A stretch of DNA of 64,000 nucleotides from contig NC_021017.1 in assembly GCF_000210075.1 (NCBI RefSeq), positions 5,411,037-5,475,036 on the forward strand. Direction: 5' to 3'. This document shows, in pieces, positions 1 through 64,000 of this stretch. The notes under the pieces are model-generated. The model did no database searches, was not told the origin of the DNA, and was given only the letters and a program-made list of their open reading frames with translations. The first letter of the stretch is position 1, and every line of letters begins with the position of its first letter. The DNA is from Bacteroides xylanisolvens XB1A (GTDB taxonomy: Bacteria; Bacteroidota; Bacteroidia; Bacteroidales; Bacteroidaceae). The translations under genes were made by a program, and so were the position numbers.

Positions 1-770
1 ATATAACGAAAGGGGCAAAGACTTATTGTCAGACCATTCTTGTTAACATTATCATTTATCAAACCGGGGGTCAGATTAAAATATTCAATCATCTCCGTCA
101 AATGCTTATAATCACACTCTTGCACAAATGCTTTTTGATAGCCCAAAACTCTCACATTCTTCCTGTCAACCACTCGGGAAAGGCTATCGAAAGATTTATG
201 TCCAAGAAAGGTCAGATCTATATTATAAATAATCTCCATATCATTATGGGGATACAATGTTTTTATAAAGTCGATATTACGTTTCAGATCGGGACTATCA
301 CGCAATACATAAACTTTCTGCGAATCGTATTCTTCAATCAGTTCTTCATTGGGAAAATGCACATTACAAGCTACCACAGGAATAGAAGATAATAACCGGT
401 GACGGGTAGATAATAAAGAATTAGTTGCCTGGTCACCAACGGTCAGAATAAGGTCTGTCGATTTACTTTCTAGAAATTCAAGATATTCCCTTACATGTTC
501 TATCCGCTCTTTCTCATCATATTTGCTACAATCAAAATAAAACTTATCAAACATTACCTCTATCCCTTGTTTCTGAAACTCCTGATACAACAACTTTTCT
601 ATATTTCTGTTGCCAATATCATCTTTAGATATGGAGTAAATCAGGGAAATACGCTTTACCATCAAATTGTCAGTAACATACCAGTGTTTGTAATTTAGTC
701 CACCTATAAAAACAAGCAATGAAAGAATGAATATTAAAACGTATTTATATTTGAAGTAGGTTTTGTTCAT
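1..770 (-). CDS. Membrane-anchored sensor-like protein, N-terminal 256 residues (partial)
   Basis: An open frame runs leftward from ATG at 770-768 to the window edge with no stop, so only the N-terminus is visible. It starts MNKTYFKYKYVLIFILSLLV, giving one membrane segment at about residues 10-25. The rest looks extracytoplasmic and resembles the ABC_sub_bind/periplasmic-binding fold, with a stretch LILTVGDQATNSLL typical of that fold. In Bacteroides such domains often form the sensing part of histidine kinases or hybrid two-component proteins, but the catalytic part lies outside the window, so this role is inferred. It is divergent from the exonuclease at 957. A stand-alone anchored binding protein is the main alternative. 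Confidence 0.7.
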   Translation of the reverse strand, partial: MNKTYFKYKYVLIFILSLLVFIGGLNYKHWYVTDNLMVKRISLIYSISKDDIGNRNIEKLLYQEFQKQGIEVMFDKFYFDCSKYDEKERIEHVREYLEFLESKSTDLILTVGDQATNSLLSTRHRLLSSIPVVACNVHFPNEELIEEYDSQKVYVLRDSPDLKRNIDFIKTLYPHNDMEIIYNIDLTFLGHKSFDSLSRVVDRKNVRVLGYQKAFVQECDYKHLTEMIEYFNLTPGLINDNVNKNGLTISLCPFRY

Positions 771-904
771 GCTTTTTTGTTTATGTTTGGCAAAAATAGC
801 ATAATTTTCACAACAAGAAAGGTATTTCACTGAAAACATCCATTAAAAACATTCATTTTCATTAAAATCAATAAATTTCCTGGTTATCAATCCTATTTCT
901 ATAT

Positions 905-934
905 TTTGCATGACCCTTTTTTGTATTATCTTTG
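905..934 (+). promoter_or_regulatory. Bacteroides-type promoter for the DnaQ-like exonuclease
   Basis: TTTG at 905-908 and TATCTTTG at 927-934 match the -33 (TTTG) and -7 (TAnnTTTG) elements of the Bacteroides primary sigma factor, with an 18-base gap (19-21 is usual). The ATG at 957 follows 22 bases later, after an AAGGA-like ribosome site. Confidence 0.6.
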
Positions 935-956
935 TTTCTCTAAAACAAGGAAATAA

Positions 957-1553
957 ATGAGGAACTTTGCAGCCATCGACTTTGAAACAGCCAATGGTAA
1001 ACGTACAAGTGTTTGTAGTGTAGGTGTTGTCATTGTAAAAGACGGTAAGATCGTGAATAAAATCTATCGTCTCATTCGTCCTGCTCCTAATTATTATACG
1101 CAATGGACAACGGCTATCCACGGATTAACTTATGACGATACGATGGAAGCCGAAGATTTTCCTGATGTATGGGCTGAAATCAAACCGTTGATAGATGGAT
1201 TGCCACTTGTTGCACACAATAGTCCTTTTGATGAAGGTTGTCTTCGGGCAGTTCACGAATTGTATGACATGACTTATCCTAATTACAAATTTTATTGTAC
1301 CTGCCGTACTTCCAGAAAAGTTTTCGGAAAAGATCTGCCCAATCATCAATTGCATACGGTAGCAGAACGGTGCGGATATAATTTAGAGAATCACCACCAC
1401 GCACTTGCTGACGCAGAAGCTTGTGCACAAATAGCTTTGCTTATTATCCCCGATCCTCCCAAACCGAAGAAAGCAAAAAAAGCCGATAAAGATACGCATG
1501 TTGGAGACTTATTCGCCTCACTTATTCCTCAACAAGTGAAAAAGAATAAATAA
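957..1553 (+). CDS. DnaQ-like DEDDh 3'-5' exonuclease
   Basis: A 198-residue cytoplasmic protein of the DEDDh exonuclease family (DNA polymerase III epsilon-like). ExoI is DFE at residues 8-10, ExoII is HNSPFDEG at 87-94 (Asp92) and ExoIII ends HHALADAEACA, with His147 and Asp152 fitting the H-x4-D rule. These residues bind two metal ions that hydrolyse 3' terminal nucleotides. The last 40 residues are Lys/Pro rich (PKPKKAKKADK) and may be a flexible tail for binding nucleic acid or a partner. It is monocistronic, between its own promoter and a strong hairpin. Family certain; whether it serves replication, repair or RNA turnover is not visible. Confidence 0.9.
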   Translation: MRNFAAIDFETANGKRTSVCSVGVVIVKDGKIVNKIYRLIRPAPNYYTQWTTAIHGLTYDDTMEAEDFPDVWAEIKPLIDGLPLVAHNSPFDEGCLRAVHELYDMTYPNYKFYCTCRTSRKVFGKDLPNHQLHTVAERCGYNLENHHHALADAEACAQIALLIIPDPPKPKKAKKADKDTHVGDLFASLIPQQVKKNK

Positions 1554-1600
1554 AAAACACTACAACTATTATCACGATCAATAATAGTCATAGTGTTTTT
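1553..1600. terminator. Long hairpin terminator between convergent genes
   Basis: A stem of about 20 bp, AAAAACACTA..ACTATTAT on the left and ATAATAGT..TAGTGTTTTT on the right with an 8-base loop, starts at the exonuclease stop codon. The A and T runs at its ends let it work for both converging transcripts. Confidence 0.8.
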
Positions 1601-1627
1601 ATAATAAAGTGCTAATTAAAACTTCAA

Positions 1628-2809
<1,182 letters not shown>

Positions 2810-2842
2810 TTAAGAATTGAAAATTAAGAATTAAGAAATCAA

Positions 2843-2914
2843 AGTTGAAAATTAAAAGTTGAGAGTCGGCATACGGATGCTACGCAGCCAATTCTCTATT
2901 TTTAATTCCCAATT
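2843..2914 (-). repeat. Imperfect long hairpin in the uxuB-uxuA spacer
   Basis: Arms at 2843-2870 and 2887-2914 are about 28 bases each and complementary except for seven positions, mostly transitions that allow G-U pairs in RNA. The loop sits by a smaller dyad GCAT..ATGC. The flanks are low-complexity variants of AATTAAGAATTGAAAATT. It resembles the dispersed AT-rich intergenic repeats common in Bacteroides genomes and may affect downstream uxuA expression. Confidence 0.55.
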
Positions 2915-2923
2915 CCCCATTTA

Positions 2924-3736
2924 TTAAATTGAGAATGCATCAAATCCACCATCGATTACAGCTACTGTACCTGTTACGAAGTTGGAAGCATCGCTAATCA
3001 AATAATGGATGGTTCCATAAAGATCTTCCGGTTCACCGAAACGGTTGAATGGAGTATGAGCGAGAATCGTTTTTGAACGGTCAGTCAGAGAGCCATCCGG
3101 ATTAGTCAATAATGTACGGTTTTGTTCAGTCAGGAAGAAGCCTGGAGCAATTGCATTTACGCGCAAGCCATTACCGAATTTCAATGCCAGTTCGCCAGCC
3201 ATGTATTTAGTAAAGTTAGCAATAGCTGCTTTAGCTGCACCATAACCAACGACACGAGTCAATGGACGAAGAGCTGATTCAGAGCAGAAGTTTACAATAG
3301 AACCTTTCTTCTGTTCTACCATAATTTCAGCAAATACCATTGTAGGCAATACTGTACCGAAAAGGTTCAAATCCACCACTTTCTTAAATGCGTCAATCTG
3401 TAAATCAAAGAAAGTTTTATCCGGAGCGATAGTTGCACCTGCCATGTTACCTCCAGCAGCGTTCAACAAAACATCAATACGGCCATAAGCTTTCATAATT
3501 TCCACTTTGTTGCCTTCCAGCACTTCCTTATCCATCACATCAGTGTAAAGGAACATTGCTTCATTTCCTTCTGCTTTGATACTGTCTACCAATGCTTTTC
3601 CAGCTTCTTCACTTCTGTCGAGTACAACCACTTTTGCGCCTTCCTTTGCGAGATACGCAGCAATACCTTTACCTAAAATACCAGCTCCGCCGGTGATAAC
3701 AACTACTTTGTCTTTTACGTTAAATAATTCATTCAT
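2924..3736 (-). CDS. uxuB: SDR-family D-mannonate oxidoreductase (fructuronate reductase)
   Basis: A 270-residue classical short-chain dehydrogenase. The dinucleotide motif TGGAGILGKG is at residues 15-24, NAAG at 92-95, the catalytic Tyr/Lys in YGAAK at 165-169 with Ser152/Ser154 upstream, and IDGG near the C-terminus. Next to uxuA and a LacI regulator, it is best read as the SDR-type enzyme converting fructuronate to mannonate with NAD(P)H, an alternative to the long-chain UxuB of E. coli. The substrate is inferred from context; the fold and cofactor site are seen directly. Middle gene of the leftward operon, 21 bases after the regulator. Confidence 0.85.
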   Translation of the reverse strand: MNELFNVKDKVVVITGGAGILGKGIAAYLAKEGAKVVVLDRSEEAGKALVDSIKAEGNEAMFLYTDVMDKEVLEGNKVEIMKAYGRIDVLLNAAGGNMAGATIAPDKTFFDLQIDAFKKVVDLNLFGTVLPTMVFAEIMVEQKKGSIVNFCSESALRPLTRVVGYGAAKAAIANFTKYMAGELALKFGNGLRVNAIAPGFFLTEQNRTLLTNPDGSLTDRSKTILAHTPFNRFGEPEDLYGTIHYLISDASNFVTGTVAVIDGGFDAFSI

Positions 3737-3757
3737 GGTTCTTATAAATTTATATGT

Positions 3758-4831
3758 TTATAATTTATTGTTCAGATAATATTTCAGATTCTCTTTAAGG
3801 AGAATATCGATAGGCATCAAATTCACTTTCTCACTATTCTGCTTGAACAGCAAATGATTACACAATGATTTAACACCATCGTACCCCTGACGCTCGGGGC
3901 GCTGCGCAATCAATGCGGTTATCACACCTTCGGAAAGTAATTGCGTATTTCTGCCGATAAGGTCATAACCAACCAGTTTGACAGCCTGCATTCCTCTTGC
4001 TTTCAGGTAATTTCCTAAAATATAGCAAGTTGAATTAAAGATAATAGCGCCTTTAATATTCGGATTAGCTTCAAAGATTTCATCCAGTTTCATGAAGTTA
4101 TACACTGAATCATTTATTTTCAGTTCTACTTCATGCAGATTTCCGTTAAACGCTGTTTCAGTGAGATAATGACAGAAACCTTCGCGCCTGTTCTTTCCCT
4201 GGTTAGAATCATTCTTCCCACTATGAATAATCCGTGCCATTAATATATCGGAAGAAGAAGGAAGCCTGTCCATCAATAATCTGGCAGCAATCACTCCGGC
4301 ATCATAAGATTCCGTTCCAAAATAAGCCAGTTGATGTTGCCCTCCAATGTTGGAGTCAACATACACGTATGGTATTTCATTCCTGTCAAGCTCCTGCGAA
4401 AGCCGGATAACAGAATCTGTAAACAAAGTCGCAATCAATACCCCATCCACTTTCTCATTCAGCAGATTTCGGATGATATCATCAAAAGTCTTGTTATTAT
4501 ATTGATCGAAAAAGAGTTTGGTAATGGTGATATTATATGATTCCATTTCCGCCGCAGCTTTATCTATACCTTCCGAAATAGCTTCCCAATACTCCCCCTG
4601 CACAAAAGAAGGAGTTATTGCAAGGATATGATATTGTTTTTTGGAGGCAGCTAATGAACGTGCCATCAGATTTGGTTGGTAATGTACCATTTCCAAGATA
4701 GCCTGTACTTTTTTCCTGTTTTCTTCAGATACTCTTCCACGATTATGGATTACACGGTCTACCGTGCCAACAGAGACACCTGCCATCTTAGCAATGTCTA
4801 CAATCCGAATATTTGAAAACTCTTTATCCAT
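3758..4831 (-). CDS. LacI-family transcriptional regulator of the hexuronate operon
   Basis: The frame extends upstream to 4909, but I choose ATG 4831-4829 (MDKEFSNIRIVDIAK), giving 357 residues. That start places the helix-turn-helix (IVDIAKMAGVSVGTVDRVI) at the N-terminus as in LacI proteins and leaves the operator palindrome at 4894-4909 untranslated. A periplasmic-binding-type sugar domain follows (about residues 60-350). It is the first gene of LacI-uxuB-uxuA, so it should regulate itself and hexuronate genes through the two GTGTG..CACAC sites upstream. The inducer is probably a hexuronate or an early intermediate (inferred). Confidence 0.88.
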   Translation of the reverse strand: MDKEFSNIRIVDIAKMAGVSVGTVDRVIHNRGRVSEENRKKVQAILEMVHYQPNLMARSLAASKKQYHILAITPSFVQGEYWEAISEGIDKAAAEMESYNITITKLFFDQYNNKTFDDIIRNLLNEKVDGVLIATLFTDSVIRLSQELDRNEIPYVYVDSNIGGQHQLAYFGTESYDAGVIAARLLMDRLPSSSDILMARIIHSGKNDSNQGKNRREGFCHYLTETAFNGNLHEVELKINDSVYNFMKLDEIFEANPNIKGAIIFNSTCYILGNYLKARGMQAVKLVGYDLIGRNTQLLSEGVITALIAQRPERQGYDGVKSLCNHLLFKQNSEKVNLMPIDILLKENLKYYLNNKL

Positions 4832-4892
4832 ATATTGATAAGCATCTTGTTTTTCATCGGCAAAAGTAAAATGAATTATTGAATTAAGCAAT

Positions 4893-4912
4893 AGTGTGTG
4901 CGCACACACATT
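4893..4912. promoter_or_regulatory. LacI-type operator O1
   Basis: It contains a perfect 16-bp palindrome GTGTGTGCGCACACAC (4894-4909) with a central CG pair as in LacI-family operators. It lies just downstream of a candidate -7 element on the minus strand, where bound repressor would block initiation or early elongation. It shares the 12-mer CGCACACACATT with O2. Confidence 0.75.
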
Positions 4913-4921
4913 ATATCAAAA

Positions 4922-4929
4922 CAAACATA
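4922..4929 (-). promoter_or_regulatory. Candidate -7 element for the LacI-uxuB-uxuA operon
   Basis: On the minus strand this reads TATGTTTG, matching TAnnTTTG. No TTTG lies at the ideal 19-21 base distance, so the promoter may be weak or activator dependent. Operator O1 begins about 12 bases downstream. Confidence 0.45.
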
Positions 4930-5100
4930 TACAATTAATAATCAAATAATTAACTCCAACAAACAGAAAACATACATGTTGTTAAACATAAGAAAAAGTA
5001 AAGATAGTATAGAGAAAAAGACTCTTTTCAGATGAAAAGTTAGAGAGAAAGTAACTCCCAATTCTTGAAGGAAACGATAATAATAAAGAAGATTAGCCTA

Positions 5101-5120
5101 AATGTGTTCGCACACACATT
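5101..5120. promoter_or_regulatory. LacI-type operator O2
   Basis: AATGTGTTCGCACACACATT is symmetric in 8 of 10 base pairs and shares its right half CGCACACACATT with O1, 208 bp away centre to centre. Two sites at this distance suit looping by a tetrameric LacI protein. The stretch 4930-5100 between them is AT-rich with no open frame. Confidence 0.7.
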
Positions 5121-5160
5121 GATACGATGACTAAATAAAGCTAGGGATAAAAGATTAAAT

Positions 5161-5212
5161 ATACAAAAAATAAAACAGGTAACCAATTATATTTAAATCG
5201 ATTACCCGTTTT
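5161..5212 (-). terminator. Terminator after the small YtxH-like gene
   Basis: Arms AAAACAGGTAA (5172-5182) and TTACCCGTTTT (5202-5212) pair with one mismatch. On the minus strand the hairpin is followed by a T-rich run (5171-5161), a standard intrinsic terminator. It isolates the hexuronate operon from the genes upstream. Confidence 0.8.
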
Positions 5213-5219
5213 GGGATTC

Positions 5220-5507
5220 TTACTTTTCCCACTTATCTTTTGCTTTTCCGGCCATTTTGTCGGCTTCTGCCGCTACTTTATCAGCAATTTCCGCACCGGT
5301 TTCTACTGCTTTAAGTCCAAGATCCATTGCTTTTCTTTCAGCATGAGCAGCTGCTATTTCAGCATCGCGACCTATGCGATGGATAGCATTATAAATTTCG
5401 CTTTCCAACTGTTTTGCTTTTGCTGTACGTGAAAGACGATAAGCTACTGCGCCGAGGATTGACCCAATTCCGAGTCCAATCCAGAAATTTCCATGTCTAC
5501 ATTCCAT
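5220..5507 (-). CDS. Small YtxH-like membrane-anchored protein
   Basis: A 95-residue protein with one glycine-zipper-like membrane segment (WIGLGIGSILGAVAY, about residues 9-23). A long charged Ala/Lys/Glu helix follows, ending in repeats like AAEADKMAGKAKDKWEK. This plan matches YtxH-type or general stress membrane proteins, and the tail resembles LEA/CsbD-like amphipathic helices. No catalytic motif is seen. It follows the YeaQ-family gene by 44 bases in the same direction, so the two probably form a stress-linked pair. Exact function unknown. Confidence 0.7.
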   Translation of the reverse strand: MECRHGNFWIGLGIGSILGAVAYRLSRTAKAKQLESEIYNAIHRIGRDAEIAAAHAERKAMDLGLKAVETGAEIADKVAAEADKMAGKAKDKWEK

Positions 5508-5551
5508 AATTAAGTTCTGTTTTTAGGATTAAAAATAAATTATATAAATAT

Positions 5552-5797
5552 CTATTTAGATTTCGAGAATAAGGAAGCAATCCATAATACAAGGATAGCC
5601 CCTACAGTGGAAGTTATCAAACTTCCGATCAATCCTGAAGCTGACAGTCCGAAAAGGGCAAATACCCAACCGCCCAGTACACCTCCAAGAATACCAAGTA
5701 ATAAATTTATAATAAGACCAAAACCTCCGCCGCGCATTACTTTACCTGCGAGGAATCCAGCCACAATACCAATAATGATATACCAAATAAAGCCCAT
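5552..5797 (-). CDS. GlsB/YeaQ/YmgE-family stress membrane protein
   Basis: An 81-residue, very hydrophobic protein with three membrane segments and the family's glycine patterns (IVAGFLAGKVMRGGGFG, LLGILGGVLGGWVFALFG). It belongs to the transglycosylase-associated/GlsB family (PF04226), small inner-membrane proteins often induced by general stress; no enzymatic activity is established. It carries a typical short C-terminus FSKSK, is preceded by an AGGAGG-type ribosome site (AAAAGGAGGATTAT just upstream) and is first of a two-gene unit with the YtxH-like gene. Confidence 0.9.
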   Translation of the reverse strand: MGFIWYIIIGIVAGFLAGKVMRGGGFGLIINLLLGILGGVLGGWVFALFGLSASGLIGSLITSTVGAILVLWIASLFSKSK

Positions 5798-5911
5798 ATA
5801 ATCCTCCTTTTTTTATTTAACAACAGCAGGTACGGAGAATAGTTCAGTTAGTCAAAATTGAATTAACGACAATTTAGAATCCTTAGTCTTAGAGAAACGG
5901 GAAAGTTTGCG

Positions 5912-5919
5912 TACCTTTG
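5912..5919 (+). promoter_or_regulatory. -7 element for the MFS exporter gene
   Basis: TACCTTTG matches TAnnTTTG, 40 bases before the ATG at 5960. No good -33 TTTG is found at 19-21 bases upstream. Confidence 0.5.
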
Positions 5920-5959
5920 CAGCCAATTTTTCAGGAACACTTCTAAAGCAATAGGTATC

Positions 5960-7167
5960 ATGGTACAAAATCAGGAACAACCCGTAGGAAAAATTACATT
6001 TTCCATCTTAATCGCATTAAGTCTTTCACACTGTCTCAATGATCTTTTACAGTCCGTTGTTTCAGCAGCTTATCCACTATTCAAAGATGATTTAGGATTA
6101 AGTTTTGCGCAAATCGGCCTTATCACACTGGTTTATCAGCTTTCGGCTTCGGTCTTTCAACCGATTACCGGAATCATTTTTGATAAATATCCCGTTGCAT
6201 GGTCGTTGCCTATCGGAATGAGCTTTACACTGATTGGTTTGATAAACTTAGCATTCTCTGATAATCTATACTGGATATTAGCCTCCGTATTCTTAATCGG
6301 AATTGGCTCTTCCGTACTGCATCCGGAAGCCTCCCGTATCACATTCCTTGCCTCTGGCGGGAAACGTGGACTAGCACAATCACTCTTTCAGGTAGGTGGT
6401 AACTTCGGAGGTTCATTAGGTCCTTTACTGGTTGCTCTGTTGGTGGCTCCTTATGGCAGACAACATCTCATCGTATTTGCATTTGTGGCTTTAGCTGCTA
6501 TCGGAGTGATGTACCCAATTTGCAAATGGTATAAATCATATCTAAACCGGATGAAAGCACAGACACCGTCAGTGTCAGAAAACCTGTTCATCTTCCTTTG
6601 CCTATGGATAAGACAGCCCTTTCAATCGCGATATTGCTGATTCTGATTTTCTCCAAATATATCTATATGGCAAGTCTCACGAGTTATTATACTTTCTACT
6701 TGATTCATAAATTTAATGTAAGCGTACAAGATTCGCAACTATATTTATTTATCTTTCTGGTAGCTACTGCTATCGGAACATTAATTGGTGGACCTGTCGG
6801 TGACCGAATTGGTCGGAAGTATGTGATTTGGGCTTCTATTTTAGGAGCTGCCCCATTTAGCTTACTAATGCCCCATGCCAATCTGCTGTGGACTATTATC
6901 CTTAGCTTCTGTGTGGGATTGATGCTTTCTTCCGCTTTTCCTGCCATATTGCTTTATGCCCAAGAGTTGCTTCCTACCAAACTTGGATTGATATCCGGAT
7001 TGTTCTTTGGATTTGCTTTCGGAGTGGCCGGTGTAGCATCTGCCGTACTCGGTAATTTAGCGGATAAAACGAGCATTGAATATGTATATAATATCTGTGC
7101 TTATATGCCGTTACTAGGATTGGTCACATTCTTTTTACCGAATTTGAAGAAGAAAAAAATAGAATAA
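5960..7167 (+). pseudogene. MFS exporter of the fosmidomycin-resistance (Fsr) family, frameshifted
   Basis: Two overlapping frames (5960-6640 and 6598-7167) together give one complete 12-helix MFS transporter of about 402 residues. The first covers helices 1-6 (MVQNQEQPVGKITFSILIAL, then LSHCLNDLLQS) and ends in nonsense after SVSENLF. The second starts at MDKTALSIAILLILIFSKY and carries the MFS signature GGPVGDRIGRKYV. Adding one A to the AAAA run at 6579-6582 makes SVSE-KPVHLPLPMDKTA read through, so a single-base deletion in a homopolymer explains the break. It is either a real inactivation, a phase-variable slip or a sequencing error. The family exports fosmidomycin or other small solutes by proton antiport. 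Confidence 0.85.
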
Positions 7168-7227
7168 GATTAGATTAAATAAAATGGGGTGTGTCACATT
7201 TTGCACTCCCTCTTTTCCAAAGAAAAC

Positions 7228-7260
7228 GACCGGTATGCGTCGTCACGACGTATACCGGTC
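7228..7260 (-). terminator. Strong hairpin terminator between MFS and SusD genes
   Basis: Arms of 15 bases (7228-7242 and 7246-7260, GACCGGTAT..GTCG against CGAC..ATACCGGTC) pair with one mismatch around a 3-base loop. The minus-strand side continues into a T-rich stretch (GTTTTCTTTGG), so it mainly ends the SusC-SusD transcript and may also stop the convergent MFS transcript. Confidence 0.85.
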
Positions 7261-7299
7261 TACAAGTTAAGGTCAAAGTCAAAAAATTAAGAGAGCTAT

Positions 7300-8781
7300 T
7301 TATATGTTAGGGTTAGCGTTAATTTCTTTCTGTGGAATAGCATATAAATAATAAGTGCTATTTACTGTAAACGGTTTACCGTTCGGGAAGTTGAGGAACC
7401 AATGTCCCAGAGGATTTCGTTTTTCAAAGCTACCACCCTCCTGCCAGCAATCGACTTCTGTCTTCTGCATTTCATCCGATAAAGCAGCACGTTCTACTGC
7501 CTTTTGTGTACGAAGTATATCGGTAATACCAAATCCTTCTCCCCAAAGTTCACGGCGACGTTCCATCAGAATCTCATTGATTACATCTTCCTGTGATTTT
7601 CCTGTCACCTCATAATCCCCTACTCCACGGGCATTACGCAATGTATTCAATGGAGCTACAGCCTGTGCCAACGCTACGCCGTCACGAACTTTCGCCTCCG
7701 CTTCTATCAAATACATTTCAGCAGCACGCATCAAGACCAGATCAGCCGTATCATCTGCACGCATGTGAAATTTCTTATATCCCAAATACCCTTCACGCAT
7801 CCACTGAAACAAAGGTAAACGAATATCACCTTCGGTAAATGTATCTTTCAGATGGGGATCAGCCATAAAGCTGCTATATGCTCCTACGTATGTTGCATCC
7901 AAATAATAGAAATTATAGCTGGCATCCGATTGGGAAGGAATTTGAGGAAATCCCCATATCCACTCTTTATTGGAAATGTTATTAAAACCTTCGTACTCGG
8001 CTGTAGTTGTCATCAACGTATATCCTGCACGTGCTGCTTCGGCAGCTTTTGCAGCTTCTTCCCATTGTCCGGTCAGCAAGTAAGCGCGAGCCAAAAGACC
8101 GTCAACCACTGCAACATTCGGTTTGAACTTTTGATTATCACCGCTGCGGACATAGTTTTTCAAATAGTCCTTCGCCAAAGTGAGATCGTCGAAAATAAGC
8201 TGATAAACCTGTGCCACTGTTGATTTTCCTTTCGGTACAGTGGAACTATTGCTAGGTTCGGTATATATAGGAACACACGGAGCATCTTTATCTTTCAAGT
8301 AGGTGAATTGATAATGCTGTACCAAGTGCAAATAACAAAAGGCGCGTAATGCCAATGCTTGTCCCTGTGCCTGACGGAGTTCTTCCGAATCCCCCTTGAT
8401 AGAAATGGCAGTGTTACAATTATCTATCGTTTTATATATCAGATACCAGGCAAACTCTGTTCTACCATTTGAGGATTGCGCTATATCATTAAACTGATAC
8501 GAAGAGTTAAAACCATATTTCGGACGGGAAACAATATCACTTGCCATCATATCATCCAGACACTGAAGTGCCCGATAACCGATATTGGCATAGGTACTTG
8601 AATAATCAAACAGATTATACCAGGCACCATTCACAAGTGCCTCCGCATTTTCGGGTACAGGCGCCTTTTCCGAACTTACCGCATCTGTGGGGTCCGTATC
8701 CAAAAAACTGCTGCTGCAACTCGTTGCCAGGAAAAGTCCGGCAACTGCCGCAAGAATGGATTGAATTTTTATTTTTCTCAT
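7300..8781 (-). CDS. SusD/RagB-family nutrient-binding lipoprotein
   Basis: A 493-residue outer-membrane lipoprotein. The signal peptide ends at the lipobox ATSC (Cys22), followed by SSSFLDTDPTDAVS, a typical SusD start. TPR-like helices and the conserved ILMERRRELWGEGFG and C-terminal YAIPQKEINANPNI segments are present. It caps the SusC channel 14 bases upstream and binds substrate at the cell surface. The pair has no attached glycosidase, sulfatase or regulator, so the nutrient cannot be inferred; the biotin operon lies nearby but no link is shown. Confidence 0.95.
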   Translation of the reverse strand: MRKIKIQSILAAVAGLFLATSCSSSFLDTDPTDAVSSEKAPVPENAEALVNGAWYNLFDYSSTYANIGYRALQCLDDMMASDIVSRPKYGFNSSYQFNDIAQSSNGRTEFAWYLIYKTIDNCNTAISIKGDSEELRQAQGQALALRAFCYLHLVQHYQFTYLKDKDAPCVPIYTEPSNSSTVPKGKSTVAQVYQLIFDDLTLAKDYLKNYVRSGDNQKFKPNVAVVDGLLARAYLLTGQWEEAAKAAEAARAGYTLMTTTAEYEGFNNISNKEWIWGFPQIPSQSDASYNFYYLDATYVGAYSSFMADPHLKDTFTEGDIRLPLFQWMREGYLGYKKFHMRADDTADLVLMRAAEMYLIEAEAKVRDGVALAQAVAPLNTLRNARGVGDYEVTGKSQEDVINEILMERRRELWGEGFGITDILRTQKAVERAALSDEMQKTEVDCWQEGGSFEKRNPLGHWFLNFPNGKPFTVNSTYYLYAIPQKEINANPNI

Positions 8782-8795
8782 AATTTAGTCTGAAT

Positions 8796-11700
8796 TTAGA
8801 AAGAAACATTGATACCTCCGGAGATGGTTCTCATAGCCGGATAACGGTAATAAGTGATACCGGTAATTCCCTGTTCAGGGTCTAGTCCCTGATTCCGGTG
8901 AATGGTAAACAGATTATCTCCTTGTACATATACCTGCACACTGCTCAATGACAACTTACTAATCCATTGTTTGGGTAAGTTATAGGAAAGTGTCAGGTTT
9001 TTCAATCGCATATACGAATTATTCTGCAAGAAGCGAGTGGAAGCCGAGTTCCAGTTATTAGAGGTAGTACTCAAAGCAGGGACATCGGTATAGCGATTGT
9101 CGGGAGTCCATCTTCTTAGAATCTCCGTCGACCAGTCGCGACCTTCCAAACTTCCATTGTGCAGAATCATTGTGACATCACGATTGTAAATATATCCACC
9201 GATACTATAAGCAAAGATGGCTGAAAGATCGAATCCTTTCCAGGAAAGAGACGTATTGAATCCGCCATATACTTTCGGAAGAGACGATTTGTTGACATAA
9301 TAATAGTCAGCCGAACCATAATCATTTGTTGTAATACGTCTTCCGGTCGGATTCTCATTTGCATCTTTCTCATCCTTATACCACAGCGGATCTCCATTTT
9401 CCGGATCTACTCCTGCCCACTCTATCATATAGAAATCATACACCGAACGACCTACCTGCAACTTGTTCACACCACTTCGCGGCATATCTTTCAATGGGAG
9501 GTCTGTCACCTTATTCTTATAATGCGTCAAGTTCATACCCAGTTTCCATACCCAACCATTCTGATTGATAATCGTTCCGTTAAGTACCATTTCTATACCT
9601 GTATTCTTCAAGGCTCCTACATTTTCGTCAATAGAACCATATCCCAGGGAAGGAGCTATCGGACGTGAATAAAGCAGGTCTTTCGAACGACGTGTAAAGA
9701 AATCAAATGAACCGGAAAAACGGTTATTGAACAGAGAGAAGTCGATACCTACATTAAAGTTGAGGTTCGTTTCCCATTTCAGATTCGGAGTTGCCATACG
9801 GTCGGACACTAACGCATTTTCTCCCAAATTGGAAACAATGGTATAAAGTCCTTTACTTGCATAATAAGTACCCAGGTTGTCATTTCCTTGCGCACCATAG
9901 CTCATTTTCAGAGTCAAGGCAGACAACCAGTCGGAAGTACTTGCCATAAACTCTTCCCGGTCGATACGCCAGGAAGTACCCAACGACCAGAAATTTCCCC
10001 AGCGGGTCTCCGGCGCAAAACGTGAAGAACCGTCGCGACGATAGGATGCCGAGAAGAAATATTTATTTTGATAGTCGTATAATGCTTGAGTCAGATAACC
10101 CACCAACGCATAGTCGATGCGATACCCCGAACCTCCGGTCAACTGTGAACCAACTACTAGTTCCGGCATATCAGGCTGCGCCATTTTGGAACGTGATGCC
10201 GTCAGTTCATCGTAGCGGTAAGAATAGGCTTCCACACCGGCAAGAACATTAAAATGATGTTCACCAATTGTCTTGTCATACGTAGCAATATTATTCCATG
10301 TCCAGGAGAAAGTACGGGTATTCATTCGGCTGACACCGCCGCCGTTTTCTTTAGCCGGACCTAATTGGGGGTTCGTATAATCCAACGTATTATAATTAAT
10401 CAAGTCAAAGTTGAAACTAGTCTTGAATTTCAATCCCTCAATAATCGTAGCTTCCAGGAAAGTACGACCGGAGACTTCATCTTTCATTCGTTCTGATTTG
10501 TCTAAAGGCAAAGTAGCCGGCAGATTCCAGTTTGCCATCGAACCGGAAGGACGATAAGAGCCGAAGTCATAAATGCGGTCTCCATTCTCATCCAATTTGT
10601 AACTACCGTCGGTATTCATTTCATAAATCGGATAAAATCCCGGCATGGTACGTCCTGCGGTAATCACATTACTGGTTTTGGAGTCGGAAGAAACCGGATA
10701 GTTCTGCATAGAATGTGCAAAACTCAAATTGACTCCTCCCTTCAACCAGGAAGTCATTTCGCTGGTGATATTGGAACGAAGATTGAAACGCTGATAACCC
10801 GATTCAAGCGCAATACCTTTATCATTCAGGTAGCCGGCTGAAAAGAAATACTGATTTGCTTTTCCGCCTCCGGAAACACTTAGATTCAACTCTGTACGAA
10901 GTGCCTGTTGTTCCATGGCATCACTCCAGTCTGAATTCCATAATGGACGGGCACCTGCCACCAATTTTCCATCTGTACCGACCGGTTGCGTATATTGGGG
11001 ACCGTATGGATTGGGGCCACCTCCCATCAATTTCGTAACCAGGTCTTTGGATGCTTGTGCCGCAGCAGTTGCCGGAGTATAATCCGCGCTCTTGGCGTAC
11101 TGATTGCGAAGTGCTTCCCAATACAATTCAAAGTATTGATCGGTACTGACACGATCATAATCACGCACGGCACGATTGGAACCTCCTAAAGAGGCTTTTA
11201 CCTTTACGGTCGCTTTGGTATTTTGATCTCCTTGCTTGGTTGTGATAATAATCACCCCATTTGCGCCACGTGAACCGTATAAAGCAGCAGAAGCCGCATC
11301 TTTCAATACTGTCATCGAAGATATATCATCAGGATTGATAGAGTTCACACTACCGTCGAACGGAACACCGTCCACCACATAAAGCGGAGCACTGGATGCA
11401 TTGATAGATCCGATACCACGAATACGGATTTCCGCATCCGTACCCGGCTGCCCGCTTGCCGCACTAGCCTGCACTCCGGACACCGTCCCTTCTAATACGC
11501 GCGATACGCTCGAAGTCTGTAGCTTTTCAATCTCACCTGCTTTCATCGTCGAAGCTGCTCCGGTAAAACTATACTTCTTAGCGGTAGCATAAGCTACTAC
11601 CATTACTTCTTCCAGTTCTTTACTTTCCGATTCCAACGTGACATTAATCACACTTCGGTTATTCACCGGTTGCTCTACCGATCTCATTCCTACAAAGCGG

Positions 11701-11924
11701 AACACTAAAGTGCCGGTAACAGGAACTTCAATTGAATAATTTCCATCAATATCAGTGATGGTGCCGGAGGATGCTCCTTTCAATTGTACGGAGACACCAG
11801 GCAAGGGCTCCCCTTCAGAAGTCACCGTACCCGTCACGCGTTTCTCCTGCTGTGCTTCCGCATATACTATATTTCCTGCAAAAAGCAGAAGAGACACGAC
11901 TAATAAACGTAAATAGATTCTCAT
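8796..11924 (-). CDS. SusC/RagA-family TonB-dependent outer-membrane transporter
   Basis: A 1042-residue transporter. It has a signal peptide (to about residue 24), a carboxypeptidase-regulatory-like domain (about 29-105, with VTGTVTSEGEPLPGVSVQLK), a TonB-box-like segment and a plug carrying the SusC signature IRIRGIGSINASSAPLYVVD and DAASAALYGSRGANGVI. A 22-strand barrel ends in the C-terminal aromatic GGINVSF. With the SusD downstream it forms a TonB-energised uptake complex. It is divergent from the DUF4421 gene; the 121-base spacer shows no clear ECF-sigma or hybrid-sensor gene nearby. Confidence 0.96.
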   Translation of the reverse strand: MRIYLRLLVVSLLLFAGNIVYAEAQQEKRVTGTVTSEGEPLPGVSVQLKGASSGTITDIDGNYSIEVPVTGTLVFRFVGMRSVEQPVNNRSVINVTLESESKELEEVMVVAYATAKKYSFTGAASTMKAGEIEKLQTSSVSRVLEGTVSGVQASAASGQPGTDAEIRIRGIGSINASSAPLYVVDGVPFDGSVNSINPDDISSMTVLKDAASAALYGSRGANGVIIITTKQGDQNTKATVKVKASLGGSNRAVRDYDRVSTDQYFELYWEALRNQYAKSADYTPATAAAQASKDLVTKLMGGGPNPYGPQYTQPVGTDGKLVAGARPLWNSDWSDAMEQQALRTELNLSVSGGGKANQYFFSAGYLNDKGIALESGYQRFNLRSNITSEMTSWLKGGVNLSFAHSMQNYPVSSDSKTSNVITAGRTMPGFYPIYEMNTDGSYKLDENGDRIYDFGSYRPSGSMANWNLPATLPLDKSERMKDEVSGRTFLEATIIEGLKFKTSFNFDLINYNTLDYTNPQLGPAKENGGGVSRMNTRTFSWTWNNIATYDKTIGEHHFNVLAGVEAYSYRYDELTASRSKMAQPDMPELVVGSQLTGGSGYRIDYALVGYLTQALYDYQNKYFFSASYRRDGSSRFAPETRWGNFWSLGTSWRIDREEFMASTSDWLSALTLKMSYGAQGNDNLGTYYASKGLYTIVSNLGENALVSDRMATPNLKWETNLNFNVGIDFSLFNNRFSGSFDFFTRRSKDLLYSRPIAPSLGYGSIDENVGALKNTGIEMVLNGTIINQNGWVWKLGMNLTHYKNKVTDLPLKDMPRSGVNKLQVGRSVYDFYMIEWAGVDPENGDPLWYKDEKDANENPTGRRITTNDYGSADYYYVNKSSLPKVYGGFNTSLSWKGFDLSAIFAYSIGGYIYNRDVTMILHNGSLEGRDWSTEILRRWTPDNRYTDVPALSTTSNNWNSASTRFLQNNSYMRLKNLTLSYNLPKQWISKLSLSSVQVYVQGDNLFTIHRNQGLDPEQGITGITYYRYPAMRTISGGINVSF

Positions 11925-12081
11925 AATTTTGTGGCTTAAGATTTATTTGCTTGTTGTAACTAACAGTATATTGAACTTTTTTGTTTAGGAAACGAAACAT
12001 TTTTTAGAAGATTACTAGCATAAATCAACGAAAGGTAGTACATTCGTGAAACGAAAAACATCTAAAACAACAAAGAACCAC

Positions 12082-13191
12082 ATGGGGAAACGGGTTATTC
12101 TATATCTATTTCTGTTATTTTCACTGTCCTTACAGGCGCAAAGTGAAAAGAAAACCCTTTCTACAAATGATAGCACAAGAATAGATTCCACAACGGTCAC
12201 CCAGCCCAGTCCTTTCAAAAGAGCAATCAAGAAATTTATGAATTTCAGTGATTTTGATACGCTCTATATCAGCCCGAACCGTTATAATTATGCGTTGATG
12301 GCTACTCATTTCAGCAACTTCGAATATTACTCTGTCACCAGCGAACAGCCTCAACCACAAAAACTTAGTTTCTCTCCTAACCCGCATAATAAAATAGGAC
12401 TGTATTTCGGCTGGCGATGGATTTTCCTGGGATGGTCCGTAGATGTGGATGATATCTATCGGAAAACCAACCGGAAGAATAGAGGTACAGAATTTGACCT
12501 TAGCTTATATAGTTCCAAACTTGGTGTAGATATATTCTACCGCCGTACCGGAAACAATTACAAGATACATAAGATCAGAGGATTTTCTGAAGATATTCCC
12601 TCCAACTATTCCGAGGATTTCAGTGGAATAAAGGTGGATATAAAAGGGCTGAACTTATATTATATCTTCAATAACAGAAAATTCTCTTATCCGGCCGCCT
12701 TCAGCCAGTCCACCAACCAACGACGCAACGCGGGAACATTTATTGCCGGTTTTTCTATTTCAAAGCATCATCTCGACTTCGACTACACAGAACTTCCTGA
12801 TTTTCTACAGCAGACAATGAATCCCGGTATGAAAGTCAAGGATATAAAATATACCAATGCCAATATCAGTTTCGGATATGCCTACAACTGGGTCTTTGCC
12901 CGCAACTGCCTGGCATGTTTGTCTCTCACCCCTGCCATTGCCTATAAAGCCTCTGATGTAGATGCGGAAACTCACGAAGGAAAAGCATGGTACGGCAAAT
13001 TTAATCTGGATTTTCTACTCCGTGCAGGGGTTGTTTATAATAACGGAAAATACTTTGTAGGTACTTCTTTCGTTGGGAAAAACTATAATTACCACCGGAA
13101 TAATTTCTCTGTAGACAATGGTTTCGGCACTCTTCAGATATATGCCGGATTCAATTTCAACTTACGCAAAGAATACAGGAAAAAGAAATAA
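12082..13191 (+). CDS. DUF4421 outer-membrane-like protein
   Basis: I choose ATG 12082, giving 369 residues and a clean signal peptide [24 protein letters not shown] at 12046 with an AAAGG site upstream would add 12 residues and cannot be excluded. The body is rich in alternating aromatic/polar strands ([34 protein letters not shown]), as expected for an outer-membrane beta-barrel, and matches the Bacteroidetes DUF4421 family. Function unknown. It stands between the divergent SusC and the biotin operon, whose promoter begins 30 bases after its stop. Confidence 0.8.
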
Positions 13192-13220
13192 AAGTACGGA
13201 TATCAGAAATCGTAAACTTG

Positions 13221-13251
13221 CTTGCTTATCCAAAGAATCTTTGTACATTTG
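13221..13251 (+). promoter_or_regulatory. Promoter of the biotin operon
   Basis: The -7 element TACATTTG (13244-13251) is preceded by CTTG (13221-13224, one change from TTTG) with an ideal 19-base gap. Transcription would begin near 13257-13260, so the first ATG on the mRNA is at 13283. No obvious BirA-type operator is visible. Confidence 0.65.
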
Positions 13252-13282
13252 CCACGTTCTAACGAACAAAAGTAAAAAATCA

Positions 13283-15697
13283 ATGAAGCAACAACGCCAC
13301 ATACAGACCACACGTACTCTTCTTTCCCGCTTCCGTTATTGGGGCAGAAAGAACTATGCCGCTTTTGCGAGTATGGGACGTGAATTCCAAATCGGTCATC
13401 TGCACATCAATGTTGTGGACGTTGCCCTTCGCAAGCAGAATGCTAAAATTACTATCCCTTATCATACATTTATGACACTTCAGGAAATAAAAGACCAAGT
13501 GTTGGCAGGCATTGATATTTCGCCCGACCAAGCCGCTTGGCTAGCCAACATGGCTGACAGCGAGGCGCTATATGCCGCCGCACATGAGATTACCGTCGCA
13601 CGTGCTTCGCACGAATTCGACATGTGTTCCATCATCAACGCCAAGTCCGGCCGATGCCCGGAAAACTGTAAATGGTGTGCACAATCCTCTCACTACAAGA
13701 CTAAAGCCGATATTTACGATCTCCTTCCCGCTGAAGAATGTCTCCGACAGGCGAAATACAATGAAGCCCAAGACGTCAACCGTTTCTCTCTCGTTACCAG
13801 CGGACGAAAACCATCTCCCAAACAGATCACCCAACTTTGCGATACCGTTCGCCAAATGCGACGTCACTCGTCCATTCAGCTCTGTGCTTCTCTGGGGTTA
13901 CTTAACGAAGAAGAGCTACGTTCCCTATACGAAGCCGGAATCACCCGTTATCACTGTAACCTGGAAACGGCTCCGTCTTATTTTTCCAAACTCTGTACTA
14001 CGCATACACAAGAACAAAAACGAGCTACTCTTGATGCAGCCCGCCGTGTAGGCATGGATATCTGCTGCGGAGGTATCATCGGTATGGGAGAAACGATGGA
14101 GCAACGGATTGAATTTGCTTTCACTTTAAAAGAACTGAATGTTCAGTCCATACCTATCAACCTGCTTAGTCCGATTCCGGGAACTCCACTGGAAAACGAG
14201 CAGCCTTTAAGCGAAGAAGAAATACTTAAAACCATCGCTATCTTTCGTTTTATTAATCCGACAGCTTTTCTAAGATTTGCCGGAGGACGTTCACAACTTT
14301 CTTCCGAGGCGATGCACAAAGCATTATATATCGGTATTAACTCGGCTATCGTAGGCGACCTGCTGACAACTCTCGGTTCCAAAGTATCGGAAGACAAAAA
14401 GATGATTCAGGAAGAAGGTTATCATTTCGCCGCTTCCCAATTTGACCGCGAACATATCTGGCATCCGTACACTTCTACCACCGATCCGCTTCCTGTCTAC
14501 AAAGTGAAACGGGCAGACGGTGTTACCATTACCCTCGAAGACGGACAAACGCTCATTGACGGAATGTCTTCCTGGTGGTGTGCAGTGCATGGATATAATC
14601 ATCCGGTATTGAATCAGGCGGCAAAAGAACAATTAGATAAAATGTCTCATGTCATGTTCGGAGGACTGACGCATGATCCGGCCATTGAATTGGGGAAACT
14701 ATTATTGCCTTTGGTTCCTTCCTCCATGCAGAAAATATTCTATGCAGACTCCGGTTCGGTAGCCGTAGAAGTGGCACTGAAAATGGCTGTACAATATTGG
14801 TATGCAGCAGGAAAACCGGAAAAGAACAATTTCGTGACTATCCGTTCCGGCTATCACGGTGATACGTGGAATGCCATGTCTGTATGTGATCCGGTGACGG
14901 GTATGCACAGTCTTTTCGGTTCAGCATTGCCTGTACGTTATTTTGTCCCGTCCCCCACTTCCCGGTTCGACGGAGAATGGAATCCGGAAGATATACTGCC
15001 TCTGCAAGAGATAATTGAAAAACATTCAAAAGAGTTAGCGGCGCTTATCCTGGAACCGGTGGTACAAGGAGCAGGTGGAATGTGGTTTTATCATCCGCAG
15101 TATCTGCGTGAAGCAGAAAAGCTTTGCCGGAAGCACGATATTCTTCTAATCTTCGATGAAATAGCAACGGGATTCGGACGTACCGGCAAACTTTTTGCTT
15201 GGGAACACGCCGGAGTAGAACCGGATATCATGTGCATCGGCAAAGCACTGACCGGAGGATATATGACACTTTCTGCTGTATTAGCCAGTAACCGGATAGC
15301 AGATACCATCTCCAACCATGCACCGGGAGCTTTTATGCACGGGCCTACATTTATGGGTAATCCACTTGCGTGTGCAGTAGCTTGCGCTTCCGTTCGCCTA
15401 TTACTCGAATCCGATTGGCAAGAGAATGTGAAGCGAATCGAAACTCAACTGAAAGAAGAACTGGCACCTGCACGGGAATTTCCGGAAGTAGCTGATGTAC
15501 GAATACTCGGAGCTATCGGAGTCATTGAGATGAAGCGTCCGGTAAATATGGCCTATATGCAACGACGATTTGTGGAAGAAAGAATCTGGGTACGTCCCTT
15601 TGGCAAACTGGTATATCTGATGCCGCCTTTCATCATTACTTCGGAACAATTAGGCAAACTGACTTCCGGGCTACTTAAAGTCATTCAAAAAAGATGA
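13283..15697 (+). CDS. bioB-bioA: Bifunctional BioB-BioA (biotin synthase / DAPA aminotransferase) with N-terminal leader
   Basis: One frame encodes, in order, a 63-residue leader (13283-13471), biotin synthase BioB and adenosylmethionine-8-amino-7-oxononanoate aminotransferase BioA. In BioB (counted from MTLQ at 13472) the radical-SAM motif is C62-x3-C66-x2-C69 (RCPENCKWC), with further cluster Cys in IQLCAS, YHCNLE and DICCGG. BioA starts near [12 protein letters not shown] and its PLP Lys is in CIGKALTGG. Fused BioAB proteins are known in Bacteroides. The frame stays open back to 13118, but the promoter at 13244 makes 13283 the first usable ATG; 13472 would give a conventional 741-residue protein, yet has no ribosome site. 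First gene of the biotin operon. Confidence 0.9.
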
Positions 15698-15737
15698 CAG
15701 ATAAGAAGAATATTACCGGATTTTCACCCAAGGATCT

Positions 15738-15825
15738 GTTCCTCGGTGAGCAAAAGGGTGTTCCTCGGTGAGGAACGGACCTTTCCTCACCGAGGAAGGA
15801 TGCCTTGGTCGGTGAGAAACTTCCG
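15738..15825. repeat. Four-unit 22-bp tandem dyad array (array A)
   Basis: Four consecutive 22-base units begin at 15738, 15760, 15782 and 15804. The clearest unit has arms GTTCC and GGAAC separated by 7 bases and a 5-base spacer. Units 2 and 3 also pair across: TTCCTCGGTGAGG (15761-15773) is the exact complement of CCTCACCGAGGAA (15785-15797). It is noncoding, between bioBA and bioF. The rest of the 221-base spacer shows nothing else. Confidence 0.7.
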
Positions 15826-15918
15826 GGATAGTCCTTCTGACGATAAACATCTTATAAACAACAGATTACACTTTCAATCATTCATCTATCGAATACTGAT
15901 TACTTAAAATAACAATTC

Positions 15919-17073
15919 ATGACATTAGAGTATATAAACCAAGAACTCCAGACCTTGAAAGAGAAAAAGAACTACCGTTCTCTCCCACCGCTAATCCACG
16001 AGGGGCGAGATGTTCTGCTGAACAGACAACGAATGTTGAACCTATCTTCTAATGATTATCTCGGACTGGCCAATGACATTTCATTGAGGGAGGAATTCTT
16101 AAGGACGCTCACTCCCGAAACTTTCCTGCCTACCTCCTCTTCTTCCCGGTTATTGACCGGTAATTTTAGTGACTATCAGAAGTTGGAGCAACAGCTAGCC
16201 ACCATGTTCGGAACCGAAAGTGCACTCATATTCAATAGTGGTTATCATGCCAATACAGGAATACTTCCTGCCATTTGCAACACTCACACCCTGATTCTTG
16301 CTGACAAGCTGGTGCATGCAAGCCTGATAGACGGAATTAAATTATCATCAGCTAAATGTATCCGGTATCGTCACAATGATATTTCCCAGTTGCAGCGACT
16401 GATTGCTGAAAATCATAACGCTTATGAGCAGATTATTATTGTTACCGAAAGCATCTTCAGCATGGATGGCGATGAAGCTGATCTTCCCGCTCTCATTCAA
16501 CTCAAGAAGAGCTATTCCAATATTCTTCTTTATATAGATGAGGCTCATGCTTTTGGTGTACGAGGGAAAAAAGGATTAGGATGTGCTGAAGAACAAGAAT
16601 GTATCAACGATATAGACTTTCTAATAGGTACATTCGGGAAAGCCATTGCCTCGGCAGGAGCGTATATTGTCTGCCGGCAACTCATTCGGGAATATCTAAT
16701 CAATAAAATGCGCACGTTTATATTCACAACCGCTCTTCCACCTATCAATATTCAGTGGACTTCATGGGTGTTAGAACGTCTTCCAGCTTTACAACAGAAG
16801 AGAACTCACCTGCTACAAATCAGTGAAAAGCTGAAGGAAGCCCTTACAACCAAAGGATACAATTGCCCCTCGGTAAGCCATATTGTCCCTATGATTGTCG
16901 GAGCAAGTGAAAATACCATATTGAAAGCAGAAGAACTCCAACGCAAAGGATTTTACGCATTGCCGGTACGTCCGCCTACCGTACCCGAAGGGACTTCACG
17001 CATCCGCTTCTCACTGACAGCGGACATCACCGAACATGAAATCGACCAACTCATTAAACTGATAAACGGATGA
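15919..17073 (+). CDS. bioF: 8-amino-7-oxononanoate synthase BioF
   Basis: A 384-residue PLP enzyme of the alpha-oxoamine synthase family, normal length. It condenses pimeloyl-ACP (or -CoA) with L-alanine to give 8-amino-7-oxononanoate, the substrate of BioA. Seen motifs are LNLSSNDYLGLAN, SSSSRLLTGN, IFNSGYHANTG, DEAHAFGVRG (cofactor binding Asp/His) and LIGTFGKAIASAGAY, with the PLP Lys in GK. Its stop overlaps the start of bioG by 4 bases (ATGA), showing translational coupling. Confidence 0.96.
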   Translation: MTLEYINQELQTLKEKKNYRSLPPLIHEGRDVLLNRQRMLNLSSNDYLGLANDISLREEFLRTLTPETFLPTSSSSRLLTGNFSDYQKLEQQLATMFGTESALIFNSGYHANTGILPAICNTHTLILADKLVHASLIDGIKLSSAKCIRYRHNDISQLQRLIAENHNAYEQIIIVTESIFSMDGDEADLPALIQLKKSYSNILLYIDEAHAFGVRGKKGLGCAEEQECINDIDFLIGTFGKAIASAGAYIVCRQLIREYLINKMRTFIFTTALPPINIQWTSWVLERLPALQQKRTHLLQISEKLKEALTTKGYNCPSVSHIVPMIVGASENTILKAEELQRKGFYALPVRPPTVPEGTSRIRFSLTADITEHEIDQLIKLING

Positions 17074-17729
17074 AACAGTATTTTATCATAAAGAATAATC
17101 AAAAGCATCTATTGCTTTTCTTCGCAGGCTGGGGAATGGATGAAACTCCATTCCTGCAAATTCACCCGACCGATAAGGACTGGATGATTTGCTATGATTA
17201 TCGTTCATTAGAGTTCGATGCCGACATTTTGCAAGAATATTCCGAAATCACCCTCATTGCCTGGTCAATGGGAGTATGGGCAGCCTCACAGATAATGAAA
17301 CAATATCCATCCCTGCCCCTTTCCCAAAGTATCGCTATCAATGGGACTCTTTATCCCATACATGAGACGAAAGGGATTACTCCTACCATTTTTGAAGGAA
17401 CCCTGCAAGGACTGAATGAACAATCCCTGCAAAAGTTTCAAAGAAGAATGTGCGGTTCAGCAGCCGATTACAAGGCTTTTCAGACAGTAGCTCCCCAACG
17501 TCCCGTTGAAGAGCTCAAAGAAGAGCTTGCTGCCATACAAAAGCAATACTTATCATTGCCACCGTCGGATTTTGCATGGCAAAGAGCCATCATAGGAAAG
17601 AGCGACCGTATCTTCCTGCCGGATAGCCAATGGTTGGCATGGAAAAACAAAGTGGATTCCCTTGAATATACAGAAGCCGCTCATTATCAACAAGACCTTT
17701 TTGATAATGTAATCATGCAAATCAACTAA
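17070..17729 (+). CDS. bioG: Pimeloyl-ACP methyl ester esterase BioG
   Basis: A 219-residue alpha/beta-hydrolase of the BioG (DUF452) family. FFAGWGMDE forms the oxyanion region, the nucleophile is Ser66 in AWSMGVW, and His near [12 protein letters not shown] completes the triad. It hydrolyses pimeloyl-ACP methyl ester, ending the disguised fatty-acid cycle that BioC starts; BioG replaces BioH in many bacteria. It lies between bioF (4-base overlap) and bioC (10-base gap), as expected. Confidence 0.93.
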
Positions 17730-17739
17730 TGATCGATTT

Positions 17740-18507
17740 ATGGATAAACAACTAATCGCCGAACGTTTCTCTAAAGCCATTGCTACTTATCCCCAGGAAG
17801 CAAACGTACAACGGCAAATAGCAGATAAAATGATTCACCTGCTTACAGAACACATCTCTTTTCCCTGTTCAAAAGTGATTGAGTTCGGATGCGGCACAGG
17901 TATTTATTCCCGTATGCTACTTCAGGCTCTTCGGCCGGAAGAATTATTGCTAAACGACCTTTGCCCGGAAATGAAGTACTGTTGTGAGGATATATTAAGA
18001 AAAGGACAGGTTTCCTTTCTTCCGGGAGATGCAGAAACAGTTCCTTTCCCCGCTGAAAGTACATTAATTACTTCCTGCTCGGCTCTGCAATGGTTCGAAT
18101 CTCCTGAAAACTTTTTCAAAAGGTGCAACGCCCTGCTTAATAACCAAGGCTATTTCGCTTTCAGCACTTTCGGTAAAGAGAATATGAAAGAGATACGAGA
18201 GTTAACAGGAAACGGGCTCCCTTATCGTTCACGGGAAGAGCTTGTAACAGCCTTGTCATCCCACTTTGACATACTCCATTCGGAAGAAGAACTTATTTCT
18301 CTTTCGTTTGATAACCCCATAAAAGTACTTTATCATTTGAAGCAGACAGGAGTAACCGGAATATCCGGCACCTCTTCCCAACAACTGCGGACACGTCGTG
18401 ACTTGCAGTTATTCAGTGAACGTTACACACAAGAATTTACCCAAGGCACTTCAGTGTCCCTGACCTATCACCCTATTTATATCATCGCAAAAAAGAAAAA
18501 AGTATGA
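17740..18507 (+). CDS. bioC: Malonyl-ACP O-methyltransferase BioC
   Basis: A 255-residue SAM-dependent class I methyltransferase. Motif I is [12 protein letters not shown], followed by LNDLCPEM and [11 protein letters not shown], then the BioC-typical [15 protein letters not shown]. It methylates the free carboxyl of malonyl-ACP so that fatty-acid synthesis can build the pimeloyl chain. A short gap from bioG and a 4-base overlap with bioD place it in the same operon. Confidence 0.95.
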
Positions 18508-19151
18508 AACAGAATGTATATTTCGTAAGCGGTATCGACACCGATGCCGGCAAGAGCTACGCCACCGGATTTCTAGCTCGTGAATGGAACAAGAACGGAC
18601 AGCGTACCATCACTCAAAAGTTTATCCAAACAGGAAACATCGGTCACTCCGAGGATATTGATTTGCATCGTCGTATCATGGGAATCTCCTTTACAGAAGA
18701 AGACAAAGAAGGACTGACTATGCCGGAAATTTTCTCTTATCCTGCCTCTCCGCATCTAGCTTCCCAACTGGATAACCGTCCCATTGACTTCGGCAAAATC
18801 AAACGTGCTACGGAAGAGTTGAGCGAACGCTATGATTTTGTTCTGCTCGAAGGCGCAGGTGGCTTAATGGTTCCGCTAACAACAGAGCTTCTGACAATAG
18901 ACTACATTGCCCAAGAGAATTATCCGCTTATCTTTGTTACTTCCGGTAAATTGGGAAGCATCAATCATACTTTGCTTAGCCTTGAAGCCATACAAAAACA
19001 CGGTATTGTACTGGATACAGTACTTTATAATATGTATCCTACCGTAAAAGATAAAACGATTCAGAATGATACGATGAACTTCATTCAAAACTGGCTGAAG
19101 AAGTATTTCCCGGATACGAAATTTATATTAGTTCCGGAAATAAAAGAATAA
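18504..19151 (+). CDS. bioD: Dethiobiotin synthetase BioD
   Basis: A 215-residue P-loop ligase with the BioD form of Walker [10 protein letters not shown] (residues 10-18). Downstream [12 protein letters not shown] is the conserved carboxylase segment. It closes the ureido ring of 7,8-diaminopelargonate with CO2 and ATP to give dethiobiotin, the substrate of BioB. Last gene of the operon, followed at once by a terminator. With BioBA, F, G and C the pathway from malonyl-ACP to biotin is complete. Confidence 0.96.
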
Positions 19152-19172
19152 AAAGACTTATGACTTCAAAAG

Positions 19173-19206
19173 ACTAGCCTCACTATTTGCCGGGCTAGTT
19201 TTTTGT
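19173..19206. terminator. Terminator of the biotin operon
   Basis: ACTAGCC (19173-19179) pairs with GGCTAGT (19193-19199) and is followed by a T run. It overlaps the 3' end of the convergent AAA/nuclease gene. Confidence 0.85.
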
Positions 19207-20754
19207 TTCTACAATCCACTTTTCAATATTACGGGTTTCCGCACTGAAATTTACTCCTATTTTAAAGAGTTTACGTCCGTCCATTTCGAAAGGAAGAGCA
19301 TAATTCTTGTCGTTAATCTGCTGTAAAGCATCTTCTGCCGTACCGTTCAACTTAAATTCCATGATATAAATAAATTTATCGGTCTGCAAGACAAGGTCGA
19401 TGCGCCCTTCACTCGTATGATACTCTACCTTGGTGTAGAAACCTAGCAGTTTAAAAACGATAAAAAGAACATTTTCGTAATGTAGCTCCTGGTCCCGAAT
19501 CACTTCGTAAGTAGTGTCTGCAAAGAAACTTTGCAGACGGCGGAAGAAAGAGTTATAATCACCGGAACGCACTTCACGAACAAACTTCTGAATCTCAAAA
19601 GGCGACTCGACCTTATTTACGTTCGCATAAAAAGGAAGCAGGAAGCGGATAAAACCTTCTTCCACTTCGCGATTGGGGAAACCCAAGCGATACATTCCAA
19701 ATTCTTCATCATACCCCTTAATGGTTAGGTATCCACTCTGATAAATTACCGGGATGGGATTGGTGGATTCAGAATCTATACTGTTCAACACTTGGACATC
19801 GGTCTCTTCATGTGCCATCCGCTCCAGGTCATAATGATGTTTTTTTAGCAATTTCACCAAATAGGTAGGCGTACCCGTTTCAAACCAATAACTACCAAAC
19901 TCCTTACGCTTGAAAGCGTTCAGCAGACTGAACGGGTTGTACATGCCGATTGAATTGTGCGTAAAATGATAACCGTCATAACACTCTCTCAAATCTTCAC
20001 AGAGTTTGTCATACGTTATTCCACGTGCTGCTGCAAATTCATGTAGTTCCGCTTCCAGATTTTCATGGATTTCACGCTCGCTGACACCACAAATTTCGAC
20101 ATACTCATTCCACATTGAAATATCATCCAGATTATTCAAATCACTGAATACACTGACTTTGCCAAACTTTGTCACGCCGGTGAGCAGAGCGAACTTTATA
20201 TACCCGTCCTTCGTTTTCAAAGCGCCATAAAATGGCTTCAGAGTATTTCGGAATTGCTTTTGCAGTTCCTCATTACCGATAGCTTGCAGCATAGGTTTGT
20301 CATACTCATCTACCAGAATAACTACACGTTGTCCGGTCTTCTCACAAGCACGCTGAATGATACCTGCAAAACGCAGGGAAAAAGATGTCTCGGATGGACG
20401 GGTGCCGTATTGGCTTTCCCAATATTCCAGATTATCATTCAATATCTTATCCAGACTTTCCGGAGTGTCATACTTCTCGATATTCAGGTCGAGATGCAAT
20501 ATAGGATATTTAATCCAATCCTTTTCCAACTTTTCTACTGCCAAGCCGGTAAACAGTTCTTTTTTTCCTTGAAAGTAAGCCTCTAAAGTAGAAATGAGCA
20601 GACTCTTTCCGAAACGGCGCGGACGACTCAAAAAGTAATAACGCCCGGTCTTTACCATTTGATACATCAATGCCGTTTTATCAATATAAAAATAACCATC
20701 CTGACGAAGGCTTTCAAAATTCTGAATACCGATAGGATAAATTTTATTGCTCAT
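19195..20754 (-). CDS. AAA-ATPase / PD-(D/E)XK nuclease fusion protein
   Basis: A 519-residue protein of a family multiplied in Bacteroides and other anaerobes. The N-terminus IYPIGIQNFESLRQDGYFYIDKT leads to a Walker-A-like SRPRRFGKSLL (about 43-53) and Walker B VVILVDEYDKP. The C-terminus has GRIDLVLQTDKFIYIMEFKLNG, the D..E-x-K core of a PD-(D/E)XK nuclease-like fold. Roles proposed for the family include selfish or defence ATPase-nucleases, but none is firm. It begins the accessory island and its 3' end runs into the bioD terminator, suggesting insertion close to the operon end. Confidence 0.85.
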   Translation of the reverse strand: MSNKIYPIGIQNFESLRQDGYFYIDKTALMYQMVKTGRYYFLSRPRRFGKSLLISTLEAYFQGKKELFTGLAVEKLEKDWIKYPILHLDLNIEKYDTPESLDKILNDNLEYWESQYGTRPSETSFSLRFAGIIQRACEKTGQRVVILVDEYDKPMLQAIGNEELQKQFRNTLKPFYGALKTKDGYIKFALLTGVTKFGKVSVFSDLNNLDDISMWNEYVEICGVSEREIHENLEAELHEFAAARGITYDKLCEDLRECYDGYHFTHNSIGMYNPFSLLNAFKRKEFGSYWFETGTPTYLVKLLKKHHYDLERMAHEETDVQVLNSIDSESTNPIPVIYQSGYLTIKGYDEEFGMYRLGFPNREVEEGFIRFLLPFYANVNKVESPFEIQKFVREVRSGDYNSFFRRLQSFFADTTYEVIRDQELHYENVLFIVFKLLGFYTKVEYHTSEGRIDLVLQTDKFIYIMEFKLNGTAEDALQQINDKNYALPFEMDGRKLFKIGVNFSAETRNIEKWIVETKN

Positions 20755-20794
20755 AATCTCTTCTTTTAAAAATCAACAACACATAAGTGAAGCA

Positions 20795-20813
20795 AGCGGA
20801 TTCAAAATCCACT
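20795..20813. repeat. Degenerate REP hairpin
   Basis: AGCGGATT then CAA then AATCCACT: the same CGGATT-loop-AATCC core as the palindromes flanking the transposase 0.9-1.6 kb away. It lies between the AAA gene and the HEPN gene. Confidence 0.6.
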
Positions 20814-20830
20814 GGGACGGTTCACCTTCC

Positions 20831-21253
20831 TTATATAGATTCCCACTCTTTATCTCTTATTAATTCTTGAATACTATTTATGAAAGTCTCTGCTTGTGGA
20901 TATAAGTTGTTTACCATTTCTTCGTCACAATATACAAAGTCATCATAATCTCCACTATGCCTTTTCTCAAATAATGTAGAAAAAGTTTTTCCTACTTTTA
21001 CAGGAAGTTTTCCTGTCGAAATAAAGTGCAGACCAAGCATCGTCTTCACCCCATTATGAGTCTGCGTTTGAATATCATATTTTAAAAGAAGAGCTACAGT
21101 TGCATAATAGCATGCATAATACAGCCTGTTAATAGCAGCATTATAGAATGACTCACGTATCATAACCTCAGCCTCTCTCAATGTTTCATAAGCACGTTGT
21201 ATCCGATAAGCGACCAGTGCTTTCTTACTTTCCTTATCTAGAATTTCTTTCAT
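20831..21253 (-). CDS. HEPN-domain protein (UPF0332 type), toxin-like partner
   Basis: A 140-residue all-helical protein matching the UPF0332 HEPN group: AYETLREAEVMI, AAINRLYYACYYATVALLLK, THNGVKTMLGLHF and FEKRHSGDYDDFVY. HEPN proteins paired with MNT nucleotidyltransferases form toxin-antitoxin modules, where HEPN is often an RNase that the MNT partner inactivates by AMP transfer to a Tyr near the active site. It follows the MNT gene with a 4-base overlap, so the two are co-translated. Whether this HEPN is an active RNase is not decided by sequence. Confidence 0.88.
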   Translation of the reverse strand: MKEILDKESKKALVAYRIQRAYETLREAEVMIRESFYNAAINRLYYACYYATVALLLKYDIQTQTHNGVKTMLGLHFISTGKLPVKVGKTFSTLFEKRHSGDYDDFVYCDEEMVNNLYPQAETFINSIQELIRDKEWESI

Positions 21254-21564
21254 AAGACAATACCTTCGTTTATCACATTTACATAAAAAGGTGTTTTAAA
21301 AGGCCGGTTCTCCCAAAATTTCTTCAAAACAACTATCGGGCTAATACTAACACCTGTTTTCAATTCCAATTCATATAAAGGTAATGTGATAGCTTCTTCT
21401 TTAGCCAATGTCATTTTATCACCTTCCACTAAAATGAGTAAATCAACATCACTATCATGCCTGGCATCCCCACGCGCCTCAGAGCCATATAAAATAACCT
21501 GCGCATTGGGAGCAACACGTTTTAATGTTTCACGAATAGCTTCTATAATCTCCGGTCTCTTCAT
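21250..21564 (-). CDS. MNT-type minimal nucleotidyltransferase (antitoxin-like)
   Basis: A 104-residue protein with the polymerase-beta nucleotidyltransferase signature GSEARGDARHDSDVDLLI (about residues 27-44), whose Gly-Ser and paired Asp residues bind NTP-Mg. It is first in a two-gene unit with the HEPN protein, the standard HEPN/MNT module. It probably neutralises the HEPN partner by nucleotidylation or binding (known for some family members; inferred here). Confidence 0.9.
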   Translation of the reverse strand: MKRPEIIEAIRETLKRVAPNAQVILYGSEARGDARHDSDVDLLILVEGDKMTLAKEEAITLPLYELELKTGVSISPIVVLKKFWENRPFKTPFYVNVINEGIVL

Positions 21565-21712
21565 TTCTTACTCTTTCTAAATGCATGAATGAATCAAACT
21601 TACTACATTACAAAGATACATTTTTCTATCTAAACAACATCACATCTTACATGAAAGTTCGCCATAAAATCATTTAAAGTAGGTTTCCGTTCTCTGTTCA
21701 ATCTGCTCCATT

Positions 21713-21762
21713 CAATCGGATTTGCAATCCGATTGCTTGAGTATCAGGATTTGTAATCCGCT
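21713..21762. repeat. Left REP pair of the transposase unit
   Basis: A perfect hairpin (21713-21735) has arms CAATCGGAT and ATCCGATTG around TTGCA. Five bases later GTATCAGGATTTGTAATCCG (21741-21760) carries a second GGATT..AATCC core. The same two elements occur in mirror image on the other side of the transposase. Confidence 0.75.
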
Positions 21763-21780
21763 CCTTAACCTCTTGCCTTC

Positions 21781-22323
21781 CTAAACTACAATCACCTCTA
21801 GCAGTCCTTTATCACCCGCATAACTCACCGCCGAACTATATAAATAATCTTCCTGCCGTGCAACAATCTCCTGCTTCACCGGATTATTATGAATATAATT
21901 CAATTTTTGCAGAAAGAAGTCATGCAAATAAATTAATTCGGGATGATTACCTTCTTGCCAAAAACGATACTTAGATATTTTTTTGTCATTAGCTCCGGCA
22001 AAGCGAAAACGATCCAACATCCATTCGCGACGACTTTCTTGAGGATCTGTTTCGAGTTCTGCCATAATACGTTTACTAGTGAACTTTTTAAAATCTCGAA
22101 GGATATCCGAAACTGTTGCTTCTGTTCCGGAACTGACAATCATGTGCAAATGGTTACTCATTAATACCCAGGCATAAATTCTTAAGCCTTTTTTCTCCTG
22201 ACAATAGGCTAGTGACTCCAGAATTATATGCTTGTATTTAGGACGGGTAAAGATATCTATCCAATCGACAACGGTAGAAGTAACAAAATATAATTCATCT
22301 AAAACTCGATTCGCAGTATCCAT
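21781..22323 (-). CDS. REP-associated tyrosine transposase (RAYT, Y1/HUH family)
   Basis: The frame opens at 22401, but ATG 22323-22321 gives the family start (MDTANRVLDELYFVTSTVVD) and 180 residues. The HUH metal motif is SNHLHMI and the catalytic Tyr is in LNYIHNNPVK, conserved as in Y1 transposases of the IS200/IS605 superfamily. RAYTs are single-copy, non-self-mobilising enzymes that cut and join REP hairpins and are thought to spread them. The gene is bracketed by REP pairs in opposite orientation, and a further REP lies near the HEPN gene. It appears intact. Confidence 0.88.
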   Translation of the reverse strand: MDTANRVLDELYFVTSTVVDWIDIFTRPKYKHIILESLAYCQEKKGLRIYAWVLMSNHLHMIVSSGTEATVSDILRDFKKFTSKRIMAELETDPQESRREWMLDRFRFAGANDKKISKYRFWQEGNHPELIYLHDFFLQKLNYIHNNPVKQEIVARQEDYLYSSAVSYAGDKGLLEVIVV

Positions 22324-22404
22324 TGATATACTAATTTGATTAGAGAGGATAAATGTACGATTAAAATCGAAAGAGACAAAGGTTTTTAAACGATCGGACA
22401 CGAC

Positions 22405-22456
22405 AAGCGGACTAAAAATCCTGATACAAAAGACCAGCGGATTATAAATCCGCTGG
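22405..22456. repeat. Right REP pair of the transposase unit
   Basis: A perfect hairpin (22434-22456) has arms CCAGCGGATT and AATCCGCTGG around ATA. Next to it, toward the gene, the minus strand reads GTATCAGGATTTTTAGTCCG (22426-22407), a near copy of the left inner element in inverted orientation. Confidence 0.75.
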
Positions 22457-22554
22457 AACCTTCTTATATATCTGCTGCGTAAGCGCGTAATGGTAGAACA
22501 TTCTACAATTATTCACTGATTTTGCGGGCTTTTCTCTTCTGTCGCATCTATTCA

Positions 22555-24912
22555 TTAAACAATAGTCGAATATTTATCCAAAGCCTTTCTCAAAGTTCTT
22601 TCCGAAACCGGTTTAGTCACAAAATCATTGCATCCCATCTCCAAAGCCAATTCTTTATCCGTTTCAAAAGCATAAGCCGTCAAAGCAATAATAGGAATAT
22701 CTTTGGAATAAGAACGAATGATATGCGTTGCTTCCAATCCATCCATGCGTGGCATTTTTATATCCATCAGAATTAAGTCCGGTTGATACTGCTTATACAT
22801 TTCAATGGCTTCCACCCCATCCTTAGCCCAAAGCAATGTATATTCCCTGCCGATCAGATTCTTCAGCAGGATGAAATTACTTTCTACATCTTCCGCTACC
22901 AAAATCTTTTTGATCTGTTGCACACGATTTACAGTATCTCCTTTAGATTCCGTCTTTGACATTTTAAAGATTTCGCCGAGTTCTCCGGCTTCTTCATAAG
23001 GAATCGTGAAATAGAACGTAGAGCCTTTACCCAATTCAGAAGTCACTCCTATTTCTCCACCGATCTTTTCGATAATCATCTGACAGATAGATAGCCCTAA
23101 TCCTGTGCCTTGAGCAAAAGAGTTCAGTTTGACAAAACGCTCGAAGATATGATCTACCTTTTCCGGTTCTATTCCTATTCCTGTATCCTTCACATATACA
23201 CGAATATTTTTATCCGTCCGCTCAAAACCCAAACGAATCTCTCCTGCATACGTAAATTTACTCGCATTAGTCAGGAAATTCGTTATCACCTGCATGATAC
23301 GATTCTGATCTCCCTCAATGAATAAATTCTCATCCTCATTATCAAAAACAAGAGTTACCCCTTCTTTCACACGTTCTTTATGAACAGCATAAATTGTCCG
23401 GCAAACTTCTCCCAGATTCATTGGACGCTTGATATATTCCAGTGTCCCGGCTTCTATCTTCGATAAATCCAGAATATCATTAATCAGTTGCAACAAAATA
23501 TCCGAATTCTGATTGATAATACCCGAATAGAGCTTTTTCTCTTCAGCAGTTTCGGCAGCAGGCAATAATTGAGAGAATCCTACAATTGCATTCAGGGGTG
23601 TCCGGATCTCATGACTCATATTAGCAAGGAAAGCACTTTTCAATCGGTCGGATTGCTCCGCCTTAATCCTTGCCTTTATCAGTTCCTGCTCAATATTCTG
23701 AAGATTAGTAATATCCCAAGAGATACCAATCTGCAACGGTTTGCGTCCTTCCATCGGCACAAGCGCCTTTAACGTCTGTACAATACGCGCTTTCCCGGTG
23801 ACGGAAAGATACGTTTCCTGCATATCAATACGCTTATGGGTCTGAAGTAATTCCAAATCATCCTTACGGAATTTCTCTGCGTCTCCATGACTCGGAAATA
23901 CTTCATAGTCCGTATGTCCAATCGCTTTAGACGCCGGGATACCTGAATGGTCGGCAAATGCTTTGTTCCAATACAAATACCTAAAATCATTTTCCGGGTC
24001 TTTCACAAACAGATAGACTGGGATATTATTCAAAATACCATCCAGCAATAGATTTAGTTCGCGAAGTTCATCCTGTTTCTTTATAACATCAGTAATATCC
24101 TGTGTAAAGAACCAAGTCAGTTCTTCATTATTCTCACGAATCAGAAATGTAGACACCTGATGCATCCGCTCTTTATCTTCACCTTTCCGCATATAGGCAG
24201 CACGATAAGCAAAAGTGCCATCATTGTCACGTATTTCCTGAAGACGTCTTTCCCACGCCTCCTTTGTTGTCATAGAGACGGGCAAATCATATATCTTTTG
24301 GATACCCATCTGTTGGGTAACTCCGTATTCTTCTATAAATTGCTTATTTGCATAAACCAATGTCCCGTCTTCCGATACGGCAAGAATGCTGTCACTCACT
24401 TTATCGAGTACACTCTTGAAAACCTCCAGTTGCCTTTGCGTGGTCACCCGCTCCGTTATATCACGGCACATAATCAATACATACTCCTCATCCAACGGAA
24501 AGATACGATTTTCGTAATGATGATGTTCGCCATTAAAATCCAATTCATGATGGGCGGTTGAAACAGCTCCCGTGCTGACAGCCTGACGCATATTGGAGTG
24601 AATATTCTGATATGCTTCCGGTGGAACCATTTCCCGCATATACATTCCCTTAAAATCTTTATTTGATATCCCGACATGATTGGTTTCTTCATTGGAAACA
24701 ACTTCAATGCCTACTTCGTTCTGATTGAAGACAGTCAGCATATCCGGCAAAGAGTCCAGAATCCTGACAGCATATTTTTCTTTGAAACTCAGGGGACGAT
24801 TACTTATATTCTCATTCCTAAGAATAGAAAGCTCCTTTTTGAGCTGCTCATTTTCTTTCTTTAGCGCTTCCAGCTGTTCTAATAGTACTTTTTGGTTTTG
24901 TTCGGTGTTCAT
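22555..24912 (-). CDS. Cytoplasmic PAS-containing hybrid histidine kinase/response regulator
   Basis: A 785-residue protein without membrane segments. In order: an N-terminal coiled coil (about 5-35, EQLEALKKENEQLKKELS), three PAS regions (about 45-165, 170-285 and 290-420), HisKA with the phospho-His in NMSHEIRTPLNAIVG, HATPase with DTGIGIEPEKVDHIF and GTGLGLSIC, and a C-terminal receiver with the phospho-Asp in LILMDIKMPRMDG. It probably senses a redox, ligand or metabolic signal in the cytoplasm. No output domain and no neighbouring partner are seen, so phosphotransfer to an unlinked HPt or regulator is likely. Confidence 0.93.
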   Translation of the reverse strand: MNTEQNQKVLLEQLEALKKENEQLKKELSILRNENISNRPLSFKEKYAVRILDSLPDMLTVFNQNEVGIEVVSNEETNHVGISNKDFKGMYMREMVPPEAYQNIHSNMRQAVSTGAVSTAHHELDFNGEHHHYENRIFPLDEEYVLIMCRDITERVTTQRQLEVFKSVLDKVSDSILAVSEDGTLVYANKQFIEEYGVTQQMGIQKIYDLPVSMTTKEAWERRLQEIRDNDGTFAYRAAYMRKGEDKERMHQVSTFLIRENNEELTWFFTQDITDVIKKQDELRELNLLLDGILNNIPVYLFVKDPENDFRYLYWNKAFADHSGIPASKAIGHTDYEVFPSHGDAEKFRKDDLELLQTHKRIDMQETYLSVTGKARIVQTLKALVPMEGRKPLQIGISWDITNLQNIEQELIKARIKAEQSDRLKSAFLANMSHEIRTPLNAIVGFSQLLPAAETAEEKKLYSGIINQNSDILLQLINDILDLSKIEAGTLEYIKRPMNLGEVCRTIYAVHKERVKEGVTLVFDNEDENLFIEGDQNRIMQVITNFLTNASKFTYAGEIRLGFERTDKNIRVYVKDTGIGIEPEKVDHIFERFVKLNSFAQGTGLGLSICQMIIEKIGGEIGVTSELGKGSTFYFTIPYEEAGELGEIFKMSKTESKGDTVNRVQQIKKILVAEDVESNFILLKNLIGREYTLLWAKDGVEAIEMYKQYQPDLILMDIKMPRMDGLEATHIIRSYSKDIPIIALTAYAFETDKELALEMGCNDFVTKPVSERTLRKALDKYSTIV

Positions 24913-24999
24913 GATATATCAGAATTAATGCGTACTTATCTGCCAAAAGTAAATCTTTTTTTGAAGATAAGTACGCAAAAACCAGTTTTTTTTTGAGAA

Positions 25000-25524
25000 T
25001 CATTCAATTACCATGATCCGGTCGTTCAATCCCACCTTCATGCCATCTTCCACAAATACCTCTTTAACTACTCCATCCGTCACCGAACGTATCTCATTCT
25101 CCATCTTCATTGCCACCAATACGCAAAGCGGATCGCCACGTTTCACACTATCTCCTTTCTTTACATACGTCTTCAGTATTACTCCCGGCATCGGTGCCTG
25201 TACTACCTGACGTCCTACAGACTCAGCAGCAGTGCGGGCATTATGTATCTTCTCCATTTCTCCCTGCAATTCAATCTGATAAAGCTCCCCTTTATTCATG
25301 ATTGTATATGAATTATTGGAAGAGGGAGAAATCTGCACTCCATGCGAGTGGTGATCGATGATAATTGAATGGATAGAGTCGCCACCCATGTTATAATCGA
25401 CCTCATATATCTTACCATTGACTGCAATCTTCTTGATTGGTCCGTCCTCCAGTATTTCCACCTTATATTCACTATCCGGCATGTCCTGGAGCTTGGCGTA
25501 ATATGTAGCTAATGTTGTACCCAT
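25000..25524 (-). CDS. Biotin carboxyl carrier subunit of an acyl-CoA carboxylase
   Basis: A 174-residue protein whose C-terminal biotinyl domain carries VAMKMENEI, with the biotinylated Lys140 34 residues before the end as usual. An N-terminal region (to about 90) resembles the linker found in oxaloacetate/methylmalonyl/propionyl carboxylase subunits, with a flexible joint in between. It swings carboxybiotin between the biotin carboxylase and the carboxyltransferase encoded upstream. Last of three leftward genes, 29 bases after the carboxylase. Confidence 0.93.
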   Translation of the reverse strand: MGTTLATYYAKLQDMPDSEYKVEILEDGPIKKIAVNGKIYEVDYNMGGDSIHSIIIDHHSHGVQISPSSNNSYTIMNKGELYQIELQGEMEKIHNARTAAESVGRQVVQAPMPGVILKTYVKKGDSVKRGDPLCVLVAMKMENEIRSVTDGVVKEVFVEDGMKVGLNDRIMVIE

Positions 25525-25553
25525 AATCTGTTCTGTTATTTTTTAGTCTTACA

Positions 25554-27065
25554 TCAATAATTATTAGCAGTCATCTGCAACTTACCATAATACTTCCAGA
25601 GCGATTCGCCTACCACCGGAAGCGTTGTGGCACGGGAAGCCGCTTCTTTCTCCCGTTCGTAGTGTCTCACTGCGGCAGCAATGACAGCCACTGTCGGATC
25701 GGTATTCTGACGGCGTTTCAGATCTTCCTTATCAAAGCGCGTATCAATAAACGTTGTATCATATTCGCCTTTCAGGAAAGCTGCATTCTTCAATACACGT
25801 TGATGGAAAGGAATTGTTGTTTTAATTCCCAAAATCTTATACTCGCGCAAAGCACGTGCCATATTGGAAATGGCAGAAGCACGGGTACGTCCCCAACAAC
25901 ATAGCTTGGCAATCATCGGGTCATAATGCAGAGAGACTTCAAATCCGGCATAAGCGGCACTGTCAAGACGCAGGTTACGCCCTTCGGGAGCTTCACGAAC
26001 AGTAATCACCCCGGGAGAAGGTATGAAGTTATTCTCCGGATCTTCCGCATAAATACGACATTCGATAGCTGCTCCGCTAAACTGAATATCATCCTGTTTA
26101 TAAGGCAACGGATTTCCGGCGGCAACTGTTATCATATCCCGAACCAGGTCAACTCCCGTACATTCCTCCGTCACAGGATGTTCTACCTGCAAACGGGTAT
26201 TCATCTCGAGGAAGTAGAAGTTTTGGTCTTTATCCATCATAAACTCCAATGTCCCGGCACTGTAATAACCTATTTTCTTACAGGCTTCCACAGCAACCTT
26301 CAACATTTTCTTTCTCGTCTCTTCTTTCACAAAAGGAGAAGGACTTTCCTCTATCACTTTTTGATTACGGCGCTGAATAGAACATTCACGTTCGTAAAGG
26401 TGGACCACATTGCCATATTTATCTCCCATGATCTGAACTTCGATATGATGCGGGTTCTCGATGTATTTCTCAATATATACCGCATCATTGCCAAAAGAGG
26501 TCCCTGCTTCGGATTGTGACAAACGAAGAGCCGTTTCCACTTCTTCTTCCGTACGTACCAAACGCATTCCTTTTCCTCCACCTCCGGCAAGTGCTTTCAG
26601 CATAATGGGATAGCCGACTTCATTAGCCACCTTCTTCACTTCATCAATCCCCTGCACAGGTGTTTCGGTTCCGGGAACAATGGGTAATCCTGCTTCACGC
26701 ATAATCTTGCGGGCTTCTGTCTTGATTCCCATTTTGGAAATAATGTCCGCACTCGGTCCGATAAAAATCACTCCTTCTTCTTCACAACGGCGGGCAAAAT
26801 CCGCATTCTCCGACAAGAAACCATATCCCGGATGAATAGCAGCACCGGTCTTTTTAGCAATGGACAAGATCAATTCCGGCTTCAGGTAGGAAGTATCTTC
26901 GGGCGATTCGGAGATGCAATAGGCTTCTTCTGCATAACGTACATGCAAAGCTCCGCGGTCTACATGGGTATAAACAGCCACCGTTGCGATATTCATCACC
27001 CGACAGGTACGGAAGATTCGCATCGCTATTTCACCGCGGTTGGCTACTAATATTTTCTTTATCAT
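25554..27065 (-). CDS. Biotin carboxylase subunit (acetyl-/propionyl-CoA carboxylase type)
   Basis: A 503-residue ATP-grasp carboxylase, starting IKKILVANRGEIAMRIFRTC. ATP-grasp loop GGGGKGMRLV, HIEVQIMGD, RECSIQRRNQKVIEE and EMNTRLQVEHPVTE (catalytic Glu/Arg) are all present. It is longer than stand-alone AccC by about 50 residues, as in alpha-type subunits, but lacks a fused carrier domain, which is encoded by the next gene. It carboxylates the carrier's biotin with ATP and bicarbonate. Confidence 0.95.
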   Translation of the reverse strand: MIKKILVANRGEIAMRIFRTCRVMNIATVAVYTHVDRGALHVRYAEEAYCISESPEDTSYLKPELILSIAKKTGAAIHPGYGFLSENADFARRCEEEGVIFIGPSADIISKMGIKTEARKIMREAGLPIVPGTETPVQGIDEVKKVANEVGYPIMLKALAGGGGKGMRLVRTEEEVETALRLSQSEAGTSFGNDAVYIEKYIENPHHIEVQIMGDKYGNVVHLYERECSIQRRNQKVIEESPSPFVKEETRKKMLKVAVEACKKIGYYSAGTLEFMMDKDQNFYFLEMNTRLQVEHPVTEECTGVDLVRDMITVAAGNPLPYKQDDIQFSGAAIECRIYAEDPENNFIPSPGVITVREAPEGRNLRLDSAAYAGFEVSLHYDPMIAKLCCWGRTRASAISNMARALREYKILGIKTTIPFHQRVLKNAAFLKGEYDTTFIDTRFDKEDLKRRQNTDPTVAVIAAAVRHYEREKEAASRATTLPVVGESLWKYYGKLQMTANNY

Positions 27066-27090
27066 AATCTTTTTATTCTTTTAATGAACA

Positions 27091-27118
27091 CTCTCCATTC
27101 TCAACTCTCCACTCTCAA
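27091..27118. repeat. 14-bp tandem repeat in the carboxylase operon spacer
   Basis: CTCTCCATTCTCAA (27091-27104) is followed directly by CTCTCCACTCTCAA (27105-27118). This pyrimidine-rich pattern is a frequent Bacteroides intergenic repeat and resembles part of the 2843-2914 element read on the other strand. Confidence 0.6.
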
Positions 27119-27122
27119 CTTA

Positions 27123-28667
27123 TTAAAGCGGAAGATTCGAATGTTTCTTAGGAGGATTAGACTGCCGTTTGTTGGCAAGCATCTCGAAACTTCGAATCAA
27201 CCGCAAACGGGTTACCGCCGGTTCAATCACTTCATCCACATATCCCAATTCCGCCGCCCGGTAAGGATTGGCAAACTTCCCGCGATAATCATCCTGAAGT
27301 TCTTTCCGTTTTTCTTCGGGGTTTCCGGCCTTATCTATATCCTTACGGAAAAGAATATTCACAGCTCCATCCGGTCCCATCACAGCTATTTCGGCAGTAG
27401 GAAAAGCAAGATTGACATCTCCGCGGATATGCTTGGAGCTCATCACATCATAAGCGCCACCGTATGCTTTGCGGGTGATAACCGTAACTTTCGGCACTGT
27501 AGCCTCACAATAAGCATAAAGCAATTTTGCCCCGTTACGAATAATTCCGCCATATTCCTGATCGATTCCCGGAAGGAATCCCGGCACATCTACCAGTGTC
27601 AGTAAAGGGATATTGAAAGCATCGCAGAAGCGGACAAAACGGGCAGCTTTGACAGATGCGTTAATATCCAGCGTGCCTGCAAGTACCAATGGCTGATTAG
27701 CCACCACTCCCACTGTTTTTCCATTCAGCCGGATATAGCCGGTCACAATATTCGCAGCATACTCTGCCTGAAGTTCGAAGAAACTATTATCATCAGCCAC
27801 TGCTTCAATCATTTCTTTTATATTATACGGCTGATTCGGATTGGTTGGAATCAAATTAGCCAGTTCCGGAGTCAGACGGGTCGGCGAATCGTTTGTAGCT
27901 ACAAACGGAGGCTCTTCCATATTATTTCCCGGCAGATAGGAAATCAATTCACGAATATAATTAATACACTCAATATCATTCTCCGCAGAAAGATGAGCTA
28001 CACCGGACTTTGTCATGTGTACGCCTACTCCGCCGAGTTCCTCTTTAGTGACTTCTTCCTGTGTCACACTTCTCACCACATCCGGTCCTGTAATAAACAT
28101 ATAACCGGAATTTTTCACCATCAGGATAAAATCTGTCAATGCAGGAGAATAAACCGCACCTCCGGCACATGGGCCCATGATCGCACTAATCTGCGGAATC
28201 ACTCCGGATGCCATAGAGTTGCGCAGGAATATCTCGGCATATCCGGCCAAAGAACGTACCCCTTCCTGAATTCGTGCACCGCCAGAGTCGTTCAGTCCGA
28301 TGATGGGTGCTCCCATTTGCATAGCCATGTCCATCACTTTACAAATTTTCTTAGCGTGCGTTTCCGAAAGAGCTCCACCAAATACGGTGAAATCCTGTGC
28401 AAAGACATAAACCAGGCGCTTGCCAATCATACCGTATCCCGTCACTACCCCGTCTCCGGCAAATTTCTGCTTTTCCATACCGAAATCGGTACACCGATGG
28501 GTTACCAACTTATCCAGTTCGATAAACGAACCTTTCTCCAATAATAAATCGATGCGTTCACGGGCGGTCAGTTTTCCCACAGAATGTTGTTTTTCAATGC
28601 GAGCGTCTCCGCCGCCTTTTTCTGCTTTCCTGTTCAGTTCTTCCAGGTTGTTAATAAGCTCTTTCAT
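27123..28667 (-). CDS. Carboxyltransferase subunit (propionyl-CoA carboxylase beta / MmdA family)
   Basis: A 514-residue crotonase-fold carboxyltransferase, first gene of the operon. Typical segments are [78 protein letters not shown] and [21 protein letters not shown]. The family covers propionyl-CoA carboxylase beta and methylmalonyl-CoA decarboxylase alpha. No membrane Na+-pump subunit is present, so a soluble carboxylase is more likely (inference). It depends on biotin made by the nearby operon. Confidence 0.93.
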
Positions 28668-28891
28668 AGGCTGTAGTTATTAAAGTTGTATGTGTGTGTA
28701 AAAATAAACAGTAATATATGAAATCATTGTCATATTGATTACACAAAGTACTTTTATATAATGAACGCCTCATGTGTGGAAAATGTTAGCATTTATGCCT
28801 TAAAACATCTTTATCCATTTATTTAGGGAGCTTTTTTTGCAGGTTGCGACAACAAACTTCCCCGCTTTTCTGTTTATCGCTTATCATTTTT

Positions 28892-29087
28892 AATAAAACC
28901 TATACCGTTGTCAACTTCGATGTTGAACAAGGCCGCATCATTATCAGGGAAAATCCGAAATACCTTAGTCTGAACGAAATGTATCAGGTAGCCAACAGCT
29001 ATCCGAAAGGCAGCAAAGCTAGGTAACGAAGCTGCGCTGGCCAACTTAAAACAATTACAACAAATTCTTAGCGTGAAAATGAAATAA
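28892..29087 (+). pseudogene. Decayed DUF3868 (fimbria-associated) gene remnant
   Basis: Frame one reads TYTVVNFDVEQGRIII then NPKYLSLNEMYQVANSYPKG up to about 29020. A frame one base over then reads GNEAALANLKQLQQIL and ends at TAA 29085-29087. Both pieces resemble the C-terminal part of Bacteroidetes DUF3868 proteins, which accompany Mfa-type fimbriae; the middle, with the repeated TPR-like portion, is missing at the junction. No start or N-terminal domain remains. The 511-base region 28668-29179 holds nothing else recognisable except the hairpin at 29116. Confidence 0.6.
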
Positions 29088-29115
29088 ACAGAAAAATCTT
29101 TTTATTCACCCGACC

Positions 29116-29165
29116 AAAGTGGGACGTTTGTTTGTTATATCAATAATAAACGACGTTCCACTTTT
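29116..29165 (+). terminator. Terminator-like hairpin just before the lactate permease
   Basis: A stem of about 22 bp (AAAGTGG.ACGT on the left, ACGTTCCACTTT on the right) with four mispairs ends in TTTTT, 15 bases before the permease ATG. It could be the leftover terminator of the decayed gene or an attenuator controlling the permease. Confidence 0.65.
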
Positions 29166-29179
29166 TAAATCTGATAATT

Positions 29180-30679
29180 ATGACCTTGATCCTTGCTATT
29201 ATTCCGGTGTTACTGTTGATTATATTAATGGCATTCTTTAAAATGCCGGGTGACAAAAGTAGTATCATTTCTCTGATCGTGACGATGCTGATTGCTATTT
29301 TCGGCTTCGCTTTTTCAGTAGACAATCTGTTTTACTCCTTTTTATATGGGGCGTTAAAAGCCGTCTCTCCTATCTTAATCATTATCCTGATGGCTATTTT
29401 CAGTTATAACGTATTGTTGAAAACAAAAAAGATGGAGATTATCAAACAGCAATTCGCTTCTATTTCTACCGATAAAAGTATTCAGGTGTTATTACTGACT
29501 TGGGGATTCGGGGGACTACTGGAAGCGATGGCCGGCTTCGGGACAGCAGTTGCCATTCCGGCAGCCATTCTTATCAGTCTGGGATTTAAGCCTATCTTTT
29601 CGGCAACCGTAAGTTTGATTGCCAACAGTGTAGCCACAGCTTTCGGAGCGATCGGAACTCCGGTATTGGTACTAGCCAAAGAAACGAATTTGGATGTATT
29701 GCATCTTAGCACGAATGTCGTATTGCAGTTATCCGTTTTGATGTTCCTGATTCCGCTAGTTTTGCTTTTCCTTACTGACTCCAAACTTAAATCGCTTCCC
29801 AAAAATATATTTCTTGCCTTATTAGTAGGCGGAGTTTCTTTAGTCAGCCAATATCTGGCTGCCAAGTACATGGGTGCTGAATCTCCGGCCATTATCGGCA
29901 GTATTCTTTCGATTATCGTGATTGTTCTTTATGGAAAACTGACTGCCTCTAAAGAAGAGAAAGCACGGAAAAGCCATCTGAGAACAAAAGATATACTGAA
30001 TGCATGGAGCATCTATTTGCTGATTCTATTTTTAATCATCCTGACCAGTCCCCTCTTCCCGGAATTGCGTCATACATTAGAGAATAACTGGATAACCCGA
30101 ATCAGTTTGCCCATCAATGCTTCCACCGTCAATTATACCATTTCCTGGCTAACTCATGCCGGGGTATTGCTTTTCATCGGAACTTTTATCGGTGGATTAA
30201 TTCAAGGAGCTAAAGTAAAAGACCTGTTCATCGTTCTTTGGAATACAGTGAAGCAATTAAAGAAAACATTCATCACCGTGATCTGCCTTGTGGGATTATC
30301 CACAATTATGGATAGTGCCGGAATGATTGCTGTGATTGCCACGGCACTGGCTACGGCTACGGGAAGTTTGTATCCACTGTTTGCTCCGGTCATCGGTTGT
30401 CTGGGAACGTTTATCACCGGAAGCGACACCTCTTCCAATATCCTTTTCGGAAAGTTGCAAGCAAGTGTTGCAGGGCAAATTCATGTCAGCCCGGATTGGC
30501 TGTCCGCTGCAAATACAGTAGGTGCTACAGGTGGTAAGATTATCTCTCCGCAAAGTATTGCCATTGCTACTTCTGCGGGAAACCAACAGGGAAAAGAAGG
30601 TGAAATACTGAAAGCGGCTATTCCTTATGCGTTGGTGTATGTGGCGATTACCGGAATTATTGTTTATATTTTCAGTTGA
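29180..30679 (+). CDS. lctP: L-lactate permease family transporter
   Basis: A 499-residue polytopic membrane protein of the lactate permease family (LctP/LldP), about 12-14 segments. Family signatures are WGFGGLLEAMAGFGTAVAIP, ANSVATAFGAIGTPV, FITGSDTSSNILFG and GATGGKIISPQSIAIAT. It should co-transport lactate or glycolate with protons across the inner membrane. It stands alone; no lactate dehydrogenase gene is next to it. ATG 29180 directly follows the hairpin, so translation signals are partly within it. Confidence 0.92.
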   Translation: MTLILAIIPVLLLIILMAFFKMPGDKSSIISLIVTMLIAIFGFAFSVDNLFYSFLYGALKAVSPILIIILMAIFSYNVLLKTKKMEIIKQQFASISTDKSIQVLLLTWGFGGLLEAMAGFGTAVAIPAAILISLGFKPIFSATVSLIANSVATAFGAIGTPVLVLAKETNLDVLHLSTNVVLQLSVLMFLIPLVLLFLTDSKLKSLPKNIFLALLVGGVSLVSQYLAAKYMGAESPAIIGSILSIIVIVLYGKLTASKEEKARKSHLRTKDILNAWSIYLLILFLIILTSPLFPELRHTLENNWITRISLPINASTVNYTISWLTHAGVLLFIGTFIGGLIQGAKVKDLFIVLWNTVKQLKKTFITVICLVGLSTIMDSAGMIAVIATALATATGSLYPLFAPVIGCLGTFITGSDTSSNILFGKLQASVAGQIHVSPDWLSAANTVGATGGKIISPQSIAIATSAGNQQGKEGEILKAAIPYALVYVAITGIIVYIFS

Positions 30680-30715
30680 TTACCCCAAAGATATCTCTAA
30701 TAAGTTTACGATGTC

Positions 30716-30784
30716 TTTACCCTCACACCCTCTCCCTATTAGCTCAAACCGCTTATTCATCATGGTTACAGGTGGGAGGGTAAA
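30716..30784. terminator. Long-loop inverted repeat downstream of the permease
   Basis: TTTACCCTCACACC (30716-30729) pairs with GGTGGGAGGGTAAA (30771-30784) with one mismatch around a 41-base loop. It lies in the 324-base gap between convergent genes and may end one or both transcripts, although no T run follows. Confidence 0.5.
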
Positions 30785-30850
30785 CGGTTACTTTCAACCT
30801 GCCTCGTAATTACTCATTGGAAAATTTCCGGTTAACAGTAGTTCCACTTT

Positions 30851-30967
30851 GTTTCATTACTTGGGACAAAGTGTTTCACACCGGGAAACAAAGCGTTTCA
30901 AGCATTGAAACAAAGTGTTTCACACCGAGAAACGAACTGTTTCAAGGCTTGAAACATATTTTGAAAC
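30851..30967. repeat. Five-unit 22-bp tandem dyad array (array B)
   Basis: Five 22-base units begin at 30851, 30873, 30895, 30917 and 30939 with exact spacing, and a half unit TTGAAAC ends the array. Each full unit starts GTTTCA; units 2-5 carry GAAAC 12 bases later, so each forms a small dyad GTTTC-N7-GAAAC followed by 5 bases. Units 3 and 5 are longer palindromes (GTTTCAA..TTGAAAC). No open frame crosses it and no spacers of CRISPR length are present. Confidence 0.8.
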
Positions 30968-31003
30968 TATTCGGTCATTATTTGTATAAGTTCTATAAGT
31001 TAC

Positions 31004-32131
31004 TTATACCACATGATATACCACTTCATGCGCTTCCGTCAGTTGAGGAACCTCCAGTTTATCCAACATCTTATCCAATACAGATTCAGGAAGTGCATAT
31101 TCCCTGCTTTTATTTTGTTGACGCCAAGTGTGATATGGCTGTTCCAGATAGACTATCTTCACTTTTGCACCATAATCAACAAACAGATCAATCAGTTGGG
31201 CACGCATCTGACGAGTTATGTTAGTAGCATTCCAAACAAAATCCTGTCCTTTGCGAAGATACGTTCTGGCTTCTTCCTTCGCCATTTGCACTACCCGTCC
31301 ATTCGCCGACTTATCCGTGGGACTCAATTTGTACTTGCGACGAATGGCATCCAAGCTCACCACCGGCATATCCATGCCAGCAGACTGAATATAATAGTCT
31401 TTCCCCATTCCCGGAAGTCCTGACAACATCGTCACTTCACATTTAAACTGTTCGTGAGGGATATAATCAATATAACTGCCTTCTGCATGGAAGTAATGAA
31501 AGCGTGCATAATCTGTGGCAAACTCTCTCGGTTTACTCCAACAATCTTGTTCACGGCAGAAAATCTCAAACAGTTCCACAGCTTCCAACAACCCATTCTT
31601 ATCTTCACAAATACGTCCTCTGACGTCAGCTTCAGCCAACATTTTCAGTAATGAAGTATCTACCCGTAAAGAAGCTTCACAGAGTTTCTTTACAGAATCC
31701 GACTTCTCCATCAGCCAAACAGGCAATCCGTGATACCGGACTAAAGACGCAATCTGCTCCCGAATATGGAACGGAGCAGGACAATCCCGGTATAAAATAG
31801 TACGGGCAGTGTACTCTCCTTTTCTGGCGTGCCCTTTAGCAGATACCCGCCCCTCTCCTTCATCCACGGAAGTCGAACGTTTTTCAACATCATGTAACAA
31901 TGCAGATGTCCAAATAATTTCTTTCTCCAAGGTGCAGAGAGTCTGATAAGCAGAAGACTGCTGCAATGCTTCCAACACCATACGGGTATGCTCGGCCACA
32001 CTTCCCTCCGCATGATAACGAGTATCCTGCGGGACGACATTCATTTCTCGTACCCACTCGAACTGCTGTTCGAGTGAGCACCACGATTTATCTTCTATCA
32101 ATTTCCAATTCATCATTATTCTCCTTTTCAT
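31004..32131 (-). CDS. HD-Pnk: HD phosphoesterase - polynucleotide kinase RNA end-healing enzyme
   Basis: A 375-residue two-domain protein. The N-terminal HD domain has His48 (AEHTR), His80-Asp81 (ALLHD), His101 and His134 (YHGLP). The C-terminal P-loop kinase has GLPGMGKD (238-245), SLDAIRRKY and NATNITRQMR. This order matches HD-Pnk as characterised from Runella slithyformis, where HD removes 2',3'-cyclic or 2' phosphates and Pnk phosphorylates 5'-OH ends. Its start overlaps the RNA ligase gene by 44 bases (less if ATG 32113 is used), so healing and sealing enzymes are made together. Last gene of the RNA-repair operon. Confidence 0.9.
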   Translation of the reverse strand: MKRRIMMNWKLIEDKSWCSLEQQFEWVREMNVVPQDTRYHAEGSVAEHTRMVLEALQQSSAYQTLCTLEKEIIWTSALLHDVEKRSTSVDEGEGRVSAKGHARKGEYTARTILYRDCPAPFHIREQIASLVRYHGLPVWLMEKSDSVKKLCEASLRVDTSLLKMLAEADVRGRICEDKNGLLEAVELFEIFCREQDCWSKPREFATDYARFHYFHAEGSYIDYIPHEQFKCEVTMLSGLPGMGKDYYIQSAGMDMPVVSLDAIRRKYKLSPTDKSANGRVVQMAKEEARTYLRKGQDFVWNATNITRQMRAQLIDLFVDYGAKVKIVYLEQPYHTWRQQNKSREYALPESVLDKMLDKLEVPQLTEAHEVVYHVV

Positions 32132-32822
32132 TACTCAATTCCCAGACAAGCGGGGCACGTTTCCAATTACGCGTCCAATGCTCATCTGTTTTGACGTGTC
32201 CTTTTCGCACATACTTAAACACATGATGCGCAAATTCGCTTACCGGATATTCCTCGATATTGCGGCTGACTACTCCTTCACGAGTACAAGCCACTTTCGT
32301 CCACGGATCACATGAACCGAAAACAGACGGGTCTTGTGACATATCGATGATTTCCTGTTTTAAAAGCTCCGGCGTTAAACCGGAAACAGGTTCTATCTTC
32401 AACTCCGGAACCGTAGGCAAGTCAAATAAAGCTGCATAAAACTTCACTTCTTCCCATGACAACCATTGATCCATGCAACGAACCGCAAAGATATAAAAAT
32501 GCGTTTCTAACCGTTGATATTCAATAGAATGTATGGCGTATAGATTTTCTCCAAAGATTTCTATATCGCCCAAATCATTCTTTATCAATTCCCAACGTTC
32601 CCGCAGTTGCCTCGTCCAGGGTGAAGTGGTGGGAGCCGCATGCGAACGGGCAAAGACACCCCACTGACTCAAACAATTATTCTCTCCATCCAACTTCTCG
32701 GTATGCACCAATGTCTTAATCCGTTGGATATCTTCCCAATACGTATGATTAATTCGGTCATCACTAGTCGTTCCGGGAGAGAACGGATAGTGATAGGTAC
32801 GACCATATTTCTCTGATATCAT
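32088..32822 (-). CDS. ATP-dependent RNA ligase (Rnl family)
   Basis: A 244-residue nucleotidyltransferase with ligase motifs in order: I, KLDGEN with the adenylated Lys43; Ia-like FARSHAAP; III, FGENLYAIHSI (90-100); IV, EGVVSRN; V, FKYVRKGH. It joins 5'-phosphate to 3'-OH RNA ends, the products of HD-Pnk. It belongs to the RNA_ligase (PF09414) group; the C-terminal domain is short, so it is a minimal ligase. It overlaps HD-Pnk and begins about 50 bases after the prfH stub, in an A-rich stretch. Confidence 0.9.
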   Translation of the reverse strand: MISEKYGRTYHYPFSPGTTSDDRINHTYWEDIQRIKTLVHTEKLDGENNCLSQWGVFARSHAAPTTSPWTRQLRERWELIKNDLGDIEIFGENLYAIHSIEYQRLETHFYIFAVRCMDQWLSWEEVKFYAALFDLPTVPELKIEPVSGLTPELLKQEIIDMSQDPSVFGSCDPWTKVACTREGVVSRNIEEYPVSEFAHHVFKYVRKGHVKTDEHWTRNWKRAPLVWELSNEKENNDELEIDRR

Positions 32823-32871
32823 CTTCTTCTTTTTTTTTAATTAAATACTTATTCTTTTTTGCACAGCTAAA

Positions 32872-32949
32872 CAGCACTAAAGCCACTACCCGGCAACATT
32901 CCGCAGGTCCTCTGCCGGAAGTAATTTGTAAATAGACTTTTTCTTTCAT
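32872..32949 (-). pseudogene. prfH: Stub of the release-factor homologue PrfH
   Basis: ATG 32949-32947, four bases after the rtcB stop, starts KVYLQITSGRGPAECCRVVA, matching the start of PrfH (E. coli form ILLQLSSAQGPEECC). Similarity ends after about 26 residues, at VALVL; the frame then continues through AT-rich, Lys-rich codons into the ligase gene. The GGQ domain and all the rest of PrfH (normally near 200 residues) are absent. PrfH genes are normally coupled to rtcB and release ribosomes with a damaged decoding centre, so this is the remains of an rtcB-prfH pair cut by a deletion. Confidence 0.75.
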
Positions 32950-32953
32950 CGCA

Positions 32954-34351
32954 TCATTCCTTATTCATTCGTACAATGCGAGGCATAAATTTGCCTTGCA
33001 CTTCCACTAGTGTCTCCTGCGTATACATCACTCTGTCAATGTCCTTGTATGCCAGCGGCATTTCTTCCACGCTCCCACCAATCAAAGTTACTCCTGCTTG
33101 CGACAGTAACTTCTTCAAAGCCGATTGCGTAAAACTATCTTTTGCCTTTTGGCGGGACATTGCCCTGCCGGCTCCATGAGAAGCCGAATTCAACGCATCT
33201 TCCACCCCTTTGCCACACACCAGATAACCCGGGGTGGCCATACTTCCGGGAATCAATCCCGCTTGTCCCTTTTGCGCCGGAGTAGCCCCTTTACGATGGA
33301 CGATCGCCATACGTCCCGGTGTTATTTCCTCTTTCCAAGCGAAGTTATGATGATTATTGACATTAGCGAGAGGCTTCAACCCCAAGGCTTTCGCCAAATT
33401 CAAATGAATCCGTTCATGACAGGCACGGGCATAATCACCTGCCAGATTCATACTCATCCAATACTCCTGTCCCTCTTCCGTGTTCAAATCCAACCAAGCA
33501 AAATGTTGTGCTTCACGAGGAAGCCTGCACACTTCACGTGCCAGCAGACTGTAATGTTTTGCAATAGCAGCCCCCAATCCTCGTGAACCGGAATGTGACA
33601 GCAATGCCAGGTAACTTCCTTCCGGAAGATTCAGTACGTTTTTTTCTTGCAAAGTGATCTCGCCGAACTCTACAAAATGATTGCCACCACCGGAACTCCC
33701 CAGTTGACGGACGGCCTTTCCATGCAAATCCCTCAATAAAGGCGTCAGACGGAATTCCTCCCTATCCAACACTTCATGTTCCTGCTCAAAACCCAATCCG
33801 CCATCCATACCGAAATGGGTGAAATCTTTCAAGGCTTCTTTCATCTGATAGGCATACCGTTTCAGAAAATCTGCTCCGGCATCGAATACTGTCAGACTCA
33901 TCCGGCAGCCGATATCAACTCCTACGGCATACGGAATCACCGCATTATCCGTAGCAAGCACTCCACCGATAGGTAATCCGTATCCGGCATGAGCGTCAGG
34001 CATCAATGCTCCGCCCACTGTTACGGGCAAGCGCATAGCCAGGTTCATCTGTTGTTTGGCAAGCGTCTCGATAAATTTACCTCCATAGGTTTTATACATC
34101 AACGGCCCATCCAGTAAATCATAAGCTATAAACTCTTTCGCTACTATAGTCGGCGAAAGGCGTTCGGCCAGCTTATTCCATATTTCATTGTTTTTGTAAG
34201 ATTCGGGATGCTCGAGTATATCGCTCAATGTCATTTCAATCTGTTCCTTCGTGTTATATTTGCAATGTTTGCTCACAATGTCCACTACCAGACTGCGGGC
34301 AACATTATCCCGGTATCCCAGTTTACTTAAATCTTTTAATCGTATTCCCAT
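32954..34351 (-). CDS. rtcB: RtcB 3'-phosphate RNA ligase (PrfH-associated type)
   Basis: A 465-residue GTP/Mn-dependent ligase joining 3'-phosphate or 2',3'-cyclic phosphate to 5'-OH ends. Metal ligands and active-site parts are complete: MPDAHAGYGLPIGG, VGVDIGCRMS (Cys), SSGGGNHFVEFGE, LLSHSGSRGLG, NNHHNFAW, and ASHGAGRAMSR holding the guanylated His. The stub of prfH directly downstream suggests it descends from the RtcB that repairs cleaved 16S rRNA. First gene of the RNA-repair operon. No RtcR-type sigma-54 activator is nearby. Confidence 0.94.
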   Translation of the reverse strand: MGIRLKDLSKLGYRDNVARSLVVDIVSKHCKYNTKEQIEMTLSDILEHPESYKNNEIWNKLAERLSPTIVAKEFIAYDLLDGPLMYKTYGGKFIETLAKQQMNLAMRLPVTVGGALMPDAHAGYGLPIGGVLATDNAVIPYAVGVDIGCRMSLTVFDAGADFLKRYAYQMKEALKDFTHFGMDGGLGFEQEHEVLDREEFRLTPLLRDLHGKAVRQLGSSGGGNHFVEFGEITLQEKNVLNLPEGSYLALLSHSGSRGLGAAIAKHYSLLAREVCRLPREAQHFAWLDLNTEEGQEYWMSMNLAGDYARACHERIHLNLAKALGLKPLANVNNHHNFAWKEEITPGRMAIVHRKGATPAQKGQAGLIPGSMATPGYLVCGKGVEDALNSASHGAGRAMSRQKAKDSFTQSALKKLLSQAGVTLIGGSVEEMPLAYKDIDRVMYTQETLVEVQGKFMPRIVRMNKE

Positions 34352-34827
34352 ACTCTTTTTTCATTCGCATACAACATTCCCTGTCAGCCTCACCGGCAAA
34401 CGACGATGCAATACACGTGATACCAATGCTTAGGATACGGATATAAAATACCCTCCCACCGCATTGAAGTGATTAATTTTAAAAATAATAAATGTGATTG
34501 CAGGACTAATCAACCATTGCCGCCTGTTAGTAGAATTGCGGTCAATGTAAGAACCATCAGTTCAATATAAAAAATAATAAGTTGCAAAGCCTCATCCTCC
34601 CGACGAGACAACTTAGTCCTAATTTGAAAATATTATAACTCCAACATAATTAATACCCTTTCCATCAATTTTAAAGGGTGAATACTCATTTTATCGCAGC
34701 AAAAGTAGTGCTTATTTTTATATCTTCCAAAGATTAATAGACAAATTTTAGTGTTCAATAACTATCCGAGGGAAGTTTTGCCAAGAGTTTCTGTCAAATT
34801 GCTATTTTATGGTCCCTTTATATCGCC
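34352..34827. other. Noncoding gap upstream of rtcB, no feature recognised
   Basis: About 480 bases between the divergent rtcB and thioredoxin genes. It is AT-rich with only short frames and no tRNA, strong hairpin or full-consensus minus-strand promoter that I can see. The rtcB promoter must lie here. Confidence 0.4.
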
Positions 34828-34835
34828 TATCTTTG
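34828..34835 (+). promoter_or_regulatory. -7 element for the thioredoxin lipoprotein gene
   Basis: TATCTTTG matches TAnnTTTG, 31 bases before ATG 34867; a TTTT/TTTA stretch near 34805-34808 could serve as a weak -33. Confidence 0.5.
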
Positions 34836-34866
34836 CATCAGATAAAAACAAAAAGAAAGATAATAT

Positions 34867-35364
34867 ATGAAACGGATAAAAAGCTTATTAAGTGTCTTCG
34901 TCTTGACACTGGCAGCCACGGCTTGCGCGGGAAACAGCGGAGAAAATAAAAAAAGCAATGAACCAACAAAGGAGGACAATAAAATGGAAGTAGTAGCATT
35001 AAATAAAGCAGATTTTTTAAAGAAGGTATATAACTATGAAGCCAATCCGAACGATTGGAAATTTGAAGGCAGCCGTCCTGCCATCGTAGATTTCTATGCT
35101 ACCTGGTGCGGTCCCTGCAAAGTGATGCACCCGATTCTGGAAGAACTTAGCAAAGAATATAGCGGCAAAGTAGATATCTACCAGATTGATGTGGACAAAG
35201 AACAAGATCTGGCAGCAGCATTCGGTATCCGCAGCATCCCTACCCTATTGATGATTCCGATGAAAGAGGAACCGAGAATCATGCAGGGAGCTATGCCTAA
35301 AGACCAGCTTAAAAAAGCAATTGATGAATTTCTTCTGAAACAAAATAACGAAGCAAAGCAATAG
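34867..35364 (+). CDS. Periplasmic thioredoxin-fold lipoprotein
   Basis: A 165-residue lipoprotein: signal peptide with lipobox ATAC (Cys20), an acidic/Lys-rich linker (21-40), then a thioredoxin domain with the active site ATWCGPCK (Cys81, Cys84) and cis-Pro in IRSIPTLL. It should be tethered in the periplasm and reduce or exchange disulfides of exported proteins, like the periplasmic thioredoxin TrxP described in B. fragilis. Monocistronic, between its own promoter and a hairpin terminator. Confidence 0.92.
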   Translation: MKRIKSLLSVFVLTLAATACAGNSGENKKSNEPTKEDNKMEVVALNKADFLKKVYNYEANPNDWKFEGSRPAIVDFYATWCGPCKVMHPILEELSKEYSGKVDIYQIDVDKEQDLAAAFGIRSIPTLLMIPMKEEPRIMQGAMPKDQLKKAIDEFLLKQNNEAKQ

Positions 35365-35393
35365 ACTTCGACTTTTTTCTCGTCATGGCAACT

Positions 35394-35428
35394 GCCCTCT
35401 ATTCGTCTTTAGAAGATGGATAGAGGGC
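35394..35428 (+). terminator. Terminator of the thioredoxin gene
   Basis: GCCCTCTAT (35394-35402) pairs perfectly with ATAGAGGGC (35420-35428); a T-rich stretch (TGTTTATATAT) follows. Confidence 0.8.
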
Positions 35429-35551
35429 TGTTTATATATGCCAAATGATAAGAATAAACATATTTGCATATATTCGCACTTCACTTTATCTTCTTATTTA
35501 TATTTCAAATTGAAAAAATGCAGAAACATTGAATAATACTACATCACGATC

Positions 35552-36268
35552 TCACACTCTTTGTTTCATCACAAACCCCTCAAAGAAATCGTCGCGGTAA
35601 CTATTACCGATAGCTATTTCATACGATTTTATGAATATATCATTATTGTCAAATGATTCGATGTGACCGGTATTGACAATATATGACTTATTCACCCGCA
35701 GAAAAGTTGATTTGGGTAACAAATCGAATATGGCTTTCAAACTCATACGGGTGATAATACGTTGATCGCTAAGTTGGATTATAACGTAATCTTTCAATCC
35801 TTCAATGAAGAGAATATCGGAGAAGTTGACTTTGAAATACCGGCGTTCTGCTTTCACAAAAAAATAGTCGGCAGTAACCACCGTTTCGATGGCTTCTTTC
35901 TCTTCTTTCAGTAACAAAGAATGGTAAGACAAAGCCTTATCCACAGCTTTTTGAAAACGCTCCGCTTCAACAGGCTTAATCAAATAATCTATCGCATCCA
36001 CTTCGTAACTGTCCAGTGCATACTCTGTGTAGGCTGTGGTAAAAATGACCAGTGTTTTCTTTGAAATCGTACGTGCAAACTCAATTCCTGTAATCCCTGG
36101 CATCTGAATGTCAAGAAAAACCAAATCAGCCACATGTTGCTCCATGAAATCGGAAGCAGTGGACGCACTATTAAAACTCCCGATTAATTGAAGGTTATTC
36201 GATTCTTCTATCAATAGCTTCATGGCTTCACGTGCCAATGGTTCATCGTCTACAATAATACAATTCAT
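35552..36268 (-). CDS. LytTR-type response regulator
   Basis: A 238-residue regulator: receiver domain (1-120) with phospho-Asp53 in VFLDIQMPG, then a LytTR DNA-binding domain (about 135-236) with RRYFKVNFSDILFIEGLKDY and FLRVNKSYIVN. It overlaps the upstream sensor kinase by 4 bases, so it is the direct output of that kinase. Targets are unknown; the TonB receptor upstream of the kinases is a candidate. Confidence 0.93.
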   Translation of the reverse strand: MNCIIVDDEPLAREAMKLLIEESNNLQLIGSFNSASTASDFMEQHVADLVFLDIQMPGITGIEFARTISKKTLVIFTTAYTEYALDSYEVDAIDYLIKPVEAERFQKAVDKALSYHSLLLKEEKEAIETVVTADYFFVKAERRYFKVNFSDILFIEGLKDYVIIQLSDQRIITRMSLKAIFDLLPKSTFLRVNKSYIVNTGHIESFDNNDIFIKSYEIAIGNSYRDDFFEGFVMKQRV

Positions 36269-37374
36269 AATGTTATACTTAAAATTACAGTATATTTATT
36301 TTCATTCTCTATCTGCTTCAGTTCATACCGACCGGGATACAACAGCCCCAATCTGCGTTGAATATTCACAAGTCCTATCCCTCCGACTTTCCCTTTACTA
36401 ACGGCAACTTCCGGTGTGGAATTCTCGCATCGAAACTCTAATCTATCATTATCAACTTTAAAAGAAACGTGCACATACGAAGGATGCTCGCTGTCAAAAC
36501 TATGCTTTACCGCATTCTCCACAAAAGGAATAAACAATAACGGCTGAATCCAAATGGAATCTGTCTCTCCATGTTCCTCCATCGTAAACTGAAAATTATC
36601 ACGACGGATCTTTTCCAGATTCAGATAATCATTTAAGAAATGAATATCCGATGCTAACGAAACTCTTTCTCGCGAGCTGTCATTTATCTGATAGCGCAGT
36701 AAATCTTCTAATTTGAAAAGTACTTTGGATGCTTCTTCCGGATTTCTCTTTATCAGGACATTGGCATTATTCAGCATATTAAAAAGAAAATGCGGATTAA
36801 TCTGATTTTTAAGAAACTTCAGTTCCGATTGTAAAGTCGTGGATTCCAGTTCATCAATACGCAGGTTATAGCGTAGCCAATGCATGAACAATGAGATAGC
36901 TGCAGAGCCTGCCATGACAAAGCCAATGGTCAGTATGCCCGAAAAAGCATTGATAAAAGTGGCAAAACCATTGGGATCTTTTCCGGGCAGAATCACTTCA
37001 AAAAGCAAACCTTGGGTAACTGAAAGAAAAGTAATGACTGCTATATTTGTAATGACTGCCATCAACACATAACTACCCCAACGATTCTTCAACAGGAAAT
37101 AAGGAACCAATACATACAGGTTTATATATATCACCATATTCATAGAAGCAAAATATGCCAGACATCCGCCCAGTCGCCTCCCAAAAGAGACTGTTTGTAA
37201 AGGCTCATACCAAAGGACATTGATTGTTATCAAAACAACAACCAATTGCAGCAGCAAATGCCTGTATATCCGATAACGGGGACTCAATAGAAATGCAGTG
37301 ACACTTTTATCATTCATATTTCTGTCAGTGGTATTTTTATTGAAGTCATTACCATGATTGGTATCCCTACTCAT
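36265..37374 (-). CDS. LytS-type sensor histidine kinase (active form)
   Basis: A 369-residue inner-membrane kinase with about four membrane segments (40-165) and no large periplasmic domain. The His_kinase (PF06580) core is intact: QINPHFLFN with His195, the N-box FVENAVKHS and the G-box GGIGLVNIQRRL. It probably phosphorylates the LytTR regulator that follows with a 4-base overlap. The start overlaps the end of the degenerate kinase by 4 bases, so all three are translationally coupled and the two kinases may act as a pair. Confidence 0.93.
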   Translation of the reverse strand: MSRDTNHGNDFNKNTTDRNMNDKSVTAFLLSPRYRIYRHLLLQLVVVLITINVLWYEPLQTVSFGRRLGGCLAYFASMNMVIYINLYVLVPYFLLKNRWGSYVLMAVITNIAVITFLSVTQGLLFEVILPGKDPNGFATFINAFSGILTIGFVMAGSAAISLFMHWLRYNLRIDELESTTLQSELKFLKNQINPHFLFNMLNNANVLIKRNPEEASKVLFKLEDLLRYQINDSSRERVSLASDIHFLNDYLNLEKIRRDNFQFTMEEHGETDSIWIQPLLFIPFVENAVKHSFDSEHPSYVHVSFKVDNDRLEFRCENSTPEVAVSKGKVGGIGLVNIQRRLGLLYPGRYELKQIENENKYTVILSITL

Positions 37375-38453
37375 GACTCACCTCCTTTCAGTTCCAGCCA
37401 TATACTGCCGACAGCCAATGACAATCTGTAACGGCTTCCATACAAAATATCCAATCTTTGTCTGATTCTTTCCAGCCCTTTATCGGACGACAAGAGATTT
37501 ACTTCAGGACAAGCGCAAGCGAAAATAATCGTACCCTTTTCCGCTTTCAAATGAGTTTTCAATGAAACAGGAGGCTGTATCTGTTGCTCGTCTATTGCTT
37601 TGACTATATATTGTACAAAAGGGATGAAAAGCAAAGGTGGTACCAACATTCTATTCACTTCGCCTTCGGAAGTAAATTCATAGTAAAATTGTGGTCGGGA
37701 GGTCTGTTCCAATGTCAGGTAATTAGTAAGAAATGTAATTTCGCTACTAAGCAAGACTTTGGCCCTATTGCAGTCATACAACTGATAGCGGAGAAGTTGG
37801 CTTAACTTCATCAACATCTTTGAGGCTGTTTCCGACTCACTCAACGTTAATTCTCCCGATTGGTGCAATGTTTTAAAAAGAAGTTCAGGGCTAATCTGTT
37901 CTTTTAACCGTTCCACTTCAGAAACGACATGGGCTTTCTCCATTTGTGAAACACGCCGGTTATTAATCATCCACTCCTTCAGGAGAACTGTCATCGTACC
38001 TCCTATCATACACAGCGTAGATAACATAAAAGAAGAAATATAGTCCACTACCATGTGCATCGAAAAATAAGAACCTCGCGCATGGAGTTCCGGCCAATAG
38101 GAATATGCCATGTATTCTATTGACATCTGTATCAACAGAGCTACGATCATCGCAGCAGAAAGTAATGACAAATAGGTCAGATAATGTCTCTTCAACAAAT
38201 ATTTCGGAAAGAGTTGGAAAAGATTCAAGTAGATAACCGCTACATAAGTGAGCAGGTAAAGAAAGGTAAATGTGTAAATCCATCCGCCCAATATATCCTT
38301 ATAATCCAAAAAGATAATAAAGACCTGATTGAAAGAGATCGTCCCCAGCACCAGGATAAGTACCAAATACCGCATCCATCGTAAGTCCGGACTAACGAGA
38401 AATCGATATAAAAAGGTAGATTCACTACCTGTTGCAAGTGTTTCAGTTGTCAT
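37371..38453 (-). CDS. Degenerate LytS-type kinase, probable pseudokinase
   Basis: A 360-residue paralogue of the next gene with the same layout (about four membrane segments to residue 160, then a His_kinase-like region). The catalytic marks are lost: the phospho-acceptor motif reads QISPELLFK, with Glu190 in place of His; the N-box reads FVQYIVKAI, without the Asn; and the G-box reads DKGLERIRQRL, without GxG. The frame is intact and the packing residues (LRYQLYD, LTNYLTLEQ) are kept, so it is maintained as a non-catalytic protein. A role as a regulatory heterodimer partner or ligand receptor is inferred. Confidence 0.85.
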   Translation of the reverse strand: MTTETLATGSESTFLYRFLVSPDLRWMRYLVLILVLGTISFNQVFIIFLDYKDILGGWIYTFTFLYLLTYVAVIYLNLFQLFPKYLLKRHYLTYLSLLSAAMIVALLIQMSIEYMAYSYWPELHARGSYFSMHMVVDYISSFMLSTLCMIGGTMTVLLKEWMINNRRVSQMEKAHVVSEVERLKEQISPELLFKTLHQSGELTLSESETASKMLMKLSQLLRYQLYDCNRAKVLLSSEITFLTNYLTLEQTSRPQFYYEFTSEGEVNRMLVPPLLFIPFVQYIVKAIDEQQIQPPVSLKTHLKAEKGTIIFACACPEVNLLSSDKGLERIRQRLDILYGSRYRLSLAVGSIWLELKGGES

Positions 38454-38510
38454 ACGCTTTATTGGGGACGAAGATAAAACATTTTTCCGGTTAGACTCTA
38501 TACCGTATCT

Positions 38511-40988
38511 CTAAAATTCAAGCTTATAACTCACATTCGTCAATATCGTAGAATTGTCGCTGACATCTATTCTTCCAGTTTTCACATTATATTCATGCCC
38601 GTAATGTTCTTTAGCACCCGTAAAGTTAAGTCCTTTCACTGCAAATTCATGTGATACTTTTCTCTTGTTGATACGATAACTGACAGTATAATTACCAATC
38701 AACATAGGAGAATATTGTTTTGAGAAAGCTTTCGTTTCGTCATATTGCACTTCTTTATCCGGATGATTCATCGTTGCCTCCAAGTCAATCGGAGAATATC
38801 GATCACCACCTTGCAAGGTTAGTTTCAGGTTGACACTAAGTATATTCTGTTTATTTCTTCCCAGCATCCATTCTTTACCGATGAGTCCGTTTATCACATA
38901 ATTACGGTTAAACTTCGTGTTATACCACACACCGTCCCCACCCCGGTAACGGGAATCAAACCAAGAACCCGAAATCATATAATAAAGTCCTTTCTCCAAA
39001 AAACGTTCGAAGGTAATGTCTATTCCCACATTGCGTCCTCTTCCTTTATTAACCAACGCATCTTCCACATAAAAATCAGAACGGTTAAGTACGGAGTAAG
39101 AACTATCCGCCATTACTGGGACATCATGCAAAAACTGGATATATGGTTCTATCTTCAGATTCATGCGATCAGAAATCTTGTAACCGAATGATAACATAAT
39201 GTGCTGTGCTTTTGTAAAATCAAGATCTTTATTGACGGATTGATTGCCTGTACTTTTCGTTTTAACAAAATATACATCCATCTTTTCCATACGACTGTAC
39301 ATTCCATAAGCCAACGCAAAGGTTGTTTTTGGAGTAGCTTGCCACTTCAAGCCAACCCGTGGTTCTACAGACCATTTATTGTTCAGAGTCAGAAGCTGTC
39401 CATAGATTCCTGCATTAAGGGTCCAACGCTCTGTTAATCCCACCGATGAACTATTGTAGGCTGAAATCAGACTTGTATTACCTTTTCCTTGAGATACAAT
39501 TTCCAGTGGTTCGGCTTCATAAGGAGCAATGGAAAGATCCATTTTGTAGAACATATTGGTATAGGTGAATCCTGTCTTGTTCGTAAAACGGTTACTGAAT
39601 TTACGATTAAAGGTAGTGGTAAATATCAGGTTGGTATATTTTGAATCAAGATCCATATAAGGAGTAGACTCCATCGAATGGTTGAACAAGGTTGCTCCTC
39701 CGTCGAGTTGCGAATAGGTAGCGGCTATCGTGGTCTTCAACGATGCGTCATTATTAAAGAAATAACGATGGCTGACACCTCCGGCTGCCATATATTGCTT
39801 GTCTCTTGATTCACTGCGGTCGCCCCAATAATCCCATTTCTCTGTGTTCTTCTCAAAATCACTGGTGAACTTATCAATCAGGCTCGTTCCCCAAACAGAG
39901 AACGTTCCGGCTTTCTGTGTTGGAAAGTTGAGTTTGAGGTTCAGGTCCTGATAATCCATCGTTCCTCCTTCAAGATTCAGAAGTCCGGTTGTAGAATAAC
40001 GGTAATTGAAAATATACGATGCTTTATGTTTCTTGCTCAAAGGGCCTTCGGAAGCGACGTCGATTCCCATAATTCCCACCTGAATGGTATTTTCGTTCTT
40101 TTGGTTGTTGCCGTTACGCAATTTCATGTCAAAGACTCCGGATACAGCATTTCCATATTCGGCAGGAAATGCTCCGGTGAAAAAATCAGAGTTTCCAAGC
40201 ACTTGTGAACTTAGAGAGGAAAGGATTCCTCCACCCAACGTAGCGATGTCCGCAAAATGATTCGGATTAGGAATTTCGACATCCTCCAGTCTCCATTGCA
40301 ACAGATGTGGGGCATTGCCATGAATAGAAATTCCATTGGAAGAAACGCTGGGAGCTACTCCGGCAAAAGCAGAAACCAAACGTGCGGGATCATCAAATCC
40401 ACCTGCATAACGGCTCGCTTCTTCTACACTCAACATACGTGCTCCGGTAGTAGCCATCTTATTCATTGCTTCTTCCTTGTTCGTCCGCGCACGAATTATT
40501 ACTTCGTTTAATTCGTTCACGCTTTCTTTCAAAGGTATTTCCAAATATATTTCCTTGGCGGAGGTCACCAGTATTTCTCTGAAAATGCCCGGTTCATATC
40601 CCATAAACGCAGCTTCTACGGTATGTCGCCCGACAGGAACCTGCGGTATACTGAAACGACCAAGACTGTCTGTTATCGTACCCGCCCCCTCTTTTTCAGA
40701 TAGCTTTACTGTTGCATACGGTATCGGAAACTTCGAGTCTCCATCTATAACAATCCCACGGATGGTCTGCACCGGACGTCCTTTCCGTCCTGTTGTCTGG
40801 CTGAATACTGTTACAGACACAAATAAAGCGGTCAATAATAGGATCCATCCGCCATAACGATATATTTTCCGGGAAAGTTCTTCACTTAGAACTTTTTCAA
40901 AAGTTTTGAGCACTGTCCCACACTCATCTAAAGAGACACCCGACTGAATAGATATTTTCTCTAATAATCTAGTTTTATTCATCTTCAT
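38511..40988 (-). CDS. TonB-dependent receptor with an HU-like N-terminal segment
   Basis: An 825-residue protein. Residues 3-40 (MNKTRLLEKISIQSGVSLDE, then CGTVLKTFEKVLSEEL) resemble the first two helices of HU DNA-binding proteins. A membrane/signal segment follows at 48-63 (WILLLTALFVSVTVFS), then a carboxypeptidase-regulatory-like domain (about 73-165), a plug and a barrel ending NVSYKLEF. The plug lacks the SusC signature, so it is an ordinary TonB receptor without a SusD. No other ATG lies between the HU-like part and the signal segment. It is upstream of the two kinases and the LytTR regulator, all leftward. Confidence 0.88.
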   Translation of the reverse strand: MKMNKTRLLEKISIQSGVSLDECGTVLKTFEKVLSEELSRKIYRYGGWILLLTALFVSVTVFSQTTGRKGRPVQTIRGIVIDGDSKFPIPYATVKLSEKEGAGTITDSLGRFSIPQVPVGRHTVEAAFMGYEPGIFREILVTSAKEIYLEIPLKESVNELNEVIIRARTNKEEAMNKMATTGARMLSVEEASRYAGGFDDPARLVSAFAGVAPSVSSNGISIHGNAPHLLQWRLEDVEIPNPNHFADIATLGGGILSSLSSQVLGNSDFFTGAFPAEYGNAVSGVFDMKLRNGNNQKNENTIQVGIMGIDVASEGPLSKKHKASYIFNYRYSTTGLLNLEGGTMDYQDLNLKLNFPTQKAGTFSVWGTSLIDKFTSDFEKNTEKWDYWGDRSESRDKQYMAAGGVSHRYFFNNDASLKTTIAATYSQLDGGATLFNHSMESTPYMDLDSKYTNLIFTTTFNRKFSNRFTNKTGFTYTNMFYKMDLSIAPYEAEPLEIVSQGKGNTSLISAYNSSSVGLTERWTLNAGIYGQLLTLNNKWSVEPRVGLKWQATPKTTFALAYGMYSRMEKMDVYFVKTKSTGNQSVNKDLDFTKAQHIMLSFGYKISDRMNLKIEPYIQFLHDVPVMADSSYSVLNRSDFYVEDALVNKGRGRNVGIDITFERFLEKGLYYMISGSWFDSRYRGGDGVWYNTKFNRNYVINGLIGKEWMLGRNKQNILSVNLKLTLQGGDRYSPIDLEATMNHPDKEVQYDETKAFSKQYSPMLIGNYTVSYRINKRKVSHEFAVKGLNFTGAKEHYGHEYNVKTGRIDVSDNSTILTNVSYKLEF

Positions 40989-41170
40989 GATTTTATTCCG
41001 TTTTTATTTCGTCACGAAGATAAGGCAGAGATCAGCACTAATTTTTCAAATGAGACGAACGTGTCCCATTTGTAGACTAAATGCAAAATTAGCAAGATGA
41101 AAAATAAAAGAAAAGAAGAATATCGCTTTTAAAGGATATATAACCCATTCTAAAGGTGGTGTGACTTTCA

Positions 41171-41713
41171 TTAAAGTCCTTTGGTAATTACAGGCAACCC
41201 AAATAAGCCCTTTTGCAAAGTCAGAATCTTCGGCCGACCTGTCTTTGTCTTATTATAAGTAGAAGGAGATACATGCAATGTTTCTACATTCCCATTTTCA
41301 AAAGCTACCTGCAAATAATATTCTTTACGAACACCATCCGACACATAACGGTGTCTGCCGACTCTACGGGTTTTCTTGTGTGTTTCCACATATTTTTTCT
41401 GTACCATGACTTTCTCTTCATGCGTGGAAGCAGAATCGGCAAACCAGTAATTCCCCCCAAGAAACAATACACAACTGATAGCACCGACACAAACCAAATG
41501 GCAACAACAATTAATTACTTTATTATCCATTGTTGTCAGCCAAATCCATCCTTTATAGAAAGGAATTGTTGCTATCACTATTATAAGTGCCACTCCAACA
41601 GGTATCCACCAGGCAGCTAATGTATCTTCGTATACTACATAGGCAACTCCACATGAAATAATAATCACGAGAATCATCAGGATACGAAGTGCATTAATAA
41701 ATATAATTTTCAT
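41171..41713 (-). CDS. Small membrane protein of unknown function
   Basis: I use ATG 41713-41711 (MKIIFINALRILMILVIIIS), giving 180 residues; the frame continues to 41887 but the -7 element at 41734-41741 lies inside that extension. It has three membrane segments (about 7-25, 32-50 and 68-88, with CCCHLVCVGAISC) and then a soluble C-terminal half with a basic KKTRRVGRHRYV stretch and EYYLQVAFENGNVETLHVS. I do not recognise the family. It stands alone between the TonB receptor and the sialic-acid locus. Confidence 0.65.
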   Translation of the reverse strand: MKIIFINALRILMILVIIISCGVAYVVYEDTLAAWWIPVGVALIIVIATIPFYKGWIWLTTMDNKVINCCCHLVCVGAISCVLFLGGNYWFADSASTHEEKVMVQKKYVETHKKTRRVGRHRYVSDGVRKEYYLQVAFENGNVETLHVSPSTYNKTKTGRPKILTLQKGLFGLPVITKGL

Positions 41714-41733
41714 GATATTGTAATATATGTCTG

Positions 41734-41741
41734 CAAATATA
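41734..41741 (-). promoter_or_regulatory. -7 element for the small membrane protein gene
   Basis: The minus strand reads TATATTTG (TAnnTTTG), 20 bases before ATG 41713. It supports the shorter start. Confidence 0.55.
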
Positions 41742-41906
41742 CAGAATTGGCCAAATAAATAAGACAATTCCACCATTAAATAATAAATGAATGAGATATT
41801 ATCAAAAAAACTACAATCTAAATCATTATCAGACTGTAGTTTTATTAACTTATGCTTAAAGGCAAATTCTATCATCGGCATCCACAAAGTAGCCCTAAAA
41901 GTATTC

Positions 41907-43990
41907 CTATTCTTTTATAAAAGAAAGAGTTTGATTTATATGCCTGGAGGATGTTCCTAGAAAAATTGTATATTGTCCAGTATTTGTTTTCCAACTATGT
42001 GTCTGATCATCCCAAAAAGCTAAATCCTTGGAAGTTATTATAAACTCAAGGATTCGATTTTCCCCAGGTTTCAAGGATACTTTCTCAAATCTTTTTAGTT
42101 CTTTTTCGGGACGTAATACACTTGGCTGGTTCTCTTTGATATATAATTGTACCACCTCAGCTCCTTCACACTTACCTGTATTCGTAAGAGTAACAGAACA
42201 TTTTATAGTCTGTTTATCATTCATCTTGTTAGATGATAATCGTGGTTTTGTCAAAGCAAATGTTGTATAGGATAGTCCATATCCAAAAGGATAAAGCGGT
42301 TCTATCTTCTTTGTATCATACCACCTATATCCAACTAATACATCTTCCTTATAATTAACATCATACACATTAATAAGATGCTCATTTTTAAGCTCATTAT
42401 AGAGTGATGCCCCTTGTGGCAAATATCCCCATGCCGGTGAATCTTTAAATGACCTTTCTATAGTCATCGGTAATTTTCCTGATGGATTTACTTTTCCGAT
42501 AATAATATCAGTAAGTGCTTCAAATCCAGATTGTCCTCCATACCAACCATAAATCAAAGCTGCTAATTGTTCGTTCCATGCTGACATATCAATCGCAGAC
42601 CCAGTATTGATAATAGCAATAGTGTTAGGATTATTTTTAGTGATATAGCGCATAAATGATTCGTCTTCCCTAGGTAAAGCAAACGGACGTTCTACGGCTT
42701 CTTTATCCCGTGTACCCATACTCAATAAAACAACATCAGCCTCTTTTATCTCTGCCACAGTAGGCTTTTCAATATAATATACAGTTCGCCCAAAGACTTT
42801 CTGCAAAGCATCAATCAGACTTACATTATTATACCCTATCACTTCTGCCGCACCATAGCCACGAGGTATTTCATATACAAATTTACCGGTTAATAATATT
42901 TTTCTATTTTTTGTAGGATCAAGCGGTAAAATTTCATTCCTGTTTTTAAGTAATACCACACCTTCTTCTGCAACTCGCCTCGCAGTCTGCTCATGTTCAG
43001 GATATTTACTTAACAAAGTCGTGTCATACTTAGGCCTGCTATAAAATCCCATGGCAACACAAGTAGCCAAAGTGGGCCGTATCATATCGTCTAAATCCTT
43101 CTCTGTTATTTTCTTTTCATGATATAAATCCAATACTGATACTCCAAAATTATATGAACCCGGCATTTCCAGATTTTGACCTGATTTAATAACCTTTTCC
43201 AAATCCCACACAGAATTCCAGTCACTCATAACCAACCATTTAAATCCCAGCTTTTCTCTAAGAATCTTCTTTATTACATACGAACTTTGTCCTGCCCATT
43301 CGCCATCGATCTGATTATAAGAAGTTATTACAGACATAGCTCCTGCATCTATCCCAGCTTTAAAACCCGGCAAATAGATTTCATTCATAGCACGTTCTCC
43401 GATAATGGAATTACTCCGTTTACGATAAAATTCAGTATTATTCCCGTAGAAATGCTTTAAACATGCCGCTGTACCCGTACTTTGAAGTCCGGTCACATAT
43501 TGACTGACCATTTGAGATACCAAATAGGGATCTTCTCCAAAATATTCAAAATTTCTGGCACATTGAGACTGTCGATAGATATTTAATCCGGGACCTAACA
43601 AAACCTCAATTCCTCCAGCTCTACATTCTTCTCCAATAGCTTTAGCATATTGGTAAGATAACTCCGGTGAAAATGTTGAGGCTAGCAAAATGGGAGAAGG
43701 AAAAGCTGTTGAACGTTCCAGTTGCTTTACAACGTTAGGATCAGGCAAATTATTCCGGATATTAACCCCTTGTGTCGCATCCGACAAATAAACAGGAAGT
43801 ATTCCTTTTTCTTCAAAACCTTTGATAAAAAACTTATTATAGCCCCTAACCATGGCGCTTTTTCCTCAATTGTCAGCTTCTTTAATAATTCATCCGCCTT
43901 CTTGTATGCTTCACTTGTCTCCATTACCTGTTGTGCATATAAACCAATGCAATTTACAAGCATGAAAATCAATAGAAAAAGTTTTTTCAT
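41907..43990 (-). pseudogene. Glycoside hydrolase family 3 enzyme, frameshifted near the N-terminus
   Basis: The frame from 43990 gives a signal peptide (MKKLFLLIFMLVNCIGLYAQ) and ADELLKKLTIEEKA, then turns to nonsense. The frame from 43853 carries the rest of a GH3 protein (MVRGYNKFF onward), including LGPGLNIYRQSQ, CLKHFYGNN, the nucleophile region WLVMSDWNS and a C-terminal fibronectin-III-like domain. Adding one base near 43854-43858 (GCGCC to GCGGCC) restores EEKAAMVRGYN and a 694-residue enzyme. GH3 members cleave beta-glucosides, xylosides or GlcNAc; the substrate here is not clear. It is last in the sialic-acid locus. The break may be real or a sequencing error. Confidence 0.85.
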
Positions 43991-44009
43991 ATTCTGATAT
44001 TAATTGAAT

Positions 44010-44048
44010 GTGGAACTTCTCTTTTACTGATTAAAAGAGAAGTTCCAC
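44010..44048 (-). terminator. Perfect 16-bp intercistronic hairpin before the GH3 gene
   Basis: GTGGAACTTCTCTTTT (44010-44025) and its exact complement (44033-44048) enclose a 7-base loop. No T run follows on the minus strand, so it may trim transcription into the GH3 gene or protect the upstream mRNA end rather than end it fully. Confidence 0.7.
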
Positions 44049-44057
44049 AATTAGTTT

Positions 44058-45629
44058 TTAGTTATTGTATAAATCTTGTATTTCTTCTTCTGACAATATT
44101 CTGTTATACAAAATAAAATCATCCAGATAACCATTCAAGAAGTTCTCAGGTGCAAATTCTCCATTAGTAAATCGATAGTTACAACCAATATAGTATGGCC
44201 AATTATCTACCACCTTGTCAACAACCCCTTTCTTTTCAATAACTTTCTGCCCATCTATATACAAATAACTATCTCTTTTTCCATCCACTTTCTTATAAAT
44301 ACATACATAGTGATGCCACTCACCGTCATCCATTCGTTTACCTTCATATTCAGCCCAGTTTCCTGCTTTTCCCTTGTATTCTACACAGAAAACAACAGTT
44401 TTACCACTGGTATCAAGTCTAAACCAACTTTGTCTGGGCACAGGATCGGTATAAGTAGCACCAGGTCCCACACCTTGATGAAAGACTGCATTCTTAGCTG
44501 TCATATTTGAAACCTTCACCCAAAATGCAACTGTAAATTCACTATCCGTATAATGATTCTTCAATCCTTCTTCAGGAATAGACAAAATTGAATAATTTTG
44601 CTTGTCGCCTTGGAAGTGTGCTGCAAATCGACATTCAGCACTTTCTCCGGAAAAGCGCGCCTGAGAATTATATACACTGGAACCAGCTCCTGCCGTAAGT
44701 TCCTCAGGATTCAATTGATTTGGACCTGCATCTTTATTATCACCATCGAATGGCAAATACAATACTAACTTTTCTGCAGAAACAACATATACATAACCTT
44801 CTTTCTCTTTCGTAGAGCTATTTACTGAGTTTTTAGCTTTCAACGTCACTTTGTATTTTCCTGGATTATTATATTGCACTACAGGATTTTGTTCTACAGA
44901 ACTGGCTGGAGTACCTCCTTCAAATGTCCATTCCCATTCTTCAACCGTTCCTAATGTCTTATCCAAGAAGTTAATATATCCCCCGGCATAAGTATTCCGG
45001 CATTGTGCACCAAAATCAGCGGCAATCGCATTTTTATCAATAACAGTAATATAATCCTCTCTTACTTTGTCCGAAGACGCTTTGGGATTCTTAGCTGTCA
45101 ATTTAATAGTATAGATTCCCGGAGAAAGTGTCATTTGTGGATTTTGTTCTGTTGAAGTGATAACTGCTCCACCTTCTTTAGGTGTGAAACTCCATAACCA
45201 CTCATTCGGATAGCCTTTGGACAAATCTTTAAAAGAAATAACATCTTCATTTGTAGCAGTAGTTTTATCTGCAGAGAAGTCAACAGTTATCTGCGACGGA
45301 TAGTTAACAGTAATATATTGTTCCTTCACCATTTCGTTTGCTTCTTCTCCGCGTCCGACCGACAAGGTAACCGAATAAACTCCAGGCTTATTATATACAA
45401 CATTAGGACTAAATAAGATTGAGGTTTCTGGTTCTCCACCTTCGAACCGCCAATTCCATTTAGAAGGTTCACCAGTAGATATGTCTTTGAAAGTAATACT
45501 TTCTCCGATTGTGACTTCCTGAAGATCTGATTCGAAAGCAGCTTGCAAGGACTGCAAATCATCTTCAGAACAAGCCAATAACAATATCACAACAATACAC
45601 TGTAATAAATATATAGTTTTTCTTTTCAT
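44058..45629 (-). CDS. Surface lipoprotein with three PKD domains and a LamG lectin-like domain
   Basis: A 523-residue lipoprotein (lipobox LLAC, Cys20). Three PKD repeats follow at about 28-110, 115-197 and 200-285, each with the pattern F-x-D-x-S..W-x-W-x-F and a PG-x-Y-x-V-x-L end. Residues about 290-520 are a LamG/concanavalin-like domain (LVLYLPFDGDNKDAG, FTVAFWVKV, DGEWHHYV, YLDDFILYNRILSEEE). In a SusCD locus this build suits a surface glycan-binding protein in the SusE/F position. No hydrolase motif is seen. It sits 18 bases after the sialidase gene. Confidence 0.85.
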   Translation of the reverse strand: MKRKTIYLLQCIVVILLLACSEDDLQSLQAAFESDLQEVTIGESITFKDISTGEPSKWNWRFEGGEPETSILFSPNVVYNKPGVYSVTLSVGRGEEANEMVKEQYITVNYPSQITVDFSADKTTATNEDVISFKDLSKGYPNEWLWSFTPKEGGAVITSTEQNPQMTLSPGIYTIKLTAKNPKASSDKVREDYITVIDKNAIAADFGAQCRNTYAGGYINFLDKTLGTVEEWEWTFEGGTPASSVEQNPVVQYNNPGKYKVTLKAKNSVNSSTKEKEGYVYVVSAEKLVLYLPFDGDNKDAGPNQLNPEELTAGAGSSVYNSQARFSGESAECRFAAHFQGDKQNYSILSIPEEGLKNHYTDSEFTVAFWVKVSNMTAKNAVFHQGVGPGATYTDPVPRQSWFRLDTSGKTVVFCVEYKGKAGNWAEYEGKRMDDGEWHHYVCIYKKVDGKRDSYLYIDGQKVIEKKGVVDKVVDNWPYYIGCNYRFTNGEFAPENFLNGYLDDFILYNRILSEEEIQDLYNN

Positions 45630-45647
45630 ATCAGTAATGTATTAAAT

Positions 45648-46808
45648 TCATTGTATTGATTTTATGCTAACAACTTTAAATGCCAGCCCATCCGTATATC
45701 GTTTTTCTCCTCCCTCATAGATAATAGCAATCTGTGAATCAGAGAGCTCAACTATATCAGAGTAACCAGAGTTACCTTCATAAACTGTATATTGTCCCTT
45801 CCAGTTTTTCCCATTATCCGTACTTTTTTTGATAGTCATATTAATACGTTCCGTAGCGGAAGCAGCATTCGAAAGAAAAACAGCTCCTCCTATTGATAAT
45901 ATACTACCCTGACACTTACAGTCTATTTGATCAATGCTAATTTGAGGTGAAGACCAAGTAAGTCCTCCATCTATGCTAGTACAACTTTTCCGATAAAAGC
46001 CTTCATCTGCTCTCATATTCAACATTAACGTTCCCTCTCCTATCTCGGCTACAGAACATTCTCCAACACCACCGACAGGAGTAGGTTCTCCTGGTTTCCA
46101 TGTTTTTCCGTAATCATCAGAATAAATGATATGAGAATAACTCGTGACCTTTCCACTCTCCCGAGTTGTAAAATAGTTTGGAGCAACTAATCTTCCTTTA
46201 TGTATTCCCTTTTGAATCTGAATACCATGGCACGGACCGGTAGCATACCAATCCCATTTTTCTTTTTTTACAGAAGAAGTTATTTCAACTGGTTGCGCCC
46301 AAGTAATGCCGTCATCATCAGAATATGTATAGTACGGACGTCGGCTGTCTTCTCCGGTACCATTGGTTATTGCCCCCCATTTATCAGTCTGGAAATTCCA
46401 AGTCATAAGCAGATGTATTCTACCTCTGTCGTCAACAATAGGCACGGGATTTCCACAAGTGTTTTGTCCATCATTCCATATCGTAATCTGTTTACTCCAT
46501 GTTTTTCCATTATCCGACGAACGTTTGACTACAAGATCTATATCTCCGCTATCTCCATTACTTCGAGCTTTTCTAGCTTCAGCAAAAGCTAATAAAGTAT
46601 TGCTTTTACTTTTAACAATAGCAGGTATTCGATAGAGTTCAAAACCATCCGTCCCTTGATTATAAATATAGTTGAATTCGGACGAAGGCACTTCTTCTTC
46701 CGGTGGAACAGGAGTTGGGTTTCCTTGTGTCTCATCATCTTTTTGACAAGCCTGTGTAAACATACTTGTAAAAAGAAATACGCATGTAATAATCTTATAG
46801 GTTTTCAT
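45648..46808 (-). CDS. Sialidase lipoprotein (GH33, BNR repeats)
   Basis: A 386-residue lipoprotein (Cys21 in FTQAC), Pro/Glu linker, then a six-bladed sialidase. The FRIP-type motif is YRIPAIV; five Asp boxes are seen: SSDNGKTW, SDDDGITW, SDDYGKTW, SIDGGLTW and STDNGKNW. The GECSVAE (acid/base Glu) and YSDIVEL (Tyr nucleophile) segments are present. It removes terminal sialic acid from glycans at the outer surface. Its start overlaps the end of the SusD gene by 14 bases. Confidence 0.92.
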   Translation of the reverse strand: MKTYKIITCVFLFTSMFTQACQKDDETQGNPTPVPPEEEVPSSEFNYIYNQGTDGFELYRIPAIVKSKSNTLLAFAEARKARSNGDSGDIDLVVKRSSDNGKTWSKQITIWNDGQNTCGNPVPIVDDRGRIHLLMTWNFQTDKWGAITNGTGEDSRRPYYTYSDDDGITWAQPVEITSSVKKEKWDWYATGPCHGIQIQKGIHKGRLVAPNYFTTRESGKVTSYSHIIYSDDYGKTWKPGEPTPVGGVGECSVAEIGEGTLMLNMRADEGFYRKSCTSIDGGLTWSSPQISIDQIDCKCQGSILSIGGAVFLSNAASATERINMTIKKSTDNGKNWKGQYTVYEGNSGYSDIVELSDSQIAIIYEGGEKRYTDGLAFKVVSIKSIQ

Positions 46809-48249
46809 ATCCTTGAGTTTGTTTTAAATTAGGATTGATATTTATATCGCTCAATGGGATTGCAAGATATAATGGAATGATAATATTATCATCGACTTTT
46901 TTCTTTAAGTTCGGGACCTCCTGATAAACATCAATCGTTCCACCATAATGAAATCTAAGAAGATCGGGCCATCTTTTTCTCTCAAGATATAACTCTCTTG
47001 CACGCTCGTTCAGAATTTCTTTCTCCACTGCTATTTTATTGGTACTTCCATTATAAGTTCCAATCTTGGCACGGTCTCTGACTCTATTCAGTTCAATAAT
47101 AGCCTGTGGTGTTTGATTTAACGCCGCATAAGCTTCTGCTTTAAATAAATACATCTCTGCAAGCCGATATATAACTATATCTGAGTCATAGGTGCGATCT
47201 CCTTCTGTTTTTGTTCCCTTCATCTTATTATCAAAAGTCCCTATTTCATTTCCGTCCGCATCCTTTGCAGTGATATAAGAGTCTTTGGTTCTGATATCTG
47301 CCGGATTTGCATTAAAAAGACCTATCAAAAACGGACTTGGTGCATAAGTGCTGCGAGCTCCTCCTTTAGCATAAGGAATTTCATCCTTATTGACCGCCTT
47401 TTCTACAAAAACATCTCTTGGTTTCAGACTCTGACTATACTGAGCTTCCTTTTCATAAATTTCGAAATGGATAGTCCATATCACTTCTTTCCCATATTTA
47501 GTTCCATAAATATCTGCAAAGTTATCTTCCAGTGAAAGTCCTTTACTTGCCAAATCCGCATAAGTTATGACATCTTTCAAATCTTGTTCCGATCCATTCA
47601 TCACTTTTGCTTTCCATAGCAAAATATCGGCTTTCAATGCATAGCATGCCGGCTTCGATGCCCTTCCTTTTCCATTTGCATAACTTTCTTCCGGAAAAAG
47701 ATCAATTGCCGTATTTACATCACTTAGAGCACGTGCCAAAACTTCCTCCGCGGGTTCTCTTGCTAACTTAGGCTTATTTGAACTTTCTGTCGGTTCCAGT
47801 TCCAAAGGGGCATCCCCCCATATCCGGGCAATACAGAAATACATATACCCTCTGATACAATACGCCTCTGCCAATAATCTGTTTTTATCAGCCTCTACAC
47901 CAAAATCTATTCCGGGAGTATACTTCAGTAACATATTACAATGTTGTATTACAGAGTAATAGCTTGACCAGCTATAACCATTTTGCGATGTGAGGTTTTG
48001 CGCCCATAAATTAGAAGGGCCACCTTCCAGCCCTGTTGTAAAGGCATCTCCTCTGTCTTCAAAATGAAGAGTAGAATTCGATGTATCGCGCAATTTGGTA
48101 TAAATACCGATCATATAACTTTCTACATCGCCTTTTGTATTCCAGTATCCATCTCCGGTAATGCTTGAAACAGTATCTACATCCAGTAAGTTACACGAAT
48201 GTAACAAGAATAAAGAAATGCCTAATAGTATTGATTTAAATTGTTTCAT
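46795..48249 (-). CDS. SusD/RagB-family lipoprotein of the sialic-acid locus
   Basis: A 484-residue outer-membrane lipoprotein (lipobox LHSC, Cys19) with the SusD start NLLDVDTVSSITGDGYWNT, the helical TPR core and LNERARELYLERKRW near the C-terminus. It binds the oligosaccharide or sialylated ligand and closes over the SusC channel encoded 19 bases upstream. Co-translated with the sialidase that follows. Confidence 0.95.
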   Translation of the reverse strand: MKQFKSILLGISLFLLHSCNLLDVDTVSSITGDGYWNTKGDVESYMIGIYTKLRDTSNSTLHFEDRGDAFTTGLEGGPSNLWAQNLTSQNGYSWSSYYSVIQHCNMLLKYTPGIDFGVEADKNRLLAEAYCIRGYMYFCIARIWGDAPLELEPTESSNKPKLAREPAEEVLARALSDVNTAIDLFPEESYANGKGRASKPACYALKADILLWKAKVMNGSEQDLKDVITYADLASKGLSLEDNFADIYGTKYGKEVIWTIHFEIYEKEAQYSQSLKPRDVFVEKAVNKDEIPYAKGGARSTYAPSPFLIGLFNANPADIRTKDSYITAKDADGNEIGTFDNKMKGTKTEGDRTYDSDIVIYRLAEMYLFKAEAYAALNQTPQAIIELNRVRDRAKIGTYNGSTNKIAVEKEILNERARELYLERKRWPDLLRFHYGGTIDVYQEVPNLKKKVDDNIIIPLYLAIPLSDININPNLKQTQGYENL

Positions 48250-48268
48250 AATTATGAGTCTTATTTAA

Positions 48269-51200
48269 TTAGAAATTAATTTTTACTCCCATGTTATATT
48301 GTCTGGGTCTCGGATAAATACCATAGTCAACACCAGTATATATTTCAGGGAACATGCCATCATATTTTTTTATATAACCAATATTATACGCTCCTGCAAA
48401 AACTTCCACAGCACTGAGTCTCATCTTTCTAATCCAAGATAATGGCAACATATAACTTAAAGACACTTCCCTGAATGCCAGGTAATCTCCCTTGCTAAAA
48501 TACAAGCTATTATTAGTACTACCACTTGCAGAGCTTCCGATCTGATTATCCCATCTCATATGATTTCTATATTGATAATCATAGTCACTCTGAACAGTAT
48601 ATTTAGGATATTTGCTTCCATCATTCGCACTCTGCCAAGAATTGGTCATTGCCTCTTTGATGGCATTATTATTATTACGTGAGCTACCCATTATCTGTCC
48701 TTTGAAGCCATTGTCTATTACATGCCCCATAGCCCAGTCCATAACGATTCGCACGGTTAGTCCTTTGTATTTCAATGTATTAATAATTCCTCCGACTTTA
48801 TCAGGACGAACATATCCCATGAAAATCATGTCTTTTGAGTCCAATTGTCCATCATTATTTACATCTTCAAATATTGCATCTCCCGCATGTTTCTTTCTTC
48901 CTTGTGCGTTCGGGTCATTAGGTGCCTTGGCCGCTTCTTCTTCAGTCTGATATGTTCCCAAGTAATGAAAAGCCCATCTTCCGCCAAATCTCTCACCTTC
49001 GGCAATACCACCCACTTTTTTTGTCCCTCCAGTTGCAGGATCATAAACAAAATTTCCTCCTACACGATGCTTTTCTTCTCCATTATCCGGTAAGTCTACT
49101 ACCACTCCTTTGTTATAAGCAAATGTCAACCCTAAATCCCATGAGAAATCTTTAGTTTGAATAGGACTAGCATTCAACTCAATCTCTACTCCGGAGTTTC
49201 TTACAGATCCATAGTTACTCTTAATGGAACTAAATCCGGTAGAACTCCATAAAGGTTCATCATACAATCTGTCAAATGTCAGTTTGTTGTAATAGTCGAT
49301 TAACAGTCCTAATCTATTATTGAAAAAGCCCAAATCAACCCCGATGTCATAGGATTCTGTTGTTTCCCAGCGCAACTGCGAATTTTTCAATGTTGTATTT
49401 AATATACCGACAGAGCCCTGATAGTTGGTATCTGTAATCTTATATTCTCCTCTCGAATTAGCCACACTCAAATTGTTGTTACCTGTGCGCCCCCAACTAG
49501 CACGCCATTTCCAACGACTAACGATAGCTTCCAATGGTTTATAGAAGTTTTCCCGATGCATATTCCACCCAGCAGATACTCCCGGGAAAAATCCCCATTT
49601 ATTATCTTCCGCAAATCGCGAAGAACCATCGGCACGCATACTAATAGAGAAAAGATATTTGCCATTATAATCATAATTTACACGTCCGAAATAACTCAAA
49701 GTGGCTTCCATTGTTTTAGTTGAACTTGCCCGCTGAGTACTATCTGCCGTTGCATTTAATGTCGGAATTAAATCTATGGAAGAACCACTGCCACTTGCAG
49801 AAAGCCTATAACTATAATCATGAGTATAGCTGGCACCTGCTACGACTCCAATATTATGATCTTTCACTTTCTTATCATACGAGAGCACTAAATCTCCCTG
49901 CAAATGCCTGTCAAAATTATGTTTGGCAGAAGCCGGACGAATTGTATTTCCGGTTGTTTCATTATCTGCCTGAAAATAATTTTCTATACCTTCCGTACCG
50001 AAATAATAGGCTGTAGGCTTTAATATCAAGCCAGGCAGAATATTCCAAATTGCACCTAATTGGAAAGTTGTCCTATATACATTGGTATCATCATAGTTAG
50101 TCTTATAATAAATTTCATGCAATCTGCTTCTGAAAGAAGAAATTCCTTCACCCGGAGCCGGAGTTCCATCTTCATAATACAAGCGGTAAGTTGGTGGAGT
50201 CAATATGCTTCGTGATATGGTATTAACTGTATTTCCACCTCCTACAGCATCTCTCACCTGCAAACTAGCTTTAGTAGACAGACTCCATGCTTCACTCAAT
50301 TTATAGTTTCCATTAAACAAAACGCTGTAATTCTTATAATTCGTACCTCGAAGAATACCATCCTGATTCAAATATCTTAATCCTACATAATAGTTAATAG
50401 CTTCCGTCCCTCCACTAATGCTCAAATCTATTTCATGCTTCTGCCCAGTTGTAAAGGTGGCTTTCTGAAAGTCATTATCCTGAAAAATAAGTTGTTTACC
50501 TGTAACAGGATCTGCCATTGTCTGCCATCCTTCGTTTTCCAACAAGTTACTGACGTAACCTTGACCATACTTTTGAAGATAAACATCCAAAAACTCAAGC
50601 GTATTCTTTGAATTTCTAGGATTTCCGGTTGACATACCAAATGAACCGCTCAAAAATTTAGCCTGATCTTCTTTTCCATTATAAGTTAAGTCTGCCTGAT
50701 TAAATTTGGCAATATTCGAACGAGATAATGTTATATAATCCCGTGCATTCAATAATGGGATTCGCTGAGGTTGTTGTTCCACTCCGTATGTGTATCGCAG
50801 ACTCACAACAGGTTTCCCTTTCTGACCGGATTTAGTCTTGACAAGAATAATACCATTGGCTGCTCTGGAACCATAGATAGCGGTAGAAGCAGCATCTTTC
50901 AAGACCTCTATAGATTCTATATCTGCCGGATTCATATCTGATATATTTCTAAAACCTTGTGATATTATACCATCAATAATTATTAAAGGCGTATCACTTT
51001 CCGGCGAAGTTGAACTTCCTCCACGAATAAATAATTGAGGATCAGCTCCAGGCTGCCCACTAGAAATCTGTAAAGACAGACCAGGCACTTTTCCTTGTAA
51101 CTGTAATAATGGATTCTGTCCGGGTGCCTTCTGGAATTCTTCCTTATTTATCTTAGAAATAGAATTGGTTATTAATGCCCTTGATTGTTTTCCATAGCCT

Positions 51201-51553
51201 ATAGCTACAACTTCATCAAGCAATACAGAACTCTCTTTCAAAACAATAACAATATTTCTACGCCCTTTGACTGCAATTTCTTTTGTTTCCATTCCTACAA
51301 AAGAAACAATAAGAGTAGCGTCAGGAGAAACCATTATTGAGAATTCACCGGACGCATTGGTAATGGTACCTTTATCTATTCCTTTTACAGAAATTGAAAC
51401 TCCGGGCAATTCTACCCCAGTTTGATCCTGTACTATACCAGAAACTTTAATTTCTTTAGAACTGATATCATCTGCTTGAATATTTAGGGAAATAAATAAA
51501 AAAGCAAATAACACCGATAATATTTTATTCGTATGCTTTATTGAGTTTTTCAT
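48269..51553 (-). CDS. SusC/RagA-family transporter of the sialic-acid locus
   Basis: A 1094-residue TonB-dependent transporter: signal peptide (LFAFLFISLNIQA), carboxypeptidase-regulatory-like domain (about 35-115), plug with LFIRGGSSTSPESDTPLII and DAASTAIYGSRAANGII, and a large barrel ending YNMGVKINF. It imports sialic acid or sialylated products into the periplasm with SusD, TonB and the MFS carrier. It is 25 bases downstream of the MFS gene. Confidence 0.96.
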   Translation of the reverse strand: MKNSIKHTNKILSVLFAFLFISLNIQADDISSKEIKVSGIVQDQTGVELPGVSISVKGIDKGTITNASGEFSIMVSPDATLIVSFVGMETKEIAVKGRRNIVIVLKESSVLLDEVVAIGYGKQSRALITNSISKINKEEFQKAPGQNPLLQLQGKVPGLSLQISSGQPGADPQLFIRGGSSTSPESDTPLIIIDGIISQGFRNISDMNPADIESIEVLKDAASTAIYGSRAANGIILVKTKSGQKGKPVVSLRYTYGVEQQPQRIPLLNARDYITLSRSNIAKFNQADLTYNGKEDQAKFLSGSFGMSTGNPRNSKNTLEFLDVYLQKYGQGYVSNLLENEGWQTMADPVTGKQLIFQDNDFQKATFTTGQKHEIDLSISGGTEAINYYVGLRYLNQDGILRGTNYKNYSVLFNGNYKLSEAWSLSTKASLQVRDAVGGGNTVNTISRSILTPPTYRLYYEDGTPAPGEGISSFRSRLHEIYYKTNYDDTNVYRTTFQLGAIWNILPGLILKPTAYYFGTEGIENYFQADNETTGNTIRPASAKHNFDRHLQGDLVLSYDKKVKDHNIGVVAGASYTHDYSYRLSASGSGSSIDLIPTLNATADSTQRASSTKTMEATLSYFGRVNYDYNGKYLFSISMRADGSSRFAEDNKWGFFPGVSAGWNMHRENFYKPLEAIVSRWKWRASWGRTGNNNLSVANSRGEYKITDTNYQGSVGILNTTLKNSQLRWETTESYDIGVDLGFFNNRLGLLIDYYNKLTFDRLYDEPLWSSTGFSSIKSNYGSVRNSGVEIELNASPIQTKDFSWDLGLTFAYNKGVVVDLPDNGEEKHRVGGNFVYDPATGGTKKVGGIAEGERFGGRWAFHYLGTYQTEEEAAKAPNDPNAQGRKKHAGDAIFEDVNNDGQLDSKDMIFMGYVRPDKVGGIINTLKYKGLTVRIVMDWAMGHVIDNGFKGQIMGSSRNNNNAIKEAMTNSWQSANDGSKYPKYTVQSDYDYQYRNHMRWDNQIGSSASGSTNNSLYFSKGDYLAFREVSLSYMLPLSWIRKMRLSAVEVFAGAYNIGYIKKYDGMFPEIYTGVDYGIYPRPRQYNMGVKINF

Positions 51554-51578
51554 AAAATATAAAATTAAAATTTGAAAA

Positions 51579-52811
51579 TTAATCTTTCATATCAATTGTT
51601 TTAGGTCGCAGACAAGTGACCAGAATAACCAGCATAGCCAGTACCAATATAGCAAGCAGTGCAAAATCACGTCCCAGGTGTCCGGCATCCATTGATTCGC
51701 CTAAAAGGCTAGTAATAGCAGCTCCGGCAAATACACCACACATATTCATAATACCATAAGCGGTTGCCCTGTAACGTGCAGATACAAACTGACAAAGAAT
51801 AGGCATATTATTTGCATCAAACATACCAAAACCTATTCCGAATAACACCGCTCCCATGACCAATGCAAAAATAGAATGACCATATCCGATAAACAGCAGG
51901 GAAGGTATGATAAGCCCCAAACCCAACGCACCGGTATAAACTCTTCCACGTACATTTTTTAATACCCATCGATCCGAGATGTATCCACCTGCCAATACTC
52001 CGAAGAGTGAAGATAAGGCTATAGAAATGGTAGACATAGGACCTGCTACTGAAATATCAATAGACAAGCTATCAGAAAAAAGAGTTGGTAACCAATTCTT
52101 TGCCGCCCATCCCGGAGTACCCGGCACACAGAAATAAAATAAGATAACCCAGAAGAAGACATTAGAGAATAACATTCCCAAGCTCTTCAATACCGGAATC
52201 TTTTTCATCTTCTGATTCTCCGAGACATTTCCTCTCTCTTTATCACGTAGGAAAAATGCCAGAATAATACCATAACCTACACCTATAATGCCAAACCAAT
52301 GAAACGTGGTATGCCAGGAATAGATTGCTGCAAAAGTAGCTCCGAACCCACCGATAGCCTGTCCTACATATAATCCCGTCATATGTATTCCCACAGCCAG
52401 CGAACGAGTTTTATCTTTGTGAAAATCGGCAATCAGAGACAAAGCAGCAGGTAAATACAGTGCTTCACTAACTCCCATAATCCCACGCAACCAATAGAGT
52501 TGATTGAAAGTGGTGGCATAGCCCATCAGATAAGTAACTCCCGACCATACACACAGACTACCTACAATCAACCATTTACGGTTCACACGGTCACCGATGA
52601 TACCCGACAAAGGACTCATCAGTCCGTATACCCACAGGAAGACAGCCATCAAACGACCAAAATTGGCAGCCGATTCCAATTCCCGGACATCCTCCATCAT
52701 CGGAATTCGCATAGTGGAAAGCATTTGCCTGTCCATATAATTCAGCAAAGCAACACCCCACAATAGTCCGACTACTACCCAGGGATATATATTTGAAGTT
52801 TTATTATTCAT
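51579..52811 (-). CDS. MFS transporter, probable sialic-acid (NanT-like) carrier
   Basis: A 410-residue, 12-segment major facilitator of the anion:cation/hexuronate-type group (NYMDRQMLSTMRIPM, GIIGDRVNRKWLIVG, AALSLIADFHKDKTRSLAVG). Lying between the sialidase and SusC genes, it is best read as the inner-membrane importer that delivers sialic acid to NanA. The substrate is inferred from context; motifs alone would also fit a hexuronate carrier. Confidence 0.85.
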   Translation of the reverse strand: MNNKTSNIYPWVVVGLLWGVALLNYMDRQMLSTMRIPMMEDVRELESAANFGRLMAVFLWVYGLMSPLSGIIGDRVNRKWLIVGSLCVWSGVTYLMGYATTFNQLYWLRGIMGVSEALYLPAALSLIADFHKDKTRSLAVGIHMTGLYVGQAIGGFGATFAAIYSWHTTFHWFGIIGVGYGIILAFFLRDKERGNVSENQKMKKIPVLKSLGMLFSNVFFWVILFYFCVPGTPGWAAKNWLPTLFSDSLSIDISVAGPMSTISIALSSLFGVLAGGYISDRWVLKNVRGRVYTGALGLGLIIPSLLFIGYGHSIFALVMGAVLFGIGFGMFDANNMPILCQFVSARYRATAYGIMNMCGVFAGAAITSLLGESMDAGHLGRDFALLAILVLAMLVILVTCLRPKTIDMKD

Positions 52812-52817
52812 GCCTGT

Positions 52818-54458
52818 TTACTTTAAAATCTCCGTTAAATCGATTTTTATAAAAGCTAAATCCGACTGACTGCTCTCATATAATATGCCTATTGAATTTT
52901 CATCTATGGACGTAATGCAGGAATATCCGGCACTGCGATATTGGTCGAAAAGAATCCAATGTTCCTTCGGCCAGGTCATTCCATCATCAAAACTCACTTT
53001 CAAAGTCAGTTTATCCCTTTTCCCATAATCATTCGGATTTACAAAGAGAAGCATGCTTTTCTTTTTTCCTTCTTCTATATATTCATGTCGGTGCAGGCTT
53101 GCCATACAGGTAGGTTCCACCAGTGCCTTTCTTGAAGTAGGATGTTCCTTCCAACTCGCTCCCAAATCGGTAGTCGTACAAATTCTCCGACCGTTCACCT
53201 CTTTATGTCCTCTGTTCCGGTTGTCGCGCATGTTCAACATCAGGGCACCATCATTCAATTGTACGACACTACATTCCGTTACATCCTGATATGCAGAGTT
53301 GCTGGTCACCCACGTCTTTCCGTGATCTTTACTATACGTAATATTTGAGAAAGGAAGTCCCTTTTCATCACGTCCTTGTGTGGGAAATACCAACGTACCA
53401 TCCTTCAACGTAATCCCTTGTCCCGGTGCCGGTGCAAACAGCCACCATTCAGGATGCTTCGTCTTTGCGGTTATATTATCCGGAAAACTCCAGCTAAGAC
53501 CGTCATCCGTACTTTTCGCTATCATAAACTGGCAGGTTTCTTTTAGTCCTGTTCCGGGTTGGGAGCCTTTTCCTTTCCATTGGTGTGTCCAGACCGTGCT
53601 ACTTTCATTCAATCCTTCTATCCACTTGCCATCTTTATCCAGCAGGCCATGCATCCACAATCCGGCTACATAAATGTCACCTGTATTTTTATCGACTAGA
53701 ATACAAGCATCGCTCACTCCATTGTATTTCTGCGGCAAGCCGCCCCATTCTCCCATATCTAATACAGTCTGAACAGGTTGCCAGGTCAATCCCTGATCCG
53801 TACTCCGATGAAGAGCAATGTCTATATTTCCTTGCAAATCACGAGAGTAGTCATAACGGGCATCAAAAATGGCTAACAAAGTTCCTTGATTGCTGGTAGC
53901 CAATCCCGGAATACGTGACGAAACACACCCATCCTGTCCTTTCTGCCGTACCGCTACTCCTACCCGCAAAGGTTTACTTCCTTTTTCCGAGATTTTCAGA
54001 TTGCCTTTAGTCGTTTTAATCCGGTTACAGTTAAGTTGAATACGGTGATCCAATGAAACCGTATCTTTCAACGTCACGGCTACCCAAAAAGACAAAGAAT
54101 CCTGATTTACCTGCACTTTATCAGTAAATGATATTTTACGTGCAGCGGGAAGTGATTTATATAGCAAACGGGATGTATCTATCAGTCCATTTTCTTGTGT
54201 ACCATATATAGCAACAGAAACAACATCTGCCACATCTGTACTCCCTAATAAATCTAAATCTATTTGCTGAATGGCGTAAGGTTGATTGTCTGCCCTGATT
54301 AGAGTAACCTTTAATACAGGACTTGCCGATTTCTTCACCAACACAGGAATTACCGGTCGTTCCAGCACCCATTTTATTTCTTTACCCAAAGACGTGGCTG
54401 GCAATACCAATAATAAAATCATTGAAAATATGATTAATATTTCCCTTCTTACTTTCAT
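52818..54458 (-). CDS. nanH: Secreted sialidase with N-terminal domain (NanH-like, GH33)
   Basis: A 546-residue exo-sialidase, the length of B. fragilis NanH. It has a signal peptide without lipobox (ILIIFSMILLLVLPATSLG), an N-terminal beta-sandwich domain (about 25-165) and a catalytic propeller. The FRIP variant is SRIPGLAT; Asp boxes include STDQGLTW, STDDGLSW, SKDHGKTW and SFDDGMTW. Catalytic Glu is in VTECSVVQ, Tyr in SAGYSCI. It is a periplasmic or secreted partner of the lipoprotein sialidase in the same operon; the N-terminal domain likely binds glycan. Confidence 0.94.
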   Translation of the reverse strand: MKVRREILIIFSMILLLVLPATSLGKEIKWVLERPVIPVLVKKSASPVLKVTLIRADNQPYAIQQIDLDLLGSTDVADVVSVAIYGTQENGLIDTSRLLYKSLPAARKISFTDKVQVNQDSLSFWVAVTLKDTVSLDHRIQLNCNRIKTTKGNLKISEKGSKPLRVGVAVRQKGQDGCVSSRIPGLATSNQGTLLAIFDARYDYSRDLQGNIDIALHRSTDQGLTWQPVQTVLDMGEWGGLPQKYNGVSDACILVDKNTGDIYVAGLWMHGLLDKDGKWIEGLNESSTVWTHQWKGKGSQPGTGLKETCQFMIAKSTDDGLSWSFPDNITAKTKHPEWWLFAPAPGQGITLKDGTLVFPTQGRDEKGLPFSNITYSKDHGKTWVTSNSAYQDVTECSVVQLNDGALMLNMRDNRNRGHKEVNGRRICTTTDLGASWKEHPTSRKALVEPTCMASLHRHEYIEEGKKKSMLLFVNPNDYGKRDKLTLKVSFDDGMTWPKEHWILFDQYRSAGYSCITSIDENSIGILYESSQSDLAFIKIDLTEILK

Positions 54459-54502
54459 AGTATTTTTATTTTAGGTAATTTTGAACGCATTTAACTAGAT
54501 TT

Positions 54503-54565
54503 GAGGGGAATGACAGAAAGTAAAATAGCTAAACCCCAGCAATATACTTTTACTGTCATCTCCTC
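54503..54565. repeat. Imperfect inverted repeat between nanA and nanH
   Basis: GAGGGGAATGACAG.. (from 54503) pairs with ..CTGTCATCTCCTC (ending 54565), a stem of about 20 bp with a few mispairs. The T run is on the plus-strand side, so it is not a minus-strand terminator. It may set relative expression of nanA and nanH. Confidence 0.5.
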
Positions 54566-54574
54566 TTTTTATAT

Positions 54575-55486
54575 CTAAAAATCGAAGAAATTTATTGCAT
54601 CCAAATCACCTTTTAATTTGTCATACTCCTCAACTGAAAAAGGTTTTATCGGTAAACGACAACTGCCACAATCAATACCTATTAATTTCATGATAGCTTT
54701 ACCTCCACGTACGCCTCCACCATATTTAATGATAACTTCCACTGTACGTATAGATTTCATTTGCCAGACACGTGCTGTTTCCACATCATTTTGCTTCATT
54801 GATTCAAAAATGGCATGGTAAACATTGGGAATATAATTATATGTACTTCCTACGCCTGCCACAGCTCCCATTGATAAACCTGCAATCAGAATCTCGTCAA
54901 AGCCATGCAGAACTTCAAACTTATGCTGCTCCAAATCGATGCAAGCCCCCATCTCCATCAGGTTATTATGAGTAAATTTAGTACCTACCAAGTTTGGTAT
55001 TTTCTTCTTACCCTCTACCAAAAATCTATCTACCGGCAAATTAACCCCTGTGATCGACGGCATATTATAGTAATAGAAAGGCAGTCCACTGGCAGACCTG
55101 CAAACCGGAGCAAAAAAATCGATCAACTCATCTACCGTTCCCGGCTTGAAAAAAGACGGAGCTATTGAAGCAATGGCATCGGCTCCTGCTTTTTCCGCAT
55201 GACATGCCAGTTCCATAGCACTCCGCTGACAGTTTGAACCTACATGGGCAATCACTTTGAACCGCTTACCAGCCGAAGCAACCCATTTTTCAAGAATTAA
55301 TTTACGTTCATCAATCGTCAGCGAAGAGAATTCACCGGTCGTACCACACACAAACACCCCTTTAATAGGAGTTGATGCGATCCAATCAGCATATTTTTCA
55401 ATAACAGATAAATTTACATCCCCATTTTCATCCATTGGGGTGAAGGTGGCCGCAACCATCCCTTCCAGTCTTTCATAATTGTTCAT
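54575..55486 (-). CDS. nanA: N-acetylneuraminate lyase NanA (DHDPS/NAL family)
   Basis: A 303-residue TIM-barrel aldolase. The carboxylate-binding GTTGE is at 48-52, Tyr140 lies in YYYNMPSITG and the Schiff-base Lys170 in GTKFTHNNL. It cleaves sialic acid to N-acetylmannosamine and pyruvate in the cytoplasm. The next enzymes (ManNAc epimerase and kinase) are not encoded nearby. It sits between the mutarotase and the secreted sialidase genes. Confidence 0.93.
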   Translation of the reverse strand: MNNYERLEGMVAATFTPMDENGDVNLSVIEKYADWIASTPIKGVFVCGTTGEFSSLTIDERKLILEKWVASAGKRFKVIAHVGSNCQRSAMELACHAEKAGADAIASIAPSFFKPGTVDELIDFFAPVCRSASGLPFYYYNMPSITGVNLPVDRFLVEGKKKIPNLVGTKFTHNNLMEMGACIDLEQHKFEVLHGFDEILIAGLSMGAVAGVGSTYNYIPNVYHAIFESMKQNDVETARVWQMKSIRTVEVIIKYGGGVRGGKAIMKLIGIDCGSCRLPIKPFSVEEYDKLKGDLDAINFFDF

Positions 55487-55522
55487 AATGCATTTAATTA
55501 GATTTGATATTTCATTTTATTT

Positions 55523-56590
55523 CTAGAAACTTCCCTTTAGAATAAATGGCGTCCGTATTCCCGGCTGTACCTCACCACTTACGATAAATACCTGATTTCC
55601 GACAGAAACAACATTTGTAGTAACCGGAATGCGATAAGGACATTCGAGCGAATCTACCAGAGAATTCGTACTTGTACTAACTACTCGTAACTTACGGCTG
55701 AATCCCGGATGCTCGGAAGATGTAGGAAGAATCTCTTCCACTCCCCCAAATAGCAGAATCTTATCCTCCCCGTATGGTATACCAGTCCCCGCCATTACAG
55801 GAAAAGAACCGATCATTTTACTCCATTTTCCAATGCCTGGCTCAAATACGTACCCCTCCGTATGTTCTACCATCGCCTCATCCGGAGCATAACTTCTTCC
55901 GCTGAAAAGATAAAATCGTTCCCCTTGAGCCACACCTACTGCATAGGAAAGAGAAGGACCATTCCAATCCGGCATTTCTTGCCATCCTCTTTCTTTATGC
56001 ATCAAATCAAGCATGTAAAAATGATGAGTCGACTGTTCATTTACCATAGTCTCTTGCCCCCCAGCAATATAAATACAGTTATCATCCATTGCTCCCGTTG
56101 CATTCGCCAACGGAACCGGCAAAGATGGATAACTGACAGAGTCTATCACAAATGAATCTTCTTCTTTCTTTATCAGGAAAACGTTATCACTACACTGCGT
56201 ACGATCACACCCTCCAATACACAACAATCCTTCCGGCAGACTTATTGAAACTCCATAAGCAAGCGGGCGATCGAGAAAATCATCATAAACAGTCCATTTT
56301 CCCGTTTGTAAATCATAGCTATATAAAGTAGACCACCAAGTTTTCGTTCCTCCTTCCCAAGGATACTTGTCAGGAAAGTTAGCTCCGCCCAGCACAAGCA
56401 ACTTTCCTTCCACTATCCCGGAATATGCACCTGCTAATCCGACGTTCTCCGGCATGCCGGCGCATCCTGGAAGCAGCAATGAGTTTTCCCATTGCACCTC
56501 TATCCTCTTTTCCTTTTTTCTCAAACAAGATGTATTCATAAACAATATTATTAAGGATAAACATAAAATGATGAAATATAGTCTTTTCAT
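55523..56590 (-). CDS. Kelch-type sialic-acid mutarotase-like lipoprotein
   Basis: A 355-residue lipoprotein (Cys22 in NTSC) with kelch-like blades of the cyclically permuted mutarotase family: KLLVLGGANFPD, YSYDLQTGKW, CIYIAGGQ, FYLFSGRS and KILLFGGVEE. NanM-type mutarotases speed conversion of alpha- to beta-sialic acid after sialidase action. The lipid anchor suggests a periplasmic or surface location near the sialidases. It overlaps the regulator gene by 4 bases and leads nanA. Confidence 0.87.
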   Translation of the reverse strand: MKRLYFIILCLSLIILFMNTSCLRKKEKRIEVQWENSLLLPGCAGMPENVGLAGAYSGIVEGKLLVLGGANFPDKYPWEGGTKTWWSTLYSYDLQTGKWTVYDDFLDRPLAYGVSISLPEGLLCIGGCDRTQCSDNVFLIKKEEDSFVIDSVSYPSLPVPLANATGAMDDNCIYIAGGQETMVNEQSTHHFYMLDLMHKERGWQEMPDWNGPSLSYAVGVAQGERFYLFSGRSYAPDEAMVEHTEGYVFEPGIGKWSKMIGSFPVMAGTGIPYGEDKILLFGGVEEILPTSSEHPGFSRKLRVVSTSTNSLVDSLECPYRIPVTTNVVSVGNQVFIVSGEVQPGIRTPFILKGSF

Positions 56591-57339
56591 ATCCCTTCTA
56601 CCTTTTCACTACTTTCTTTTTCTGCCATCAACTCCTGACTCCGATTGACCTTGAAAATCTTATAAACCTCAAAATGTCTTTCGATGGCATCCCGGTATCC
56701 TTTTTCATCCCCTTTTTTTATAAAATCCAGCAAATCAGCATGAGTAGCTATTTTACCACTTTTACTCATTTCTATATTTATAGGTTTCAAATAATCTTTG
56801 AATTTTTCTTTCACATAGACAAGTATAGGGTGAATGATTTCCTGAAATTCGGATATTATTTTATTTCCAGTGATTTTATATAGTTTCGTATGAAAAGCCG
56901 ATTCACTGATTAATGCGTATTCATTATTCTCAAAAACAATTCCCATTTTCACTATCTCGCTTAATTCTTCGATGTCTTTAGGAGTTATCTTACGGAAAAT
57001 ATCGCTTGATATTCCTATTTCAAGTGCAATTCTGAAATCTAACAGATCTAAAATAGTTTCTTCACTCAAAACACGAGGATCTATCACTCTTTTCATCCCT
57101 CCTAAAATAGAAGGTTCGGTCAGAACCATTCCTTTGCGAGGACGTGCATGAATCAGCCCCATCATTTTCAAACGACTCAATGCTTCTCTGACAACACTCC
57201 TTGCAACTCCTAATTCTGCAGCCAGATTATTCTCATTGGGAATTGAATCTCCACGCCTTAAGTCATTCTTTTTAAAGTAAGTAAGCAGACTGTCTTCCAC
57301 CTGATCGATTAATGTTGTTTGATTAATTTCTATCTTCAT
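56587..57339 (-). CDS. GntR/FadR-family regulator of the sialic-acid locus
   Basis: A 250-residue regulator: winged helix (about 8-75; PNENNLAAELGVARSVVREALSRL and a Gly-rich wing RPRKGMVL) and a C-terminal FCD domain (about 95-225) with AFHTKLYKITGN and RHFEVYK metal/ligand residues. First gene of the operon; it likely binds the 33-bp palindrome just upstream and responds to sialic acid or a breakdown product. Repressor is assumed, as for NanR-like FCD proteins. Confidence 0.92.
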   Translation of the reverse strand: MKIEINQTTLIDQVEDSLLTYFKKNDLRRGDSIPNENNLAAELGVARSVVREALSRLKMMGLIHARPRKGMVLTEPSILGGMKRVIDPRVLSEETILDLLDFRIALEIGISSDIFRKITPKDIEELSEIVKMGIVFENNEYALISESAFHTKLYKITGNKIISEFQEIIHPILVYVKEKFKDYLKPINIEMSKSGKIATHADLLDFIKKGDEKGYRDAIERHFEVYKIFKVNRSQELMAEKESSEKVEGI

Positions 57340-57356
57340 ATTATTAGAATTTTATG

Positions 57357-57389
57357 ATTTGTATTATTTGTCTGACAAATAATACAAAT
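57357..57389. promoter_or_regulatory. Perfect 33-bp operator palindrome of the sialic-acid operon
   Basis: Two perfect 16-base arms, each containing ATTTGTATTATTTGTC, flank a single T at 57373. The centre ATTTGTC-T-GACAAAT suits a FadR/FCD dimer. It starts 18 bases before the regulator ATG, over the probable promoter, so binding would give autorepression of the whole operon. Confidence 0.88.
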
Positions 57390-57753
57390 GCAATATTAAG
57401 GGATTTTTTTTAGAATACAATAATATTAGTATAGAAAAACACTCACTTATGCTGAAAAACATAATTTTCGGCACAGGACAAGAAACGTTCACTTGTTCAA
57501 CACATTAGAAGATTATTCCCAAACATTGCATCAATTACTTGTCCGCCTCACATAAAACAAATACCTTTACTGCATAATTTTCATTATCCCCTTACAACAA
57601 AACAATTATTTTCTTATAGGAAAACAAATAGTTTTTTATAACAGGACAATAGACACCCTATAACAGGACGAGCAAAATTATACTAAGCAGTTTCATAAAA
57701 GCTACAGTAAAAAACAATAAAGAATACAGAGAATATATTTAATTATCAGAATA
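57390..57753. other. AT-rich gap between the sialic-acid locus and the HU gene
   Basis: No open frame or strong hairpin is seen in this 364-base gap. Direct repeats TATAACAGGAC at 57637-57647 and 57659-57669 are 22 bp apart, and a related ACAGGAC lies near 57473. They could be a regulatory site for the HU-like gene. Confidence 0.35.
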
Positions 57754-58380
57754 ATGGCATATTACGACTTTAAGAAGAAACCGGCTCTCACTACAAAAGA
57801 GGGAGAAAAGGATGTGTTGTACCCCAGCATTGTATTTAACGGCACTATCAACACCAAACAACTATTGAAACAACTCGTTGCCCGCACCGGATACAAGCCG
57901 GGAGTGGTAGAAGGTACACTGATGGAACTTGTAGACCTCGTGGGAGAATACATAGGACAAGGCTACCGGGTAGAAGTAGGTGAGTTCGGTTATTTTTCCG
58001 GAAAGATAAAATCCCGACTGGTGAAAGATAAAAAAGACCTGCGTTCACCTTCCATTCAATTCAACGGAGTGAATTTCCTTGCTTCCAAAACATTCAAGAA
58101 GAAAGCAACGGGTAAACTGGAACGGGCTCAAAAACTATTTTTCCAAGCTTCAAGCCAACTGGATGACGAAGAACTGAAAAGAAGACTACTTGAACACGTC
58201 AACCGATATGGATTCATCACACGCACCACATATACCGAACTGACCGGACGACTGAAAAATAAAGCATTAGAGGATTTAAAGCGGTTTGCCAAAGAAGGCA
58301 TAATCTGTAAAGTGGGACGTGGGAATCAAATGCTTTTTGTGAAAAACCAAGAGGATAGTCAAACAGAGCAGAATATATAA
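57754..58380 (+). CDS. HU-like DNA-binding protein with C-terminal extension
   Basis: A 208-residue protein of the HU-HIG type found in Bacteroidetes. Residues about 1-120 form the HU core (NTKQLLKQLVARTGYKPG for the first helices, YRVEVGEFGYFSGKIKS for the beta saddle and FLASKTFKKKA). Residues about 128-205 add a helical, winged-helix-like domain (LLEHVNRYGFITRTTYTEL, GIICKVGRGNQML). It probably bends or marks DNA as a nucleoid protein; the added domain may give sequence preference (inferred). Confidence 0.88.
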   Translation: MAYYDFKKKPALTTKEGEKDVLYPSIVFNGTINTKQLLKQLVARTGYKPGVVEGTLMELVDLVGEYIGQGYRVEVGEFGYFSGKIKSRLVKDKKDLRSPSIQFNGVNFLASKTFKKKATGKLERAQKLFFQASSQLDDEELKRRLLEHVNRYGFITRTTYTELTGRLKNKALEDLKRFAKEGIICKVGRGNQMLFVKNQEDSQTEQNI

Positions 58381-58390
58381 CATAAAAAAA

Positions 58391-58411
58391 GGCTATCTAT
58401 CCCAGACAGCC
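58391..58411. terminator. Short hairpin after the HU gene
   Basis: GGCTATCT (58391-58398) pairs with AGACAGCC (58404-58411) with one mismatch. An A run precedes it and only a weak T stretch follows, so termination of the HU transcript is plausible but not strong. Confidence 0.45.
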
Positions 58412-58439
58412 AATCTTTGTTAACCTTAAATCTAATACT

Positions 58440-58514
58440 ATGAAAAACACACTACAAAGATACGAGCTTTTCGGTTATCTCCAAATTTTCAGGTCAAAGC
58501 AGTGTATCTTATAA
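58440..58514 (+). CDS. Possible 24-residue leader peptide
   Basis: ATG 58440 follows TTAACCTTAAATCTAATACT, a start context seen often in Bacteroides, and encodes MKNTLQRYELFGYLQIFRSK plus four residues. No homologue is known to me. It lies 166 bases before the AI-2E-family gene. It may be a leader ORF or chance; the rest of the 300-base gap shows nothing. Confidence 0.25.
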   Translation: MKNTLQRYELFGYLQIFRSKQCIL

Positions 58515-58680
58515 CATGGTTTAATAGAAACAACCAATCCGTTAACATTTAACATAAATCAATTGGATATTAACGAATATCCGCTCAATGAAACCAAACT
58601 GTTTTCATTTCGTTATCTCACCATAAAACAAACCTTTCCTATACCTTAATTGTTCATTATATAAACGAATTTCACATGAT

Positions 58681-59706
58681 ATGAGCACCAAAGAACAATA
58701 CTGGAAATATTCCCTCATCGTCATCATCCTATTTATGGGGATCATCATCTTCCGACAAATCACTCCATTCCTGGGAGGATTATTGGGAGCACTCACTATT
58801 TATATTCTTGTACGCGGACAGATGAGATATCTGGTAGAAAAACGAAAGCTAAAACGTAGCCTAAGTGCTTTACTGATTACCGCAGAAACTATTTTTGTCT
58901 TCCTTATTCCTTTGGGACTGACCGTCTGGATGGTAGTAAATAAACTACAAGATATCAATCTGGACCCACAAACGTATATCGCACCGATCCAACAAGTAGC
59001 CGAATTTATCAAAGAGAAAACAGGATATGATGTATTAGGAAAAGATACATTGACATTCATTGTCTCCATACTTCCCCGTATCGGACAAATCATAATGGAG
59101 AGTATCAGCAGTCTCGCCATCAACCTGTTCGTCATGATCTTTGTACTTTATTTCATGTTGATCGGAGGAAAAAAAATGGAAGCATACGTCAACGATATTC
59201 TGCCATTTAACGAGACCAATACTCAAGAAGTAATCCACGAAATCAATATGATTGTTCGTTCCAATGCCATCGGTATTCCCTTGCTGGCTATCATTCAGGG
59301 AGGAGTAGCCACGATAGGTTATCTTCTTTTCGGAGCACCCAACATCTTATTATTAGGATTCCTGACCTGCTTTGCAACCATTATTCCGATGGTGGGCACT
59401 GCATTGGTATGGTTTCCCGTAGCCGCTTATCTGGCTATAAGCGGAGACTGGTTCAACGCCATCGGGATTGCCGCATACGGAGCCATCGTCGTATCACAGT
59501 CAGATAACCTGATTCGGTTTATTCTTCAAAAGAAAATGGCAGATACTCATCCACTTATCACTATTTTCGGGGTAGTCATCGGTCTGCCGTTATTTGGGTT
59601 TATGGGAGTGATCTTCGGTCCGTTGTTGCTTGCGTTATTCTTCCTTTTTGTAGATATGTTTAAAAAAGAATATCTGGACTTACGAAATAACCTCCCGTCG
59701 AGATGA
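58681..59706 (+). CDS. AI-2E/PerM-family transporter
   Basis: A 341-residue membrane protein of the AI-2E family (PF01594) with 7-8 segments, a loop region about 90-150 (KTGYDVLGKDTLTF) and the C-terminal signature VSQSDNLIRFILQKKMADTH..GLPLFGFMGVIFGPLL. Family members export autoinducer-2 or act as Na+/H+ antiporters; neither can be chosen here. It has its own gene unit; the glycosyltransferase that follows has a separate promoter. Confidence 0.92.
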   Translation: MSTKEQYWKYSLIVIILFMGIIIFRQITPFLGGLLGALTIYILVRGQMRYLVEKRKLKRSLSALLITAETIFVFLIPLGLTVWMVVNKLQDINLDPQTYIAPIQQVAEFIKEKTGYDVLGKDTLTFIVSILPRIGQIIMESISSLAINLFVMIFVLYFMLIGGKKMEAYVNDILPFNETNTQEVIHEINMIVRSNAIGIPLLAIIQGGVATIGYLLFGAPNILLLGFLTCFATIIPMVGTALVWFPVAAYLAISGDWFNAIGIAAYGAIVVSQSDNLIRFILQKKMADTHPLITIFGVVIGLPLFGFMGVIFGPLLLALFFLFVDMFKKEYLDLRNNLPSR

Positions 59707-59727
59707 CGGAACTACCGAAAAATTGTG

Positions 59728-59735
59728 TACTTTTG
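59728..59735 (+). promoter_or_regulatory. -7 element for the glycosyltransferase gene
   Basis: TACTTTTG matches TAnnTTTG, 27 bases before ATG 59763. No good -33 is seen. Confidence 0.5.
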
Positions 59736-59762
59736 CCGTTGTAAAAACGACACTAAAATTTG

Positions 59763-60935
59763 ATGGAAACATTTACATTCAATACTGTCGAACTGATTCT
59801 TTTATCAGCGGCAGGTATTCTTTTTATCATTCAGCTCATCTATTATTTTGGTCTGTACAATCGGATACATGCCCATAATAAGGCTGTACGCAAAGAAGAG
59901 GTACATTTTTCACGAGAACTGCCTCCACTTTCCGTAATTCTCTGCGCACGCAATGAGGCTGAAAACCTGCGTAAAATCCTGCCAGCCATTCTGGAACAGG
60001 ATTATCCGCAATTCGAGGTGATTGTCATCAACGATGCTTCCACAGATGAAACCGAGGATATACTGGGAATGATGGAAGAAAAATATCCTCATCTTTACCA
60101 TAGTTTTACCCCTGAAAGCGCACGTTATATCAGTCATAAAAAACTGGCCCTGACATTAGGCATTAAAGCCAGTAAACATGATTGGCTGGTATTTACAGAA
60201 ACAAACTGTATGCCGGCAAGTAACCAGTGGTTAAAGTTAATGGCACGCAACTTTACTCCGCAGACTCAAATCGTATTGGGATATAGCGGCTATGACCGTA
60301 CAAAAGGATGGTTGCACAAACGTACCGCATTTGATACCCTCTTCCAATCCTTGCGTTATCTGGGATTCGCTTTAGCCGGAAAACCATATATGGGTATCGG
60401 ACGTAACTTAGCTTACCGGAAAGAGTTGTTTTTCCAACAGAAAGGATTCTCCAAATACCTGAACCTGCAACGTGGAGAGGATGACCTATTCATCAACCAG
60501 TTGGCAACTCCTTCAAATACCCGCGTCGAAACAGACATCAACGCCACCACACGGATAAATCCTGTGTACCGATACAAAGAATGGAAAGAGGAAAAAATAA
60601 GCTATATGGCGACCGCAAGATATTATCAGGGAATACAACGATACCTTTTGGGATTTGAGACTTTCTCCCGTCTGTTATTCTATGTTTCCTGTATAGCAGG
60701 CATCGCATCCGGCGTCCTCAATTCTCATTGGTTAGTCGCAGGCATCGCACTGTTAATCTGGTTACTACGCTTCATCATGCAAATTGTCGTTATTAACCAA
60801 ACAGCCAAAGAAATGGGAGGAAACCGGAAATACTATTTCTCATTACCGCTATTCGACCTTCTCCAACCTATACAGTCGCTGAATTTCAAGATTTGCCGAT
60901 TCTTTCGAGGAAAAGGAGATTTCATGAGAAGATGA
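59763..60935 (+). CDS. Family 2 glycosyltransferase with membrane segments
   Basis: I use ATG 59763 rather than the TTG at 59760. The 390-residue protein has an N-terminal membrane segment (about 10-28), a GT-A domain with SVILCARNEAENLRKIL, VIVINDASTDETEDIL and RGEDDLFINQLA, and two C-terminal segments (about 300-345). It adds sugars from a nucleotide donor to a lipid or glycan acceptor at the inner membrane. The acceptor is unknown and no polysaccharide cluster is next to it. Confidence 0.9.
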   Translation: METFTFNTVELILLSAAGILFIIQLIYYFGLYNRIHAHNKAVRKEEVHFSRELPPLSVILCARNEAENLRKILPAILEQDYPQFEVIVINDASTDETEDILGMMEEKYPHLYHSFTPESARYISHKKLALTLGIKASKHDWLVFTETNCMPASNQWLKLMARNFTPQTQIVLGYSGYDRTKGWLHKRTAFDTLFQSLRYLGFALAGKPYMGIGRNLAYRKELFFQQKGFSKYLNLQRGEDDLFINQLATPSNTRVETDINATTRINPVYRYKEWKEEKISYMATARYYQGIQRYLLGFETFSRLLFYVSCIAGIASGVLNSHWLVAGIALLIWLLRFIMQIVVINQTAKEMGGNRKYYFSLPLFDLLQPIQSLNFKICRFFRGKGDFMRR

Positions 60936-60937
60936 AT

Positions 60938-61399
60938 TCATGGAATCAACCGTTGCATATAAATAGCATTCGAACCATCATGATAATAGCATGGCTTTAT
61001 TCCTGCCGGAATAAAGCCATTTTTCATATATAGCGCAATAGCGGCAGCGTTCGTCACCTTCACTTCCAAAGTAATTTTAGCAGCCTTACATTCGTTAGCT
61101 GTCCGAATCGTTTGGTCCATCAATGCTTGTCCCAATCCTTTCCCTCTGAAATCCGGATGGACAGCTATCGAATAGATCCTTAAATAATGAGTTCCACCAT
61201 GGAATAATAAGGAGACATAAGCGATTACCCTATCCCCTTCCATCATTACATAGAAAGTTCCTTTCGAGCGGCTTATCAGATAAGCAAACTGTTCTTTCGA
61301 AAAGCTATCTTCCCGAAAACATTCCCATTCTATTTCCAAAATAGCAGGAATATCACTTTGCTGTGCTTTACGAACAAATAAACCCGTCTCCATCATCAA
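60938..61399 (-). CDS. GNAT-family N-acetyltransferase (RimI-like)
   Basis: A 153-residue GNAT acetyltransferase. Motif A (IYSIAVHPDFRGKGLGQALMD) binds acetyl-CoA, and KITLEVKVTNAAAIALYMKN and GFIPAGIKPCYYHDG follow the RimI pattern. Its start overlaps the stop of the ATP-grasp ligase by 4 bases, so the two act together; acetylation of the ligase's product or of a protein N-terminus are both possible. Confidence 0.9.
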   Translation of the reverse strand: MMMETGLFVRKAQQSDIPAILEIEWECFREDSFSKEQFAYLISRSKGTFYVMMEGDRVIAYVSLLFHGGTHYLRIYSIAVHPDFRGKGLGQALMDQTIRTANECKAAKITLEVKVTNAAAIALYMKNGFIPAGIKPCYYHDGSNAIYMQRLIP

Positions 61400-62862
61400 T
61401 AATGTTTCGCCTCCAAGGCCTGTTCAAAATGATTCAGTAACCGGTAATACATTTCATCACCGATAATGGCATCTTCCAGCCCATGGTCGATACTCGGATT
61501 ATCATTGATCTCAATAACATAGGCTTTATCATCTACCATTTTCAGGTCGACTCCATACAATCCCTTTCCGATCAGATTCGCAGCTTTAACGGCTGTATCC
61601 AACACTACCCGAGGTACCTGATAAATAGGAATCGTATCTACCAGTCCGCAACGACTTCTGCCCGAATCATAGTGGCAGTAAATTTGCCAATGTCCTTTTG
61701 CCATATAATATTTGCAGGCATACAGCGGTACCCCATTCAACAGGCCGACACGCCAGTCAAACTCCGTAGGAGTAAATGCCTGCGCCAGTAAGATAGCCGA
61801 CTTCTCAAAAAGCATCTTCAGACTTGCTTGCAGTTCTTCCTCATTCGAAACCTTTTTCATGCCAATGGAATAAGACCCATCCGGTATCTTCAGAATAAAA
61901 GGAGCCCCCACCTGTTCGCTGATCTGCTCAAACGAATGATCGTTTGACTGAAAAATCAGCGTTGACTTAGGAGCAGAAATTTTTTCCTTTTCAAAAAGTT
62001 CTTTCAGGTATACTTTGTTCGTACACCGGATGATGGAAAGCGGATCGTCAATAACGGCCATTCCGTTTTGTGCAGCCAATTGCGACAAATGGAATGTATA
62101 ATGATTCAATGATGTTGTAGTACGAATGAACAAGGCATCAAATTCGAGCAAACGGATGGCGTCATCTTCCGTAATCATTTCCACATGAATATTCATCTTC
62201 TTGGCAACTTCTGCCAATTTATGCAAGGCACCTTTGTTGCTGGGCGGAAATTTTTCCTGTGGATCAACCAATACAGCTAAACTATAACGGGAAGCTTTCG
62301 CCGACTTAGGCGCACGCCATATTTTCTTATTAAAGTTATCCAATGTGTTGGCAAAGAAATCCTGCTCTTCATCATTGAGCCGATTCAGAGGAAGAAATTG
62401 AATACTTTCGATCTGATTTCTGGGATGAGTATTCAAAGCCACCCTCAATAATGGGCAAGGGTAATTCTCAAAAATAAATCGTGCAATCCGCTCCAGACCT
62501 TTCTCTCTACATTTGCCAAAGTAAATGTTCAGATACCAAATGTCGTCTTTGACATTGTTCTTCTGTATCCACTGGTAACAGAGGGCTTGCAGACTACGAT
62601 CCATCCGAACACCCGTCCCGGTCTCCAACTTGTTGATTATATCAACATCCGGAATGACTTTCTGTCCTCTCGTTTGGGCTAACAATGAACAGTAATACCC
62701 TTCAGAGTTATAACTGTAATCATCGCTAAGATTAATAACTAACTTCCGGTCTTTTTCTACCGGCTTGTTTTTCAGATAGTCGGAAACAGTCAGGACACTA
62801 CTTGTCTCGTAATACGGTTTCCAGTCATCCAGATTATCCAACAGGATTAACACATTATTCAT
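61396..62862 (-). CDS. RimK-like ATP-grasp ligase with N-terminal RLAN domain
   Basis: A 488-residue protein. Residues about 1-165 match the RimK-like ATP-grasp N-terminal (RLAN) domain; the ATP-grasp core follows with PFILKIPDGSYSIGMKKV, LAQAFTPTEFDWRVGLLNG and the metal site GVDLKMVDDKAYVIEINDNPS. Such enzymes form amide bonds between an amino acid and a carboxylate, sometimes tagging proteins. It is coupled by overlap to a GNAT acetyltransferase, a recurrent pairing that suggests a small peptide-like metabolite or modification pathway (inferred). Confidence 0.85.
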   Translation of the reverse strand: MNNVLILLDNLDDWKPYYETSSVLTVSDYLKNKPVEKDRKLVINLSDDYSYNSEGYYCSLLAQTRGQKVIPDVDIINKLETGTGVRMDRSLQALCYQWIQKNNVKDDIWYLNIYFGKCREKGLERIARFIFENYPCPLLRVALNTHPRNQIESIQFLPLNRLNDEEQDFFANTLDNFNKKIWRAPKSAKASRYSLAVLVDPQEKFPPSNKGALHKLAEVAKKMNIHVEMITEDDAIRLLEFDALFIRTTTSLNHYTFHLSQLAAQNGMAVIDDPLSIIRCTNKVYLKELFEKEKISAPKSTLIFQSNDHSFEQISEQVGAPFILKIPDGSYSIGMKKVSNEEELQASLKMLFEKSAILLAQAFTPTEFDWRVGLLNGVPLYACKYYMAKGHWQIYCHYDSGRSRCGLVDTIPIYQVPRVVLDTAVKAANLIGKGLYGVDLKMVDDKAYVIEINDNPSIDHGLEDAIIGDEMYYRLLNHFEQALEAKHY

Positions 62863-62992
62863 AATGGTTAAAAATTAAACCTACAAGAGGATATTAAGTA
62901 AATTGGGCGCAAATATAGACATATTATTCACTCCACATCACGCAACAGACTAAATTATTTATGCAGTAGAAAACGGGTAGAAAAAAAGAGGA

Positions 62993-64000
62993 TTATTCGT
63001 ATCTCATGGAGCTTGCCGGATTGATCTTAGTGATTAAAAAAGAGGGGCCAATCAGCATCAATACAGAGGCAAACAAAGTGCCTAGATTAATCAATACGAA
63101 AAGTAAAATATTAAAAGAAACCGGAACTGTATCTACGTAATAAGTCTCCGGATCAAGTTTGAAGAGTCCGAATTGAGATTGAAGAATACAGAATGCCAAA
63201 CCAATAGCATTGCCCCAAAGCATGCCTTTGCCAATCAGAAAGACTGCAAACCAAAGAAAGGTTCTGCGAATCGTGAAATTATTGGCTCCTAATGCTTTTA
63301 AAATCCCAATCATATTGGTGCGTTCGATGATAATAATCAGTAAACCGGAAATCATGGTGAAGCCGGCAACTCCTATCATCAAAATCAGAATCACCCATAC
63401 GTTCAAATCCAATAAATCAAGCCAGGCAAAGATTTGAGGATTCAGTTGTTCGATGTTACGCACATAATACACACCTCCCAGTTCATCTTGCCTGTTATCA
63501 ATATCAGTTGCGATCTCATAGGTTATATCTTCCAGTTTATCATAATCTTTCACCTGTAATTCCACACCGGTCACCTGTTCCGGTTGCCAACCGTTCAAGC
63601 GATTCACCAGATTAAGATCCGTCAGTAAAAAGAGGTTGTCGTATTCGGAGAAGTTCGTCTGATAAATTCCGGCAATCGTCAGGCGACGAGCACGAATATC
63701 ATCCTGTATATAATAGGTATATATCTTATCTCCCAGTTTCAACTTCATTTTAGTTGCCAACGCTTTCGAGATAAGCACTTGATTGGTAGATACTGAATCA
63801 CTGAAAACAGGAATCTCCCCTTCTACCAAATACTCTTTTATAAAATGGGGGTCGAACTCCGGACCTACCCCTTTTAACACCATTCCCTGAAAAGCGTCAT
63901 CGGTCTTAATCATACCCGGTTTGGTAGAGAAACGCTGCACATGGCTTATCTCCGGATAATCAGCAAGAGCAGTCATCATACTGTCTCCTACCACAATCGG
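62993..64000 (-). CDS. LolC/E-type FtsX-like permease (partial, C-terminal 335 residues)
   Basis: The frame is open to the window edge; the GTG at 63994 is internal and not a start. Visible are most of the MacB-like periplasmic domain (TNQVLISKALATKMKLKLGD, DNLFLLTDLNLVNRL) and the FtsX-like core with three C-terminal membrane segments (LNVWVILILMIGVAGFTMIS, IERTNMIGILKALGANNFTI). It matches the permease of the lipoprotein-releasing Lol ABC system, which suits a cell with many lipoproteins. The first membrane segment lies outside. Confidence 0.88.
   Translation of the reverse strand, partial: PIVVGDSMMTALADYPEISHVQRFSTKPGMIKTDDAFQGMVLKGVGPEFDPHFIKEYLVEGEIPVFSDSVSTNQVLISKALATKMKLKLGDKIYTYYIQDDIRARRLTIAGIYQTNFSEYDNLFLLTDLNLVNRLNGWQPEQVTGVELQVKDYDKLEDITYEIATDIDNRQDELGGVYYVRNIEQLNPQIFAWLDLLDLNVWVILILMIGVAGFTMISGLLIIIIERTNMIGILKALGANNFTIRRTFLWFAVFLIGKGMLWGNAIGLAFCILQSQFGLFKLDPETYYVDTVPVSFNILLFVLINLGTLFASVLMLIGPSFLITKINPASSMRYE

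Follow-up and report, generated by a model that had tools for sequence, protein, structure and literature searches.

Based on the arrangement and conservation of its sequence across relatives, the 63-codon leader that is fused in frame to BioB-BioA in Bacteroides xylanisolvens XB1A is proposed to be a cis-acting leader peptide that would gate the translation of a biotin-supply gene, probably as a nascent-chain sensor of biotin status; we put the probability of this reading at about 60%. The cis position of the leader and its link to biotin are well supported, while the ligand and the translational arrest are presumed.

The fused leader-BioB-BioA frame and its promoter

In the window, that is, the whole 64,000-nucleotide stretch of DNA that was analysed, the leader opens a biotin operon composed of the following features.

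13244..13251 (+), TACATTTG, Bacteroides-type -7 promoter element fitting TAnnTTTG, about 30 nt upstream of 13283
13283-15697 (+), leader-BioB-BioA ORF of 804 residues with 0 internal stops (translation)
13283..13471 (+), leader peptide of 63 codons, sharing its frame with BioB (translation; matches in relatives' genomes)
13325..13417 (+), conserved 31-codon block of the leader (leader alignments)
13472..14422 (+), BioB (biotin synthase) part (TIGR00433, E = 7.9e-123, residues 79-380)
14438..15697 (+), BioA part, stop codon included (NF005940, E = 1.1e-206, residues 386-803)
15919..17073 (+), bioF (TIGR00858, E = 9e-123, 409.6 bits, a little below the cut-off of 426.45)
17070..17729 (+), bioG (PF04301 BioG, E = 4.3e-43)
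17740..18507 (+), methyltransferase (PF08241, E = 5.1e-14), presumably bioC from its place in the operon
18504..19151 (+), bioD by position and family (AAA_26; PF13500, E = 1.2e-29)

The frame, which a preliminary description of this DNA had given as open from 13283 through BioB and BioA, is indeed uninterrupted over its 804 residues, and residue 64 of its product is the Met at which unfused BioB begins. Because the BioB and BioA models match residues 79-380 and 386-803, leader residues 1-63 lie outside both, which bears out the earlier statement that the leader is not part of known BioB. Compared alone against Pfam, the leader had no match above the cut-off. Among bio-type leaders, the similarity extends past the 31-codon block to about 13441 (..RKQ). 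In a structure prediction for leader-BioB, which rests on an alignment of only 13 sequences, residues 1-62 are predicted to be disordered (pLDDT < 50). A leader profile, of which the window sequence is one row, found this locus in its own genome with E = 6.3e-23 and nothing else better than 0.065, so that a chance open frame is excluded; homologs and the dN/dS values given below likewise rule it out. A second weak match in the same genome (L002, E = 0.547) lies in a 63-aa frame that is unrelated, and it was not retained.

The promoter element was named from the sequence TAnnTTTG, which we take to be the Bacteroides -7 promoter consensus. It would place the transcript start at about 13259 and thereby make 13283 the first in-frame ATG downstream, in agreement with the preliminary description, though the frame itself is already open from an upstream ATG at 13118. 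The 5' UTR before the ATG at 13283 would be about 25 nt long. Of 145 leader loci, 114 carry TAnnTTTG at a distance of 40-200 nt upstream of the block and 31 do not; in shuffled sequences, which preserved base composition only, the rate is 6.8%. The distance from start codon to block is 30-42 nt in 141 of the 145 loci, fused and unfused, the codon being ATG in 126; an in-frame ATG 60-72 nt before the block occurs in only 3/145.

Directly upstream of the biotin promoter lies a gene for a DUF4421 protein (PF14391; 12046-13191, +). Elsewhere, the window holds a BTncRNA_FopS small RNA (58381-58450, -; 78.9 bits) and two small overlapping ORFs (20831-21564, -), which we take to resemble a HEPN/MNT toxin-antitoxin pair.

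A leader family at biotin-supply genes

A single leader sequence matched 83 of 99 genomes of the genus at E <= 1, although the weakest of these matches may be due to chance; at the matched loci, the leader was fused to BioB, formed a separate ORF before bioB, or headed ORFs of about 690 residues for TonB-dependent receptors. A profile of 28 leaders, one of them of receptor type (A1), was searched in 149 genomes of the family Bacteroidaceae, and a leader and a gene were counted as linked when they lay on the same contig and strand within 2.5 kb. At E <= 1e-3 the leader was found at 135 places in 132 genomes, by a profile that, like the order-wide profile A2, was built partly from genomes afterwards searched. 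Every one of the 135 places is at the 5' end of one of two genes: BioB at 47 places and a TonB-dependent receptor of a single type at 88. Matches with E above 1e-3, including the sole matches of G109 and G122, were excluded from the counts. By association counts that take no account of phylogeny, the leader is present in 132 of the 133 genomes with BioB or the receptor and in none of the 16 with neither, the exceptions being a receptor without leader in G153 and a bioB without leader in G102 and G116. The suggestion in the preliminary description that similar peptides head vitamin-related TonB receptors proves right in kind: 88 of the 135 places head or precede one type of receptor, not many receptors, and biotin is its presumed substrate. 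The idea that many vitamin receptors in a genome each begin with a copy of the leader was rejected, since the leader occurs essentially once per genome (135 places in 132 genomes, and one in the XB1A genome).

Across the order, profile A2 (40 rows) found the leader in 101 of 199 Bacteroidales genomes. BioB occurs in 48 of the 199, of which 30 have the leader and 18 do not, and where BioB is lacking, 67 of 71 leader places lie in frames of at least 600 residues, which is the size of the receptor (not each was confirmed as a receptor). In the phylum sample, leader matches were obtained in 4/296, three of them from the genus of XB1A; the fourth is the locus L248 described below. Judged by these matches, the leader is one family, found almost only in Bacteroidales.

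Further arrangements link the leader to other genes. In L237-L240 (genomes G243, G323, G314 and G383), the leader ORF stands before bioA, which exceeds the NCBIfam cut-off in 4/4, and bioB is on another contig; bioA is followed by bioF-like, bioG/bioC-like and bioD-like genes (bioD-like in 3/4 stretches), for which models were tested for bioC in L238 and for bioD in L237, the others being assigned by eye. In L243 (G238), a leader-bearing receptor that is 38% identical to the receptor query P0004 ends 72 nt upstream of bioB, and L242 (G296) carries both a leader-bioB and a leader-receptor (35% identical to P0004) in one stretch. In L180-L186, the leader heads the ORF of a C92 papain-like amidase upstream of a leaderless receptor in 7/7 (PF05708). 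Read in this way, the leader is an element that goes with the first gene of the presumed transcript, not with one enzyme. The C92 (YiiX/YaeF) amidase, which bears the leader at its N-terminus (for example, L182:688-1494), perhaps releases biotin from bound forms, which is a guess.

Among 84 bioB loci that are distinct by block DNA, with close relatives among them, 51 have the leader as a separate ORF and 33 as a fusion. The separate ORFs have 92-226 codons (50/51, where a start was found). A free-standing peptide of this length that is also strongly conserved could be a small trans-acting protein, binding for example BirA, biotin or a transcription factor, and merely co-transcribed with the genes that it controls or serves. 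We consider this unlikely, as the leader heads three unrelated proteins (BioB, the TonB receptor and the C92 amidase), none of the 135 places is away from a biotin-supply gene, and two copies are present where two such genes adjoin (L242), whereas a trans factor needs one unlinked copy only. Because the same peptide stands separately before bioB (51/84), before bioA operons and on a TonB receptor, the localisation tag and the partner-binding segment of BioB considered in the preliminary description fit poorly; its third suggestion, a control peptide, fits best.

The receptor itself is a candidate for biotin uptake. BioB exceeds its cut-off in 49 of the 149 family genomes and the receptor (for example, L165:4883-6934) is found in 87, with both in only 3 (G088, G102 and G116) and neither in 16; this complementarity has a Fisher p of 4e-21 over the 149 genomes when phylogeny is ignored. 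Since genomes rarely have both it and BioB, the receptor is a candidate for importing biotin across the outer membrane, and we infer that the leader-bearing receptor would be the outer-membrane biotin transporter. The receptor query P0004 carries the leader itself, with the scoring of its matches extending over about 680 residues; in most genomes the scoring took in only 7 receptor candidates, and the absences hold at that sensitivity. Nine leaderless receptors were found behind a separate leader ORF, and a tenth, in G219, appears broken. BioY was detected in none of the 149 genomes. Sixteen of the 149 (for example, G112, G125 and G214) have no BioB over the cut-off, no receptor, no BioY and no leader at E <= 1e-3.

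Among the NCBIfam matches listed, three of four leader-bearing receptors score highest with BtuB models, and the single receptor compared with the PDB is closest to BtuB; with 81.0-142.6 bits, the four receptors stay far below the curated cut-offs of 599.7 and 836. The leader-bearing receptor differs from BtuB-type receptors in that its distribution tracks the absence of BioB. Outside the order, L248:2742-5048 holds a bio-type leader and a receptor in one 768-residue frame. This receptor is 25% identical to P0004 (E = 4e-42) and, judged by eye, has its own signal-peptide-like start about 130 residues after the start of the frame. Either the L248 leader would work although the exported protein has another functional N-terminus, or the receptor starts internally.

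After the block, the mean Kyte-Doolittle value over 18 residues is 1.25 in 62 non-bio loci versus -0.23 in 84 bio loci. It is conceivable, though very unlikely in our judgement, that the leader serves export or membrane targeting: it would have begun as an extended signal-peptide region on the TonB receptor, been taken over by bio genes, and now hold their product or its ribosome at the membrane. The receptor-type leaders could pass as an extended signal peptide, but the bio-type leaders do not: they are without a hydrophobic stretch and either stand as separate ORFs or precede enzymes that are presumably cytosolic, and the L248 receptor still has the leader upstream of its own internal signal-peptide-like sequence. 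With respect to the cis-acting gate, it is a point against that the receptor block enters a hydrophobic signal-peptide-like stretch, and the block's conservation on the receptor could partly serve export.

Conservation of the peptide and its possible coupling to bioB

Of 236 loci read, 179 have a leader match, and these give 149 distinct blocks. In 60 non-redundant loci of the 84 bio loci, codon pairs that encode the same residue differ at a rate of 0.569 in the block versus 0.518 in the Cys-cluster region of BioB. Over 39 leader codons, the pooled dN/dS is 0.094 in 86 fused pairs, compared with 0.080 for BioB in the same pairs; for 21 separate pairs, the values are 0.078 for the leader and 0.066 for BioB. 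The leader is under purifying selection at the amino-acid rather than the nucleotide level, with synonymous codons free to vary. At the amino-acid level, the leader is therefore conserved among relatives (dN/dS 0.078-0.094); the preliminary description had named the lack of such conservation as evidence against its reading.

No conserved RNA fold was found in 12 leader regions (consensus -1.34 kcal/mol, 0/5 pairs compensated), the window's own leader-region fold is ordinary (z -0.98), and no Rfam family matches the locus. The 5' UTR of about 25 nt would be short for a riboswitch, and with no Rfam match and no compensated pairs, a conserved structured RNA of the riboswitch kind is not seen upstream. 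That the functional element is RNA or DNA (a riboswitch, an operator or an sRNA target) overlapping the codons by chance seems highly improbable on these results and on a synonymous variation like that of BioB. Some codon bias would suit such an element, for instance at block Ser-16, which is AGY in 50/55 bio leaders and 36/38 non-bio leaders; the shared AGY reads equally well as common descent.

In the separate form, 33/51 loci have the leader stop no more than 20 nt away from the start chosen for bioB, 44/51 have it between -20 and +63, and 10/51 have it at exactly -4. The bridge from the block to bioB was counted in 48 of the 51 separate loci, three being too short. It is stop-free in the leader frame in 34 of these 48, compared with 1/48 and 0/48 in the other frames and with a mean of 0.37 and at most 3 open bridges in 200 shuffles; it closes early in 14/48. 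The dN/dS of the bridge is 0.52 in 21 close pairs, and among distant pairs (200 of 1203) the identity is 15% for the bridge, 57% for the leader and 56% for BioB. Since the bridge is open yet poorly conserved, translation through to bioB seems to be kept, and not the bridge protein. The near stops and the open bridge are sequence signs of a possible translational coupling of the leader and bioB.

Loss of the stop in a separate leader ORF could produce a fusion such as that in this window. On a BioB tree of 82 rows, from which 2 of the 84 are omitted (each under 121 residues), 2 changes suffice to account for the fusion, the first falling in Bacteroides and the second in Cryptobacteroides (L045); fusion is therefore rare, and many origins are ruled out. 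It persists in a clade of 31 rows with an SH-aLRT of 96. In L053:3016-4038, a draft titled Bacteroides nordii, and in L017, the leader-BioB frame is cut short within BioB, at 340 residues counted from the start of the leader, by frameshift or sequencing error.

Within the window used by the script, the native BioB Met is kept in 31 of the 33 fused loci; of the other two, L026 has a Met by eye and none was seen in L045. Given this retention, internal starts may add to BioB. Extra initiation at 13472 may occur here, and as a point against the gate, BioB could escape it by internal initiation. It has also to be weighed whether translation of BioB-BioA starts only at 13472, with the leader as a remnant. 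The retention of Met-64 and the BioB N-terminus would be compatible with such a start, which we nevertheless find scarcely credible, because the leader's dN/dS in fused pairs is near that of the enzyme (0.094 and 0.080), the start codon before the block is kept in 141/145 loci whether fused or not, and the fusion is maintained across the 31-row clade.

Proposed gating mechanism and comparison with known systems

In the proposed mechanism, the leader would be translated near the 5' end of the mRNA and act in cis on the translation of that biotin-supply mRNA. Its conserved stretch of 31-39 residues, a length suited to the ribosome exit tunnel, may act inside the tunnel. An ample supply of biotin, of biotinyl-AMP or of a signal linked to BirA would make elongation halt or slow in the leader. 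Halted ribosomes would then not reach BioB in the fused form and would not reinitiate on BioB in the separate form, in which Rho-dependent polarity along the untranslated bridge could also take part. When biotin is short, ribosomes would get through the leader. In the fused form found here, the gate would be the enzyme's own N-terminus. Arrest is presumably the simplest route by which a leader could act in cis in its separate, fused and signal-peptide forms. Known arrest peptides mostly stop near their conserved part and rely on an RNA switch close by; in contrast, the separate leader ORFs run on for tens to more than 100 codons, and no RNA structure was seen. It may also be held against the gate that the leader is missing from 18/48 order-wide BioB genomes, that 14/48 bridges are closed early, and that the promoter element is missing from 31/145 loci.

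A wider claim, which we hold tentatively and at somewhat less than even odds, is that this would be the first leader peptide to read the level of a vitamin in the exit tunnel: a nascent-chain biotin sensor that serves as an interchangeable module on biotin synthesis and on a newly recognised outer-membrane biotin transporter in Bacteroidales, and that in Bacteroides is built into the N-terminus of BioB, where the first residues of the enzyme would gate its production. Among the literature matches listed, which consist of titles and the beginnings of abstracts with the subscription literature mostly outside them, there is no description of the leader or of a Bacteroidales biotin TonB receptor, and the word 'TonB' is absent from the text of PMC6593275. 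The leader bears on the regulation of biotin in Bacteroidaceae and on its uptake in those members without BioB. It names a candidate regulator and, by association, a candidate biotin receptor, and offers a possible translational switch in genetically tractable gut bacteria. If the arrest is true, metabolite-sensing leader peptides would extend to a vitamin and include an example that forms part of the very enzyme under its control.

The BirA repressor acts on DNA by means of a helix-turn-helix domain. The BirA repressor system has the same targets, namely biotin synthesis and uptake (compare PMC6593275). The only BirA found in the XB1A genome has 252 aa and a ligase match over 229 codons, which leaves little room for a repressor domain; as judged from this length, an N-terminal helix-turn-helix is unlikely to be present.

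The nearest mechanism found is that of CutF in the cutFOG operon of Rhodobacter capsulatus, in which, according to PMC9973294, a translated upstream ORF likewise controls the next gene through its nascent chain in response to a nutrient; CutF relatives occur upstream of metal genes in many bacteria. In the same source, CutF is described as exported and copper-sensing, with a C-terminal stalling-like motif and an mRNA stem-loop. The biotin leader, in contrast, is conserved at its N-terminus, has no conserved stem-loop, is linked to biotin and can be fused to the product of its gene; the two are likened by mechanism, not by sequence. Unlike TnaC, a short free-standing ORF that senses tryptophan, the biotin leader is a longer ORF and is often fused. 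Nevertheless, TnaC of the Escherichia coli tnaCAB operon resembles the biotin leader in being a sequence-conserved leader peptide with action in cis and a link to a metabolite (PMC8429421 and PMC10941005). As for leaders of the TnaC and CutF type, the biotin leader has an upstream position on what would be a shared mRNA (135/135; promoter element in 114/145), and its amino acids are conserved.
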